Shown piece after piece: positions 1 through 41,679 of a DNA stretch of 41,679 nucleotides (the first letter of the stretch is position 1; each line of letters starts with the position of its first letter). The translations under genes and the position numbers were made by a program. The stretch is from assembly GCF_021864505.1 (NCBI RefSeq), contig NZ_JAKJIB010000008.1, positions 1-41,679 of the forward strand. Reading direction: 5' to 3'. Origin of the DNA: Falsiroseomonas oryziterrae (lineage in GTDB: Bacteria > Pseudomonadota > Alphaproteobacteria > Acetobacterales > Acetobacteraceae). The notes beneath the pieces are model-generated. The model saw only the letters and a list, made by a program, of their open reading frames with translations, searched no databases and was not told where the DNA came from.

Positions 1-631
1 CCAGCGCGCTGCCGGCCAGCACCAGCGGGCGCTCGGCGGCGGCGATGCGCGCGGCCAGCGCCTCGAGCTGCGCGGCGGAAGCCTCGGGCACCGCGCGTGG
101 GCGCGGCTGGGCGAGCGGGATGTCCTGGGCCGGGTCGTCGAACAGGTCCTCGGGCAGGATCACCGCGACGGGGCCGGGCGTGCCGGTCTCCGCCAGGTGA
201 TAGGCGCGCGCGATCGCCTCGCTGGCCTGGGCGGCGAGGTCCACCTCGATCACCGCCTTGGTCATGTCGCCGAGCAGCTTCGCGTAGTTCTGCTCCTGCA
301 GCGCGTTGCGGCCCCTGTCGCGACGCTCGACCTGGCCGACGAGCAGGATCATCGGCACGGCGTCGTGGAAGGCGGTGTGCAGGCCGATCATCGCATTCGC
401 GACACCGGGGCCGCGCGAGACGAGGCAGAGGCCGGCGCGGCGGCGCATGCGACCATCCGCGACGGCCATGTAACTCGCGCCGCCTTCGTGCCGGCAGACG
501 ACAAGTTTCAGCGTCGGTAGGTCGGTGATGGCGTCGGTGAGGCCGAGGAAGCTCTCGCCCGGGACGCAGAAGATCAGGTCGGCGTCGTGGGCGAGCAGGC
601 TTTCGGCGACGAGGCGGCCGACGGTCCTCAT
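1..631 (-). CDS. Thiamine-diphosphate-dependent enzyme, acetolactate synthase-like (3' part outside window)
   Basis: Reading from the ATG at 631, 210 codons are open to the window edge and give the N-terminal Pyr domain of an acetolactate synthase/benzoylformate decarboxylase-type ThDP enzyme. Visible family marks are FCVPGESFLGL near residues 21-31 and RHEGGASYMA near 48-57; Glu49 matches the Glu that activates the ThDP aminopyrimidine ring in this superfamily. VSRGPGVANAMIGLHTA (71-87) and ILLVGQVERR follow, then the start of the central domain. The PP domain lies beyond base 1, so substrate cannot be judged. The ATG overlaps the stop of the upstream aminotransferase (ATGA, 628-631), making it the last visible gene of the left catabolic arm. 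It probably acts on a 2-oxoacid made upstream; that is inference from context. Confidence 0.88.
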   Translation of the reverse strand, partial: MRTVGRLVAESLLAHDADLIFCVPGESFLGLTDAITDLPTLKLVVCRHEGGASYMAVADGRMRRRAGLCLVSRGPGVANAMIGLHTAFHDAVPMILLVGQVERRDRGRNALQEQNYAKLLGDMTKAVIEVDLAAQASEAIARAYHLAETGTPGPVAVILPEDLFDDPAQDIPLAQPRPRAVPEASAAQLEALAARIAAAERPLVLAGSAL

Positions 632-1581
632 TCCGCGGCCTGCGCCTTGGCTGCGCCATAGACGGGCGTCAGCCAGTGCCGGTAGCGCGGCACCCTGCCC
701 GACACGACGTCGAAGTAGAGCGACTGGATGCGGCGGGTCAGCGGGCCGGGCTTTCCGTCGCCGACATCGTAATGGTCCACCGAGACGATCGGCGTTACCT
801 CGTGCCCGCTGCCGCAGAAGAAGGCCTCGTCGCAGATGTAGAGCTCGGTGCGGTCCACGTCGCGCTCGATCACCTCGAGCCCGAGTTCCGCGCGGGCGAG
901 TTCGATCAGCGTATCGCGGGTAATGCTTTCCAGGATGTCGGCGGTGACGGGCGGCGTGATCAGCTTGCCGCCGCGCACCATCATGAAGCAGGCGCCGGGG
1001 CCTTCGGCGACCTTGCCGGCCTCGTTCAGCAGGATCGGGATCTGGAAGCCGTTCAGCCGCGCATCGATGTAGGCGAGGCGCGAATTGTGGTAGTTCGACC
1101 CCGCCTTGATGCGCGACGGCGAGGCGAGGTCGGAGTTGCGCCGCCAGGTGGAGACGCAGGAGCGCACGCCCTGGTGCACCGCCTTCGTCGTCGGCTTGCT
1201 GAAGGCGAGGATGAACATCCCTGTCCGGATCTCCTCCGGCAGGTAGTCTGTCAGCTCGCCCTGGTCGAAATAGACGACGGGGCGGAAGTGGACGCTGCCG
1301 CGGTAGCCGCAGGCGCGGATCAGCTCGATGCAGGCGGCCTCGATCTCGGCATCCGTGTAGGGGATCGTCATGCGCATGATCTTGGCGCCCTGGCGCAGCC
1401 GCGCGATGTGCTCGGCGTGGCGGAACATGAAGAGCTCCTGTTCCTCCTCGGACCAGTAGGCGCGCTCGCCTTCGAAGACGTTCTCGCCGCGCAGGACGCA
1501 TTCGGTGGCGATGTGCAGCGTCGCCTGTTCCCAGGGGACGAGGCTGCCATTCATCCAGGCGAAGGGGGCGGACTTGGCCAT
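628..1581 (-). CDS. Class IV (branched-chain-type) aminotransferase
   Basis: This is a 317-residue PLP fold-type IV aminotransferase of the IlvE/D-amino acid aminotransferase family, at the usual family length. SRIKAGSNYHNS at 156-167 carries the expected Schiff-base lysine (Lys159), and AEGPGACFMMV at 192-202 carries the conserved Glu193 and phosphate-binding loop. FEGERAYW and HFRPVVYF are typical N-domain strands. It would exchange an amino group between an amino acid and a 2-oxoacid. It starts 2 bases after the hyuA1 stop and its stop overlaps the ThDP gene. Within a locus for an N-heterocycle or lactam, it could deaminate the linear amino acid released by ring opening. Branched-chain amino acid metabolism itself is a possible alternative, but no ilv biosynthesis genes are nearby. 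Confidence 0.9.
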   Translation of the reverse strand: MAKSAPFAWMNGSLVPWEQATLHIATECVLRGENVFEGERAYWSEEEQELFMFRHAEHIARLRQGAKIMRMTIPYTDAEIEAACIELIRACGYRGSVHFRPVVYFDQGELTDYLPEEIRTGMFILAFSKPTTKAVHQGVRSCVSTWRRNSDLASPSRIKAGSNYHNSRLAYIDARLNGFQIPILLNEAGKVAEGPGACFMMVRGGKLITPPVTADILESITRDTLIELARAELGLEVIERDVDRTELYICDEAFFCGSGHEVTPIVSVDHYDVGDGKPGPLTRRIQSLYFDVVSGRVPRYRHWLTPVYGAAKAQAAE

Positions 1582-1583
1582 GC

Positions 1584-3644
1584 TCAGCCCTCGATGCTGA
1601 TGACGAGGTTGCCCTGCGCGTCGAGCGTGAAGCTCGCATCGGGGCCGATGACGGTGGTGGATTCGCGCTCCTCCACCACGGCCGGGCCGGGGTAGGTTAT
1701 GCCGTGGGCGAGGCGATAGCGGTCGTAGACCGCGGTCGGCGTCAGGCCGACGCCCGGGAACCAGGCCTCGCGGGTGCCCTTGCGCGGATCGCCCGGCTGG
1801 CGCGCGCTGAGCGTCGCCGGGATCTCCGGGCGGCTTGCGGTGGCGTGCAGGCGCCAGGAGAGCACTTCGGAGGGCAGGCCCTCGATGCGGCGGTCGAAGA
1901 GGCGCTGATAGGCGTCGAGGAAAGCGGATTGCACGGCCTCGGCATCGAGGCGCCCGGGCAGCGGAACGGGGATGTCAAAGCCCTGTCCGACGAAGCGCAT
2001 GTCGGCGCTGCGGCGGAAGGTCACGTCGCCGGGCGCGGCGCCGGCCTCGACCAGCAGCGCGCGCGCCTCCGCCTCCATCGCCTCGAAATGCCGGCCGACC
2101 TCGTCCCAGTCGACGGCGGAGAGCCGGCGGATGCCGCTGCGCACCAGGTCGATCGCCGGTGCGGCGACGAGGAAGCCGAGGGCGGAGGCGACGCCGGCGC
2201 CGGCCGGCACCACGATCCGCGACAGCTTGAGCAGCTTGGCAAGGCCATAGGCGTGCACGGGGCCCGCGCCGCCGAAGGCGAGCAGCGCGTAGCGCCGCGG
2301 GTCCCTGCCCTTCTCCGCGATGTACATGCGCGTCGCGGCGGCCATGTTCTCGTTGACGACGGCATGTATGCCGGCCGCGACCTCCAGCACGGACATGCCG
2401 AGCGGGCCGGCGAGCTTCTCCTGCACCGCGCGTTCGACCGCAGCGCGGTCGAGTCCCATCTCGCCGCCGAGGAAATAGTCGGGCGAGAGATAGCCGAGCA
2501 GCAGGTCGGCATCCGTCACCGTGGGATGCGTGCCGCCTCGGCCGTAGCAGACCGGGCCGGGCACAGAGCCGGCCGAGTCCGGGCCGACCGTCAGCAGCCC
2601 CATCGCGTTCACCGCGGCGATGGAGCCGCCGCCCGCGCCGATCTCGATGAGGTCGATCACCGGCACCTTCAGCGGCAGGCCGGAGCCCTTCTTGAAGCGG
2701 CGGACCCGCGCAGCCTCGAAGGTGGAGGCATGCTCCGCCTCGCCGCCCTCAATCAGGCACATCTTCGCGGTGGTCCCGCCCATGTCGAAGCTGATCATGT
2801 CGGCGAGGCCGGAGGCGCGGCCGACATGCATTGCCGCGAGCGCGCCCGCGGCGGGGCCGGATTCGATCAGCTGCACCGGATGGCGGCGCGCGTGCCGCAC
2901 CGTCGCGATACCGCCAGCCGACAGCATCAGATGCAGCGGTGCGTCCATCCCACGGCGGCGCAACTCCTCCTCCAGCCGCGCGAGGTAGCGGTCCATCAGC
3001 GGCTGGACATAGGCGTTCACGCAGGCGGTGTTGGCGCGTTCGTATTCGCGGATCTCGGGCGCGACGTCGGAGGAGAGTGTGACGGGAACACCAGGCAGTT
3101 CCTCCGCAAGGATCTCGCCGACGCGGCGCTCATGGGTCGGGTCGAGGTAGCTGTGGAGCAGGCAGACGGCGACCGCCTCGACCTGCTGCGCCTTGAGGGC
3201 GCGCGCGGCCGAACGGGCCTCCGCCTCGTCGAGCGGCTTCAGCACGCGGCCGGTGGCGTCGAGGCGTTCCGTCACGACATGGCGGCGCGGACGCGGGGCG
3301 AGCGGCTGCGGCTTCTCGAGCGCGAGGTCGTAGAGATCGTAGCGCATCTCACGACCCATCTCGAGATTGTCGCGGAAGCCGCGCGTCGTGATGAAGCCGA
3401 TGCGCGCGCCCTTGCGCTCGATCACCGTGTTGGTGACCAGCGTCGTGCCATGCACCACCTGCCGGACCGCGCCGATGCCGCGTGTGGCTTCGTCCAGCAG
3501 CCGCGCGATGCCGTCGAGCATGGCACGGCCTGGGTCGTCGGGCGTGGTGAGGCGCTTGCCGGTCAGCACGCGGCCCTCGGCCTCGTCCACCAGGACGAAG
3601 TCGGTGAAGGTGCCGCCGACATCGACGCCGATGCGCAACGTCAT
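1584..3644 (-). CDS. hyuA: Hydantoinase/5-oxoprolinase subunit A (HyuA-type ATPase), copy 1
   Basis: The product is 686 residues, the normal length of N-methylhydantoinase A. It opens with RIGVDVGGTFTDFVLVD (4-20), the actin-like ATPase phosphate-1 motif. VHGTTLVTNTVIERKGA (65-80), FDMGGTTAK (286-294, second phosphate loop) and a GGAGPVHAYGLA block further on follow in family order. HyuA proteins hydrolyse ATP to drive cleavage of cyclic amides together with HyuB. The ATG at 3644 overlaps the hyuB1 stop (ATGA), and the first codons encode the phosphate-1 motif, so this start is secure although the frame stays open much further upstream. Substrate is not predictable from sequence; candidates are hydantoins, 5-oxoproline or other lactams. 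Confidence 0.93.
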   Translation of the reverse strand: MTLRIGVDVGGTFTDFVLVDEAEGRVLTGKRLTTPDDPGRAMLDGIARLLDEATRGIGAVRQVVHGTTLVTNTVIERKGARIGFITTRGFRDNLEMGREMRYDLYDLALEKPQPLAPRPRRHVVTERLDATGRVLKPLDEAEARSAARALKAQQVEAVAVCLLHSYLDPTHERRVGEILAEELPGVPVTLSSDVAPEIREYERANTACVNAYVQPLMDRYLARLEEELRRRGMDAPLHLMLSAGGIATVRHARRHPVQLIESGPAAGALAAMHVGRASGLADMISFDMGGTTAKMCLIEGGEAEHASTFEAARVRRFKKGSGLPLKVPVIDLIEIGAGGGSIAAVNAMGLLTVGPDSAGSVPGPVCYGRGGTHPTVTDADLLLGYLSPDYFLGGEMGLDRAAVERAVQEKLAGPLGMSVLEVAAGIHAVVNENMAAATRMYIAEKGRDPRRYALLAFGGAGPVHAYGLAKLLKLSRIVVPAGAGVASALGFLVAAPAIDLVRSGIRRLSAVDWDEVGRHFEAMEAEARALLVEAGAAPGDVTFRRSADMRFVGQGFDIPVPLPGRLDAEAVQSAFLDAYQRLFDRRIEGLPSEVLSWRLHATASRPEIPATLSARQPGDPRKGTREAWFPGVGLTPTAVYDRYRLAHGITYPGPAVVEERESTTVIGPDASFTLDAQGNLVISIEG

Positions 3645-5284
3645 GAGGTGATCCCGTAGTCGCGCCGTGCGCCGTCCGGCGTCACGTAACCGTCCTCGAT
3701 GTCGCGGCGCACCGCGGCCGGGTCGCGTTGCCGCGGATCGCCGAAGCCGCCGCCGCCGCCGTAGTTCATCACCAGCCGCTCGCCAGGCTGCAGGGTGGAG
3801 CGGCCCTTGGGATGTGGATGCGTGCCGTCGGCCTTCACCACCTTGGCCGGCAGCCCCGCGCCGCCGCCCATCAGCCCGCCGGCCGGATGCTTCATGCGGT
3901 CGGAGATGAGCGAAAGGCGGACGGGTTCCTCCGTCATCACCTCCAGCTCGACCTCCTGGCCGAGGCCGCCGCGCCACCGGCCGGGGCCGCCACTGTCGGG
4001 GATCAGGTCCTTGCGCCAGACGAGCACCGGCGCGCCGGCCTCGAAGGCCTCGATCGAGCCGGAGCCGGAATTGGTCGGGAAGGCGACGGCGTTCAGCCCG
4101 TCGCGCCCGGCGCCGGCGCCCATGCCGCCGGAGCCGAACAGCACCTGGCTGAAGCGCTCGCCCTTCGCGCGGCCGGTGGTGACGGGGCGCGGCGCGGGGG
4201 AAGCGCTGTCGGCGATCACCTTCTCGGGCACGACCTGGGCAAGGCAGCCATAGATGGCACCCGACAGGAACAGCCCCGTCAGGTGCCGCGCGTTCACCGC
4301 CGCCGGGTAGCGGGCGTTGAGGATGCTGCCTTCCGGCGCGGTGACCTCGATGGCGCGGTAGCTGCCCTCGTTGCGCGGCGTGTCGGGGTCGAGCGCGCAC
4401 TTCAGCGGATAGACCGTGTAGGCGTAGGTGTAGTTCATCACGCAGTTCAGCCCGCGCGCGATCTGCGGCGAGGTCCCGGCATAGTCCACCGTCAGCCGCT
4501 CGCCCTGCTTGGTGATGGCGCAGGCGATCGTCGTCTCCTGGTCCTCGTAGCCGTCCGCCTTGACCACGTGGCGCCAGGTGCCGTCGGGAAGTGCGGCGAT
4601 CGCCTTGCGCATCGCCGCATCGGCACGCGCCTGTAGGACGGCGGACAGCTCCGTCAGGTCCTCCAGGCCGGTGTCGTCCAGGAATTCCGACAGGCGGCGC
4701 GCACACACGGCCTGGGCGTTCACCTGCGCCGCGATGTCGCCCATCACCTGGTCGGCGACGCGGACATTGCCGCGGATCAGGCGGACCAGCTCGCGGTTCT
4801 CCTTGCCCTCGACCATCAGCTTCGTCGGCAGGATGCGCAGGCCTTCCTCGTAGACCTCCGTGCAATCGGCCGACCACAGCACGCCGCCGATGTCGGGGAC
4901 GTGGCTGGTCGCACCCGCGAAGCCGACCAGACGCCCCTTGCGGAAGATCGGCGAGACGGTGGTGACGTCGAGCTGATGCCCTGTCGCCATCCAGGCGTCG
5001 TTGGTGATCAGCACGTCGCCGGGCCTCAGCGTGTCGGCCGGCATCTCGTCCAGCATATGCTGAAGGGTTCGCGGCAGCAGGCCGACGAAGCTCGGGATGC
5101 CGATGGAGTTCTCGGCGAGGCTCGCGCCCTTCGCATCCATCAGCACCGTCGCGAAGTCGTTCGATTCGCGCACGATGGTGGAGAAGGAGGTGCGGAGCAG
5201 CGCCGCCGCCGCCTCGTCGGCGATGGAGATCAGGCGGCTCCAGAGGATCTGCAGGCTGACGGGGTCGAAGCGGTCCGCGCTCAT
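3641..5284 (-). CDS. hyuB: Hydantoinase/5-oxoprolinase subunit B (HyuB-type), copy 1
   Basis: The product is 547 residues from the ATG at 5284. An in-frame start at 5365 would add 27 residues of unrelated sequence and is less likely, because family homology begins at DPVSLQILWSRL a few residues after 5284. Other family blocks are FSTIVRESNDFATVLMD, SHVPDIGGVLWS and a glycine-rich C-terminus with NYGGGGGFGDP. HyuB carries the hydrolytic half of the ATP-dependent cyclic amidase. The canonical NDPY-x-GGTH metal-site segment is altered here to NDAWMATGHQLD, unlike copy 2 at 11975-13648, so the two pairs probably differ in substrate. It is the first gene of the left arm, divergent from the transporter operon. 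Confidence 0.92.
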   Translation of the reverse strand: MSADRFDPVSLQILWSRLISIADEAAAALLRTSFSTIVRESNDFATVLMDAKGASLAENSIGIPSFVGLLPRTLQHMLDEMPADTLRPGDVLITNDAWMATGHQLDVTTVSPIFRKGRLVGFAGATSHVPDIGGVLWSADCTEVYEEGLRILPTKLMVEGKENRELVRLIRGNVRVADQVMGDIAAQVNAQAVCARRLSEFLDDTGLEDLTELSAVLQARADAAMRKAIAALPDGTWRHVVKADGYEDQETTIACAITKQGERLTVDYAGTSPQIARGLNCVMNYTYAYTVYPLKCALDPDTPRNEGSYRAIEVTAPEGSILNARYPAAVNARHLTGLFLSGAIYGCLAQVVPEKVIADSASPAPRPVTTGRAKGERFSQVLFGSGGMGAGAGRDGLNAVAFPTNSGSGSIEAFEAGAPVLVWRKDLIPDSGGPGRWRGGLGQEVELEVMTEEPVRLSLISDRMKHPAGGLMGGGAGLPAKVVKADGTHPHPKGRSTLQPGERLVMNYGGGGGFGDPRQRDPAAVRRDIEDGYVTPDGARRDYGITS

Positions 5285-5391
5285 GCCGGAAGCTTGGCAG
5301 GCAGGGCGGAGCGCCGGAAGGCCCCCCTGGACCATCGGCAGGAAGCCGGGTGAGGATGCGGCCACAGGGACGGACGAACGGGAGATCGGTC
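5285..5391. promoter_or_regulatory. Divergent promoter region between the two catabolic arms
   Basis: These 107 bases separate the hyuB1 start (minus strand) from the binding-protein start (plus strand) and must hold the promoters of both arms. The plus-strand gene has a GGGAG ribosome-binding site at about 5380-5384, seven bases before its ATG. I cannot point to convincing -35/-10 boxes or an inverted-repeat operator by eye. No regulator gene lies next to it. Confidence 0.5.
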
Positions 5392-6612
5392 ATGGGTCGC
5401 TTCACGCTCGCACGCCGCGCGCTGGCCGGCGGGCTCGCGGCCGCGCCGCTGATCGGGCTTAGGGTGCCGCGCGCCCAGGGTGCGCCGGTGCGGATCGGCG
5501 AGCTGAATTCCTACAGCCGCATGGCCGCCTTCTCGGTGCCCTATCGCAACGCGATGCAGCTGGCCGCCGAGCAGATCAACCGCGCCGGCGGCGTCATGGG
5601 CGGGCGGCCGCTGGAATTCGTCTTCCGCGACGACGGCGCGACGCCGGGCGATGCGGTCCGCGTCGCCGAGGATCTGCTGACGCGCGAGAACGTCGCCTTC
5701 ATCGCCGGCACCTTCCTGTCGAATGTCGGACTGGCGGTCGCGGACCTGGCGAACCAGCGCCGGCGGCTGTTCTTCGCGACCGAACCGCTGTCGGACGCGA
5801 TCACGATGCAGCAGGGCAACCGCTATACATGGCGGCTCCGGCCCAACACCTACATGCAGACGCGCATGCTGACGGAGGCGGCGCGCGGCCGCACCGCGCG
5901 GCGCTGGGCGATCGTCGCGCCGAACTACGAATACGGCCAGTCCGCGGCGGCGAACTTCAAGCGGCTGATCGGCGCCTCGATCCCCGGCGCCGAGATCGTC
6001 GCGGAGCAGTATCCGGCGCTCGGCCGCGTGGATGCGGGCGCTACGGTGGGCGCGCTGAACCAAGCGCGGCCGGATGCGATCTTCAACGTGCTGTTCGGGC
6101 CCGACCTGACGGCCTTCGTGCGCGAGGGCAACACGCGCGGGCTGTTCGAGCGGCGCTTCGTGCTGAGCCTGCTGACCGGCGAACCGGAATACATGATCCC
6201 GCTGGGCGACGAGACGCCGGAGGGCTGGATCGTGACCGGCTATCCCTGGGAGCAGGTAGAGTGGCCGGCGCACCGCGCCTATGTCGAGGCCTACCGCGCG
6301 CGCTTCAACGACACGCCGCGCAAGGGCAGCCTGCTCGGCTGGGTCACGGTGCAGGTGCTGGCCAACCTGCTGAACCGCGTGAACAGCCTGGACAACGAGG
6401 CGCTGGTGGATGGGCTGCGCGACCTGCGCACGGACACCGTGACCGGCCCGGTCGTGATGCGCGGCATCGACCAGCAGGGCACGATGGGCACCTGGGTGGG
6501 CGAGACGGTGCTGCGCGGCCGGCAGGGCGCGATGCGTAACGCGCGCTATGTGGACGGGGCGGAGGTGATGTTCCCGGAAGCGGAGGTGCGCGCCGCCCGC
6601 CGGAGCAGTTGA
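5392..6612 (+). CDS. ABC transporter periplasmic binding protein, Leu/Ile/Val (type I) family
   Basis: The product is 406 residues from ATG 5392; a start at 5350 in the same frame is rejected because the GGGAG site precedes 5392 and a signal sequence begins there (GRFTLARRALAGGLAAAP, cut near RAQGA). After the signal comes VRIGELNSYS, then AMQLAAEQINRAGGVMGG, FIAGTFLSNVGLAVADLA and IVAPNYEYGQSAAANFK, the order seen in Peripla_BP_6 / LivJ-type receptors. The twin arginines in the signal could mean Tat export, but this is weak. It is the receptor for the permease and ATPases that follow with no gap, so its ligand should be the substrate of the catabolic genes downstream. LivJ-type receptors also bind amides and aromatic or heterocyclic acids, so the family name does not fix the ligand. 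Confidence 0.93.
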   Translation: MGRFTLARRALAGGLAAAPLIGLRVPRAQGAPVRIGELNSYSRMAAFSVPYRNAMQLAAEQINRAGGVMGGRPLEFVFRDDGATPGDAVRVAEDLLTRENVAFIAGTFLSNVGLAVADLANQRRRLFFATEPLSDAITMQQGNRYTWRLRPNTYMQTRMLTEAARGRTARRWAIVAPNYEYGQSAAANFKRLIGASIPGAEIVAEQYPALGRVDAGATVGALNQARPDAIFNVLFGPDLTAFVREGNTRGLFERRFVLSLLTGEPEYMIPLGDETPEGWIVTGYPWEQVEWPAHRAYVEAYRARFNDTPRKGSLLGWVTVQVLANLLNRVNSLDNEALVDGLRDLRTDTVTGPVVMRGIDQQGTMGTWVGETVLRGRQGAMRNARYVDGAEVMFPEAEVRAARRSS

Positions 6613-8481
6613 GTGGATTTCAGCTTCGTCGTGGTTCAGGCCCTGTCGGGCCTGGCCAGCGCGTCCTCGCTCTTCGTCATCGCCTCCGGGCTGACGCTGG
6701 TCTTCGGCGTCACGCGCATCGTCAACTTCGCGCATGGCTCCTTCTACATGCTCGGCGCCTACATCGCCGTGACGGTGGTGCCGTGGCTGCTGGAGATCGA
6801 CCGCTCGCCCTGGCTGTTCTTCGTGGGCGTGCTGGTCAGCGCGGTCGCGGTCGGGATCCTCGGCGTGGTGATGGAGGTCCTGCTGCTGCGGCGCATCTAC
6901 AAGGTGCCGGAGCTGTTCCAGCTGCTCGCGACCTTCGGCGTGGTGCTGATGGTGCAGGATGCGGTGCTGAAGATCTGGGGGCCGGTGGACATCACCGGTC
7001 CGCGCGCGCCGGGGCTGCGGCACGGCGTGGAGATACTGGGCCAGCGCTTCCCGGCCTATGAGCTGTTCCTGATCTTCGTCGGGCCGGCGGTGCTGGGCCT
7101 GTTGTGGCTGCTGATGCACCGGACGCGCTTCGGCATCCTGATCCGCGCCGCGACCCGCGACCGCGAGATGGTCGGCGCGCTCGGCGTCAACCAGGCGCTG
7201 CTGTTCACCGGCACGCTGTTCCTGGGCGCGTTCCTGGCGGGGCTCGGCGGCGCGCTGCAGATCCCGCGCGTGAGTGCCTCGGCGCAGATGGACCTCTCGA
7301 TCATCACCGAGGTCTTCGTGGTGACGGTGATCGGCGGCATGGGCAGCGTGACGGGTGCCTTCCTGGCCGCGGTGCTGATCGGGCAGCTGCAGGCCTTCGG
7401 CGTGCTGGTCTTCCCGAAGATCACGCTGGTGCTGGTGTTCCTGCTGATGGCGGCGGTGCTGGTGGTGAAGCCCTGGGGGCTGCTGGGGAAGCCGGAGGCC
7501 GCGGCGGGGCGGGCGGCGCTGCCGGAGGGCATCCTGAACCCTGCGCGTTTCGCGGCGGTCGAGAAGGGGCTGCTGGCGCTGTCCGTCACGGCGCTGCTCG
7601 CCCTGCCCTTCTTCGGCTCGGCCTATACGATGAAGGTGGCGACCGAGGTGCTGGTCTTCGCGCTGGCCGCCTTCTCGCTGAATTTCCTGGTCGGCAATGG
7701 CGGCATCGTCAGCTTCGGGCACGCGGCCTATTTCGGCCTCGGCGCCTATGCGGCGGGGTTGCTGGTGGTGAAGGCGGGCGTGCCGATGGAGCCGGCGCTG
7801 GTCGCGGCGCCCGTCGTCGCGGGGCTGTTCGCGGCGCTGTTCGGCTTCTTCGTAGTGCGGCTCTCCGGCATCTACCTCGCGATGCTGACGCTTGCGTTCG
7901 CTCAGATCGCCTATGCGGTCTGCTTCCAATGGGTGGAGTTCACCGGCGGCGACAACGGCGTGGTCGGCGTCTGGCCGAGCGCCTGGGCGGCCTCGCGCCA
8001 CGTCTATTTCTATGTCGTCGCCGTGCTGGTGGTGGCGGCGATCCTGGCGCTGCGCCACGTGGTCTACGCCCCCTTCGGCGCGACGCTGCGCGCGGCGCGG
8101 GATTCGGAACAGCGGGCGGATGCGATCGGGGTGGATGTGCGGGTGCATCGCTGGCTTGGCTTCACGCTGGCCGGCGCGGCCGCGGGGCTGGCGGGCGGGC
8201 TCTATGCCTTTTCGAAGGGATCCATCGATCCGACGATGCTCGGCATCCCGATGTCGGTGGATTTCCTGGCGATGATCCTGCTGGGCGGCATCCAGACGGT
8301 GATGGGGGCGGTGGTGGGTGCGGCCGCCTTCCACGCCATCAAGGACGTCTTCATGCCGCTGACGGATTTCTGGCGGTTCTTCCTCGGCGCCTCGATCATC
8401 GCGCTGGTGCTGATCTTCCCGCGCGGACTCGGCGGCGCCTATGCGGCGCTCCGCCGCCAGCCCGGCGTGGTGCGCGCATGA
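6613..8481 (+). CDS. Fused LivH-LivM permease of the branched-chain amino acid type ABC importer
   Basis: This 622-residue protein starts at a GTG directly after the stop of the binding-protein gene. Residues about 1-290 are a LivH permease (GLTLVFGVTRIVNFAHGSFY; GGMGSVTGAFLAAVLIG). Residues about 310-622 are a LivM permease (SLNFLVGNGGIVSFGHAAYF; LAMLTLAFAQIAY; LGGIQTVMGAVVGAA). Each half shows the run of hydrophobic segments expected of its family, so the single chain would form the whole membrane channel. LivH and LivM are usually separate genes, so this is a domain fusion. There is no sign of a frameshift or sequencing join. A four-base overlap couples it to livG. Confidence 0.93.
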   Translation: MDFSFVVVQALSGLASASSLFVIASGLTLVFGVTRIVNFAHGSFYMLGAYIAVTVVPWLLEIDRSPWLFFVGVLVSAVAVGILGVVMEVLLLRRIYKVPELFQLLATFGVVLMVQDAVLKIWGPVDITGPRAPGLRHGVEILGQRFPAYELFLIFVGPAVLGLLWLLMHRTRFGILIRAATRDREMVGALGVNQALLFTGTLFLGAFLAGLGGALQIPRVSASAQMDLSIITEVFVVTVIGGMGSVTGAFLAAVLIGQLQAFGVLVFPKITLVLVFLLMAAVLVVKPWGLLGKPEAAAGRAALPEGILNPARFAAVEKGLLALSVTALLALPFFGSAYTMKVATEVLVFALAAFSLNFLVGNGGIVSFGHAAYFGLGAYAAGLLVVKAGVPMEPALVAAPVVAGLFAALFGFFVVRLSGIYLAMLTLAFAQIAYAVCFQWVEFTGGDNGVVGVWPSAWAASRHVYFYVVAVLVVAAILALRHVVYAPFGATLRAARDSEQRADAIGVDVRVHRWLGFTLAGAAAGLAGGLYAFSKGSIDPTMLGIPMSVDFLAMILLGGIQTVMGAVVGAAAFHAIKDVFMPLTDFWRFFLGASIIALVLIFPRGLGGAYAALRRQPGVVRA

Positions 8482-9257
8482 CGCTGCTGAGCGCGGAGGG
8501 ACTGAACAAGAGCTTCGGCGGCGTGGTCGCGGCGCGCGACGTGTCCTTCGCGCTGACGGCCGGGGAGATGCTGGCGATCATCGGGCCGAACGGCGCGGGC
8601 AAGTCCACCACCTTCAACATGGTGGGCGGCCAGTTGCGGCCGGACAGCGGGCGCGTGACGCTCGCCGGGCAGGACATCACCGGCATGCCGCCGCGCGAGG
8701 TCTGCCGGCTTGGCGTCGGGCGGACCTTCCAGGTCGCGCAGACCTTCCTGTCCATGACCGTCGTCGGCAACGTCCAGATGGCGCTGATCGCGCATGCGGG
8801 GCGGACGCGCGACGTGGTGGCCGATGCGGAGCGGCTGTTCCGGGCTGAGGCGCTGGCCCTGCTGGATCGCGTCGGCATGGCGGATGCCGCGGACCGGCCG
8901 ATCGGGGAGCTCGCCTATGGCGACGTGAAGCGCGTGGAACTCGCCATCGCGCTCGCCGCCGCGCCGCGGCTGCTGCTGATGGACGAGCCGACGGCGGGGA
9001 TGGCGCCGCGCGAGCGCGCCAGCCTCATGCGGCTGACGGCCGGTATCGCGCGGGAGGAAGGGATCGGCGTGCTCTTCACCGAGCACGACATGGACGCCGT
9101 CTTCGCCCATGCCGACCGGATCCTGGTGCTGGTCCGCGGCGAGATCATCGCCGCCGGCGCGCCGGAGGAGGTGCGCGCCAACGAGCAGGTGCAGCGCGTC
9201 TACCTCGGCACCACCGGCGTGAAGGCCGCGCTGCGCGCGCGTCGCGCCCATGGCTGA
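8478..9257 (+). CDS. livG: ABC transporter ATPase, LivG type
   Basis: The product is 259 residues, the normal LivG length. Walker A is GPNGAGKST at 36-44, the signature region is ELAYGDVKRVELAIALA, and Walker B is LLLMDEPTAGMAP followed by a TEHDMDAVFAHADRI switch-His segment. The ATG at 8478 overlaps the permease stop as ATGA. Together with LivF it powers the fused permease. The LSGG-type signature reads AYGD, a variant common in LivG proteins. Confidence 0.94.
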   Translation: MTLLSAEGLNKSFGGVVAARDVSFALTAGEMLAIIGPNGAGKSTTFNMVGGQLRPDSGRVTLAGQDITGMPPREVCRLGVGRTFQVAQTFLSMTVVGNVQMALIAHAGRTRDVVADAERLFRAEALALLDRVGMADAADRPIGELAYGDVKRVELAIALAAAPRLLLMDEPTAGMAPRERASLMRLTAGIAREEGIGVLFTEHDMDAVFAHADRILVLVRGEIIAAGAPEEVRANEQVQRVYLGTTGVKAALRARRAHG

Positions 9258-9963
9258 GGCGGTGCTTGAGGTCGAGGCGCTGCATGCCGGCTATGGGCCG
9301 GCCAAGGTGCTGTTCGGCGTCTCGCTATCGCTGCGCCGGGGCGAGGTGGCGGCGCTGATGGGGCGCAACGGTGCGGGCAAGTCCACCACGCTGAAGGCGA
9401 TCATGGGCCTGCTGCCGCCGCGCGGCGGGCGGGTTCGCTTCGCAGGGCAGGACATCACAGGGCTGCCCCCCTTCCGCATCGCGCGGCTCGGCCTGGGCTA
9501 TGTGCCGGAGGAGCGGCGGATCTTCACGGACCTGACGGTGTACGAGAACCTCGAGGTCGGACGCCGCGCGCCGGCCGCCGGCCGCGCCGCCTGGACGCCG
9601 GAGCGGCTCTTCACGGTCTTCCCGAATCTCGCCGAGATGCGCGGCCGCCGCGCCAGCGCCATGTCGGGCGGCGAGCAGCAGATGCTGACCATCGCGCGCA
9701 CGCTGATGGGCAACCCGGAGGCGGTGCTGCTGGACGAGCCGTCCGAAGGTCTCGCGCCCGTGATCGTCGAGCAGATGGCGGATGCCGTGCTGCGCATGAA
9801 GGAGGAAGGAATCGCGGTGCTGCTATCCGAGCAGAACCTGGACTTCGCCGCGGCGGTGGCGGATCGTGCCTATGTCATCGAACGCGGCGAGATCCGCTTC
9901 CAGGGCGCCATGGCGGCGCTGGAGGCGGATGAGCAGGTCCGCGAGGCGTATCTGACGGTATGA
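9250..9963 (+). CDS. livF: ABC transporter ATPase, LivF type
   Basis: The product is 237 residues. Walker A is GRNGAGKST at 38-46, the signature is MSGGEQQMLTIARTL, Walker B is VLLDEPSEGLAPVIVEQ, and the switch region is LLSEQNLDFA. It starts eight bases inside the end of livG and its stop overlaps hyuA2 (ATGA), so transport and catabolic genes are translationally linked. LivF pairs with LivG as a heterodimeric motor. There is nothing unusual about length or motifs. Confidence 0.94.
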   Translation: MAEAVLEVEALHAGYGPAKVLFGVSLSLRRGEVAALMGRNGAGKSTTLKAIMGLLPPRGGRVRFAGQDITGLPPFRIARLGLGYVPEERRIFTDLTVYENLEVGRRAPAAGRAAWTPERLFTVFPNLAEMRGRRASAMSGGEQQMLTIARTLMGNPEAVLLDEPSEGLAPVIVEQMADAVLRMKEEGIAVLLSEQNLDFAAAVADRAYVIERGEIRFQGAMAALEADEQVREAYLTV

Positions 9964-11978
9964 GACGCGTTGCTGGCATCGACGTCGGCGGGACCTTCAC
10001 CGACCTGCTGCTGCAGGAGGCGGACGGGACCGTGCGGCTGGCCAAGGTCCCGACCACGCCCAACCAGGCCGACGGGGTGATGGATGCGATCGCGGCGGCC
10101 GGCGCCGATCCCGCGGCGATCGACCTCATCATCCACGGCACCACGGCCACGACGAACGCGGTGCTGGAACGCAAGCTGGCCCGCGTCGGGCTGATCACCA
10201 CGGCCGGCTTCCGCGACGTGTTGGAGCTCGGCCGCCGCACCCGGCCGCAGCCCTATGGCATGACGGGCAGCTTCGAGCCGCTGGTCCCGCGCGAGTTGCG
10301 CCGCGAGGTGGCGGAGCGCATGGATGCGCGCGGCAGCGTGGTGGCGCCGCTCGACGAGGCGGCCGTGGCGCGCGAGACGCGGGCGCTGCTCGAGGCAGGC
10401 TGCGAGGCGTTGGTGATCCATTTCCTGCACGCCTACGCCAACCCCGCGCATGAGCGCCGCGCGGGCGAGATCGCGCGCAGCATCTGGCCCAATGCCTACG
10501 TCACGCTCGGCCACGAGCTGCTGTCGGAGTTCCGCGAATACGAGCGCGGGACGACCGCGAGCGTGAATGCGGCGGTGCAGCCTGTGCTCGACCGCTACCT
10601 GCACAGACTGCAGGAGGGGCTGGCCGCGCGCGGCCACCGGCGCGACCTGCTGGTGATGAACGGCAATGGCGGCACGGTGCCGGCGCGGCTGGTGGCGCGC
10701 GAGGCAGCGAAGACCGTCATGTCCGGCCCGGCGTCGGGCGTCATGGCGGCGGCGGCGACGCTGGCGCAGAGCGGGCTGCGCAACGCCATCACATACGACA
10801 TGGGCGGCACCTCGACCGATGTCGCGCTGATCGCCGGCGGGGTGCCGGAGGTCTCGGCGGAGCTTTCCATCGCCTATGGCCTGCCGATCCACCTGCCGAT
10901 GGTGGATGTGCGCACCGTCGGCGCGGGTGGGGGCTCCATCGCGGGGCTCGATCGCGCGGGCATGCTGCGGGTCGGGCCGGAAAGCGCGGGCAGCACGCCC
11001 GGCCCGATCTGCTACGGGCGCGGCGGCACGCAGCCGACCATCACCGACGCCAATCTGGTGCTCGGCCGGCTCGACCCGGCGCGGCTGCTGGCGGTGCGCG
11101 AGCCGGTCCCGCTCGAGCGCCTGCGCGAGGCCTTCATGCGCGAGATCGGCGCGCCGCTCGGCATCTCCGTCGAGCAGGCGGCGGAGGCGGCGATCCGGCT
11201 GGCGAATGTCCACATGACCGGCGCGATCCGCATGGTGTCGCTCTCGAAGGGGCACGACCCGCGCGACTTCGTGCTGTTCGCCTTCGGCGGCGCGGGGCCG
11301 CTGCATGCCGTGGCGCTGGCACGCGAGATCGGCATCCCGGAGGTGCTGGTGCCCGCGCGGCCCGGCCTGACCAACGCGCTCGGCTGCCTGGTCGCCGATC
11401 TGCGGCAGGACCTGGTGAACACGCTGAACCGCGGCCTGGACGACATCCCGGAGGAGGAGATCGCGGCGGTGCTCGGCGCGCAGCGCGAGCGCGGCCTGGC
11501 CACCGTGCTGGCCGAGCGCGGCGAGGTGGAGGAAGCGGTGGTGCTGCATTCCGCCGACATGCAGTTCCGCGGCCAGACACACTTGATCCGCGTCCCGCTG
11601 CCGAGGCCAGCGCCCTCGCGCGCCGAGATCCAGGCGGCCTTCGAGGCGGCGTATTTCGCGCGCTTCCAGATCCGCATGCCGGAGATCCGCGCTGTGCTGG
11701 TGAACCTCAACACGAGCGTCATCGGAAAGCGGCGCGGCTTCGCCCTCGGCGCGCTGCTGGGTGGGCCGCGCGGCGAGGCGCGGATCGGCACGCGTCGGCT
11801 CTACGCCGACGGCGCCTGGCACGACGCGGCCGTGTGGCAGCGCGAGGCGCTGGCGGAGGGCGTCCGCATCGCGGGCCCCGCGATCCTGCAGCAGGCGGAT
11901 GCGACGACGGTGCTGGAGCCGGGGAGCGAGGCCGTGGTGGACGCGATCGGCAACCTGCGGATCCGGGTGGCAGCATGA
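9960..11978 (+). CDS. hyuA: Hydantoinase/5-oxoprolinase subunit A (HyuA-type ATPase), copy 2
   Basis: The product is 672 residues, with the same architecture as copy 1 on the left arm: VAGIDVGGTFTDLLLQE at the start (phosphate-1 loop), IIHGTTATTNAVLERKLA, DMGGTSTDVALIAGG from Asp280, VGAGGGSIAGLD, and GGAGPLHAVALA. It is the ATP-hydrolysing half of a cyclic-amide hydrolase. It is clearly diverged from copy 1 across most of its length, which argues against a recent duplication. Its start overlaps livF and its stop overlaps hyuB2, both as ATGA. Position between the importer and the molybdenum hydroxylase ties it to heterocycle breakdown rather than to glutathione (5-oxoproline) recycling. Confidence 0.93.
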   Translation: MRRVAGIDVGGTFTDLLLQEADGTVRLAKVPTTPNQADGVMDAIAAAGADPAAIDLIIHGTTATTNAVLERKLARVGLITTAGFRDVLELGRRTRPQPYGMTGSFEPLVPRELRREVAERMDARGSVVAPLDEAAVARETRALLEAGCEALVIHFLHAYANPAHERRAGEIARSIWPNAYVTLGHELLSEFREYERGTTASVNAAVQPVLDRYLHRLQEGLAARGHRRDLLVMNGNGGTVPARLVAREAAKTVMSGPASGVMAAAATLAQSGLRNAITYDMGGTSTDVALIAGGVPEVSAELSIAYGLPIHLPMVDVRTVGAGGGSIAGLDRAGMLRVGPESAGSTPGPICYGRGGTQPTITDANLVLGRLDPARLLAVREPVPLERLREAFMREIGAPLGISVEQAAEAAIRLANVHMTGAIRMVSLSKGHDPRDFVLFAFGGAGPLHAVALAREIGIPEVLVPARPGLTNALGCLVADLRQDLVNTLNRGLDDIPEEEIAAVLGAQRERGLATVLAERGEVEEAVVLHSADMQFRGQTHLIRVPLPRPAPSRAEIQAAFEAAYFARFQIRMPEIRAVLVNLNTSVIGKRRGFALGALLGGPRGEARIGTRRLYADGAWHDAAVWQREALAEGVRIAGPAILQQADATTVLEPGSEAVVDAIGNLRIRVAA

Positions 11979-13648
11979 CGGACGCACTGACGCTTGCCGT
12001 GATCCAGGCAGGGCTGCAGCAGGTCTGCAACGAGATGGACATCGCGTTCTCGCGCGCCGCCTTCTCGCCGGTGATCGCGGAGGCCGACGACCGCTCCGAC
12101 GGCATCTACGGGCCGGAAGGCGAGCTGATCGCGCAGGGCGAGTTCGGCCTGCCGGTCTTCGTCGGCACCATGGCGCATTCCGCCGCGCATCTCGCGCGCC
12201 TGATCCGCGAGGGCGCGGTGGCGGCGCCGGAGCCAGGCGACATCTACATCGTCAACGATCCCTATCTCGGCGGCACGCATCTGATGGATGTGCGCTTCGC
12301 GAAGCCGGTCTTCGTGGAGGGCGAGCTGTTCTGCTGGCTGCAGAACACGGGGCACTGGCCGGACATCGGCGGCATGGTGCCGGGCGGCTTCAGCGCGCAT
12401 GCGACGGAGGTGGAGCAGGAAGGCCTCCGCCTGCCGCCCGTGAAGCTCTTCAAGCGCGGCGAGCTGGACCGGGAGATCGTCTCCATCATCCAATCCAACA
12501 TCCGCGTCGCGGGGCAGCGGATCGGCGACATCAAGGCGCAGGCCGCCGCGCTGCTGGTAGGCGAGCAGCGGCTCAGCGAGATGCTCGCGCGCTACGGCGC
12601 GGCGGGGCTGAAGGACGCGATCGCGGGCATCCGCGCCCGGGCGGCGGAGCGCATGCGGGCCGAGATCCGGCGCATCCCGGACGGTGTCTATCGCGCCGAG
12701 GCCTTCGTCGATTCCGACGGCGTGGTGAACGAGCCGCTCCGCATCGCGCTGACGGTCACCAAGCAGGACGAGACGCTGACCTTCGACCTGTCCGGGTCGT
12801 CGCCGCCCTGCCGCGGGCCGATGAACTCGGTCTGGTCGACCACCTGCTCCGCCATCTATCTCGGCATGAAGCACGTCTTCCCGCATGTGCCGATCAATGC
12901 CGGCACCTTCGAGCCGCTGCGGGTGATGCGTCCCGAGGGCACCTTCCTCGATGCCCGCTATCCGCGCCCGGTCTCGGGCTGCGCGGCGGAGGTCAGCCAG
13001 CGCGTCGCGGAGGCCGTCTTTCTCGCCCTCGCCCAGGCCATCCCGGACGAGCTCTGGGCGGCGCCCGCCGGCACCTCCGGGAATTTCGCGCTCGGCGGCT
13101 TCGATCCGGCGCGGGACGCGGGATACGTGATGTACCAGATCACCGGCGGCGGCCATGGCGGCAACGCGCGCGAGGACGGGCTGACCAATGCCTGCTCGAC
13201 GATCGGCATCAGCAAGACGCCGCCCGTCGAGGTGATGGAGCAGTACTTCCCCATCCTGTTCCGCCGCTTCGCGATCCATGAGGGCTCGGGCGGCGCCGGG
13301 CGGCGGCGCGGCGGTTTCGGCGTGCATTACGAGGTGGAACTGCTGCGCGGCGAGGCGCGGGCGAGCTTCGTGATGGATCACGGCCGCTTCGGCCCGCCCG
13401 GCGTGCTGGGCGGGCAGGATGGCGCGCCGAATGTCGTGCGGCTGCACCGCGGCGGCGTCACGACGGTGCCGGAGCACCTGTCGAAGGACCAGGGGCTGCG
13501 CCTGGTCGCGGGCGACCGGGTGGAGGTGATGACGCCGGGCGGCGGCGGCTATGGCGATCCACGCGAGCGGGAACGCGACCTCGTCGCGCGCGACGTGGCG
13601 CGCGGCTACTACACGGCGGAACAGGCGGAACGACTGTTCGGGCCATGA
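11975..13648 (+). CDS. hyuB: Hydantoinase/5-oxoprolinase subunit B (HyuB-type), copy 2
   Basis: The product is 557 residues. It begins MTDALTLAVIQAGLQQVCNE and carries the typical segments FSRAAFSPVIAEADDRSDG, DIYIVNDPYLGGTHLMDV (canonical NDPY-x-GGTH), NTGHWPDIGGM, and a C-terminal TPGGGGYGDP. It is the partner of the overlapping hyuA2 (ATGA at 11975-11978). The canonical metal-site motif contrasts with the NDAW-x-ATGH variant in copy 1. I infer an ATP-dependent lactam or imide ring opening. Whether the substrate is the product of the Mo enzyme and reductase downstream cannot be read from sequence. Confidence 0.93.
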   Translation: MTDALTLAVIQAGLQQVCNEMDIAFSRAAFSPVIAEADDRSDGIYGPEGELIAQGEFGLPVFVGTMAHSAAHLARLIREGAVAAPEPGDIYIVNDPYLGGTHLMDVRFAKPVFVEGELFCWLQNTGHWPDIGGMVPGGFSAHATEVEQEGLRLPPVKLFKRGELDREIVSIIQSNIRVAGQRIGDIKAQAAALLVGEQRLSEMLARYGAAGLKDAIAGIRARAAERMRAEIRRIPDGVYRAEAFVDSDGVVNEPLRIALTVTKQDETLTFDLSGSSPPCRGPMNSVWSTTCSAIYLGMKHVFPHVPINAGTFEPLRVMRPEGTFLDARYPRPVSGCAAEVSQRVAEAVFLALAQAIPDELWAAPAGTSGNFALGGFDPARDAGYVMYQITGGGHGGNAREDGLTNACSTIGISKTPPVEVMEQYFPILFRRFAIHEGSGGAGRRRGGFGVHYEVELLRGEARASFVMDHGRFGPPGVLGGQDGAPNVVRLHRGGVTTVPEHLSKDQGLRLVAGDRVEVMTPGGGGYGDPRERERDLVARDVARGYYTAEQAERLFGP

Positions 13649-14484
13649 TCGCCTATCACCGCCCCCGCAAGCTGGAGGAGGCGCTGGCGATCCGCGCTGC
13701 GCAGGACGTCGCGGTGATCGCGGGCGGGACTGACGTCTACCCCGCCGCCGCCGGGCGCCGCGCCTGGGGCGACCCGACGCACAAGGACGTGCTGGACATC
13801 ACTTCGATCCCGGGCCTCGACCGGATCGAGGAAACCGCTTCGGGCTGGCGCATCGGCTGCCTCGTCACCTGGTCGGCGCTGGGACGCGCGGCGCTGCCGC
13901 CTCTGTTCGATGGGCTGAAGGCGGCCGCGCGGGAGGTCGGCGGCGTGCAGGTGCAGAACCGTGGCACGATCGTCGGCAACCTCATCACCGCCTCGCCGGC
14001 CGGGGACGGGATCCCCAACCTGCTGGCGCTGGAGGCCCAGGTCGACATCGCCGGGCCGCGGCCACGCCAAGTGCCGCTGCGCGAGTTCCTGACCGGCTAT
14101 CGTGCGACCGCGCTGGAACCGACGGAGATCTTGGTAGCGCTGCATGTGCCGCGGCTCGACGGTGCCCGCAGCGGCTTCGTGAAGCTCGGCGCACGGCGCT
14201 ACCTCGTCATCTCCATCGCCATGGCCGCCGGCGTGGTCGCGGCTGACGCGACGGGCCGCATTGCCGAGGCCCGGCTGGCAGTCGGCGCCTGTTCGGCCGT
14301 GGCGCAGCGCCTGCCGGCGCTGGAAGCCGCGCTGCGCGGGGTGGCGATCCGCGAGGCGGCGGAGGTGGTGCAGGCCGATCATCTCGCCGCGCTGTCGCCG
14401 ATCGACGACATCCGCGCCTCCGCCGCCTACCGCCGCGGCGCGGCGCTGACGCTGCTGCGCGATCTGCTGCGGGGCCTCGCATGA
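13645..14484 (+). CDS. Molybdenum hydroxylase FAD-binding subunit (CoxM/XdhB-like)
   Basis: The product is 279 residues, the usual size for the medium subunit of xanthine dehydrogenase-family enzymes. The FAD pyrophosphate loops are VIAGGTDVYPAA in the N-terminal part and NRGTIVGNLITASPAGD in the middle, in family order. The C-terminal CO_deh_flav_C domain follows with GARRYLVISIAMAAGV. It passes electrons from the FeS domain to an acceptor. It overlaps both hyuB2 and the FeS-Mo gene by four bases, so the enzyme would be a two-polypeptide complex with the next gene product. Confidence 0.92.
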   Translation: MIAYHRPRKLEEALAIRAAQDVAVIAGGTDVYPAAAGRRAWGDPTHKDVLDITSIPGLDRIEETASGWRIGCLVTWSALGRAALPPLFDGLKAAAREVGGVQVQNRGTIVGNLITASPAGDGIPNLLALEAQVDIAGPRPRQVPLREFLTGYRATALEPTEILVALHVPRLDGARSGFVKLGARRYLVISIAMAAGVVAADATGRIAEARLAVGACSAVAQRLPALEAALRGVAIREAAEVVQADHLAALSPIDDIRASAAYRRGAALTLLRDLLRGLA

Positions 14485-17174
14485 TCGCCTTCACGCTGAA
14501 CGGGCGCCACGTGGAAACCGATGCGGCGCCGTTCGCGCCGCTGTCGGACACGCTGCGCGAGCGACTCGGCCTGACCGGCACGAAGGTGGGCTGCGAGGCG
14601 GGCGATTGCGGCGCCTGCACCGTGCTGCTGGACGGCGCGCAGGTCTGCGCCTGCCTGGTGCCCACCGCGCAGGCGGAGGGTGCGCGCATCACGACGATCG
14701 AGGCGGAGGACCCGCTGGTCGAGCAGCTTCGCGCTGCCTTCCTGGCGCATGGCGCGGCACAATGCGGCATCTGCACGCCGGGCATGATCATGGCCGCCCG
14801 CGACCTGTTGACGCGCGACCCGACGCCCTGCGCGCCTGCGGTGGAGGAGGCGATCAGCGGCGTACTCTGCCGCTGCACCGGCTACCGCAAGATCGTGGAC
14901 GCGGTGCTGGATGCGGTGCCACATGCAACGCCGATGCCGTCGGCCGGCGGGGCGGTGGGTGCAGCAGTGGCGCGGCTGGACGGCGCGCCGAAGGTCGCGG
15001 GCACGGACCGGTTCGGGGCCGATGCGGCGCCGCCGGATGCGCTCTGGCTGCGGGTGGTGCGCTCGCCGCATGCGAGCGCGCGCTTCACGCTGGGCGACCT
15101 GGAGGCCGCGCGCCGCGGGCTCGGGCTGCAGGCCATCCTGACGCATCGCGACGTGCCCGGGATCAACGCCTTCGGCATCATGCCGAACCTCAAAGACCAG
15201 CCCGTGCTGGCCGAGGGGCTGGTGCGATTCCGCGGCGAAGCGGTGCTGGCGCTTGTTGGCGAACGCGCGGCGGTGGAGGCGGTGCGCGATGGGGACCTGC
15301 CGATCGCGTGGGAGCCCCTGCCGGCGCTGCATGGCGTGGAGGCCGCGCTGGCCAAGGGCGCGCCGCAGCTCCACGCGCATGCGCCGGGAAACGTGCTGGT
15401 GCGGGGGCGGCTGACATCGGGCGATGCGGACGCCGCGCAATCCGCTGCGCAGGCCGAGGGCGCGTTCGAGACCGCCTTCGTCGAGCACGCCTATATCGAA
15501 CCGGAAGCGGGCTACGCCGAACCGACGCAGGGCGGCATGACGATCGTTGCCTGCACCCAGGCGCCCTACATGGACCGGGAGGAGACGGCCCGCGTTCTCG
15601 GCGTGGCGGAGGAGGCGGTGCGCATCGTGCCCACGGCCTGCGGAGGCGGCTTCGGCGGCAAGCTCGACGTCTCCATCCAGCCGCTGCTCGCGGTGGCGGC
15701 GCGCGCGGTGAACCGGCCGGTGCGCGTGGTCTATTCGCGCACCGAGAGCATGGCGAGCACGACGAAGCGGCACCCGGCAATCCTGCGCGCACGCATGGCG
15801 GCCGATGCCGAGGGACGCTTCACCGCCTATGCGCTCGACGCCGATTTCAACACCGGCGCCTATGCCAGCTGGGGGCCGACGGTCGCGAACCGGGTGCCGG
15901 TGCATGCCTCCGGCCCCTATCGCGTGCCGAACGTCCGCAACCGCACGCGCGCGGTCTACACCAACGACACGCCGGCCGGCGCCTTCCGCGGGTTCGGCGT
16001 GCCGCAGGCGGCGATCGCGACCGAGGCGCTGGTGGACGACCTGGCGGAACAACTCGGGCTCGATCGCTGGGAGATCAGGCGGCGCAACGCGATCGGGCAT
16101 GGCGACGTCACGCCCTCGGGGCAGGTGCTGCACGCCTCGGCGGGGCTGCCCGAATGCCTGGATGCGCTGAAGCCGGTGTGGGATGCGATGTTGTCCCGAG
16201 TTGCTGCGCACAACACCAGCGCGACGCGACACCGTCTCGGCGCCGGCATCGCCTGCATGTGGTATGGTTGCGGCAATACCTCCATGTCGAACCCGTCGCG
16301 CATGCGCGTCGTGCTGGGCCGCGACGGCACGCTGACGCTGTTCAACGGCGCGGTGGATATCGGCCAGGGCAGCACGACGGTCATCGCGCAGATCTGTGCC
16401 GATGCGCTCGGTCTCCCGCTGTCCGCGTTCCGCTTCGTCCTGGGCGACACGGCGCTGACGCATGACGCGGGCAAGACCTCGGCCTCGCGCCAGACCTTCG
16501 TCAGCGGCCGCGCGGCGCTGGAGGCCGGGCGCGACCTGCGGCGGAAGATCCTGGCGCTCGCCAATGCGGGGGAGGATGCGACGCTCGCGCTGTCCGGTGC
16601 GACGCTGCATGTCGCGGACCGGGCGGGCGGCGGGCGGAGCATCGACCTCGCCGCGTTGGCGAGCGACCTCGAAGGCGACGGGCGCTACGATCCGCCGACG
16701 ACGGCGCTGGATGAAGAGGGCCAGGGCATCCCCTACGCGACCTATGGCTTCGCGGCGCAATGCGCGCTGGTGCGGGTGGACACGGTGCTCGGCACGGTGA
16801 AGGTGGAGGAGATCGTGGCGGCGCAGGATGTCGGGCGCGCGGTGAACCCGACGTTGGTCATCGGCCAGATCCATGGCGGCATCGCGCAGGGCCTCGGCCT
16901 CGCGCTGATGGAGGAGTTCATCCCCGGCCGCACCGAGAACCTGCATGACTACCTGATCCCGACCGCGGGCGACGTGCCGCCGATCCGCGTGCACCTGATC
17001 GAGGATCCGGAACCGGAAGGCCCCTTCGGCGCAAAAGGCGTGGGCGAGCCCGCGCTGGTGCCGACCGCGCCGGCCATCCTCGGCGCGATCCGGCACGCGA
17101 CCGGGGTGCGCGTGACGCGCGTGCCGGTCCTGCCGCACCGGCTGTGGGAGGCGCTGCATGTCCGACAGGGTTAG
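14481..17174 (+). CDS. Fused [2Fe-2S]-molybdopterin subunit of a xanthine dehydrogenase-family hydroxylase
   Basis: This 897-residue protein joins a small FeS subunit to a large Mo subunit. Residues 1-155 hold the plant-type [2Fe-2S] cysteines C38, C43, C46, C58 and the second cluster C95, C98, C130, C132 (CRCTGYR). From about 160 on comes the molybdopterin part: GGGFGGK at 388-394, GAFRGFG at 500-506 and GAKGVGEPA at 850-858 with the catalytic Glu856. Such enzymes insert water-derived oxygen into N-heteroaromatic rings or aldehydes. With the FAD subunit just upstream, this gives a complete FAD/FeS/Mo hydroxylase from two genes. The substrate is unresolved; nicotinate, pyrimidine or purine-like rings are possible. 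A Mo-insertion chaperone (XdhC type) is not in the window. Confidence 0.92.
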   Translation: MIAFTLNGRHVETDAAPFAPLSDTLRERLGLTGTKVGCEAGDCGACTVLLDGAQVCACLVPTAQAEGARITTIEAEDPLVEQLRAAFLAHGAAQCGICTPGMIMAARDLLTRDPTPCAPAVEEAISGVLCRCTGYRKIVDAVLDAVPHATPMPSAGGAVGAAVARLDGAPKVAGTDRFGADAAPPDALWLRVVRSPHASARFTLGDLEAARRGLGLQAILTHRDVPGINAFGIMPNLKDQPVLAEGLVRFRGEAVLALVGERAAVEAVRDGDLPIAWEPLPALHGVEAALAKGAPQLHAHAPGNVLVRGRLTSGDADAAQSAAQAEGAFETAFVEHAYIEPEAGYAEPTQGGMTIVACTQAPYMDREETARVLGVAEEAVRIVPTACGGGFGGKLDVSIQPLLAVAARAVNRPVRVVYSRTESMASTTKRHPAILRARMAADAEGRFTAYALDADFNTGAYASWGPTVANRVPVHASGPYRVPNVRNRTRAVYTNDTPAGAFRGFGVPQAAIATEALVDDLAEQLGLDRWEIRRRNAIGHGDVTPSGQVLHASAGLPECLDALKPVWDAMLSRVAAHNTSATRHRLGAGIACMWYGCGNTSMSNPSRMRVVLGRDGTLTLFNGAVDIGQGSTTVIAQICADALGLPLSAFRFVLGDTALTHDAGKTSASRQTFVSGRAALEAGRDLRRKILALANAGEDATLALSGATLHVADRAGGGRSIDLAALASDLEGDGRYDPPTTALDEEGQGIPYATYGFAAQCALVRVDTVLGTVKVEEIVAAQDVGRAVNPTLVIGQIHGGIAQGLGLALMEEFIPGRTENLHDYLIPTAGDVPPIRVHLIEDPEPEGPFGAKGVGEPALVPTAPAILGAIRHATGVRVTRVPVLPHRLWEALHVRQG

Positions 17175-18651
17175 CGCGGAGGCCAGGAGCGAGAAGTTCG
17201 GGCAGTCCGAGGGCGAGGGCATCATACGCTGCGACGCCTGCCCGGTGCTCTGCCGCATCCGGCCGGGTCGCGCGGGCGCGTGCAGCCGCTACGCCAACGA
17301 AGACGGCAAACTGGTGCGTACCGATCCGGCGCTGGCGCTTGCGCATGCCGTGGAGACCGGCGCGCCGCTCGTCGCCTTCGCGGACGGGGCCTGGGACGGC
17401 AAGCTGCTCGATCCCGGCCGCGCCTTCGTCACCGGCGTCGGCGCCGGCACCACCTATCCCGACTACAAGCCGGCCCCCTTCATCGTCGGCTCGACGCATG
17501 ACGGGGTGGACACCGTCACCGTCGTGACGGAGGGGATGTTCAGCTACTGCGGCGTGAAGGTGAAGATCGACACCGACCGGCATCTCGGGCCCGAGGCGGC
17601 CGCGGTGCGCTGCAAGGGCGAGCAGGTCGGCCATGTCACCACCGCCGAGTACGGCAGCCAGATGCTGAGCCTCGGCGGCGTGCGGCACCTGACGGGCGGG
17701 TCGAAGCGCGAGGGCGTCGTCACCTGCGAGACGCTGCTGGCGCTGTGCGCGGCGGAGCCCGTGACGCTGACCATCGATGGCGGGCACGAGGTCGTGGTGC
17801 AGGCCGGCCGCGCGCCGGTGGTGGACGGTGTCGAGGAACGGCGCATGCGCGTCGGCTGCGGCAGCGCGGCGGTCGGCATCTTCGCGCAGCAGTGGCTCGG
17901 GCATGCCGACGAGGTCATCGTGGTGGACGACCACATCACCGGCGTCCTGAGCGAGCACCAGGCAGGCAAGGTGCTGGGGATGCGCGCGACGGGCATCCGC
18001 GTGCGCGGCCGACGCTCCACGCCGGGGCGGTATTTCCAGGTGGCGAAGCCCGGCCTCGGCTGGGGCGGGACGGATGTGACGGACCCGCTCTCCATCATCG
18101 AGAGCATCGACCCGAAGCTCGCCTGGCCGGGCTTGCGGCTGCTGATGACCTCCACCACCGGCGACCATGCCGCCTGGTTCGTGCTGGACGAGGCGCTGCG
18201 CCCGGTGCCGGCGGAGATGCCGGCAGCGGTCCGTGTCGTGGTGGAGCGGATCGGCGAGAATTGCGAGCCGTCGCTCTGCTCCGTGCTGTTCATGGCGGGC
18301 GCCGGCGGATCCTTGCGCGCGGGCGTGACGGAGAACCCGGTGCTGCTGACGCGCGCCGTCGCGGCCGGCGAGGTGCGCGTGACCATGGGCGGCGCCCCCG
18401 CCTATCTCTGGCCGGGCGGCGGCATCACCGTGATGGCGGATGTGCTGCGCTTCCCGGGCAAGGCTTTCGGCTACGTGCCGACGCCTGCCCTCGTCGCGCC
18501 GATCGAGTTCACCCTGCCGCGCGCGCTCTATGCGCAGCTCGGCGGGCACATGGACGAGATCGTGCCGGTCGAGGAATTGCTGCGCGGCCTCGGCGACCAG
18601 CTGCGCGTCGAGGGCTGGATCCCCGGCAATCCCTGGCCCTTCGCGCGATGA
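17158..18651 (+). CDS. 6-hydroxynicotinate reductase-like FeS protein
   Basis: This 497-residue protein resembles what is annotated as 6-hydroxynicotinate reductase (Hnr). Near the N-terminus it has a ferredoxin-like cysteine group C25-x2-C28-x3-C32-x9-C42 (CDACPVLC...GACSRY). A large domain follows with GVGAGTTYPDYKPAP, VTEGMFSYCGVK, VGCGSAAVGIFAQQW and a C-terminal GGSLRAGVTENPV. Further cysteines occur at several points, enough for additional clusters. In Eubacterium barkeri, Hnr reduces 6-hydroxynicotinate to a tetrahydro-oxo product and was reported to carry FeS clusters plus covalently bound flavin (from memory). Here it overlaps the Mo hydroxylase by 17 bases, matching hydroxylation then ring reduction. 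The assignment rests on recognising the family; the true substrate may differ. Confidence 0.72.
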   Translation: MSDRVSAEARSEKFGQSEGEGIIRCDACPVLCRIRPGRAGACSRYANEDGKLVRTDPALALAHAVETGAPLVAFADGAWDGKLLDPGRAFVTGVGAGTTYPDYKPAPFIVGSTHDGVDTVTVVTEGMFSYCGVKVKIDTDRHLGPEAAAVRCKGEQVGHVTTAEYGSQMLSLGGVRHLTGGSKREGVVTCETLLALCAAEPVTLTIDGGHEVVVQAGRAPVVDGVEERRMRVGCGSAAVGIFAQQWLGHADEVIVVDDHITGVLSEHQAGKVLGMRATGIRVRGRRSTPGRYFQVAKPGLGWGGTDVTDPLSIIESIDPKLAWPGLRLLMTSTTGDHAAWFVLDEALRPVPAEMPAAVRVVVERIGENCEPSLCSVLFMAGAGGSLRAGVTENPVLLTRAVAAGEVRVTMGGAPAYLWPGGGITVMADVLRFPGKAFGYVPTPALVAPIEFTLPRALYAQLGGHMDEIVPVEELLRGLGDQLRVEGWIPGNPWPFAR

Positions 18652-19502
18652 TCGCGCAGCGCCTCGCGGGCGAGCGGCTGCACCTGCAGCACGGCCCGAT
18701 CGACGTGGTGCTGCGCGTCTGGGGGACGCCGGCGGAGGTGGCGGCGGCGGAGCGTGCGGCGGCGCTTCGGTTCCGGACGATCCTGGACGAGCTGGTGGCG
18801 GAGCTGCCCGTGCTGCGCAGTGCCGTGACCGGCGGCACGCGGCTGACGGGTGAGGTCGCGCGCCAGATGCTCGCCGCATGCCTCCCCTTCGCGCGGCGGG
18901 GAGTCTTCGTCACCGCCATGGCGGCCGTGGCGGGCGCTGTGGCGGATGAGCTCCTGGCGGCGATGCGCGCCGCCGCGCCCGGCCTGCGCAAGGCCTTCGT
19001 CAACGATGGCGGCGACATCGCAGTCTTCGCCGCCCCTGGCGAGACGCTGGCGATCGGCCTCGCGGCCGAGCCCATCCCCGGCACGGCGTTCGACGGGGCG
19101 CTTCGCATCGCGCACGGCGACGGGATCGGCGGGATCGCGACCTCCGGCCGCGGCGGGCGGTCCTTCTCGCTCGGCATCGCCGACGCCGTGACCGTGCTGG
19201 CGCGCGACGCGGCGACCGCGGATGCCGCGGCAACGCTGATCGCCAACGCCGCGAACCTCGACAGCCCCGCCGTCACGCGGCGCCCGGCGCGCACGCTCGA
19301 TCCCGACAGCGACCTCGGCGAGCGCTTGGTGACCGTCGCGGTCGGTGCGCTGGCGCCGGACGAAATCGCGGCGGCGCTCGATGCCGGCGCCGAGCGCGCC
19401 GAGGTCTGGCGGCGCGAGGGCCTGATCCTCGGTGCCGCGCTGCGCCTGCGCGGCCAGGCCCGCATCGTCGGCACGCCACTCAACGCCCTGGAGGCCGCAT
19501 GA
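18648..19502 (+). CDS. UPF0280 family protein (ApbE superfamily, COG2122-like)
   Basis: The product is 284 residues. It begins AQRLAGERLHLQHGPIDVVLRVWG and has the glycine-rich blocks KAFVNDGGDIAVF, GIGGIATSGRGGRSFSLGIADAVTV and DAAATLIANAAN seen in UPF0280 proteins. These resemble the ApbE fold, whose ISTSG-like and G-DI segments bind flavin: compare NDGGDIAV and IATSGRGG. ApbE enzymes transfer FMN from FAD to a Thr of target proteins. UPF0280 members have no function that I know to be proven. It overlaps both the Hnr-like gene and the DUF1185 gene by ATGA. Flavin transfer to the neighbouring reductase is a reasonable hypothesis, not a demonstrated role. Confidence 0.82.
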   Translation: MIAQRLAGERLHLQHGPIDVVLRVWGTPAEVAAAERAAALRFRTILDELVAELPVLRSAVTGGTRLTGEVARQMLAACLPFARRGVFVTAMAAVAGAVADELLAAMRAAAPGLRKAFVNDGGDIAVFAAPGETLAIGLAAEPIPGTAFDGALRIAHGDGIGGIATSGRGGRSFSLGIADAVTVLARDAATADAAATLIANAANLDSPAVTRRPARTLDPDSDLGERLVTVAVGALAPDEIAAALDAGAERAEVWRREGLILGAALRLRGQARIVGTPLNALEAA

Positions 19503-20086
19503 GCCAGGAGATCGCGATCCGGAAAACGGTGCTGCATGTCGAGGAGGTGCGCCACGACGGCGGCCCACCGTTGGCGAAGCCCGTCCTGAAGGGCTGGTGC
19601 GCCGTCGTTCTGCGCAATCCCTTCGCCGGCCGCCACGAGCCCGAGCTGATGTGGATGATGGAGGCGATGAAGCCGGTCGGGCTGATGGTGGCGGAGAAGC
19701 TGCTGGCAGGGCTCGGCGGCGACCCGACGGCGGTCGAGGCCTATGGCAAGGGCGGGCTGGTCGGGGAGGCGGGCGAGCTGGAGCACGGCGCGCTCTGGCA
19801 TGTCGCGGGCGGCTATGCGATGCGCGGGCTGCTCGGCAAGGCGCTCGCCATCGTGCCGTCCATGACCAAGGTCGGGCCGATGGGGGCGCTGCTAGACCTG
19901 CCGATCCATCACCGCAACGCGGCCTATGTGCGCAGCCATTTCGACGGGATCACCTGCGTGGTGCCGGACGCGCCACGGGGGGACGAGATCCTCTTCGCGC
20001 TGGCGATGACCACCGGGCCGCGGCCGCATGCCCGCGTCGGCGGCCTGCGGCAGGAGGAGATCGCGGCCTGGGACGGCCAGCGCTGA
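19499..20086 (+). CDS. Amino acid synthesis family protein (DUF1185)
   Basis: The product is 195 residues and matches the family named AA_synth/DUF1185 by its blocks EIAIRKTVLHVEEVRHDGG, AVVLRNPFAGRHEPEL, GGLVGEAGELEHGALWH, AIVPSMTKVGPMGALLDLP and DGITCVVPDAPRGDE. The family name is historical and no reaction is established. The repeated linkage of this family with UPF0280 and Hnr-like genes (recalled from other genomes, not checked here) suggests a role in heterocyclic or cyclic-amide metabolism. It is the last gene of the right arm, starting inside the UPF0280 gene (ATGA at 19499-19502). There is no signal peptide or membrane segment, so it is probably cytoplasmic. Confidence 0.82.
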   Translation: MSQEIAIRKTVLHVEEVRHDGGPPLAKPVLKGWCAVVLRNPFAGRHEPELMWMMEAMKPVGLMVAEKLLAGLGGDPTAVEAYGKGGLVGEAGELEHGALWHVAGGYAMRGLLGKALAIVPSMTKVGPMGALLDLPIHHRNAAYVRSHFDGITCVVPDAPRGDEILFALAMTTGPRPHARVGGLRQEEIAAWDGQR

Positions 20087-20097
20087 CCTTTGCGGCC

Positions 20098-20111
20098 GCC
20101 CCATCCGGGGC
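20098..20111. other. Small GC hairpin after the catabolic operon
   Basis: GCCCC and GGGGC flank a four-base loop between the DUF1185 stop (20086) and the next ATG (20124). There is no T run. It may weakly separate the catabolic operon from the FAD-protein gene, but read-through is likely. Confidence 0.25.
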
Positions 20112-20123
20112 CATACAGGGGCC

Positions 20124-21089
20124 ATGCCCCGCTCCGTCGCCATCGTGGGGGCCGGACTGGCCGGCCTGTCCTGCGCCCGGACGCTCGCCGCCCATGGCGT
20201 CGAGACTCGGCTGTTCGACAAGGGCCGCGCGCCCGGCGGACGGCTCGCGACGCGGCGCGTGGAGGCAGAGGGCCGCGCCTTCGCCTTCGACCACGGCGCG
20301 CAATACCTGACCGCGCGCGGCGCGCTCTTCCGCGCGACGCTGGAGGCATCGGGGGCGCAGGCGTGGCAGGCCGATGGCTGGCATGTCGGCGTGCCGCGCA
20401 TGTCGGCGATCCCGCGCGCGCTGGCTGAGGGCCTGGAGGTCGCGCTGGCGCGCGAGGTCGTCGCCGTCGAGGGCGCAGCCGGCGCCTGGATGCTGCGCCA
20501 CGCCGCGCCCCGCCGCCCGGGCCAGAAGCAGGCCGACGACACGGTCGAGGCGTCCGGCCCCTTCGATGCGGTCGTGCTGGCGATCCCGGCGCCGCAGGCC
20601 GTGCCGCTGCTGCGCGGGCCGGCGCCGCACCTCGCCCGCGTGGTCGAGATGGTGCGGATCGCGCCCTGCTGGACGCTGATGGCGGCCTTCCCGTCCCGCC
20701 TCGCCCTGCCCGATACGCTGCGGCCGGAGGGCAGCCCGATCGGCTGGGCCGCGCGCGACAGCTCCAAGCCCGCCCGCGACGCGGCGACCGAGTGCTGGGT
20801 GATGCAGGGCGGGCCCGCCTGGTCGCGCGAGCATCTGGAACTGCGGGCGGAGGAGGCACAGGCCGCGCTGCTCACCGCCTTCGCCGAGCTCGCGGGCGGG
20901 CTGCCGGCGCCGCTGCACGCCTCCGCGCATCGCTGGCGCTACGCGCTGGTCGAGCAGGCGCTCGGCGCGCCCTGCCTGTGGGAACCGGCGCTCGGCCTGG
21001 GCGCCGCGGGCGATTGGTGCATCGCGGCGCGGGCCGAGGCGGCGGTGGAGAGCGGCGCCGCGCTCGGCGCGGTGATCGCCGGCCGATGA
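20124..21089 (+). CDS. FAD/NAD(P)-binding amine oxidase-like protein (renalase-like)
   Basis: The product is 321 residues from ATG 20124. It begins with the dinucleotide-binding fold SVAIVGAGLAGLSCARTL, an acidic-edge segment (TRLFDKGRAPGGRLATRR) and FDHGAQYLTAR, the pattern of renalase-type NAD(P)/FAD proteins. The C-terminal part has WRYALVEQALG and a GDWCIAARAEAAVESG flavin-contact segment, where family members place the isoalloxazine ring. Bacterial renalases oxidise aberrant dihydro-NAD(P) isomers; whether this one does so is unknown. It starts a short coupled run with an FMN-binding split-barrel gene (ATGA overlap) and two small DUF genes. It is separated from the catabolic operon by 37 bases. 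Confidence 0.85.
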   Translation: MPRSVAIVGAGLAGLSCARTLAAHGVETRLFDKGRAPGGRLATRRVEAEGRAFAFDHGAQYLTARGALFRATLEASGAQAWQADGWHVGVPRMSAIPRALAEGLEVALAREVVAVEGAAGAWMLRHAAPRRPGQKQADDTVEASGPFDAVVLAIPAPQAVPLLRGPAPHLARVVEMVRIAPCWTLMAAFPSRLALPDTLRPEGSPIGWAARDSSKPARDAATECWVMQGGPAWSREHLELRAEEAQAALLTAFAELAGGLPAPLHASAHRWRYALVEQALGAPCLWEPALGLGAAGDWCIAARAEAAVESGAALGAVIAGR

Positions 21090-21643
21090 CGCTGGAGGAG
21101 GTGCTCGGCAACGCCTTCGGGCTGCTCGCGCGCGGGGTCGCGGACCGGCGCTCGGCCTTCCACACGCCCACTCTGGCGACGGTCGGAGCGGATGGCGCGC
21201 CGGAGGCACGGACGCTCGTGCTGCGCGGCTTCGATCCGGCCACCCGACTGATCCGGCTGCACAGCGACGCGCGCTCCGGCAAGGTCGCGTCGCTGGCCCG
21301 CGAGCCGCGCGCGCAGCTGCACCTCTACGACGCCAAGGCGAAGCTGCAGCTGCGGCTGTCGGGCCGGACTGCGGTCCACGCCTCCGACGAGGTCGCCGAT
21401 GCCGCGTGGCGCGGCAGCCGCGACTTCTCCCGCATGTGCTATGCGGTGGAGCCCGCGCCGGGCACGCCGATCGAGGTGCCGCCGGCCGCGCCGCGCGACG
21501 CGGAAGGCGGGCGCGCGAACTTCGTCGCCATCCTGCTGCGCTTCGAGACGCTGGAGGCGCTCGAACTCGCCGCGGAAGGCCACCGGCGCGCGCGCTTCGA
21601 CTGGCGGGGCGGCGCGCTGCAGGCCAGCTGGCTGGTGCCCTGA
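21086..21643 (+). CDS. Pyridoxamine 5'-phosphate oxidase-like FMN-binding split-barrel protein
   Basis: This 185-residue protein has the split-barrel pattern: FHTPTLATVGADGAPEARTLVLRGFD near the start, then LHSDARSGKVASLAREPRAQLHLYD and QLRLSGRTAVH. This is the FMN phosphate- and ring-binding region of the PNPOx-like (Alr4036) group. The C-terminal part RARFDWRGGALQASWLVP replaces the PLP-site RLHDR motif of true PdxH, so pyridoxal phosphate synthesis is unlikely. It overlaps the renalase-like gene by ATGA and the next gene by one base (TGATG). A role as a flavin-dependent reductase or oxidase in the same redox step as its neighbour is possible. Confidence 0.85.
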   Translation: MTLEEVLGNAFGLLARGVADRRSAFHTPTLATVGADGAPEARTLVLRGFDPATRLIRLHSDARSGKVASLAREPRAQLHLYDAKAKLQLRLSGRTAVHASDEVADAAWRGSRDFSRMCYAVEPAPGTPIEVPPAAPRDAEGGRANFVAILLRFETLEALELAAEGHRRARFDWRGGALQASWLVP

Positions 21644-21900
21644 TGCCCGACCACGACGCGATCGCCGCCGAGATCCTGCGCCAGACCGAAGCGCGCGGCG
21701 CGGGCAAGTCGATCTGCCCGAGCGAGGTCGCGCGCGCCCTCGCGCCGGAGGAGGAGGCGTGGCGACGGCTGATGGGCGCGGTGCGCGCCGCTGCGATCCG
21801 CCTCGCCCGCGACGGGCGCATCGAGGTGCTGCGCAAGGGCAAGGCAGTGGATGCGGAGAGCGAGATCCGCGGCGTGATCCGGCTGCGCGTGAAGGAGTGA
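21643..21900 (+). CDS. DUF3253 family small protein
   Basis: This 85-residue protein starts at a TGATG junction with the FMN-protein gene. IAAEILRQTEARGAGKSICP, SEVARALAPEEEAWRRLM and GRIEVLRKGKAVD match the DUF3253 winged-helix-like family as I know it. Function is unknown. The helix-rich, basic make-up with a possible wing (IEVLRKGKAVD) would fit nucleic-acid binding, but no evidence goes beyond the fold. It is followed two bases later by the DUF1499 gene. Confidence 0.8.
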   Translation: MPDHDAIAAEILRQTEARGAGKSICPSEVARALAPEEEAWRRLMGAVRAAAIRLARDGRIEVLRKGKAVDAESEIRGVIRLRVKE

Positions 21901-21902
21901 CG

Positions 21903-22346
21903 ATGCTGCAGATGCTGCTCGGCCGCGGGACGGCCGGATTGCCGGCGGCGGCGCCGGTGGATTTCCCGACGCTCCGCCTGCCCTCCTCCCCCAACGCGCA
22001 TCTCGCTGCGCCGCCGGGCGCGACCAACGAACGGCACGAGACGGTGCCGCTGCTGCCGGTCCCGGCCGAGTCCGCCTGGGGCGTCCTGCGCGGACTCGGC
22101 GACGGGATGGAGCGGGTGTGGAAGATGGCCGAATGGCCCGAGCTTCGGCAGGCGCAATGGGTCGCGCGGACGCGGCTGATGAACTACCCGGACCTGATCA
22201 ACGCGCAGATCGTGGAGCTGCCGGGCGGGACCGGGCTGTTCCTCTACTCGCGCAGCCTGATCGGCTATTCCGATCTCGGCGTGAACGCGAAGCGAATCGC
22301 CGACTGGCGCGCGGCGTTCGACCGGGCCCTGTCGAATGCGCGCTGA
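21903..22346 (+). CDS. DUF1499 family protein
   Basis: This 147-residue protein begins two bases after the DUF3253 stop. Family marks are a Pro-rich N-terminal leader (PVDFPTLRLPSSPNAHLAAPP), a middle strand region WVARTRLMNYPDLINAQIVEL and the C-terminal GLFLYSRSLIGYSDLGVNAKRIADW typical of DUF1499. No enzymatic role is known for the family. There is no clear signal peptide. Its last codons and stop lie in the first copy of a 26-bp tandem repeat (22327-22379), so the 3' end has been duplicated recently. Confidence 0.82.
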   Translation: MLQMLLGRGTAGLPAAAPVDFPTLRLPSSPNAHLAAPPGATNERHETVPLLPVPAESAWGVLRGLGDGMERVWKMAEWPELRQAQWVARTRLMNYPDLINAQIVELPGGTGLFLYSRSLIGYSDLGVNAKRIADWRAAFDRALSNAR

Positions 22347-22379
22347 CCGCGCCCCCTGTCGAATGCGCGCTGACCGCGC
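22327..22379 (+). repeat. Tandem 26-bp direct repeat over the 3' end of the DUF1499 gene
   Basis: Two identical 26-base copies (22327-22352 and 22354-22379), starting CCCTGTCGAATGCG, lie 27 bases apart. The first holds the last codons and the TGA stop of the DUF1499 gene; the second repeats them outside the gene. The exact identity suggests a recent slippage duplication. Confidence 0.9.
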
Positions 22380-22393
22380 GACCCCCACCCCGA

Positions 22394-22419
22394 CCCTCCC
22401 CCGCTGACGCGGGAGAGGG
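22394..22419. other. Imperfect GC hairpin in the DUF1499-ABC intergenic region
   Basis: CCCTCCCCCGC (22394-22404) and GCGGGAGAGGG (22409-22419) pair over 11 positions with one mismatch around a TGAC loop. There is no T run. The sequence looks like a short dispersed intergenic repeat of GC-rich alphaproteobacteria rather than a standard terminator. It lies 17 bases before the ABC transporter ATG. Confidence 0.5.
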
Positions 22420-22436
22420 AGCAGAGGATCGCCTGC

Positions 22437-24161
22437 ATGCGCCGTCTCGGCTCCTTCCTCGGTGACGCCTGGGCGCTGGCCCGGCCCTACTGGTCGAGCG
22501 AGGAGCGCGGGCGCGGGCTCGCCCTGCTCGGCGCCGTCGTCGCGCTGAACCTGTCGCTGGTCGGCATGACGGTGGTCCTCACCTATTGGCAGCGCGCCTT
22601 CTACAACGCGCTGGAGCAGAAGGACGCGGCGACCTTCTGGGCGCTGCTGCTGCTGGGCGGCGAGGCGGAGGGCACCTGGTTCCCGGGCTTCTGCGTGATC
22701 GCAGCCGCCTACATCCTGATCGCGGTCTATGCGCTCTATCTCCGCCAGGCCTTGCAGATCCGCTGGCGGCGCTGGCTGACGGAGCGTTATCTCGCGGAGT
22801 GGCTCTCGGACCGCGCCTATTACCGCATCGCGCTGACCGACCCCGTCACCGACAACCCCGACCAGCGCATCGCCGACGACATCCGGATGTTCGTGGACGA
22901 CACGCTCGCCCTCGGCCTCGGGCTGCTGACCAGTGTCGTCACGCTGTTCTCCTTCATCTTCGTGCTGTGGTCGCTGTCGGGTCCGCTCGAGGTGCTCGGC
23001 GTCTCCATCCCCGGCTACATGGTCTGGGTGGCGATCATCTACTCCGTGCTCGGCACCTGGCTCGCCCACCTGATCGGCCGGCCGCTGATCCGGCTGAACT
23101 TCCTCCAGCAGCGGGTGGAGGCGGATTTCCGCTACGCGCTGGTGCGTGTGCGCGACAACGTGGAGGGCGTGGCGCTCTATGGCGGCGAGGCGGATGAGAA
23201 GCGCGGCCTGACGCAGCGCTTCCGCGCACTGATGGAGAACTGGTGGAGCATCATGATCGCCACCAAGCGGCTGACCTTCTTCACCGCAGGCTTCACCCAG
23301 GTCGCGTCCATCTTCCCGATCGTGGTGGCCGCGCCCGCCTATTTCTCGGGCCGCATCCCGCTCGGCGGACTGATCCAGACCAGCAGCGCCTTCGGCCAGG
23401 TGCAGGGCGCGTTGTCCTGGTTCGTGGACAACTACGCTCGCCTGACGGAATGGCGCGCCACGGTCGAGCGCCTCACCGGCTTCCAGCGCGCGATCGTCGC
23501 GGCGCGCACGACCGACGACGGCGTGCGCGCCATCCCGGGCGGCGGTGAGGCCGTGGTGGTGGAGGGCGTGACGCTCGCCGTGCCCGGCGGCCGCGTGCTG
23601 GTGGAGGACGCGTCGCTCCGCATCGAGAAGGGCGAGGCGGTGCTCATCAGCGGCGCCTCGGGCAGCGGCAAGTCCACGCTGTTCCGCGCCATCGCCGGCA
23701 TCTGGCCCTTCGGCCGCGGCAGCGTGACGATCCCGGAGGGCGCGCGGGCCCTGTTCCTGCCGCAGCGGCCCTACCTGCCGCTCGGCACGCTGCGCCGCGC
23801 GGTCTGCTATCCGCTCGATGCGGCGGAGGTGCCGGAGACGGCGATCCGCGACGCGCTCGCCGCCGTGAGCCTGCCGCACTTCGCCGAACGGCTCGACGAG
23901 GAGGATGCCTGGGACCGGCGCCTGTCGGGCGGCGAGCAGCAGCGGCTCGCCTTCGCCCGCGCGCTGCTGGTCAAGCCCGACTTCCTCTTCCTCGACGAGG
24001 CGACCGCCAGCCTCGACCCGGAGGGAGAGGAGGCGCTGTATCGCCTGCTGCGCCAGCGCCTGCCCGGCACGGCCGTGCTGTCGATCGCGCATCGCCCGGC
24101 GGTGGCGCGCTTCCACGACCGCGCGCTGCGCGTCGCGGAACAGCGTCTCGCCCCCGCATGA
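22437..24161 (+). CDS. ABC transporter with fused permease and ATPase, SbmA/BacA (YddA) type
   Basis: The product is 574 residues. The N-terminal half is a membrane domain of the ABC_membrane_2/SbmA_BacA type, with NLSLVGMTVVLTYWQRAFYNAL and ALQIRWRRWLTERYLAEW, then DNPDQRIADDIRMFVDD, a hallmark of this family. The C-terminal half is an ATPase with Walker A GASGSGKST at 406-414, signature LSGGEQQRLAFARALL and Walker B FLFLDEATASLDPEGEE. Related proteins import peptides, bleomycin or B12-like compounds; direction and cargo here are unknown. The start at 22437 follows a purine-rich stretch (GGGAGAGGGAGCAGAGGAT). It lies upstream of an alpha/beta hydrolase, 43 bases away, so the two may be co-transcribed. 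Confidence 0.9.
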   Translation: MRRLGSFLGDAWALARPYWSSEERGRGLALLGAVVALNLSLVGMTVVLTYWQRAFYNALEQKDAATFWALLLLGGEAEGTWFPGFCVIAAAYILIAVYALYLRQALQIRWRRWLTERYLAEWLSDRAYYRIALTDPVTDNPDQRIADDIRMFVDDTLALGLGLLTSVVTLFSFIFVLWSLSGPLEVLGVSIPGYMVWVAIIYSVLGTWLAHLIGRPLIRLNFLQQRVEADFRYALVRVRDNVEGVALYGGEADEKRGLTQRFRALMENWWSIMIATKRLTFFTAGFTQVASIFPIVVAAPAYFSGRIPLGGLIQTSSAFGQVQGALSWFVDNYARLTEWRATVERLTGFQRAIVAARTTDDGVRAIPGGGEAVVVEGVTLAVPGGRVLVEDASLRIEKGEAVLISGASGSGKSTLFRAIAGIWPFGRGSVTIPEGARALFLPQRPYLPLGTLRRAVCYPLDAAEVPETAIRDALAAVSLPHFAERLDEEDAWDRRLSGGEQQRLAFARALLVKPDFLFLDEATASLDPEGEEALYRLLRQRLPGTAVLSIAHRPAVARFHDRALRVAEQRLAPA

Positions 24162-24204
24162 ACGCGCCCCTGCGCCGCGGCGTTGTGCCGGCCGGAGGTT
24201 CCGC

Positions 24205-25188
24205 ATGGCACTCGACATGGCCGGCGCGCAGGCCGCGCCGCGCGCGACGCCGCGCGCAAGGGTGAGGCGCGTGCTGACCTGGCTGGGCGTGGCGCTGCTG
24301 GCGGGGCTCGTCGCCCTGCTCGCCTGGCTGTGGAACCCCGACCGTCCGCGCGCCGCGCTCGAGGCGCGCTACGCGGCGCCGCCCAGCACCTTCGTGACGG
24401 TGGACGGCGTGCGCTTCCACCTGCGTGACACCGGGCCGCGGGATGGGCAGGCGGTGCTGCTGCTGCACGGCTTCGGCGCCTCGCTCCACACCTGGGAGGA
24501 CTGGGCCGCGATCCTGGACCGCGACCGGCGCGTGATCCGCATCGACCTGCCGGGCTTCGGGCTCACCGGCGCCGATCCGACGCGCGACTACACCGACGAC
24601 CGCGCGGTCGTGCTGCTGGAAGGGTTGCTCGACACGCTCGGCGTTGCGCGGACGGATCTGGTCGGCAGTTCGATGGGCGGGCGCATCGCCTGGCGCTTCG
24701 CGGCGGAGCGGCCGGATCGCGTCAGGCGTCTGGTGCTGATGGCGCCGGACGGCTTCGCGAGCCCGGGGCGCGACTACGGGCAGGTGATCCGCGTGCCCTT
24801 CTGGATGAACCTGTTCACGCTGACGCTGCCCGCGCCGATGGTGCGCGGCGGTCTGGCGCCGGCCTATGCCGATGCCGCCGCGCTGACGCCCGAGGTGCTG
24901 CAGCGCTATCGCGACATGCTGCTGGCACCCGGCGTGCGGCGGGCGATCCTGGACCGCACCGAGGACAACGTCCTCGTCCCACCCGAGCCCTTCCTGCGCC
25001 GCATCGCGGCTCCGGTGCTGCTGCTGTGGGGCGAGGCGGACCGGATGGTGCCGGCGCGCCACGCCGCGGATTACGAGCGTGTGCTGCGGGTGAGCCGCAC
25101 GGTGGTGCTGCCGGGCCTCGGCCATGTGCCGATGGAGGAGGACCCGGCGCGGTCGGTCGTGCCGGTGCGGGAGTTCCTCGGCGAGTGA
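24205..25188 (+). CDS. Alpha/beta-fold hydrolase with N-terminal membrane anchor
   Basis: The product is 327 residues from ATG 24205, with a GGAGG ribosome site at 24194-24198. A hydrophobic segment at about residues 24-43 (LTWLGVALLAGLVALLAWLW) follows basic residues and should anchor or export the protein. The catalytic set is visible: LLLHGFGASLHTW (oxyanion loop), nucleophile elbow G-S-S156-M-G, Asp279 in LLWGEADRMVP, and His307 in GLGHVPMEEDP. This is a serine hydrolase of the alpha/beta superfamily; the ester, amide or haloalkane substrate cannot be told apart. It follows the ABC transporter gene and is convergent with the deacetylase-like gene. Confidence 0.9.
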   Translation: MALDMAGAQAAPRATPRARVRRVLTWLGVALLAGLVALLAWLWNPDRPRAALEARYAAPPSTFVTVDGVRFHLRDTGPRDGQAVLLLHGFGASLHTWEDWAAILDRDRRVIRIDLPGFGLTGADPTRDYTDDRAVVLLEGLLDTLGVARTDLVGSSMGGRIAWRFAAERPDRVRRLVLMAPDGFASPGRDYGQVIRVPFWMNLFTLTLPAPMVRGGLAPAYADAAALTPEVLQRYRDMLLAPGVRRAILDRTEDNVLVPPEPFLRRIAAPVLLLWGEADRMVPARHAADYERVLRVSRTVVLPGLGHVPMEEDPARSVVPVREFLGE

Positions 25189-25213
25189 CGCGAGGCGGCA
25201 CCGCCCGCGGTCA
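25186..25213. terminator. Weak hairpin between convergent genes
   Basis: GGCGG (25194-25198) and CCGCC (25201-25205) form a short stem, with TGAC/GTCA pairing outside it across a small internal loop. It sits exactly between convergent stops (25188 and 25219) and could end transcription from both sides. There is no T run, so support is positional. Confidence 0.3.
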
Positions 25214-25218
25214 GGTGC

Positions 25219-26172
25219 TCATTGCGGGATGACCGGCGCATCCACCGGCGTCAGCGCGCGGCCGGGGCCGAGCGCCCATTCGGCGATCTCGTCGCGGCGC
25301 GCGAACCAGACGCCCGGATGCCCCGCCGCCCAGCGCAGGAAGCGCTCGACGCTCGGCACCACCGCGGGACGACCGGCGACGAAGTCGTGCAGCGGCACGC
25401 TCATCATGCGGCGGCGCACGGCGCCTTCCTCGTAGAGCACCTCGAATTCCTGGCGCAGCATCTGCTCGTAATCCGACAGGCTGCGCTGCTGGTTCTGGAA
25501 GAAGTTCAGGTCGTTGACGTGGCCGATATAGGGCACGAGGCAGAAGTCGCGGTCGCCATTGACCTTCTGGATCCAGGGCTCGTCGCGCGTGCGGTCGTCG
25601 ATCGAGTAGATCAGGCCGAGCTCCTGCAGCAGGTCGTTGGTGTTCACGCTGCCCTGCAGGCCCTGCGCGTTGAAGCCCTTGGGCCAGAGGCCGGTCGCGG
25701 TGCGCAGCGCCTCGAAGCCTTCGCGCAGGAAGGCGCGCTCCTGGTCCTTGGCCAGGTGGAACTGCGGCGCGTGGCGGATGGCGCGGCCGCCAGCCTCGTG
25801 GCCGCGCGCGACGATCTCGCGTGCAAGGTCCGGATAGCGCCGGATGCTCTCGCCGATCATGAAGGAGGAGACGCGGCAGCCGACCCGGTCGAACAGGTCG
25901 AGCAGGCGCGGGATGCCTTCCTTCGCGCCGTAGGTGCGTTGCTGGATCAGCGGCAGGTTGGGGAAGCGCTGGCTGGCCTGGGGCGTGCCGGGCGGCCCCT
26001 GCTGCCACATGGCGGGCTGGCCGCCATCGGCCTCGAACATCATGCAGACGCCGACCGCGAGTCGCGCGCCGCCCGGCCAGAAGGGCCCGCGCGGCCGGGC
26101 CGGCTGCGCATCGGCGATCGCGGGCAGCGCGAGCACGGCGGCGCTTCCCAGCAGGCGTCTGCGTCCGATCAT
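25219..26172 (-). CDS. Polysaccharide deacetylase/allantoinase-like secreted protein, atypical metal motif
   Basis: This 317-residue protein has an N-terminal twin-arginine-like signal (GRRRLLGSAAVLALPAIADA, cut near AQPA). The body has the NodB-type fold: VGVCMMFEADGG at 41-51, CRVSSFMIGESIRRYPDLA, GHEAGGRAIRH at 124-134, and WPKGFNAQG. Length and the loop after the first strand recall the PuuE allantoinase/peptidoglycan deacetylase group. The usual metal triad is not intact: the first histidine of the H-x3-H motif is Arg130 here, with only His134 kept, and the first aspartates read EADGG. It may therefore bind metal differently or have lost activity. It reads away from the AHSA1-type gene upstream, separated by 52 bases. 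Confidence 0.8.
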   Translation of the reverse strand: MIGRRRLLGSAAVLALPAIADAQPARPRGPFWPGGARLAVGVCMMFEADGGQPAMWQQGPPGTPQASQRFPNLPLIQQRTYGAKEGIPRLLDLFDRVGCRVSSFMIGESIRRYPDLAREIVARGHEAGGRAIRHAPQFHLAKDQERAFLREGFEALRTATGLWPKGFNAQGLQGSVNTNDLLQELGLIYSIDDRTRDEPWIQKVNGDRDFCLVPYIGHVNDLNFFQNQQRSLSDYEQMLRQEFEVLYEEGAVRRRMMSVPLHDFVAGRPAVVPSVERFLRWAAGHPGVWFARRDEIAEWALGPGRALTPVDAPVIPQ

Positions 26173-26187
26173 GCGATGCTCCCCGAT

Positions 26188-26213
26188 CCGGTCGGCCGAT
26201 CAGATCGGACCGG
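26188..26213. other. Bulged inverted repeat between AHSA1-type and deacetylase-like genes
   Basis: CCGGTC/GACCGG (26188-26193, 26208-26213) and CGAT/ATCG (26197-26200, 26204-26207) pair with a three-base bulge. On the minus strand it follows the AHSA1-type stop and precedes the deacetylase-like ATG by 16 bases, so it may be a terminator-like structure or an operator. Confidence 0.35.
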
Positions 26214-26224
26214 GCGCTATCCGG

Positions 26225-26692
26225 TCAATCGCCGACCAGCGCGACAAGCTGGTCGAGTGCCTTGCCCCAGCCCTCCTCGAAGCCCATGGCGGCGTGGCGG
26301 TCGCGGTCCCCGGCGTCCTTGTGCTGCACCCAGGCCGTGTAGCGCGTGCCCTCCGGTGTCTCCTCGAAGGTCAGGGTGCCGGTGAAGAAGGGCTTGCCGG
26401 TCGGCCGGAAGCCAGGGCCCAGGGCATCGGTGAAGACCAGGCGGGACTGCGGCACGACCTCGAGCCAGCAACCCGCATTATCGAAGCGCTCGCCGGACGG
26501 TCCCTCCATCACGGTGCGGAAGATGCCGCCGGGCCGGAGATCGACTTCGGCCTCGGTGGTCCGCCAGGGCTTCGGGCAGAACCACTGCGTCAGCAGCGCG
26601 GGCTCGGTCCAGCCGCGCCAGAGCGCGCGCGCGGGCACCGGCACGAGGCGGGTGAAGAGCAGGTCACGGGCCGCGTCGAAGGGGCAGAGCAT
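26225..26692 (-). CDS. SRPBCC/AHSA1-like domain protein
   Basis: This 155-residue protein matches the SRPBCC (START-like) fold of the AHSA1 group: FTRLVPVPARALWRGWTEPALLTQWFCP near the start, EVDLRPGGIFRTVMEGPSG, and the C-terminal HAAMGFEEGWGKALDQLVALV. Such proteins bind hydrophobic ligands; some are polyketide cyclase-like, and most are uncharacterised. I used ATG 26692; a TTG at 26695 would add one residue, and no clear ribosome site decides. It is divergent from the TctC-type gene across about 150 bases. Confidence 0.85.
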   Translation of the reverse strand: MLCPFDAARDLLFTRLVPVPARALWRGWTEPALLTQWFCPKPWRTTEAEVDLRPGGIFRTVMEGPSGERFDNAGCWLEVVPQSRLVFTDALGPGFRPTGKPFFTGTLTFEETPEGTRYTAWVQHKDAGDRDRHAAMGFEEGWGKALDQLVALVGD

Positions 26693-26845
26693 CAAGGGAG
26701 GCTACGCCCGGGACAGGGGCGGCGATACCGGCAACCGCCCGCTCACGCGGCTGGCATGCAACTGGCATGGATCGCACTGCCCTCCCCGGCCGGCCGCGCG
26801 ATTGCCTGCGCGGGCGGCAGATGCGGGCCCATGACTGCTTCCGGG
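26693..26845. promoter_or_regulatory. Divergent intergenic region, AHSA1-type and TctC-type genes
   Basis: This 153-base region holds promoters for both sides. An 8-bp direct repeat CTGGCATG occurs at 26751-26758 and 26762-26769, 11 bases apart, one helical turn, which would suit a regulator bound to one face. ATGs at 26831 and 26846 are alternative starts for the plus-strand gene. Confidence 0.35.
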
Positions 26846-27829
26846 ATGATCAGAATGCTTCGCCGCTCGCTTCTCGCGACCTCCCTTGCCCTGCCGACGC
26901 TGCTGCCGTCGGGCGCCTTCGCCCAGGGCTTCCCGAACCGCCCGATCCGCATCGTCAGCCCCTTCTCGCCGGGCGGCACCTCGGACGGCGTGGTGCGGCT
27001 GCTCTCGCCGACGCTCGAGCGCGTGCTGGGCCAGTCGGTGGTGCTCGACAACCGGCCCGGCGCGGGCGGGACGGTCGGCACGGCGCATATCGCTGCCGAG
27101 CGGCCGGACGGGCATTCGCTGGTGCTGGCCAATGCCGGGCCGATGGCGATCGCGCAGACGCTGTTCCCCAACCTGCCCTACGACGTCCGCCGGAGCTTCT
27201 CCTACGTGATGCTGGTGGGCGGCGCGCCGATGGTGGTCGGCGTCCGCCCCGACAACCCGATCCGCAACATGGCCGACTACCTGGCCGCCGCCCGCGCCCG
27301 GCCGGAGGCGATGAGCTACGGCACCGCCGGCATCGGCTCGGTCGGGCACCTCGCCGGCATGCTCTGGGCGCGCGAGACGGGGGTGCAACTCCTGCACGTG
27401 CCGTTCCGCGGCGGCGGAGAGGCGGAGCAGCAGGTGCTCGGCGGCAGCCTTGGCTCGCTCTGGAACACGCTCGGCGCCCATGCCGGCAGCGTGCGCGGTG
27501 GGACGCTGCGGGCGCTGGCGCTCAGCAGCGGCGAGCGGATGTCCACCTTCCCCGACGTGCCGAGCATCGCCGAGGCCGGCTTCCCGAATGCGACCGCGAT
27601 CAACTGGTTCGTGCTGGCGGGCCCGGCCGGCATGCCGGAAGCCGCGGTGGCGCGGCTGCGCGAGGCCTTCACCGTGGCGCTGAACGAGCCCGGCATGACG
27701 GAGCGCGTGGCCGGGCTCGGCGTGCTGCGGATGAACGACCAGGGGCCGGCGGATGTGCAGGCCTTCGTGAACCGCGAGGTGGAGCGCTGGGCGCCGATCG
27801 TGCGGGCGTCGGGCGCGACGCCGAGCTGA
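26846..27829 (+). CDS. Tripartite tricarboxylate transporter binding protein (TctC/Bug family)
   Basis: The product is about 327 residues. A signal sequence (RRSLLATSLALPTLLPSGAFA) is followed by FPNRPIRIVSPFSPGGTSDG, the Bug-family N-terminal strand and ligand loop, then LDNRPGAGGTVGTAHIA, SYGTAGIGSVGHLAGML and VPFRGGGEAEQQVLGG. Bug proteins bind carboxylates and other small acids in the periplasm. No TctA/TctB membrane genes are near, so it is an orphan receptor, common in Rhodospirillales and Burkholderiales. The start is uncertain (26831, 26846 or 26855); 26855 has GGGA eight bases upstream, and all three retain the signal sequence. Confidence 0.9.
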   Translation: MIRMLRRSLLATSLALPTLLPSGAFAQGFPNRPIRIVSPFSPGGTSDGVVRLLSPTLERVLGQSVVLDNRPGAGGTVGTAHIAAERPDGHSLVLANAGPMAIAQTLFPNLPYDVRRSFSYVMLVGGAPMVVGVRPDNPIRNMADYLAAARARPEAMSYGTAGIGSVGHLAGMLWARETGVQLLHVPFRGGGEAEQQVLGGSLGSLWNTLGAHAGSVRGGTLRALALSSGERMSTFPDVPSIAEAGFPNATAINWFVLAGPAGMPEAAVARLREAFTVALNEPGMTERVAGLGVLRMNDQGPADVQAFVNREVERWAPIVRASGATPS

Positions 27830-27851
27830 GGGCCCCAGCGGTTTAAGTGGG

Positions 27852-27874
27852 GCGCGGGCCGCTCAGGCCCGCGC
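27852..27874. terminator. Perfect hairpin between convergent genes
   Basis: GCGCGGGCC (27852-27860) and GGCCCGCGC (27866-27874) form a nine-base stem with loop GCTCA. It lies 22 bases after the TctC-type stop and covers the last codons and stop of the bfd-type gene. It lacks a T run but is well placed to separate the convergent genes. Confidence 0.5.
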
Positions 27875-28051
27875 CTCGAGCGGCAGCGGCGGGGTGGCGC
27901 GCAGCGGCGCCAGGATGTCGCGCGTGCACTTGCCGCATTGCGCGCGGTGCCCGGCAGCCTCATAGACCTCCTTCGGCCGGCGCGCGCCGCAGCAGACGGC
28001 GCGGCGCACTTCCTCGTCGGTGATCCCGTTGCAGAGGCAGATGTACTCCAC
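27863..28051 (-). CDS. bfd: Bacterioferritin-associated ferredoxin-like (2Fe-2S) protein
   Basis: This 62-residue protein is read from GTG 28051, preceded by a good ribosome site (GGGAGAG on the minus strand). C5 and C7 (ICLCNG) and C39 and C42 (CGKC) form the C-x-C...C-x2-C pattern of BFD-type [2Fe-2S] proteins, with VYEAAGHRAQCGKC as the family C-terminal block. In other bacteria, Bfd reduces stored iron in bacterioferritin and is induced on iron limitation. No bacterioferritin gene is in the window. The frame stays open further upstream but gives low-complexity sequence, so the short form is preferred. Confidence 0.87.
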   Translation of the reverse strand: MEYICLCNGITDEEVRRAVCCGARRPKEVYEAAGHRAQCGKCTRDILAPLRATPPLPLEARA

Positions 28052-28127
28052 CCGCGCTCTCCCTTGCCCGGGGAGGACCCTAGCCGGGCGGCGGTTCAGT
28101 TGCAACTGACTCGCAATTACAGGCGCG

Positions 28128-29936
28128 TCATTCGGAAAGCAGCCGCAGCACCGCCGCGCCGTAGCGCTGCAGCTTGCTCGCGCCCACCCCGCTGATCGCG
28201 CCGAGCTGGTCGAGCGTCCGCGGCCGGGCGGCGGCGATCTCGGCCAGGGTCCGGTCCTGGAAGATGACATAGGCCGGCACGCCCTGGGCCTGCGCCTCGG
28301 CCCGGCGCCATTCGCGCAGCCTCTCGAACAGCGGGTCGCCGGCGGCCGCGGGCGTCGCGCCGCGCGGCTTCGGCCCGGCTGGGCGCCCGACCTCCTCGCG
28401 CAGCATGACGGGCTCGGCGCCCTTCAGGATCGGGCGCGCGGCGTCGGTCAGCAGCAGCTCGCCATGGCTGTCCACCGCCACGTCGAGCGCGCCGCGCGCC
28501 ACGAGTTGCCGCGCGACGGAGCGCCAGAAGCTGTCCGGCCGGTCCTTGCCGACGCCGAAGGTCGGCAGGCGATCGTGGCCGAACTGGGCGACCTTCTCGG
28601 TCAGCTTGCCGCGCAGCACGTCCACCACATGCACGGCGCCGAAACGCTGGCCGGTGCGATAGACCGCCGAGAGCAGCTTCTGCGCCGCGACCGTGCCGTC
28701 GAAGACGCGCGGCGGGGCGAGGCAGATGTCGCAGGCGCCGCAGGCCTCGGCCGGCACCTCCTCGCCGAAGCAGCGGAGCAGCAGGGCGCGGCGGCAGGTC
28801 GCGGCCTCGGCGATGGCGATCATCGCGTCCAGCCGCTGGCGCTCGATCCGCTTCTGCTCGGGACCTGCCGGGCTTTCCTCGATGCGCTGGCGGGCGAGCG
28901 CCATGTCGCCGGCGCCGTAGAGCAGCAGGGCGCGGGCGGGCAGCCCGTCGCGGCCGGCGCGGCCGATCTCCTGGTACCAGCTCTCCGGCGAGCGCGGCAG
29001 GTCGAGATGGACCACCCAGCGCACGTCGGGGCGGTCGATCCCCATGCCGAAGGCGATGGTCGCGCACATCACCACCGCGTCGCCGCGCGCGAAGCGGCGA
29101 TGCGCGGCCTTCTTCGCCTCCGCGTCCATGCCGGCATGGAAGGCAAGGGCGTCGTGCCCGTCGCCGCGTAGCCATTCGGCGGTCGCTTCCGTGCGCGCGC
29201 GGCTGCCGCAATAGACCATGCCGGCACCCGGCACGCCGGCATGCTCCTTCAGGAAGGCGCGCAGCTGCGCCCGTTCGGACTCGCGCGGCGCGGCCTCGAT
29301 GCGGATGTTCGGGCGGTCGAAGCCGCCGCGGAACACCGGCGCGTCGGCGAGGCCGAGCTGGAGGCGGATGTCCTCCACCGTACGTGGGTCGGCGGTGGCG
29401 GTCAGCGCGAGACGCGGCGTGCGCGGGAAGCGCTGCGACAGCACGCCGAGGCCGCGATATTCGGGCCGGAAGTGATGGCCCCACTGGCTGACGCAATGCG
29501 CCTCGTCCACCGCGAAGAGTGCCACGGGAAGTTCGTCGAGGCGTGCGAGCATGCCGTCCAGCAGCAGGCGCTCGGGCGAGACGTAGAGCAGCTTGAGCGT
29601 GCCGTCGTGCAGGTCGTGCAGCACGCGCCGCGCCTCGCCCTCCGGCAGGTCGGAATGCAGCGCGGCCGCCGCGACGCCCTGCTGGCGCAGCGCCGCGACC
29701 TGGTCCTCCATCAGCGCGATCAGGGGCGAGACGACGACGCCCACGCCGGGCCGGCAGAGCGCCGGGACCTGGTAGCAGAGCGACTTGCCGCCGCCGGTCG
29801 GCATGAGGACGAGGCCGGAGCCGCCTGCGGCGACGTGGCGCACGACCTCGTCCTGGCGCCCGCGGAAGCCCGGATGGCCGAAGACGCCGGCGAGGACGGA
29901 AAGCGGATCGCCGGCGAATCGGCCGTCATAGGGCAT
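28128..29936 (-). CDS. recQ: ATP-dependent DNA helicase RecQ
   Basis: The product is 602 residues from ATG 29936; a GTG at 29951 would add five residues, and neither has a clear ribosome site. The helicase motifs are in order: PTGGGKSLCYQ (Walker A Lys51), VVSPLIALMEDQV, VDEAHCVSQWGHHFRPEY (DEAH and the RecQ aromatic-rich loop), LTATADPRT, HAGMDAEAKK, and IGRAGRDG (motif VI). The zinc cysteines (ATCRRALLLRCF...CGACDICL), an RQC winged helix and a C-terminal HRDC domain (ISGVGASKLQRYGAAVLRLL) are present, so it is full length. RecQ unwinds DNA 3' to 5' in recombination repair. It is a stand-alone gene. Confidence 0.96.
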   Translation of the reverse strand: MPYDGRFAGDPLSVLAGVFGHPGFRGRQDEVVRHVAAGGSGLVLMPTGGGKSLCYQVPALCRPGVGVVVSPLIALMEDQVAALRQQGVAAAALHSDLPEGEARRVLHDLHDGTLKLLYVSPERLLLDGMLARLDELPVALFAVDEAHCVSQWGHHFRPEYRGLGVLSQRFPRTPRLALTATADPRTVEDIRLQLGLADAPVFRGGFDRPNIRIEAAPRESERAQLRAFLKEHAGVPGAGMVYCGSRARTEATAEWLRGDGHDALAFHAGMDAEAKKAAHRRFARGDAVVMCATIAFGMGIDRPDVRWVVHLDLPRSPESWYQEIGRAGRDGLPARALLLYGAGDMALARQRIEESPAGPEQKRIERQRLDAMIAIAEAATCRRALLLRCFGEEVPAEACGACDICLAPPRVFDGTVAAQKLLSAVYRTGQRFGAVHVVDVLRGKLTEKVAQFGHDRLPTFGVGKDRPDSFWRSVARQLVARGALDVAVDSHGELLLTDAARPILKGAEPVMLREEVGRPAGPKPRGATPAAAGDPLFERLREWRRAEAQAQGVPAYVIFQDRTLAEIAAARPRTLDQLGAISGVGASKLQRYGAAVLRLLSE

Positions 29937-30016
29937 GTCGCCGGATGCCACGGCGCGGGCTGTCCGTCAGCCCGGGTTGCGCGGCCGGACGGGTCGCCGC
30001 GGCCGCGCGGGGCGCA

Positions 30017-30430
30017 TCAGCCGATATGGATCTCGACGCGCCGCGCCTCGATCGCCGCCTCGGGCCCGGAGAAGGGCGCGGCGCCACGCCCCTCGACGCG
30101 GATGCGCGTGGCGGCGACGCCGAGCCGCTGCAGCTCGTTCGCGACCGCCTCGGCGCGGGCGCGGGAGAGTGCCACCAGCGGCGCTTGGCCCGGATCGGGC
30201 GCCACGAAGCCGAGGACCCGCACGCGGGCGTTCGGGTGCTGCGTGGCGATGTTGGCGGCGTCCTGGATCACGGTCTGCGCCCGCGGGCCGACCGCCACGC
30301 TGTCGTCGGCGAAGAAGATCAGGTGGACCGGCAGCGACGCGAGCTCAGCGCGCTCCTGCGGGGACATGCAGGCCGCCAGCAGCGTGGCGGGCGCGGCGGC
30401 GAAGGCGGCAAGGGCGGCGCGGCGGCGCAT
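30017..30430 (-). CDS. OmpA-like peptidoglycan-associated lipoprotein
   Basis: This 137-residue protein has a short signal ending in a lipobox with Cys21 (LLAAC), so it is probably lipidated. The rest is one OmpA C-terminal domain: FFADDSVAVGPRAQTVIQDA, VRVLGFVAP, LSRARAEAVANELQRLGVAATRI and VEGRGAAPF, the peptidoglycan-binding core with the usual RAxAV..L block. The DGHAD strand of classical OmpA is changed to GFVAPD. It would sit in the outer or inner membrane leaflet facing peptidoglycan. It follows phoB by 86 bases on the same strand and may be weakly co-transcribed. Confidence 0.85.
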   Translation of the reverse strand: MRRRAALAAFAAAPATLLAACMSPQERAELASLPVHLIFFADDSVAVGPRAQTVIQDAANIATQHPNARVRVLGFVAPDPGQAPLVALSRARAEAVANELQRLGVAATRIRVEGRGAAPFSGPEAAIEARRVEIHIG

Positions 30431-30517
30431 CGGAGTCGCTCCGGTCAGGGTCCTGGCGATACGTCGCCCGGCCCGGCGGGGCGCGTCAATCCTGGGTGCG
30501 CGCGACAGCCGGCGCGG

Positions 30518-31231
30518 CTACTGCTCGACGTCGAGGGCGTAGCCGGCGGACCGCACCGTGCGGATCACGTCCGGCTGCCCATCGCCGTTCACCGCCTTGC
30601 GGAGCCGGCGGATATGGACGTCGACGGTGCGCGGCTCGACATGGATGTCGCGGCCCCAGACCGCGTCCAACAGCTGTTCGCGCGAGAAGACCCGGCCGGG
30701 GTGCTGGAGGAAGAATTCCAGCAGGCGATACTCGGTGGGGCCGAGGTGCAGCGGCTTGCCGGCCCGCGTCACGCGGTGGGCATCCTGGTCCATCACGATG
30801 TCCTGCCAGGTGATCCGGCCCTTGACCGGCGTCGCGCCGGAGCGGCGGAGCAGCGCGCGGATGCGCGCCAGCAGCGCCTCCATCGCGAAGGGCTTGGCGA
30901 TGTAGTCGTCGGCCCCGGTGTCGAGCGCGCGCACTGCGTCCTGGTCCTCGGTGCGGGCGGTGACCATGATGATCGGCAGGTCGCGCGTGGCGGGGCGGCG
31001 GCGGATCTGTCGGCAGACCTCGATGCCCGACATGGCCGGCAGCATCCAGTCGAGCAGGATGAGGTCGGGCCGGGTTTCCGCGACCCGGAGCAGGGCCTCC
31101 TGCCCGTCCGTCGCCTCCTCGACCCGGAAGCCCTGCTTCTCGAGGTTGTAGCGCAGCAGGGTCAGAAGCGGCGCCTCGTCCTCGACCACGAGGATGATCG
31201 GCTTGGCGAGGTTGCCGGTGGCGTCGGGCAT
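30518..31231 (-). CDS. phoB: Phosphate regulon response regulator PhoB
   Basis: This 237-residue OmpR-type regulator has a receiver domain with acidic pocket VEDEA (16-20), phosphoacceptor Asp61 in LILLDWMLPAMSG, Thr91 and Lys113 (IAKPF). The C-terminal winged helix has LGPTEYRLLEFFLQHPGRVFSREQLLDAVWG and VDVHIRRLRKAVN. As the last gene of pstSCAB-phoU-phoB it is identified as PhoB by context as well as sequence. It would activate the operon through the Pho box at 35979-36006 when phosphate is low. The histidine kinase phoR, often adjacent, is not in the window. Confidence 0.95.
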   Translation of the reverse strand: MPDATGNLAKPIILVVEDEAPLLTLLRYNLEKQGFRVEEATDGQEALLRVAETRPDLILLDWMLPAMSGIEVCRQIRRRPATRDLPIIMVTARTEDQDAVRALDTGADDYIAKPFAMEALLARIRALLRRSGATPVKGRITWQDIVMDQDAHRVTRAGKPLHLGPTEYRLLEFFLQHPGRVFSREQLLDAVWGRDIHVEPRTVDVHIRRLRKAVNGDGQPDVIRTVRSAGYALDVEQ

Positions 31232-31251
31232 GGCGCGTCTCCCGCTGCGGC

Positions 31252-31974
31252 CTATTCGGGCGGCTGCACGACGGCGAAGGCGGAGGCGTCGGCCTTGGGC
31301 CGGTCCTCCGGCAGGCTGTCGCCGCGGACCGCGTAGTGCACGGTCTCGGCGATGTTGGTCGCGTGGTCGCCGATGCGCTCGAGGTTCTTGGCGATGAAGA
31401 GGAGGTGGATCGCCGCGGTGATGTTGCGCGGGTCCTCCATCATGTGGGTCAGCATCTCGCGGAAGATGCCGTTGTAGACGGTGTCGATCGGCTCGTCGGA
31501 GGCCCAGACCCGCTGCGCCGCCTCGGCATCGCCGTTCGCCAGCGCGTCGATCGCCATCTTCAGGTTCTCCTGCACCAGCACCGACATTCGCTGGAAGCCG
31601 TTGAGGCTGCCGATCGGCGGCTGCTGCGCGAGGACGATGCCGCGCTTGGCCGCGTTGCGGGCGTAGTCGCCGATGCGCTCGAGATCGTGGCTGACCTTCA
31701 TCGCCGCGACGATGAAGCGGAGGTCGGAGGCCATGGGCTGGCGAAGTGCCAGGATGCGGATGCAGAAGGCCTCGATCTCGCGCTCGAGCGTGTCGAGGGC
31801 GGCGTCGCGGGCGACGACCTCGGAGGCGAGCTGGGCGTCGCGGCGCACCAGCGCCTGGGTGGCGTCGTGCACCTGGCGCTCGGCGAGGCCGCCCATGCGC
31901 GCGACCATGTCGCGCAGCCTGCGCAACTGCTCGTCGTAGGAGCGGACGATGTGCTCGGGCTGGTCCTGCGGCAC
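31252..31974 (-). CDS. phoU: Phosphate transport regulator PhoU
   Basis: This 240-residue protein starts at GTG 31974, with GAGGAGG six bases upstream on the minus strand; that ribosome site overlaps the pstB stop. Two PhoU repeats are seen: HDLERIGDYARNAAKRG in the first and KNLERIGDHATNIAETVHYAV in the second, the E-RIGD(Y/H)A metal-binding helices of the family. PhoU mediates repression of the Pho response when phosphate is plentiful, by contact with PstB and the sensor kinase. The next gene, phoB, lies 20 bases on. Confidence 0.95.
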   Translation of the reverse strand: MPQDQPEHIVRSYDEQLRRLRDMVARMGGLAERQVHDATQALVRRDAQLASEVVARDAALDTLEREIEAFCIRILALRQPMASDLRFIVAAMKVSHDLERIGDYARNAAKRGIVLAQQPPIGSLNGFQRMSVLVQENLKMAIDALANGDAEAAQRVWASDEPIDTVYNGIFREMLTHMMEDPRNITAAIHLLFIAKNLERIGDHATNIAETVHYAVRGDSLPEDRPKADASAFAVVQPPE

Positions 31975-31985
31975 GGGGAACCTCC

Positions 31986-32825
31986 TCAGCCGAACCGGCC
32001 GGTGATGTAGTCCTGGGTGCGCTTCTCGCGCGGGGCGGTGAACATCTGCGCGGCCGGTGCGACCTCCACCAGCTCGCCGAGGTAGAAGAAGGCGACCTGG
32101 TCGGCGCAGCGCGCGGCCTGCTGCATGTTGTGGGTCACGATGCAGATGGTGAAGTCGCGCTTCAGCTCGTCGATCAGCTCCTCGATCTTGAGCGTGCTGA
32201 TCGGATCGAGCGCCGAGGTCGGCTCGTCGAAGAGGATCACCTCCGGCCGCACCGCGATGGTGCGCGCGATGCAGAGCCGCTGCTGCTGGCCGCCCGAGAG
32301 CCCGAGTGCGGAGGATTGCAGCCGGTCCTTCACCTCGCCCCAGATCGCCGCGCGGGTCAGCGCCCATTCGACGCGGTCGTCCATCTCGGCCTTCGAGAGC
32401 TTCTCGTGCAGCCGGACCCCGAAGGCGATGTTCTCGTAGATGGTCATGGGGAACGGGGTCGGCTTCTGGAACACCATGCCGACCTTGGCGCGGAGCTCGT
32501 TGAGATCCACCGAGGCGTCGAGGATGTTGCGCCCGTCCATGATCACCTCGCCCGCGGCGCGCTGGCCGGGATAGAGGCTGTACATCCGGTTCAGCACCCG
32601 CAGCAGCGTGGACTTGCCGCAGCCTGACGGGCCGATCATGCCGGTCACCTGCCGGTCGGGCAGTTCGAGGTTGATGCCCTTGAGGGCCTTGTTGTCGCCG
32701 TAGAAGAAATCGAGGTTGCGCACCGAGATCCGCGAGGTGGCGTTGATCTCGGAGGCGGAGCGGGCCTGCAGGCCGCCGAAGGAGCCGCTGTCGGCGGGAA
32801 CGGCGGTGTCGGTGATCGAGTTCAT
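31986..32825 (-). CDS. pstB: Phosphate ABC transporter ATPase PstB
   Basis: The product is 279 residues. Walker A is GPSGCGKST, the signature is [15 protein letters not shown], Walker B is [16 protein letters not shown] and the switch is [14 protein letters not shown], all typical PstB. Compared with E. coli PstB it has about 25 extra N-terminal residues ([17 protein letters not shown]) before [13 protein letters not shown]. The ATG at 32825 has a GGGG ribosome site upstream. It powers phosphate import through PstA and PstC. Confidence 0.96.
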
Positions 32826-32845
32826 CGCGTGATCCCCTTGCGGGC

Positions 32846-33763
32846 CTAGATCTTGCGGCGCAGCAGAAGCCGCGCACAGATGTTGATGGCCAGGACGCCG
32901 AGCGTCACCAGGAGCGCGCCGGTCCAGGCGATCTCGATGAGGTCCGGGAACCCCGAATTGGCCTGCTGGTAGATCGAGATGGGGAGGCTCGCCATCGCCT
33001 TCGACAGGTCGAGGGAGGCGATGTTGTTGCCGAAGGAGGTCAGCAGCAGCGGCGCCGTCTCGCCCGCGATGCGCGCCACCGCGAGCAGGATGCCGGTGAC
33101 GATGCCGGACAGGGCGGCCTTGTAGCAGACGAGCGTGATCATCTTCCATTTCGGCGCGCCGAGCGCGATGACCGCCTCCCGCAGCGTGTTGGGGATCAGC
33201 TGCAGCATGTCCTCGGTCGTGCGCACGACGACGGGGATGACGATGATGGCCAGCGCCAGCGCCCCGGCGATGCCGGAGAAGCCGCCCATCGGCAGCACGA
33301 CGAGCTGGTAGATGAACAGGCCGATCAGGATGGACGGGGCCGAGAGCAGCACGTCCGAGACGAAGCGGACGGCGTTCCCCATCGCCGAGTTGCGGGCGTA
33401 TTCGGCCAGGTAGGTGCCGACGAGCAGGCCGACCGGCGTGCCGATCGCCGTCGCGATGGCGACCTGGACGAGGCTGCCGAGGATGGCGTGCAGCAGGCCA
33501 CCCTTGGGCAGCGTATCGTCACCGAAGCGCGTCGGGCGGAACTCTGTCGTGAAGATGGTGAGGTCGAGCGCCGCCATGCCGCGCCAGACGAGGGTGAGCA
33601 TGATCGAGGCGAGGAAGAACAGGCCGACGAGGGTGGCGGCGATGCAGGCCCAGCGGACCAGGCTGTCGACCAGCCGGCGGCGACGCCCGAGCGCGCGGGC
33701 CTTCGCCATGTCCTTGGCGGGCGCGCTGCGGAGCGGCCCTGCGCCCATGGTTGCGGTGCTCAT
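32846..33763 (-). CDS. pstA: Phosphate ABC transporter permease PstA
   Basis: The product is 305 residues. An N-terminal cytoplasmic stretch ([13 protein letters not shown]) is followed by a first membrane segment, a periplasmic region, and a BPD_transp_1 domain with [33 protein letters not shown], and the EAA-type loop [15 protein letters not shown]. Segment [20 protein letters not shown] is the PstA hallmark. It pairs with PstC as the phosphate channel and lies 20 bases from pstB and 12 bases from pstC. Confidence 0.95.
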
Positions 33764-33775
33764 CGTCCCTGCCCC

Positions 33776-34762
33776 CTACTTCAGCCGCGACCGGAGCAGC
33801 CAGCGGGAGGTCGCCAGCACGACGAAGGAGATCACGAAGAGCAGGAAGCCGAGCGCGAAGAGCGCCGACTGCTTCAGGCTGCCGGCGAGGCTTTCGGGGA
33901 ACTCCATCGCGATCACCGAGGCGATGGTGGTGGAGGCGTCGAAGACCGATTCCGGCATGCGGTTGGCATTGCCGATGACGAAGGTGACCGCCATCGTCTC
34001 GCCGAGCGCGCGGCCGAGGCCGAGCATGATGCCGCCGACGACCGAGATGCGGGTGTAGGGGATGACGACGCCGCGCACCACCTCCCACCGCGTCGCGCCG
34101 ACGCCGTAGGCGCTTTCCTTGTAGACCGGGGGCACCTGCTCGAAGACGTCGCGCATGGTTGCCGCGATGAAGGGCAGGATCATGATCGCGAGCACGAGGG
34201 AGGCCGAGAACAGGCTGGTGCCGGCAAAGTTGTTGCTCTCGAAGATGAACCCGATCAGCGGGATCGCGGCCAGTTGCTCGCCGAAGGCCAGCTGGATGTG
34301 CATCTGCACGAAGGGCACCAGCACGAAGAGGCCCCACATGCCGTAGATGATGGAGGGCACGGCGGCGAGCAGCTCGATCGCGATGCCGACCGGCCGCTTC
34401 AGCCAGTCGGGCGCGAGCTCGGTGAGGAAGAAGGCGATGCCGAAGGCGACCGGCACGGCGAAGATGATGGCCAGGATGGAGCTGACCACCGTGCCGAAGA
34501 CGGCGATGAGGGCGCCGTATTCCTCGCGATGGTCCTCGACCGGGTTCCAGGCATCCGACCAGAGGAACTGGACGCCGTAGCGCTCGAAGGCCGGGAGGCC
34601 GCCGATGAAGAGCGTGACGATGATGCCGCCGAGCGTGAGCAGGACGAGGATGCCGGCGCCGGTGCAGAGCGCCTCGAAGATCCTGTCGCCGAGGCTGCCG
34701 GGCTTGCGCCGCTGGCCGGAGACGGGAAGGCCGGCCGCACCGGCCGCTACGGTCTGCTGCAA
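33776..34762 (-). CDS. pstC: Phosphate ABC transporter permease PstC
   Basis: This 328-residue protein is read from TTG 34762 (encoding MQQTVAAGAAG). No ATG or GTG fits in frame between the pstS stop and the first membrane segment (FEALCTGAGILVLLTLGG), so TTG is the best start although its ribosome site is weak. Family blocks are VPVAFGIAFFLTELAP, ELLAAVPSIIYGMWGLFVL, VYKESAYGVGATRWEVV (EAA loop) and GRALGETMAVTFVIGNA. PstC forms the phosphate channel with PstA. A strong hairpin (34793-34816) lies between the pstS stop and this start and may lower its output relative to PstS. Confidence 0.93.
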   Translation of the reverse strand: MQQTVAAGAAGLPVSGQRRKPGSLGDRIFEALCTGAGILVLLTLGGIIVTLFIGGLPAFERYGVQFLWSDAWNPVEDHREEYGALIAVFGTVVSSILAIIFAVPVAFGIAFFLTELAPDWLKRPVGIAIELLAAVPSIIYGMWGLFVLVPFVQMHIQLAFGEQLAAIPLIGFIFESNNFAGTSLFSASLVLAIMILPFIAATMRDVFEQVPPVYKESAYGVGATRWEVVRGVVIPYTRISVVGGIMLGLGRALGETMAVTFVIGNANRMPESVFDASTTIASVIAMEFPESLAGSLKQSALFALGFLLFVISFVVLATSRWLLRSRLK

Positions 34763-34792
34763 GGCTGGATGTCCGCTCGGTTGCAGAAGGCC

Positions 34793-34816
34793 GGGGCGCG
34801 CCGCTCGGCGCGCCCC
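34793..34816 (-). other. Intercistronic hairpin between pstS and pstC
   Basis: Eleven-base arms GGGGCGCGCCG (34793-34803) and CGGCGCGCCCC (34806-34816) are exact complements around two bases, leaving about ten pairs with a tetraloop. It starts nine bases after the pstS stop. It lacks a T run, so it is more likely an mRNA 3' stabiliser or partial attenuator that keeps PstS above the membrane components. Confidence 0.7.
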
Positions 34817-34824
34817 GCATCGGG

Positions 34825-35889
34825 TCAGGCGACCGGCCAGAGTGCCTCGCGGCCGGGCCCGCGGACGTTCTGCGCCCAGGCCGCGCGCACGGCGTCGTGG
34901 ACGTTGGCCGGCAGCGGGATGTACTCCAGGCGCTGCGCGGTCTGGCTGCCGTTGCGGAAGGCCCAGTCGAAGAAGCGCATCGTGTTGCGGCTCGCCGCCA
35001 GGCGATCGGCCGGCGGGTTGGTCGGCAGCAGGATGTAGGTCGGCGAGGTGATCGGCCAGACCGTGGCGCCGTTCAGGTCGATCGTGTCGGCGGCGAAGTT
35101 CGGCACGGTCCAGTCCGCGGCGGCGGCCGTGGCCTGGAAGGCCGGCGGCTCCGGACGGACGAAGTTGCCCGACTTGTTGCGGATCTGCGTGGTCGGCATG
35201 CGGTTCACCACCGCATAGGCGTTCTCGATGTAGCCGATCGTGCCCGGCGTGTTGCGGATGATGTTCGACACGCCTTCGTTGCCGCGGGCGCCGTTGCCGA
35301 CCGGCCAGCGCACGCTGGTGCCCGCGCCCGGCCCATCGCGCCACTCGTTCGAGATGCGCGAGAGATAGGTGGTGAAGACCCAGGTCGTGCCCGAGCCGTC
35401 GGCGCGGTAGGCGACGCTGAGCGGCAGGTTCGGGATGCGAAGCTCGCGGTTCACCTCCGCGATGCGCGGGTCGTTCCAGCGCGTGATCCGGCCGAAGAAG
35501 ATGTCGGCGATGATCTCGGGCGTCAGGCGCAGCGCGTTGTCGGCGACGCCCGGCAGGTTGGCGCTCAGCACCACCGAACCCATGACGGTCGGGAACTGGA
35601 GCAGGTTGCGCTCCGCCAGCTGCGCCGTCGGTAGCGGCGCGTCGGAGGCGCCGAAATCGACGGTGCGCGCGGTGATCTGGTTGATGCCGCCGCCCGAGCC
35701 GATCGACTGGTAGTTCAGGCTGACGCCGATGGCCTGTTGGGCCTCCTGGGCCCACCGCTCGTAGAGCGGGCGGGGGAAGGTCGCGCCGGCGCCGGTGATG
35801 GTCGCCTGCTGCGCGAAGGCGCGATGCGGGAGCGCGAGGCTCGCGCCGAGGGCCGCACCAGTGCCGAGCAGAAGGGTCCGCCTGTTCAC
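34825..35889 (-). CDS. pstS: Phosphate ABC transporter substrate-binding protein PstS
   Basis: This 354-residue protein is read from GTG 35889, with GGAG eight bases upstream; the frame is open to an ATG at 36033, but the extra 48 residues do not look like a leader. A twin-arginine-like signal (NRRTLLLGTGAALGASLALP) ends near HRAFAQ. The mature part has TITGAGATFPRPLYERW, YQSIGSGGGINQI, VDFGASDAPL and RADGSGTTWVFTTYLS, the phosphate-binding segments of PstS. It delivers phosphate to PstCAB and heads the operon behind a Pho box. Confidence 0.96.
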   Translation of the reverse strand: MNRRTLLLGTGAALGASLALPHRAFAQQATITGAGATFPRPLYERWAQEAQQAIGVSLNYQSIGSGGGINQITARTVDFGASDAPLPTAQLAERNLLQFPTVMGSVVLSANLPGVADNALRLTPEIIADIFFGRITRWNDPRIAEVNRELRIPNLPLSVAYRADGSGTTWVFTTYLSRISNEWRDGPGAGTSVRWPVGNGARGNEGVSNIIRNTPGTIGYIENAYAVVNRMPTTQIRNKSGNFVRPEPPAFQATAAAADWTVPNFAADTIDLNGATVWPITSPTYILLPTNPPADRLAASRNTMRFFDWAFRNGSQTAQRLEYIPLPANVHDAVRAAWAQNVRGPGREALWPVA

Positions 35890-35978
35890 GCTGTCATCTC
35901 CGCTGTCTGCCGTGTCGGGACTCCGCGACGGGGGTGCGGCGTCCGGCGCGCCATCTAGGCCCGCCGGGCGACCCCCCG

Positions 35979-36006
35979 ATTTCAGTTTTATGACACTTGG
36001 ATGACA
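35979..36006 (-). promoter_or_regulatory. Pho box upstream of pstS
   Basis: On the minus strand, three half-sites repeat every 11 bases: TGTCATCCAAG, TGTCATAAAAC and TGAAAT. The middle unit with its flanks matches the PhoB consensus CTGTCATAAA(A/T)CTGTCA closely. It lies about 90 bases before the pstS start and is the most AT-rich segment nearby. PhoB, encoded at the end of this operon, should bind here. Confidence 0.85.
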
Positions 36007-36059
36007 TCGATCCGGACGGGCCGGGCGGATCATCCGTATCCGCCCCGCCCTCCGTTAGG

Positions 36060-37985
36060 TCAGCGCGCGCGGCTCTCCGCCAGGTGGTCGAAGCGGTGGC
36101 GGTAGGTGCCGAGACCGAGGGTCTGGCCGCGCAGTTCCAGGATCAGGTCGTGCAGCTCGGCGGCGGGGACCATCGCCTCCACCTCGTCCCAGCCGGGCCG
36201 GCCGGGCGATTCGGCATAGCCGAGGATCTGCCCGCGCCGCCCCGTCAGCAGGCGCTGCGCGGCCGGGGTGAAGGCCTGGGGCACCTGGACCGCGACATGC
36301 TCGACGGGTTCGAGCAGCACCGGGTCGGCCTTGGCCAGTGCCTCCTGCATCGCCATGCGCGTGGCTGTGGCGAAAGCCATGTCGGAACTGTCGACGCTGT
36401 GGAACCCGCCATCCACCAGCGTCACCTCGATGTCCACCACCGGGTTGCCCAGAGGACCCCTGCGCGCCGCCTCCTCCGCCGCCTCGCCGCAGGCGGGGAT
36501 GAATTTGCGGGGGATGGCGCCGCCCACGACCTTGTCCACGAAGGCGAAGCCGGCGCCGCGCGGGCGGGGTGCGACCTCGATCACCACGTCGGCGAACTGG
36601 CCATGGCCGCCGGTCTGGCGCTTGAGCCGCGCATGATGGCGGACCGGGCGGCGGATCGTCTCGCGGAAGGGCACGCGCGGGCGATGCGTGGCGAGCCTGA
36701 CCGTCTGGGTCAGCTTCTCGACCGCAGCGCGCAGGTGCTGCTCGCCCTGGCCGTGCAGCACCGTCTCGCCGGTCTCCGGCATCTGCTCGATGCGGAGCGA
36801 GGGATCCTCCTCGGTCAGCCGGTTCAGGGCGGCGCCCAGCCGGACCTCGTCCTTGCGGTCCTCCGGCTCGATCGCCAGCGAGAAGGTGGGGGCGGGCGGC
36901 TCGGGGAAAGGCAGGCGGCCGCCGCCGAGCGTGTCCCCTGTCGCCGCGCCGTCAAGCCGGCCGAGCGCCACCACCTCGCCCGCCGCGGCTTCCGCGACCT
37001 TGGCCGGCTCGCCGGCGGGGAAGCGCCAGACGCCGCCGATGCGCTGTCCGGACAAACTCGCACCGTCCTTCAGCGCGCCGCGCCAGATCCGGACAAAGGA
37101 CAGCCGCCCCGCATGGCCGGCCTGGACCGTGCGGAAGACCTGCGCAAGCGGCTCGGCTCCGGCCTCCACCCCATGGCGGGCGGCGGTCTCCGCCACCTCC
37201 GGCGCATCGTGGCGCAGCGCCTTCCAGAGGCGGCGCACGCCGGAGGCATGCTCGGCGGCGCCGAACAGCACGCCCATGACATGGCCGGCCGCTTCCTCGG
37301 CATGGAGCGGGCGGTAGAGCGCGGCGGCGTCGGGGGCGCGGTCCTCCACGATCGCCTCCAGCAGCGCGTCGTCGGCATCGGCCAGCGCCTCGGCCAGCGC
37401 GGCGCGGGCCTCGGCCTCCGCCCCGCGCATCGCCTCCGGGAAGGGCGCGGGCTCCGAGGCGGCGCCCTCGCGGAAGCGCCAGGCGCGCTCGCTGATCAGG
37501 TCCACATAGCCGACGACGCGCTCGCCCTCGCGCCAGGGCATCTGGCGCAGCAGCAGGCGGCGGCGGGTCTGGGCCTGCAGCGCCTCCACCAGCTCGCGCG
37601 GCGCGGCGCCGAGCGCGTCGAGCTTGTTGACGAAGAGCACGGCCGGGATGTCGAGTTCCTCCACCATCCGCAGGCAGGGCGCGGCCATGGCGGCGCGGGC
37701 CGGGTCGGGATCCACCACCACGACCGCGATGTCGGCGACCGCGAGCGCGCAGGCGGCCGCGTGGGAGAACTCGATCGAGCCGGGGCAGTCCAGGATCGTC
37801 CAGGGGTCGTCGAGAAAGCTCGCCTGGCCCACCCGCATCTCGGTGCCGCCGTGGTGGGTCCTGCCGTTCGTCGCGCGACGGACCGGCGCGCCGGCGGCGG
37901 CGAGCATGGCGTCGAAGAGCGCTGACTTGCCGCTGCCATAGGGACCGATCAGGGCCGCGACCCTGGGGCCGTGGGTCTGGGACAT
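36060..37985 (-). CDS. Elongation factor G paralogue (translational GTPase family, altered G motifs)
   Basis: This 641-residue protein is shorter than EF-G (about 700). The P-loop is GPYGSGKS (14-21) in place of AHVDHGKT; G3 is DCPGSIEF (66-73) in place of DTPGHVDF, so the catalytic His is Ser70; G4 is NKLD (120-123). EF-G domains II-V follow: VFRTVQAGHAGRLSFVRIWRG, EPEDRKDEVRLGAALNRLTEEDPSL, GGHGQFADVVIEVAPRPRG (domain IV) and LTGRRGQILGY (domain V). Similar paralogues occur in Rhizobiales and relatives under the name elongation factor G (recalled). The loss of His suggests slow or different GTP hydrolysis; its ribosomal role is unknown. It is a stand-alone gene upstream of the Pho regulon and divergent from the lyase gene. 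Confidence 0.88.
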   Translation of the reverse strand: MSQTHGPRVAALIGPYGSGKSALFDAMLAAAGAPVRRATNGRTHHGGTEMRVGQASFLDDPWTILDCPGSIEFSHAAACALAVADIAVVVVDPDPARAAMAAPCLRMVEELDIPAVLFVNKLDALGAAPRELVEALQAQTRRRLLLRQMPWREGERVVGYVDLISERAWRFREGAASEPAPFPEAMRGAEAEARAALAEALADADDALLEAIVEDRAPDAAALYRPLHAEEAAGHVMGVLFGAAEHASGVRRLWKALRHDAPEVAETAARHGVEAGAEPLAQVFRTVQAGHAGRLSFVRIWRGALKDGASLSGQRIGGVWRFPAGEPAKVAEAAAGEVVALGRLDGAATGDTLGGGRLPFPEPPAPTFSLAIEPEDRKDEVRLGAALNRLTEEDPSLRIEQMPETGETVLHGQGEQHLRAAVEKLTQTVRLATHRPRVPFRETIRRPVRHHARLKRQTGGHGQFADVVIEVAPRPRGAGFAFVDKVVGGAIPRKFIPACGEAAEEAARRGPLGNPVVDIEVTLVDGGFHSVDSSDMAFATATRMAMQEALAKADPVLLEPVEHVAVQVPQAFTPAAQRLLTGRRGQILGYAESPGRPGWDEVEAMVPAAELHDLILELRGQTLGLGTYRHRFDHLAESRAR

Positions 37986-38158
37986 GCGCGCCGTCCTCCG
38001 CGGCCTTGGCGGCCGTGCTGTTGGGCGGGCTCCCCGGCGGGCCAGGGGACCCGTTGAAGGGCACGATGACGCAGGGCGCCGCCCGCGGGCGAGCAAAATC
38101 CGCGTTGGGTGGCCGGGGGGCGGGACGCGTGCCAGCCTGGGCGCCGGAGGAGCGCCGC
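37986..38158. promoter_or_regulatory. Divergent intergenic region, EF-G paralogue and lyase genes
   Basis: These 173 bases carry the promoters of two divergent genes. The sequence is GC-rich with a single AT-richer spot (GCAAAATCCGCG near 38092-38103) that could be part of a -10 region. A GGAGGAG ribosome site serves the ATG at 38159. No operator-like inverted repeat is clear by eye. Confidence 0.35.
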
Positions 38159-39067
38159 ATGATCCTGGACCCGGAGCCGACCAGCCCCCTGCCCTCGCCC
38201 GCCGCCCGGCTGCGCCGCGTGCTGGAAGGGCCATCCATCGCCGTTGTCCCCGGCTGCCACGACGCGCTCGGCGCCAGGCTGATCGCCGCGGCCGGTTTCC
38301 CCGCCGCCTTCCTGTCGGGCTACGCCGTCAGCGCCGCGCGGCTCGGCCTGCCGGATGCCGGGCTGGTGTCCTACCGCGAGATGCTGGATGCGGGGCGCGA
38401 GGCCTGCGCCGCCACCGCCATCCCGGTGATCGGCGACGCCGACACCGGCTTCGGCAATCCGGTGAACGTCCGGCGCACGGTCGCGGGCTATCACCAGGTG
38501 GGCTTCGCCTGCGTGATGATCGAGGACCAGGTCTTCCCCAAGCGCTGCGGCTATGCGGCGGGGCTGGAGGTGGCGCCGCGCGAGGAGGCGCTGACGCGGC
38601 TGCGCGCCGCGCTCGAGGCCCGCGACGCGATCCGCCGCGCCGGCGGCGACCTGCTGGTGATCGGCCGTACCGACAGCCGTGCGGCGGCGGGGTTGGAGGA
38701 GGCGCTGTGGCGCGCCGAGGCCTTCGCCGATCTCGGCGCCGACATCGTCTATTTCGAGGCGCCGGCGAGCACGGCGGAGATGGAGGCGCTGCAGCGCGCC
38801 ACGCGCGGCGTGCCGACCATGCTGGCGCAGGTCGAGAAGCCGGGCCGCGTCTTCCTGACGCCGAAGCAGGCGGAGGCGATCGGCTATCGCGTGCTGCTGC
38901 TCGGCGTCACGCTGCTGAACGCGGTGATCAAGGCGCAGAAGGAGGCGCTGGCCCTGATCGCGCGCGGCGAGCATCCCGGGCCGGACCGGCTGATGCCCTT
39001 CGACGAACTCTACGACACCGTGGGCTTCAACGCCTACTACGCGATGGAGAAGCGCTACGCGCCCTGA
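38159..39067 (+). CDS. Isocitrate lyase/PEP mutase superfamily enzyme
   Basis: The product is 302 residues from ATG 38159, with GGAGG about nine bases upstream. Family segments are PGCHDALGARLIAAAGFPA, GDADTGFGNPVNVRRTV (metal ligands Asp93 and Asp95) and MIEDQVFPKRCGY with Glu122 and the active-site Cys130. The canonical KRCGH of methylisocitrate and isocitrate lyases is KRCGY here, a change seen in some oxaloacetate decarboxylase or carboxyvinyl-carboxyphosphonate phosphorylmutase-like members, so C-C lyase activity on a 2-hydroxy or 2-oxo acid is likely but the substrate is open. No prp genes are nearby. It is divergent from the EF-G paralogue and convergent with the flavin oxidase. Confidence 0.9.
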   Translation: MILDPEPTSPLPSPAARLRRVLEGPSIAVVPGCHDALGARLIAAAGFPAAFLSGYAVSAARLGLPDAGLVSYREMLDAGREACAATAIPVIGDADTGFGNPVNVRRTVAGYHQVGFACVMIEDQVFPKRCGYAAGLEVAPREEALTRLRAALEARDAIRRAGGDLLVIGRTDSRAAAGLEEALWRAEAFADLGADIVYFEAPASTAEMEALQRATRGVPTMLAQVEKPGRVFLTPKQAEAIGYRVLLLGVTLLNAVIKAQKEALALIARGEHPGPDRLMPFDELYDTVGFNAYYAMEKRYAP

Positions 39068-39106
39068 CGCCGTGGCCCAGCGGCCACGGCGCCAGGTCCG
39101 CGCGCG

Positions 39107-40489
39107 TCAGCCCCGCGGATCGATGTTCTGGTTCACCCGGAAGAGGTTGCCCGGATCGTAGCGGCGCTTCGCCGCCAGCAGCCGGTCGTAGTTCGCGCCA
39201 TACGCGGCGCGCACCCGCGCCTGGCCCTCGTCGTCGGACATGAAGTTCACATAGGCGCCGCCCGGGTTGTGCGGATGCACCGCCTCCCAGTAGGCGCGTC
39301 CCCAAGCCTTCAGGGACGCGGCCTTGGCCGGGTCGGGATCGATCGCGGCGATCACCATGGACCAGGTGGCGTCGCGCGCGCCCCAGGGCGTCGCGTCGGG
39401 CGCGACGCGGTGGACGGCGCCGTCGATCGGATAGAGATGCATCAGCGACAGCTCGCTCGGCGTGCGCGCGGCATGGCGCAGGTGCTCCTCGATGGCCGCG
39501 TCGGTCAGTTCGCGCACGAAGTCGCCCTTCCAGTACCACTGCATGCCCTTGGGCAGCAGCGGATCGAACAGCGCCTGCAGCATCGGGAAGGGCATCTCCG
39601 CCATGCCGTCCAGCAGCGGCTGCGGCAGCTCGGCGCGGACGCGGCGCATCGCGGCCTCGCCTTCCGCCTGGCTGCCGACATGGCAGGAGATCAGCGCGCA
39701 GATCCGCCGCCCCCAGAGCTCCGCCGGGAAGGGCGCGGTGGAGGGCACGGTCTTGAGGCCCAGGAAGCTGCAGAGCTCGGGCGGCGTCGTCGGCAGCCAG
39801 TCGCGGTACCAGCGCATGATCTCGCCGGCCTGCGCCTGGTCCCAGAAGATCGGTCCGCCATAGACGGTGCTGACCGGATGGGCGCGGAAGACGAAGCTGG
39901 TGACGACGCCGAAATTGCCGCCGCCGCCCCGGAGCGCCCAGAACAGGTCCGGGTGGTCGTGCTCGTTCGCCGTGACGAAGCTGCCGTCGGCGAGCACGAC
40001 ATCGGCTTCGAGCAGGTTGTCGACGGTCAGCCCGTATTTCCGGGTCAGGTAGCCGTGCCCGCCGCCGAGCGTCAGGCCGGCGAGGCCGGTGGTCGAGACG
40101 ATGCCGGCGGGCACCGCGAGGCCGAAGGCATGCGTCGCATGGTCGACGTCGCCCTGGGTGCAGCCGGCGCCGGCGCGCACCGTCCGCGCGGCGGGATCGA
40201 CGCGCACCCCCTTCATCGCGGAGAGGTCGATGACGAGGCCGCCGTCGCAGCTGCCAAGGCCCGGCCCGTTGTGGCCGCCGCCCCGGATCGCGAGCAGCAT
40301 TCCCCGGTCGCGGGCGAAGCGCACGGCTGCCATCACATCGGCCACGTCGACGCAGCGCGCGATGATCGCCGGGCGCTTCTCAATCATCCCGTTGTAGAGC
40401 TTGCAGGCCTCGCCGTAGTCGGAGTCGGCCGGCCGGATCACGCTGCCGCGCAGCTCCGGCTGCAGCGTGCCGAGGCTCGTGTCGGGCAT
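39107..40489 (-). CDS. FAD-linked oxidase, berberine-bridge-enzyme type
   Basis: The product is 460 residues from ATG 40489; an ATG at 40501 overlaps the ribosome site GGAGGA that serves 40489, so the shorter form is chosen. The FAD-binding PCMH domain has LLAIRGGGHNGPGLG with His73 as the covalent FAD site, GAGCTQGDVDHATHAFGL and AGLTLGGGHGYLTRKYGLTVDN. The usual second attachment Cys in the G-x-C-P segment is absent (GIVSTTGLAG), so mono-covalent FAD is expected. A C-terminal BBE domain with YDPGNLFRVNQNIDP closes the protein. Such oxidases act on sugars, alkaloids and cannabinoid-like or phenolic substrates. It is divergent from an AraC-family regulator. Confidence 0.92.
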   Translation of the reverse strand: MPDTSLGTLQPELRGSVIRPADSDYGEACKLYNGMIEKRPAIIARCVDVADVMAAVRFARDRGMLLAIRGGGHNGPGLGSCDGGLVIDLSAMKGVRVDPAARTVRAGAGCTQGDVDHATHAFGLAVPAGIVSTTGLAGLTLGGGHGYLTRKYGLTVDNLLEADVVLADGSFVTANEHDHPDLFWALRGGGGNFGVVTSFVFRAHPVSTVYGGPIFWDQAQAGEIMRWYRDWLPTTPPELCSFLGLKTVPSTAPFPAELWGRRICALISCHVGSQAEGEAAMRRVRAELPQPLLDGMAEMPFPMLQALFDPLLPKGMQWYWKGDFVRELTDAAIEEHLRHAARTPSELSLMHLYPIDGAVHRVAPDATPWGARDATWSMVIAAIDPDPAKAASLKAWGRAYWEAVHPHNPGGAYVNFMSDDEGQARVRAAYGANYDRLLAAKRRYDPGNLFRVNQNIDPRG

Positions 40490-40649
40490 GGCTTCCTCCA
40501 TCCTTCGTCTTGCCAGTCGGCCAGCCTATGAAGATGTGAAGCCGCGGCAGAATGACCGCGCGTCGGTATTTCTTGCCCGGGCATCCTGGAACGTGGTCGA
40601 GTCCGCCGGGGCCATCCGATCGCCTGCCATCCCCGCGAGGAGCCGTCGC
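40490..40649. promoter_or_regulatory. Divergent promoter region, flavin oxidase and AraC regulator
   Basis: These 160 bases separate two divergent genes and probably hold both promoters and the regulator site. GAGGAG (40637-40642) is the ribosome site that sets the AraC GTG start. A somewhat AT-richer patch (CCTATGAAGATGTGAAGCC, 40526-40544) is the best candidate for promoter elements. Confidence 0.4.
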
Positions 40650-41618
40650 GTGGAGATCCTGTCCGACGTGCTGCGTGCGATCCGGCTGAACGGCGCGATC
40701 TTCTTCGACGTCGAGGCCACGTCGCCCTGGGTGATCGAATCGCCGCCGATCGAGGAGATCGGCAGGCTGGTCATGCCGGGCGCCGAGCACGTGATCGGCT
40801 TCCACGCCCTGCTTGCGGGCTCCTGCTGGGTCGAGTTCGCCGATGGACCGGCGCCGCTGCGCCTCGATGCCGGGGACGTGCTGATCCTGCCGAGCGGCGT
40901 GCGGCACAGCCTGTGTTCGGCGCCGGGCATGCGGTCCGAACCCGATCTCGACGTCTATCAGCGACCGGCGGAGCGGCCGCTGCCCTTCGTGCTGCGGAAG
41001 GGCGGCACGGGCACCGACCTGGCGCACTTCATGTGCGGCTATTTCGGCTGCGACGCGCGGCCCTTCAATCCGCTGCTGGACGCGCTGCCCCCGGTCATCC
41101 ACGCGGCCAGGCACGCCACGCGCGCAGGCTGGGTAGCGCAGCTGATCGAGGCGGCGCTCGGCGAGAGCCGCGCGCTGCGCTCCGGCCGCGAGATCGTGCT
41201 CGCGCGGCTCAGCGAGTTGCTGTTCGTGGAAGTCCTGCGCGGCCATCTGGAGACGGTGCCGGAGACCACGGGCGGATGGCTGTCGGGGCTGCGCGACCGC
41301 CATGTCGGCGCCGCGCTGCGGCTGATCCATGCGCGGCCGGCGGAGGACTGGACGCTGGACAGCCTGGCGCGCGCGGTCGGTGTCTCGCGATCCGTCCTGG
41401 CGGAGCGCTTCACGCATCACGTCCACCTGCCGCCGATGCACTACCTCGGCCGCTGGCGCCTGCAACTCGCGGCGCGGCTGCTCGAGCAGCCGGGGACGAA
41501 TGTCGCGCAGGTCGCGGAGCAGGTCGGCTACGAGTCCGAGGCCGCGTTCAGCCGCGCCTTCAAGAAGCTGATCGGCAGCCCACCGGGCGCCTGGCGGCGC
41601 AACCGCCACGCCGCGTGA
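40650..41618 (+). CDS. AraC-family transcriptional regulator with cupin_6 sensor domain
   Basis: The product is 322 residues from GTG 40650, chosen because GAGGAG sits seven bases upstream and homology begins at EILSDVLRAIRLNGAIFFD. The frame also opens upstream to 40467, through the divergent promoter, which is unlikely to be coding. The N-terminal half is a cupin_6 ligand domain (AGDVLILPSGVRHSL, DLAHFMCGYFGCDA). The C-terminal half has two helix-turn-helix motifs: WTLDSLARAVGVSRSVLAERF and VAQVAEQVGYESEAAFSRAF, ending with KKLIGSPPGAWRR. It probably controls the adjacent flavin oxidase gene. Confidence 0.93.
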   Translation: MEILSDVLRAIRLNGAIFFDVEATSPWVIESPPIEEIGRLVMPGAEHVIGFHALLAGSCWVEFADGPAPLRLDAGDVLILPSGVRHSLCSAPGMRSEPDLDVYQRPAERPLPFVLRKGGTGTDLAHFMCGYFGCDARPFNPLLDALPPVIHAARHATRAGWVAQLIEAALGESRALRSGREIVLARLSELLFVEVLRGHLETVPETTGGWLSGLRDRHVGAALRLIHARPAEDWTLDSLARAVGVSRSVLAERFTHHVHLPPMHYLGRWRLQLAARLLEQPGTNVAQVAEQVGYESEAAFSRAFKKLIGSPPGAWRRNRHAA

Positions 41619-41643
41619 GCGCAGGCCTCGGCGCCGGGCCGCG

Positions 41644-41679
41644 TCACGCGCCGGCGCGGGCCGGGGCGCCCAGCAGGGC
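41644..41679 (-). CDS. Possible 3' end of a minus-strand gene at the window edge
   Basis: A TCA at 41644-41646 would be a TGA stop on the minus strand, preceded by 11 open codons (ALLGAPARAGA) that run to the window end. This would leave a 25-base gap after the convergent AraC gene, normal for this genome, but 36 bases cannot prove a gene. Confidence 0.25.
   Translation of the reverse strand, partial: ALLGAPARAGA

Follow-up and report, generated by a model that had tools for sequence, protein, structure and literature searches.

An EFG II-type paralogue of elongation factor G in Falsiroseomonas oryziterrae and the class-wide absence of the switch-II histidine in its alphaproteobacterial relatives

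The genome of Falsiroseomonas oryziterrae encodes, besides a canonical elongation factor G (EF-G), a second EF-G-like protein in which the histidine of switch II is replaced with serine, and the question raised by this locus is whether such a factor still hydrolyzes GTP and what it might do on the ribosome. The gene is located in a 41,679-nucleotide stretch of contig NZ_JAKJIB010000008.1 (hereinafter the window, the whole of the DNA that was analysed), where it occupies positions 36060..37985 (stop codon included) on the minus strand, with the ATG start codon at 37985, the stop codon ending at 36060, an intact frame and a GGAGGA sequence 8 bases ahead of the ATG. A first-pass annotation of this DNA gave the correct coordinates but did not mention the strand. 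The fusA2-like product (641 aa) scores 859.6 bits against the NCBIfam model NF009379 “elongation factor G” (cut-off 513), and all five Pfam domains, GTP_EFTU, EF-G_D2, EFG_III, EFG_IV and EFG_C, are detected above the respective cut-offs, although EF-G_D2 (domain II) barely passes (27.8 bits vs. a cut-off of 27); the original description of the gene as an EF-G paralogue with domains II to V present is thereby borne out. The AlphaFold model of the protein (mean pLDDT 81.3, pTM 0.79) aligns with EF-G chains along the entire length in fold comparison, but the pLDDT of switch I (residues 34-46) is below 50, so that the geometry of the active site around Ser70 is not readable from the model. The nearest two named relatives are found in Roseomonas species (87 and 81% identity).

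The two F. oryziterrae proteins belong to the same family but differ in the signature motifs of the G domain. The canonical EF-G (L002), which is encoded on another contig of the genome searched (97.7% complete) and shows 34% identity to the paralogue over residues 57-635, contains AHIDAGKT in the P-loop along with RGITI and DTPGHIDF. By contrast, alignment places in the paralogue (all features on the minus strand) the P-loop (G1) GPYGSGKS at residues 14-21 (37923..37946), where the first Gly corresponds to Ala in EF-G; HHGGT, the remnant of switch I (G2), at residues 44-48 (37842..37856), in place of the RGITI that is present in 4 of the 4 canonical EF-Gs aligned; switch II (G3) DCPGSIEF at residues 66-73 (37767..37790); and the guanine specificity motif (G4) NKLD at residues 120-123 (37617..37628). 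Ser70 (codon 37776..37778) aligns with His87 of Thermus thermophilus EF-G, a position that is occupied by His in all four canonical EF-Gs. In domain IV, the loop QTGGHGQ spans residues 457-463 (36597..36617), and His529 (codon 36399..36401) is the equivalent of T. thermophilus EF-G His573. Translation and alignment thus confirm the initially reported P-loop and G3 sequences, Ser70 included. The loss of the G2 motif, with Gly47 in the position of the Mg-coordinating Thr of switch I, was absent from that annotation. Two residues past this position is Glu49 (codon 37839-37841), where canonical EF-G has Thr. The motif set of canonical EF-G (EFG I), AHxDxGKT, RGITI and DTPGH, is not found in the paralogue, and its scores are below the cut-offs of both the canonical EF-G model TIGR00484 (342.9 vs. 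659.4 bits) and the tetracycline ribosomal protection protein family NF012153 (185.4 vs. 775 bits).

In the description of the EFG II subfamily by Margus et al. (2011; PMC3150367), RGITI is lost, DxPG is retained and 13 signature positions are tabulated, 9 of which (G14, L23, T286, R343, D205, V239, L253, K455 and G589) are present in the paralogue. Among the type I positions (1WDT numbering), Gly16, Leu25, Thr291 and Lys/Arg352 correspond to G14, L23, T286 and R343 (the P-loop motif served to map the former two onto the 1wdt numbering, and T. thermophilus EF-G1 the latter two), whereas Ser61 and Gly333 are replaced with G47 and A324. In EFG II, these two positions are conserved at 76% and 98%, respectively, and the R/HxMS/GV pattern of one sub-subgroup permits Gly at position 61 (PMC3150367); A324 sits in a gapped stretch modelled with low confidence. 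Among the type II positions, D216, V250, L264, K471 and G603 are matched by D205, V239, L253, K455 and G589, whereas K472 and E513 are replaced with R456 (conservatively) and G500. Because T. thermophilus EF-G1 also has the equivalents of D205, V239, L253 and G589, but not of G14, L23, T286, R343 and K455, the weight of the subfamily assignment falls on the latter five positions. In a tree of 116 sequences built with a quick method, 112 EFG II proteins, all of them alphaproteobacterial, split from 4 canonical EF-Gs with an SH-aLRT value of 100. With EF-G domains I-V, no RGITI and a tree position apart from EFG I, the gene is, by the sequence features available, an EFG II-type EF-G paralogue from the alphaproteobacterial group of a known subfamily. 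It resembles the alphaproteobacterial/cyanobacterial sub-subgroup of Margus et al. in having five domains, in the loss of RGITI and in the retention of G1, G3 (DxPG) and G4, and departs from the published EFG II in having Gly47 instead of the subfamily Ser, as well as Ala324 and Gly500.

How far the replacement of the histidine extends was assessed across Alphaproteobacteria. EFG II matches (E 1e-90) were obtained in 83 of 200 genomes of Acetobacteraceae, the family of F. oryziterrae, and in 102 of 289 genomes of the class; when 299 genomes of the phylum were searched, all 37 listed matches above 700 bits came from Alphaproteobacteria, and the next score was 552. This gap (from 717 to 552 bits among the matches listed), together with the motifs, was used to separate EFG II from canonical EF-G. 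The NF009379 model was rejected as a discriminator: its “equivalog” cut-off of 513 is passed by matches in other classes, three of which (L260-L262) contain RGITI and DTPGHVDF and hence are canonical EF-Gs, so that this model does not split EFG I from EFG II. After identical sequences were merged, the final set, including the paralogue itself, consisted of 251 distinct alphaproteobacterial EFG II sequences and is biased to Acetobacteraceae and Rhodobacterales. Left out were L001, which is the window itself, L003, L004 and L054, which have no matching ORF of at least 400 aa, 5 matches from the family (four truncated and one with an internal stop) and 11 rows from the class (canonical EF-G and genes that were truncated or split); of the frame-broken L053, only the first piece entered the alignment. 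One record (L029) is titled Nocardioides marinus, an actinobacterium, but has EFG II motifs nearly the same as those of the Leisingera rows, and the title is probably wrong.

Residue 70 is not His in any of the 251 sequences (Ser 193, Gly 42, Ala 11, Pro 2, and Leu, Asn and Thr 1 each), and a small residue (Ser, Gly or Ala) occupies this position in 246 of them. The 112 EFG II members of the thinned 116-row set (below 68% identity) have Ser in 88 cases, Gly in 14, Ala in 6, other residues in 4, and no His. The residue labels need 14 changes on the tree compared to a mean of 27.3 in shuffles, and 11 of the 14 Gly rows form a single clade, mostly Rhodobacterales; Rhodobacter capsulatus (L028, L052) has the Gly version. 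In the Rhodobacterales loci (L015-L053), G3 drifts to DIAGG, DVVGG, ECAGG and similar sequences and switch I is shortened, with G4 and domain IV intact. As far as the motifs indicate, the loss of the putative hydrolysis site in this clade is more advanced than in the paralogue of the window. Most members of this class-wide group without His thus carry serine, which is not peculiar to F. oryziterrae. The first-pass annotation, which had proposed that conservation of Ser70 be checked among alphaproteobacterial paralogues, was reasonable in its interpretation but presented as special to this gene what turns out to be a rule of the subfamily, and the rule is the absence of His and the preference for a small residue rather than a strict requirement for Ser. 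The existence of the EFG II subfamily, which is poorly understood, was already known. In the motif section of Margus et al. (PMC3150367), G3 is given only as DxPG; the word “histidine” does not occur in the main text, and “his” at the start of a word occurs three times. Among the titles and abstract openings listed in text searches of open-licence papers, none states the class-wide lack of the switch-II His.

The remaining sites of the 251 sequences follow two different regimes. The first Gly of the P-loop and the GK pair are each present in 250 sequences (one row is gapped), the Asp of G3 in 248, and the Asn and Asp of G4 in 251 and 243, respectively; in domain IV, His529 is found in 250 sequences (one gap), as are Q457 and G459-G460 of the loop (250 each). 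By contrast, the Mg-ligand position of switch I is occupied by Thr or Ser in only 133 of the 251 (Ser 101, Thr 32) and has neither in 118. Among the domains, conservation is highest in domain IV, where 39 of 118 columns reach 0.9 or above, compared to 14 of 123 in the G domain. The dN/dS values of the paralogue (Nei-Gojobori method, own script) are 0.18 vs. L005, 0.115 vs. L006 and 0.15 vs. L055, and domain IV gives the lowest value in all three comparisons (0.07 vs. L005, the nearest named relative), the G domain and domain III evolving faster. A value of 0.56 vs. L056 was discarded because the silent divergence was about that of much nearer relatives, which was taken as composition bias. Nucleotide binding and the reach to the decoding site hence look strongly constrained, whereas the hydrolysis apparatus does not, a pattern that would be expected if GTP served the factor as a ligand.

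Several characterized EFG II proteins provide points of comparison, and the switch-II His is absent in all four EFG II lineages seen. Among PDB chains, the first 140 residues of the paralogue are matched best by that of 7uvp, which has DCPGS in G3. The PDB sequence file gives this chain, like that of 8dmf, the name “Tetracycline resistance protein TetQ”. However, the 7uvp piece matches best the NCBIfam family EFG2_Bacteroid (241 bits over 134 residues, a piece to which the whole-protein cut-off is not applicable), and 8dmf, with the same sequence, is titled “Cryo-EM structure of the ribosome-bound Bacteroides thetaiotaomicron EF-G2”; furthermore, YGYSV of the chain is the G2 pattern given for the Bacteroidetes EFG II (PMC3150367). 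The B. thetaiotaomicron EF-G2 (NF058620) shares with the paralogue the DCPGS sequence in G3 and a GxxGSGK(S/T) P-loop, but is longer (718 vs. 641 aa), and the paralogue, at 259.5 bits, is below the threshold of this Bacteroides-type family (cut-off 1000); the control of the B. thetaiotaomicron factor by BT4338 under carbon starvation has no counterpart shown for the paralogue. One paper cites B. thetaiotaomicron EF-G2 for making translation independent of GTP (PMC10294740), and another cites it as a paralogue of EF-G by which translocation is catalysed with no hydrolysis of GTP (PMC12775393).

T. thermophilus EF-G2 (1wdt), also of the EFG II type and also devoid of the switch-II His, is similar to the paralogue over residues 8-637 (281 bits) but has Tyr rather than Ser in G3 (DAPGYGDF) and keeps Thr in G2 (HRTTV); it is described as a ribosome-dependent GTPase active in poly(Phe) synthesis (PMC9067457, PMC3150367). 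Mycobacterium smegmatis EF-G2 (9k0z; 709 aa), with the P-loop GPSGGGKT, likewise lacks the His and differs from the paralogue in carrying Tyr (DTPGYADF); its QQRSV motif is the pattern listed for the Actinobacteria EFG II (PMC3150367), and it is described as lacking GTPase activity and unable to join elongation or recycling (PMC9067457). Given that, of two factors with Tyr in this position, that of T. thermophilus reportedly hydrolyzes GTP and that of M. smegmatis reportedly does not, the absence of His alone does not settle the activity.

On balance, the paralogue is probably, though by no means firmly, a nucleotide-binding, weakly hydrolysing or non-hydrolysing auxiliary translocation factor. 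The sequence retains the motifs for nucleotide binding as well as the end of domain IV that reaches the decoding site, whereas the Thr of switch I and the His of switch II, which are tied to GTP hydrolysis and phosphate release, are replaced. The protein would bind GTP and the ribosomal A site as EF-G does, this binding would promote translocation or a related rearrangement of the ribosome, and GTP would be hydrolyzed slowly or not at all, so that the paralogue could serve as a low-cost auxiliary factor next to the normal EF-G, by analogy with the Bacteroides EF-G2. With B. thetaiotaomicron EF-G2, which has the same Ser, cited as translocating without hydrolysis, and M. smegmatis EF-G2 reported to have no GTPase activity, slow or absent hydrolysis is plausible. 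The initial suggestion of slow or no hydrolysis accordingly gains plausibility but is not established and cannot be deduced from the residue by itself, as shown by T. thermophilus EF-G2 and by the H91Q variant of E. coli EF-G considered below. Several points count against this explanation. In 2023, Han et al. reportedly assigned the missing GTPase activity of the Bacteroides EF-G2 to a 26-residue region and not to the serine. The activity reported for T. thermophilus EF-G2 in spite of its Tyr, the EFG II positions that fail in the paralogue (Gly47, Ala324 and Gly500) and the presence of four of the nine matched positions in T. thermophilus EF-G1 weigh on the same side, as do the low confidence of the switch-I model and the fact that no biochemistry on alphaproteobacterial EFG II was found in the literature examined. 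M. smegmatis EF-G2, described as unable to join elongation or recycling, further suggests that factors of this kind may lack translocation activity altogether.

The main rival, which we regard as distinctly less probable but a serious contender, is that the paralogue is an ordinary, if slower, ribosome-activated GTPase that couples hydrolysis to translocation, like T. thermophilus EF-G2, the water molecule being positioned without His by the ribosome together with further switch residues, among them perhaps the conserved Glu49. The activity of the T. thermophilus protein, which has Tyr in the position of His, argues for this scenario, as does the retention of Glu49 in 187 of the 251 alphaproteobacterial EFG II. 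In E. coli EF-G, moreover, the H91Q mutant hydrolyzes GTP like the wild type, and the switch-II His may not be catalytic (PMC4532990). In the same study, however, the H91A, H91R and H91E mutants are defective in ribosome-associated hydrolysis, and all H91 mutants, H91Q included, are worse in Pi release (PMC4532990). The Ser, Gly or Ala present in nearly all members of the alphaproteobacterial group offers no side chain like that of Gln or His, and the loss of the Mg-ligand Thr/Ser in 118 of the 251 and the much shorter switch I of the Rhodobacterales rows count against this scenario as well.

Also conceivable, but improbable, is a ribosome-bound factor that does not translocate and functions in hibernation, subunit anti-association or storage, as might be the case for M. 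smegmatis EF-G2, its nucleotide-bound state filling the factor site and blocking or protecting the A site. The model of the paralogue matches both ribosome-bound EF-G2 chains with a TM-score of 0.79, but this match is not specific because canonical ribosome-bound EF-Gs score 0.81-0.84. The near-invariance of the domain IV loop and His529 (250 of 251), which are linked to translocation in EF-G, argues against such a function given that a plain plug has no obvious need for either.

That the paralogue acts in phosphate starvation, as hinted at in the first-pass annotation, and is expressed together with the pst operon appears very improbable when the genomic context is considered. Directly downstream of the paralogue and on the same strand is a pstS-like gene (34825..35889, minus strand) that encodes a PBP-type domain (Pfam) and has a likely GTG start at 35889, as judged from the L005 and L006 proteins; the genes beyond it on the same strand read by eye as pstC, pstA and pstB, the pstS product being the one that was checked, and a response regulator, PhoB-like by its place, is found near the pst genes (30518-31231). 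The pst genes also follow the paralogue in three close relatives, L005, L006 and L055, and in L152, from another genus, pstB and a response regulator are located 2-4 kb upstream on the same strand. However, two other genes separate the paralogue from pstS in L005 and L006. In L005 (7915-8775), Pfam identifies there a STAS-domain protein together with an RsbW-like protein of the partner-switch type (HATPase_c_2); similar STAS and RsbW-like proteins are recognizable by eye in the same place in L006, and the window has no room for them. Among 77 other Acetobacteraceae loci (with flanks from 5 bases to 4 kb), 75 have no pst gene nearby, the two exceptions being L055, from the same genus and with pstS near, and L152.

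The regulatory sequence does not connect the paralogue to phosphate either. Tandem Pho-box-like repeats (35979..36007, minus strand), which belong to the context and not to the factor, are weak matches (2 and 3 mismatches) consisting of three 7-base repeats with 11-base spacing and 2-3 mismatches per pair; they start about 50 bases past the stop codon of the paralogue, and about 90 bases separate their end from the likely start of pstS, a location from which they would drive pstS and not the paralogue. The box itself is tentative given the weakness of the matches: the window contains 4 vs. 1.44 expected, and 8 of 100 shuffles reach four. Upstream of the paralogue, the scan of the window detected no Pho-box-like site, and a single 3-mismatch match lies inside the gene on the other strand. 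The phosphate link was therefore rejected as conserved context, and the hint has support neither from regulatory sequence nor from gene order. A scan of 35800-38300 for sigma-70 promoters and terminators yielded 0 of each, which says little for a GC-rich alphaproteobacterium. Elsewhere in the class, a class I/II aminotransferase gene recurs upstream (46 of 254 loci), as does a molybdopterin oxidoreductase gene downstream (34 of 254; one representative of each was checked by Pfam), but the loci listed (twelve each) are all outside Acetobacteraceae and the arrangement does not hold in the window, so that conserved neighbours provided no functional lead. Finally, decay of the gene to a pseudogene with a drifted active site, which the faster evolution of the G domain and domain III might suggest, is of negligible probability in view of the intact 641-aa frame, the dN/dS of 0.115-0.18 against L005, L006 and L055, and the nearly invariant nucleotide-binding motifs across the class.

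EFG II is a widespread paralogue of bacterial EF-G, and the absence of His across the class sample, combined with a Ser shared with a factor cited as translocating without GTP hydrolysis, would put a sharp biochemical prediction in place of a vague “second EF-G”. A more general possibility, to which we lend only tentative credence, is that a large share of Alphaproteobacteria carry a factor selected to bind GTP without hydrolysis, with the ribosome moved by binding energy alone; in the sequences compared, switch II retains a small residue with no observed return to His, and the nucleotide pocket and the contacts to the decoding site hardly vary. If true, hydrolysis-free translocation would be a common bacterial strategy rather than a speciality of Bacteroides.
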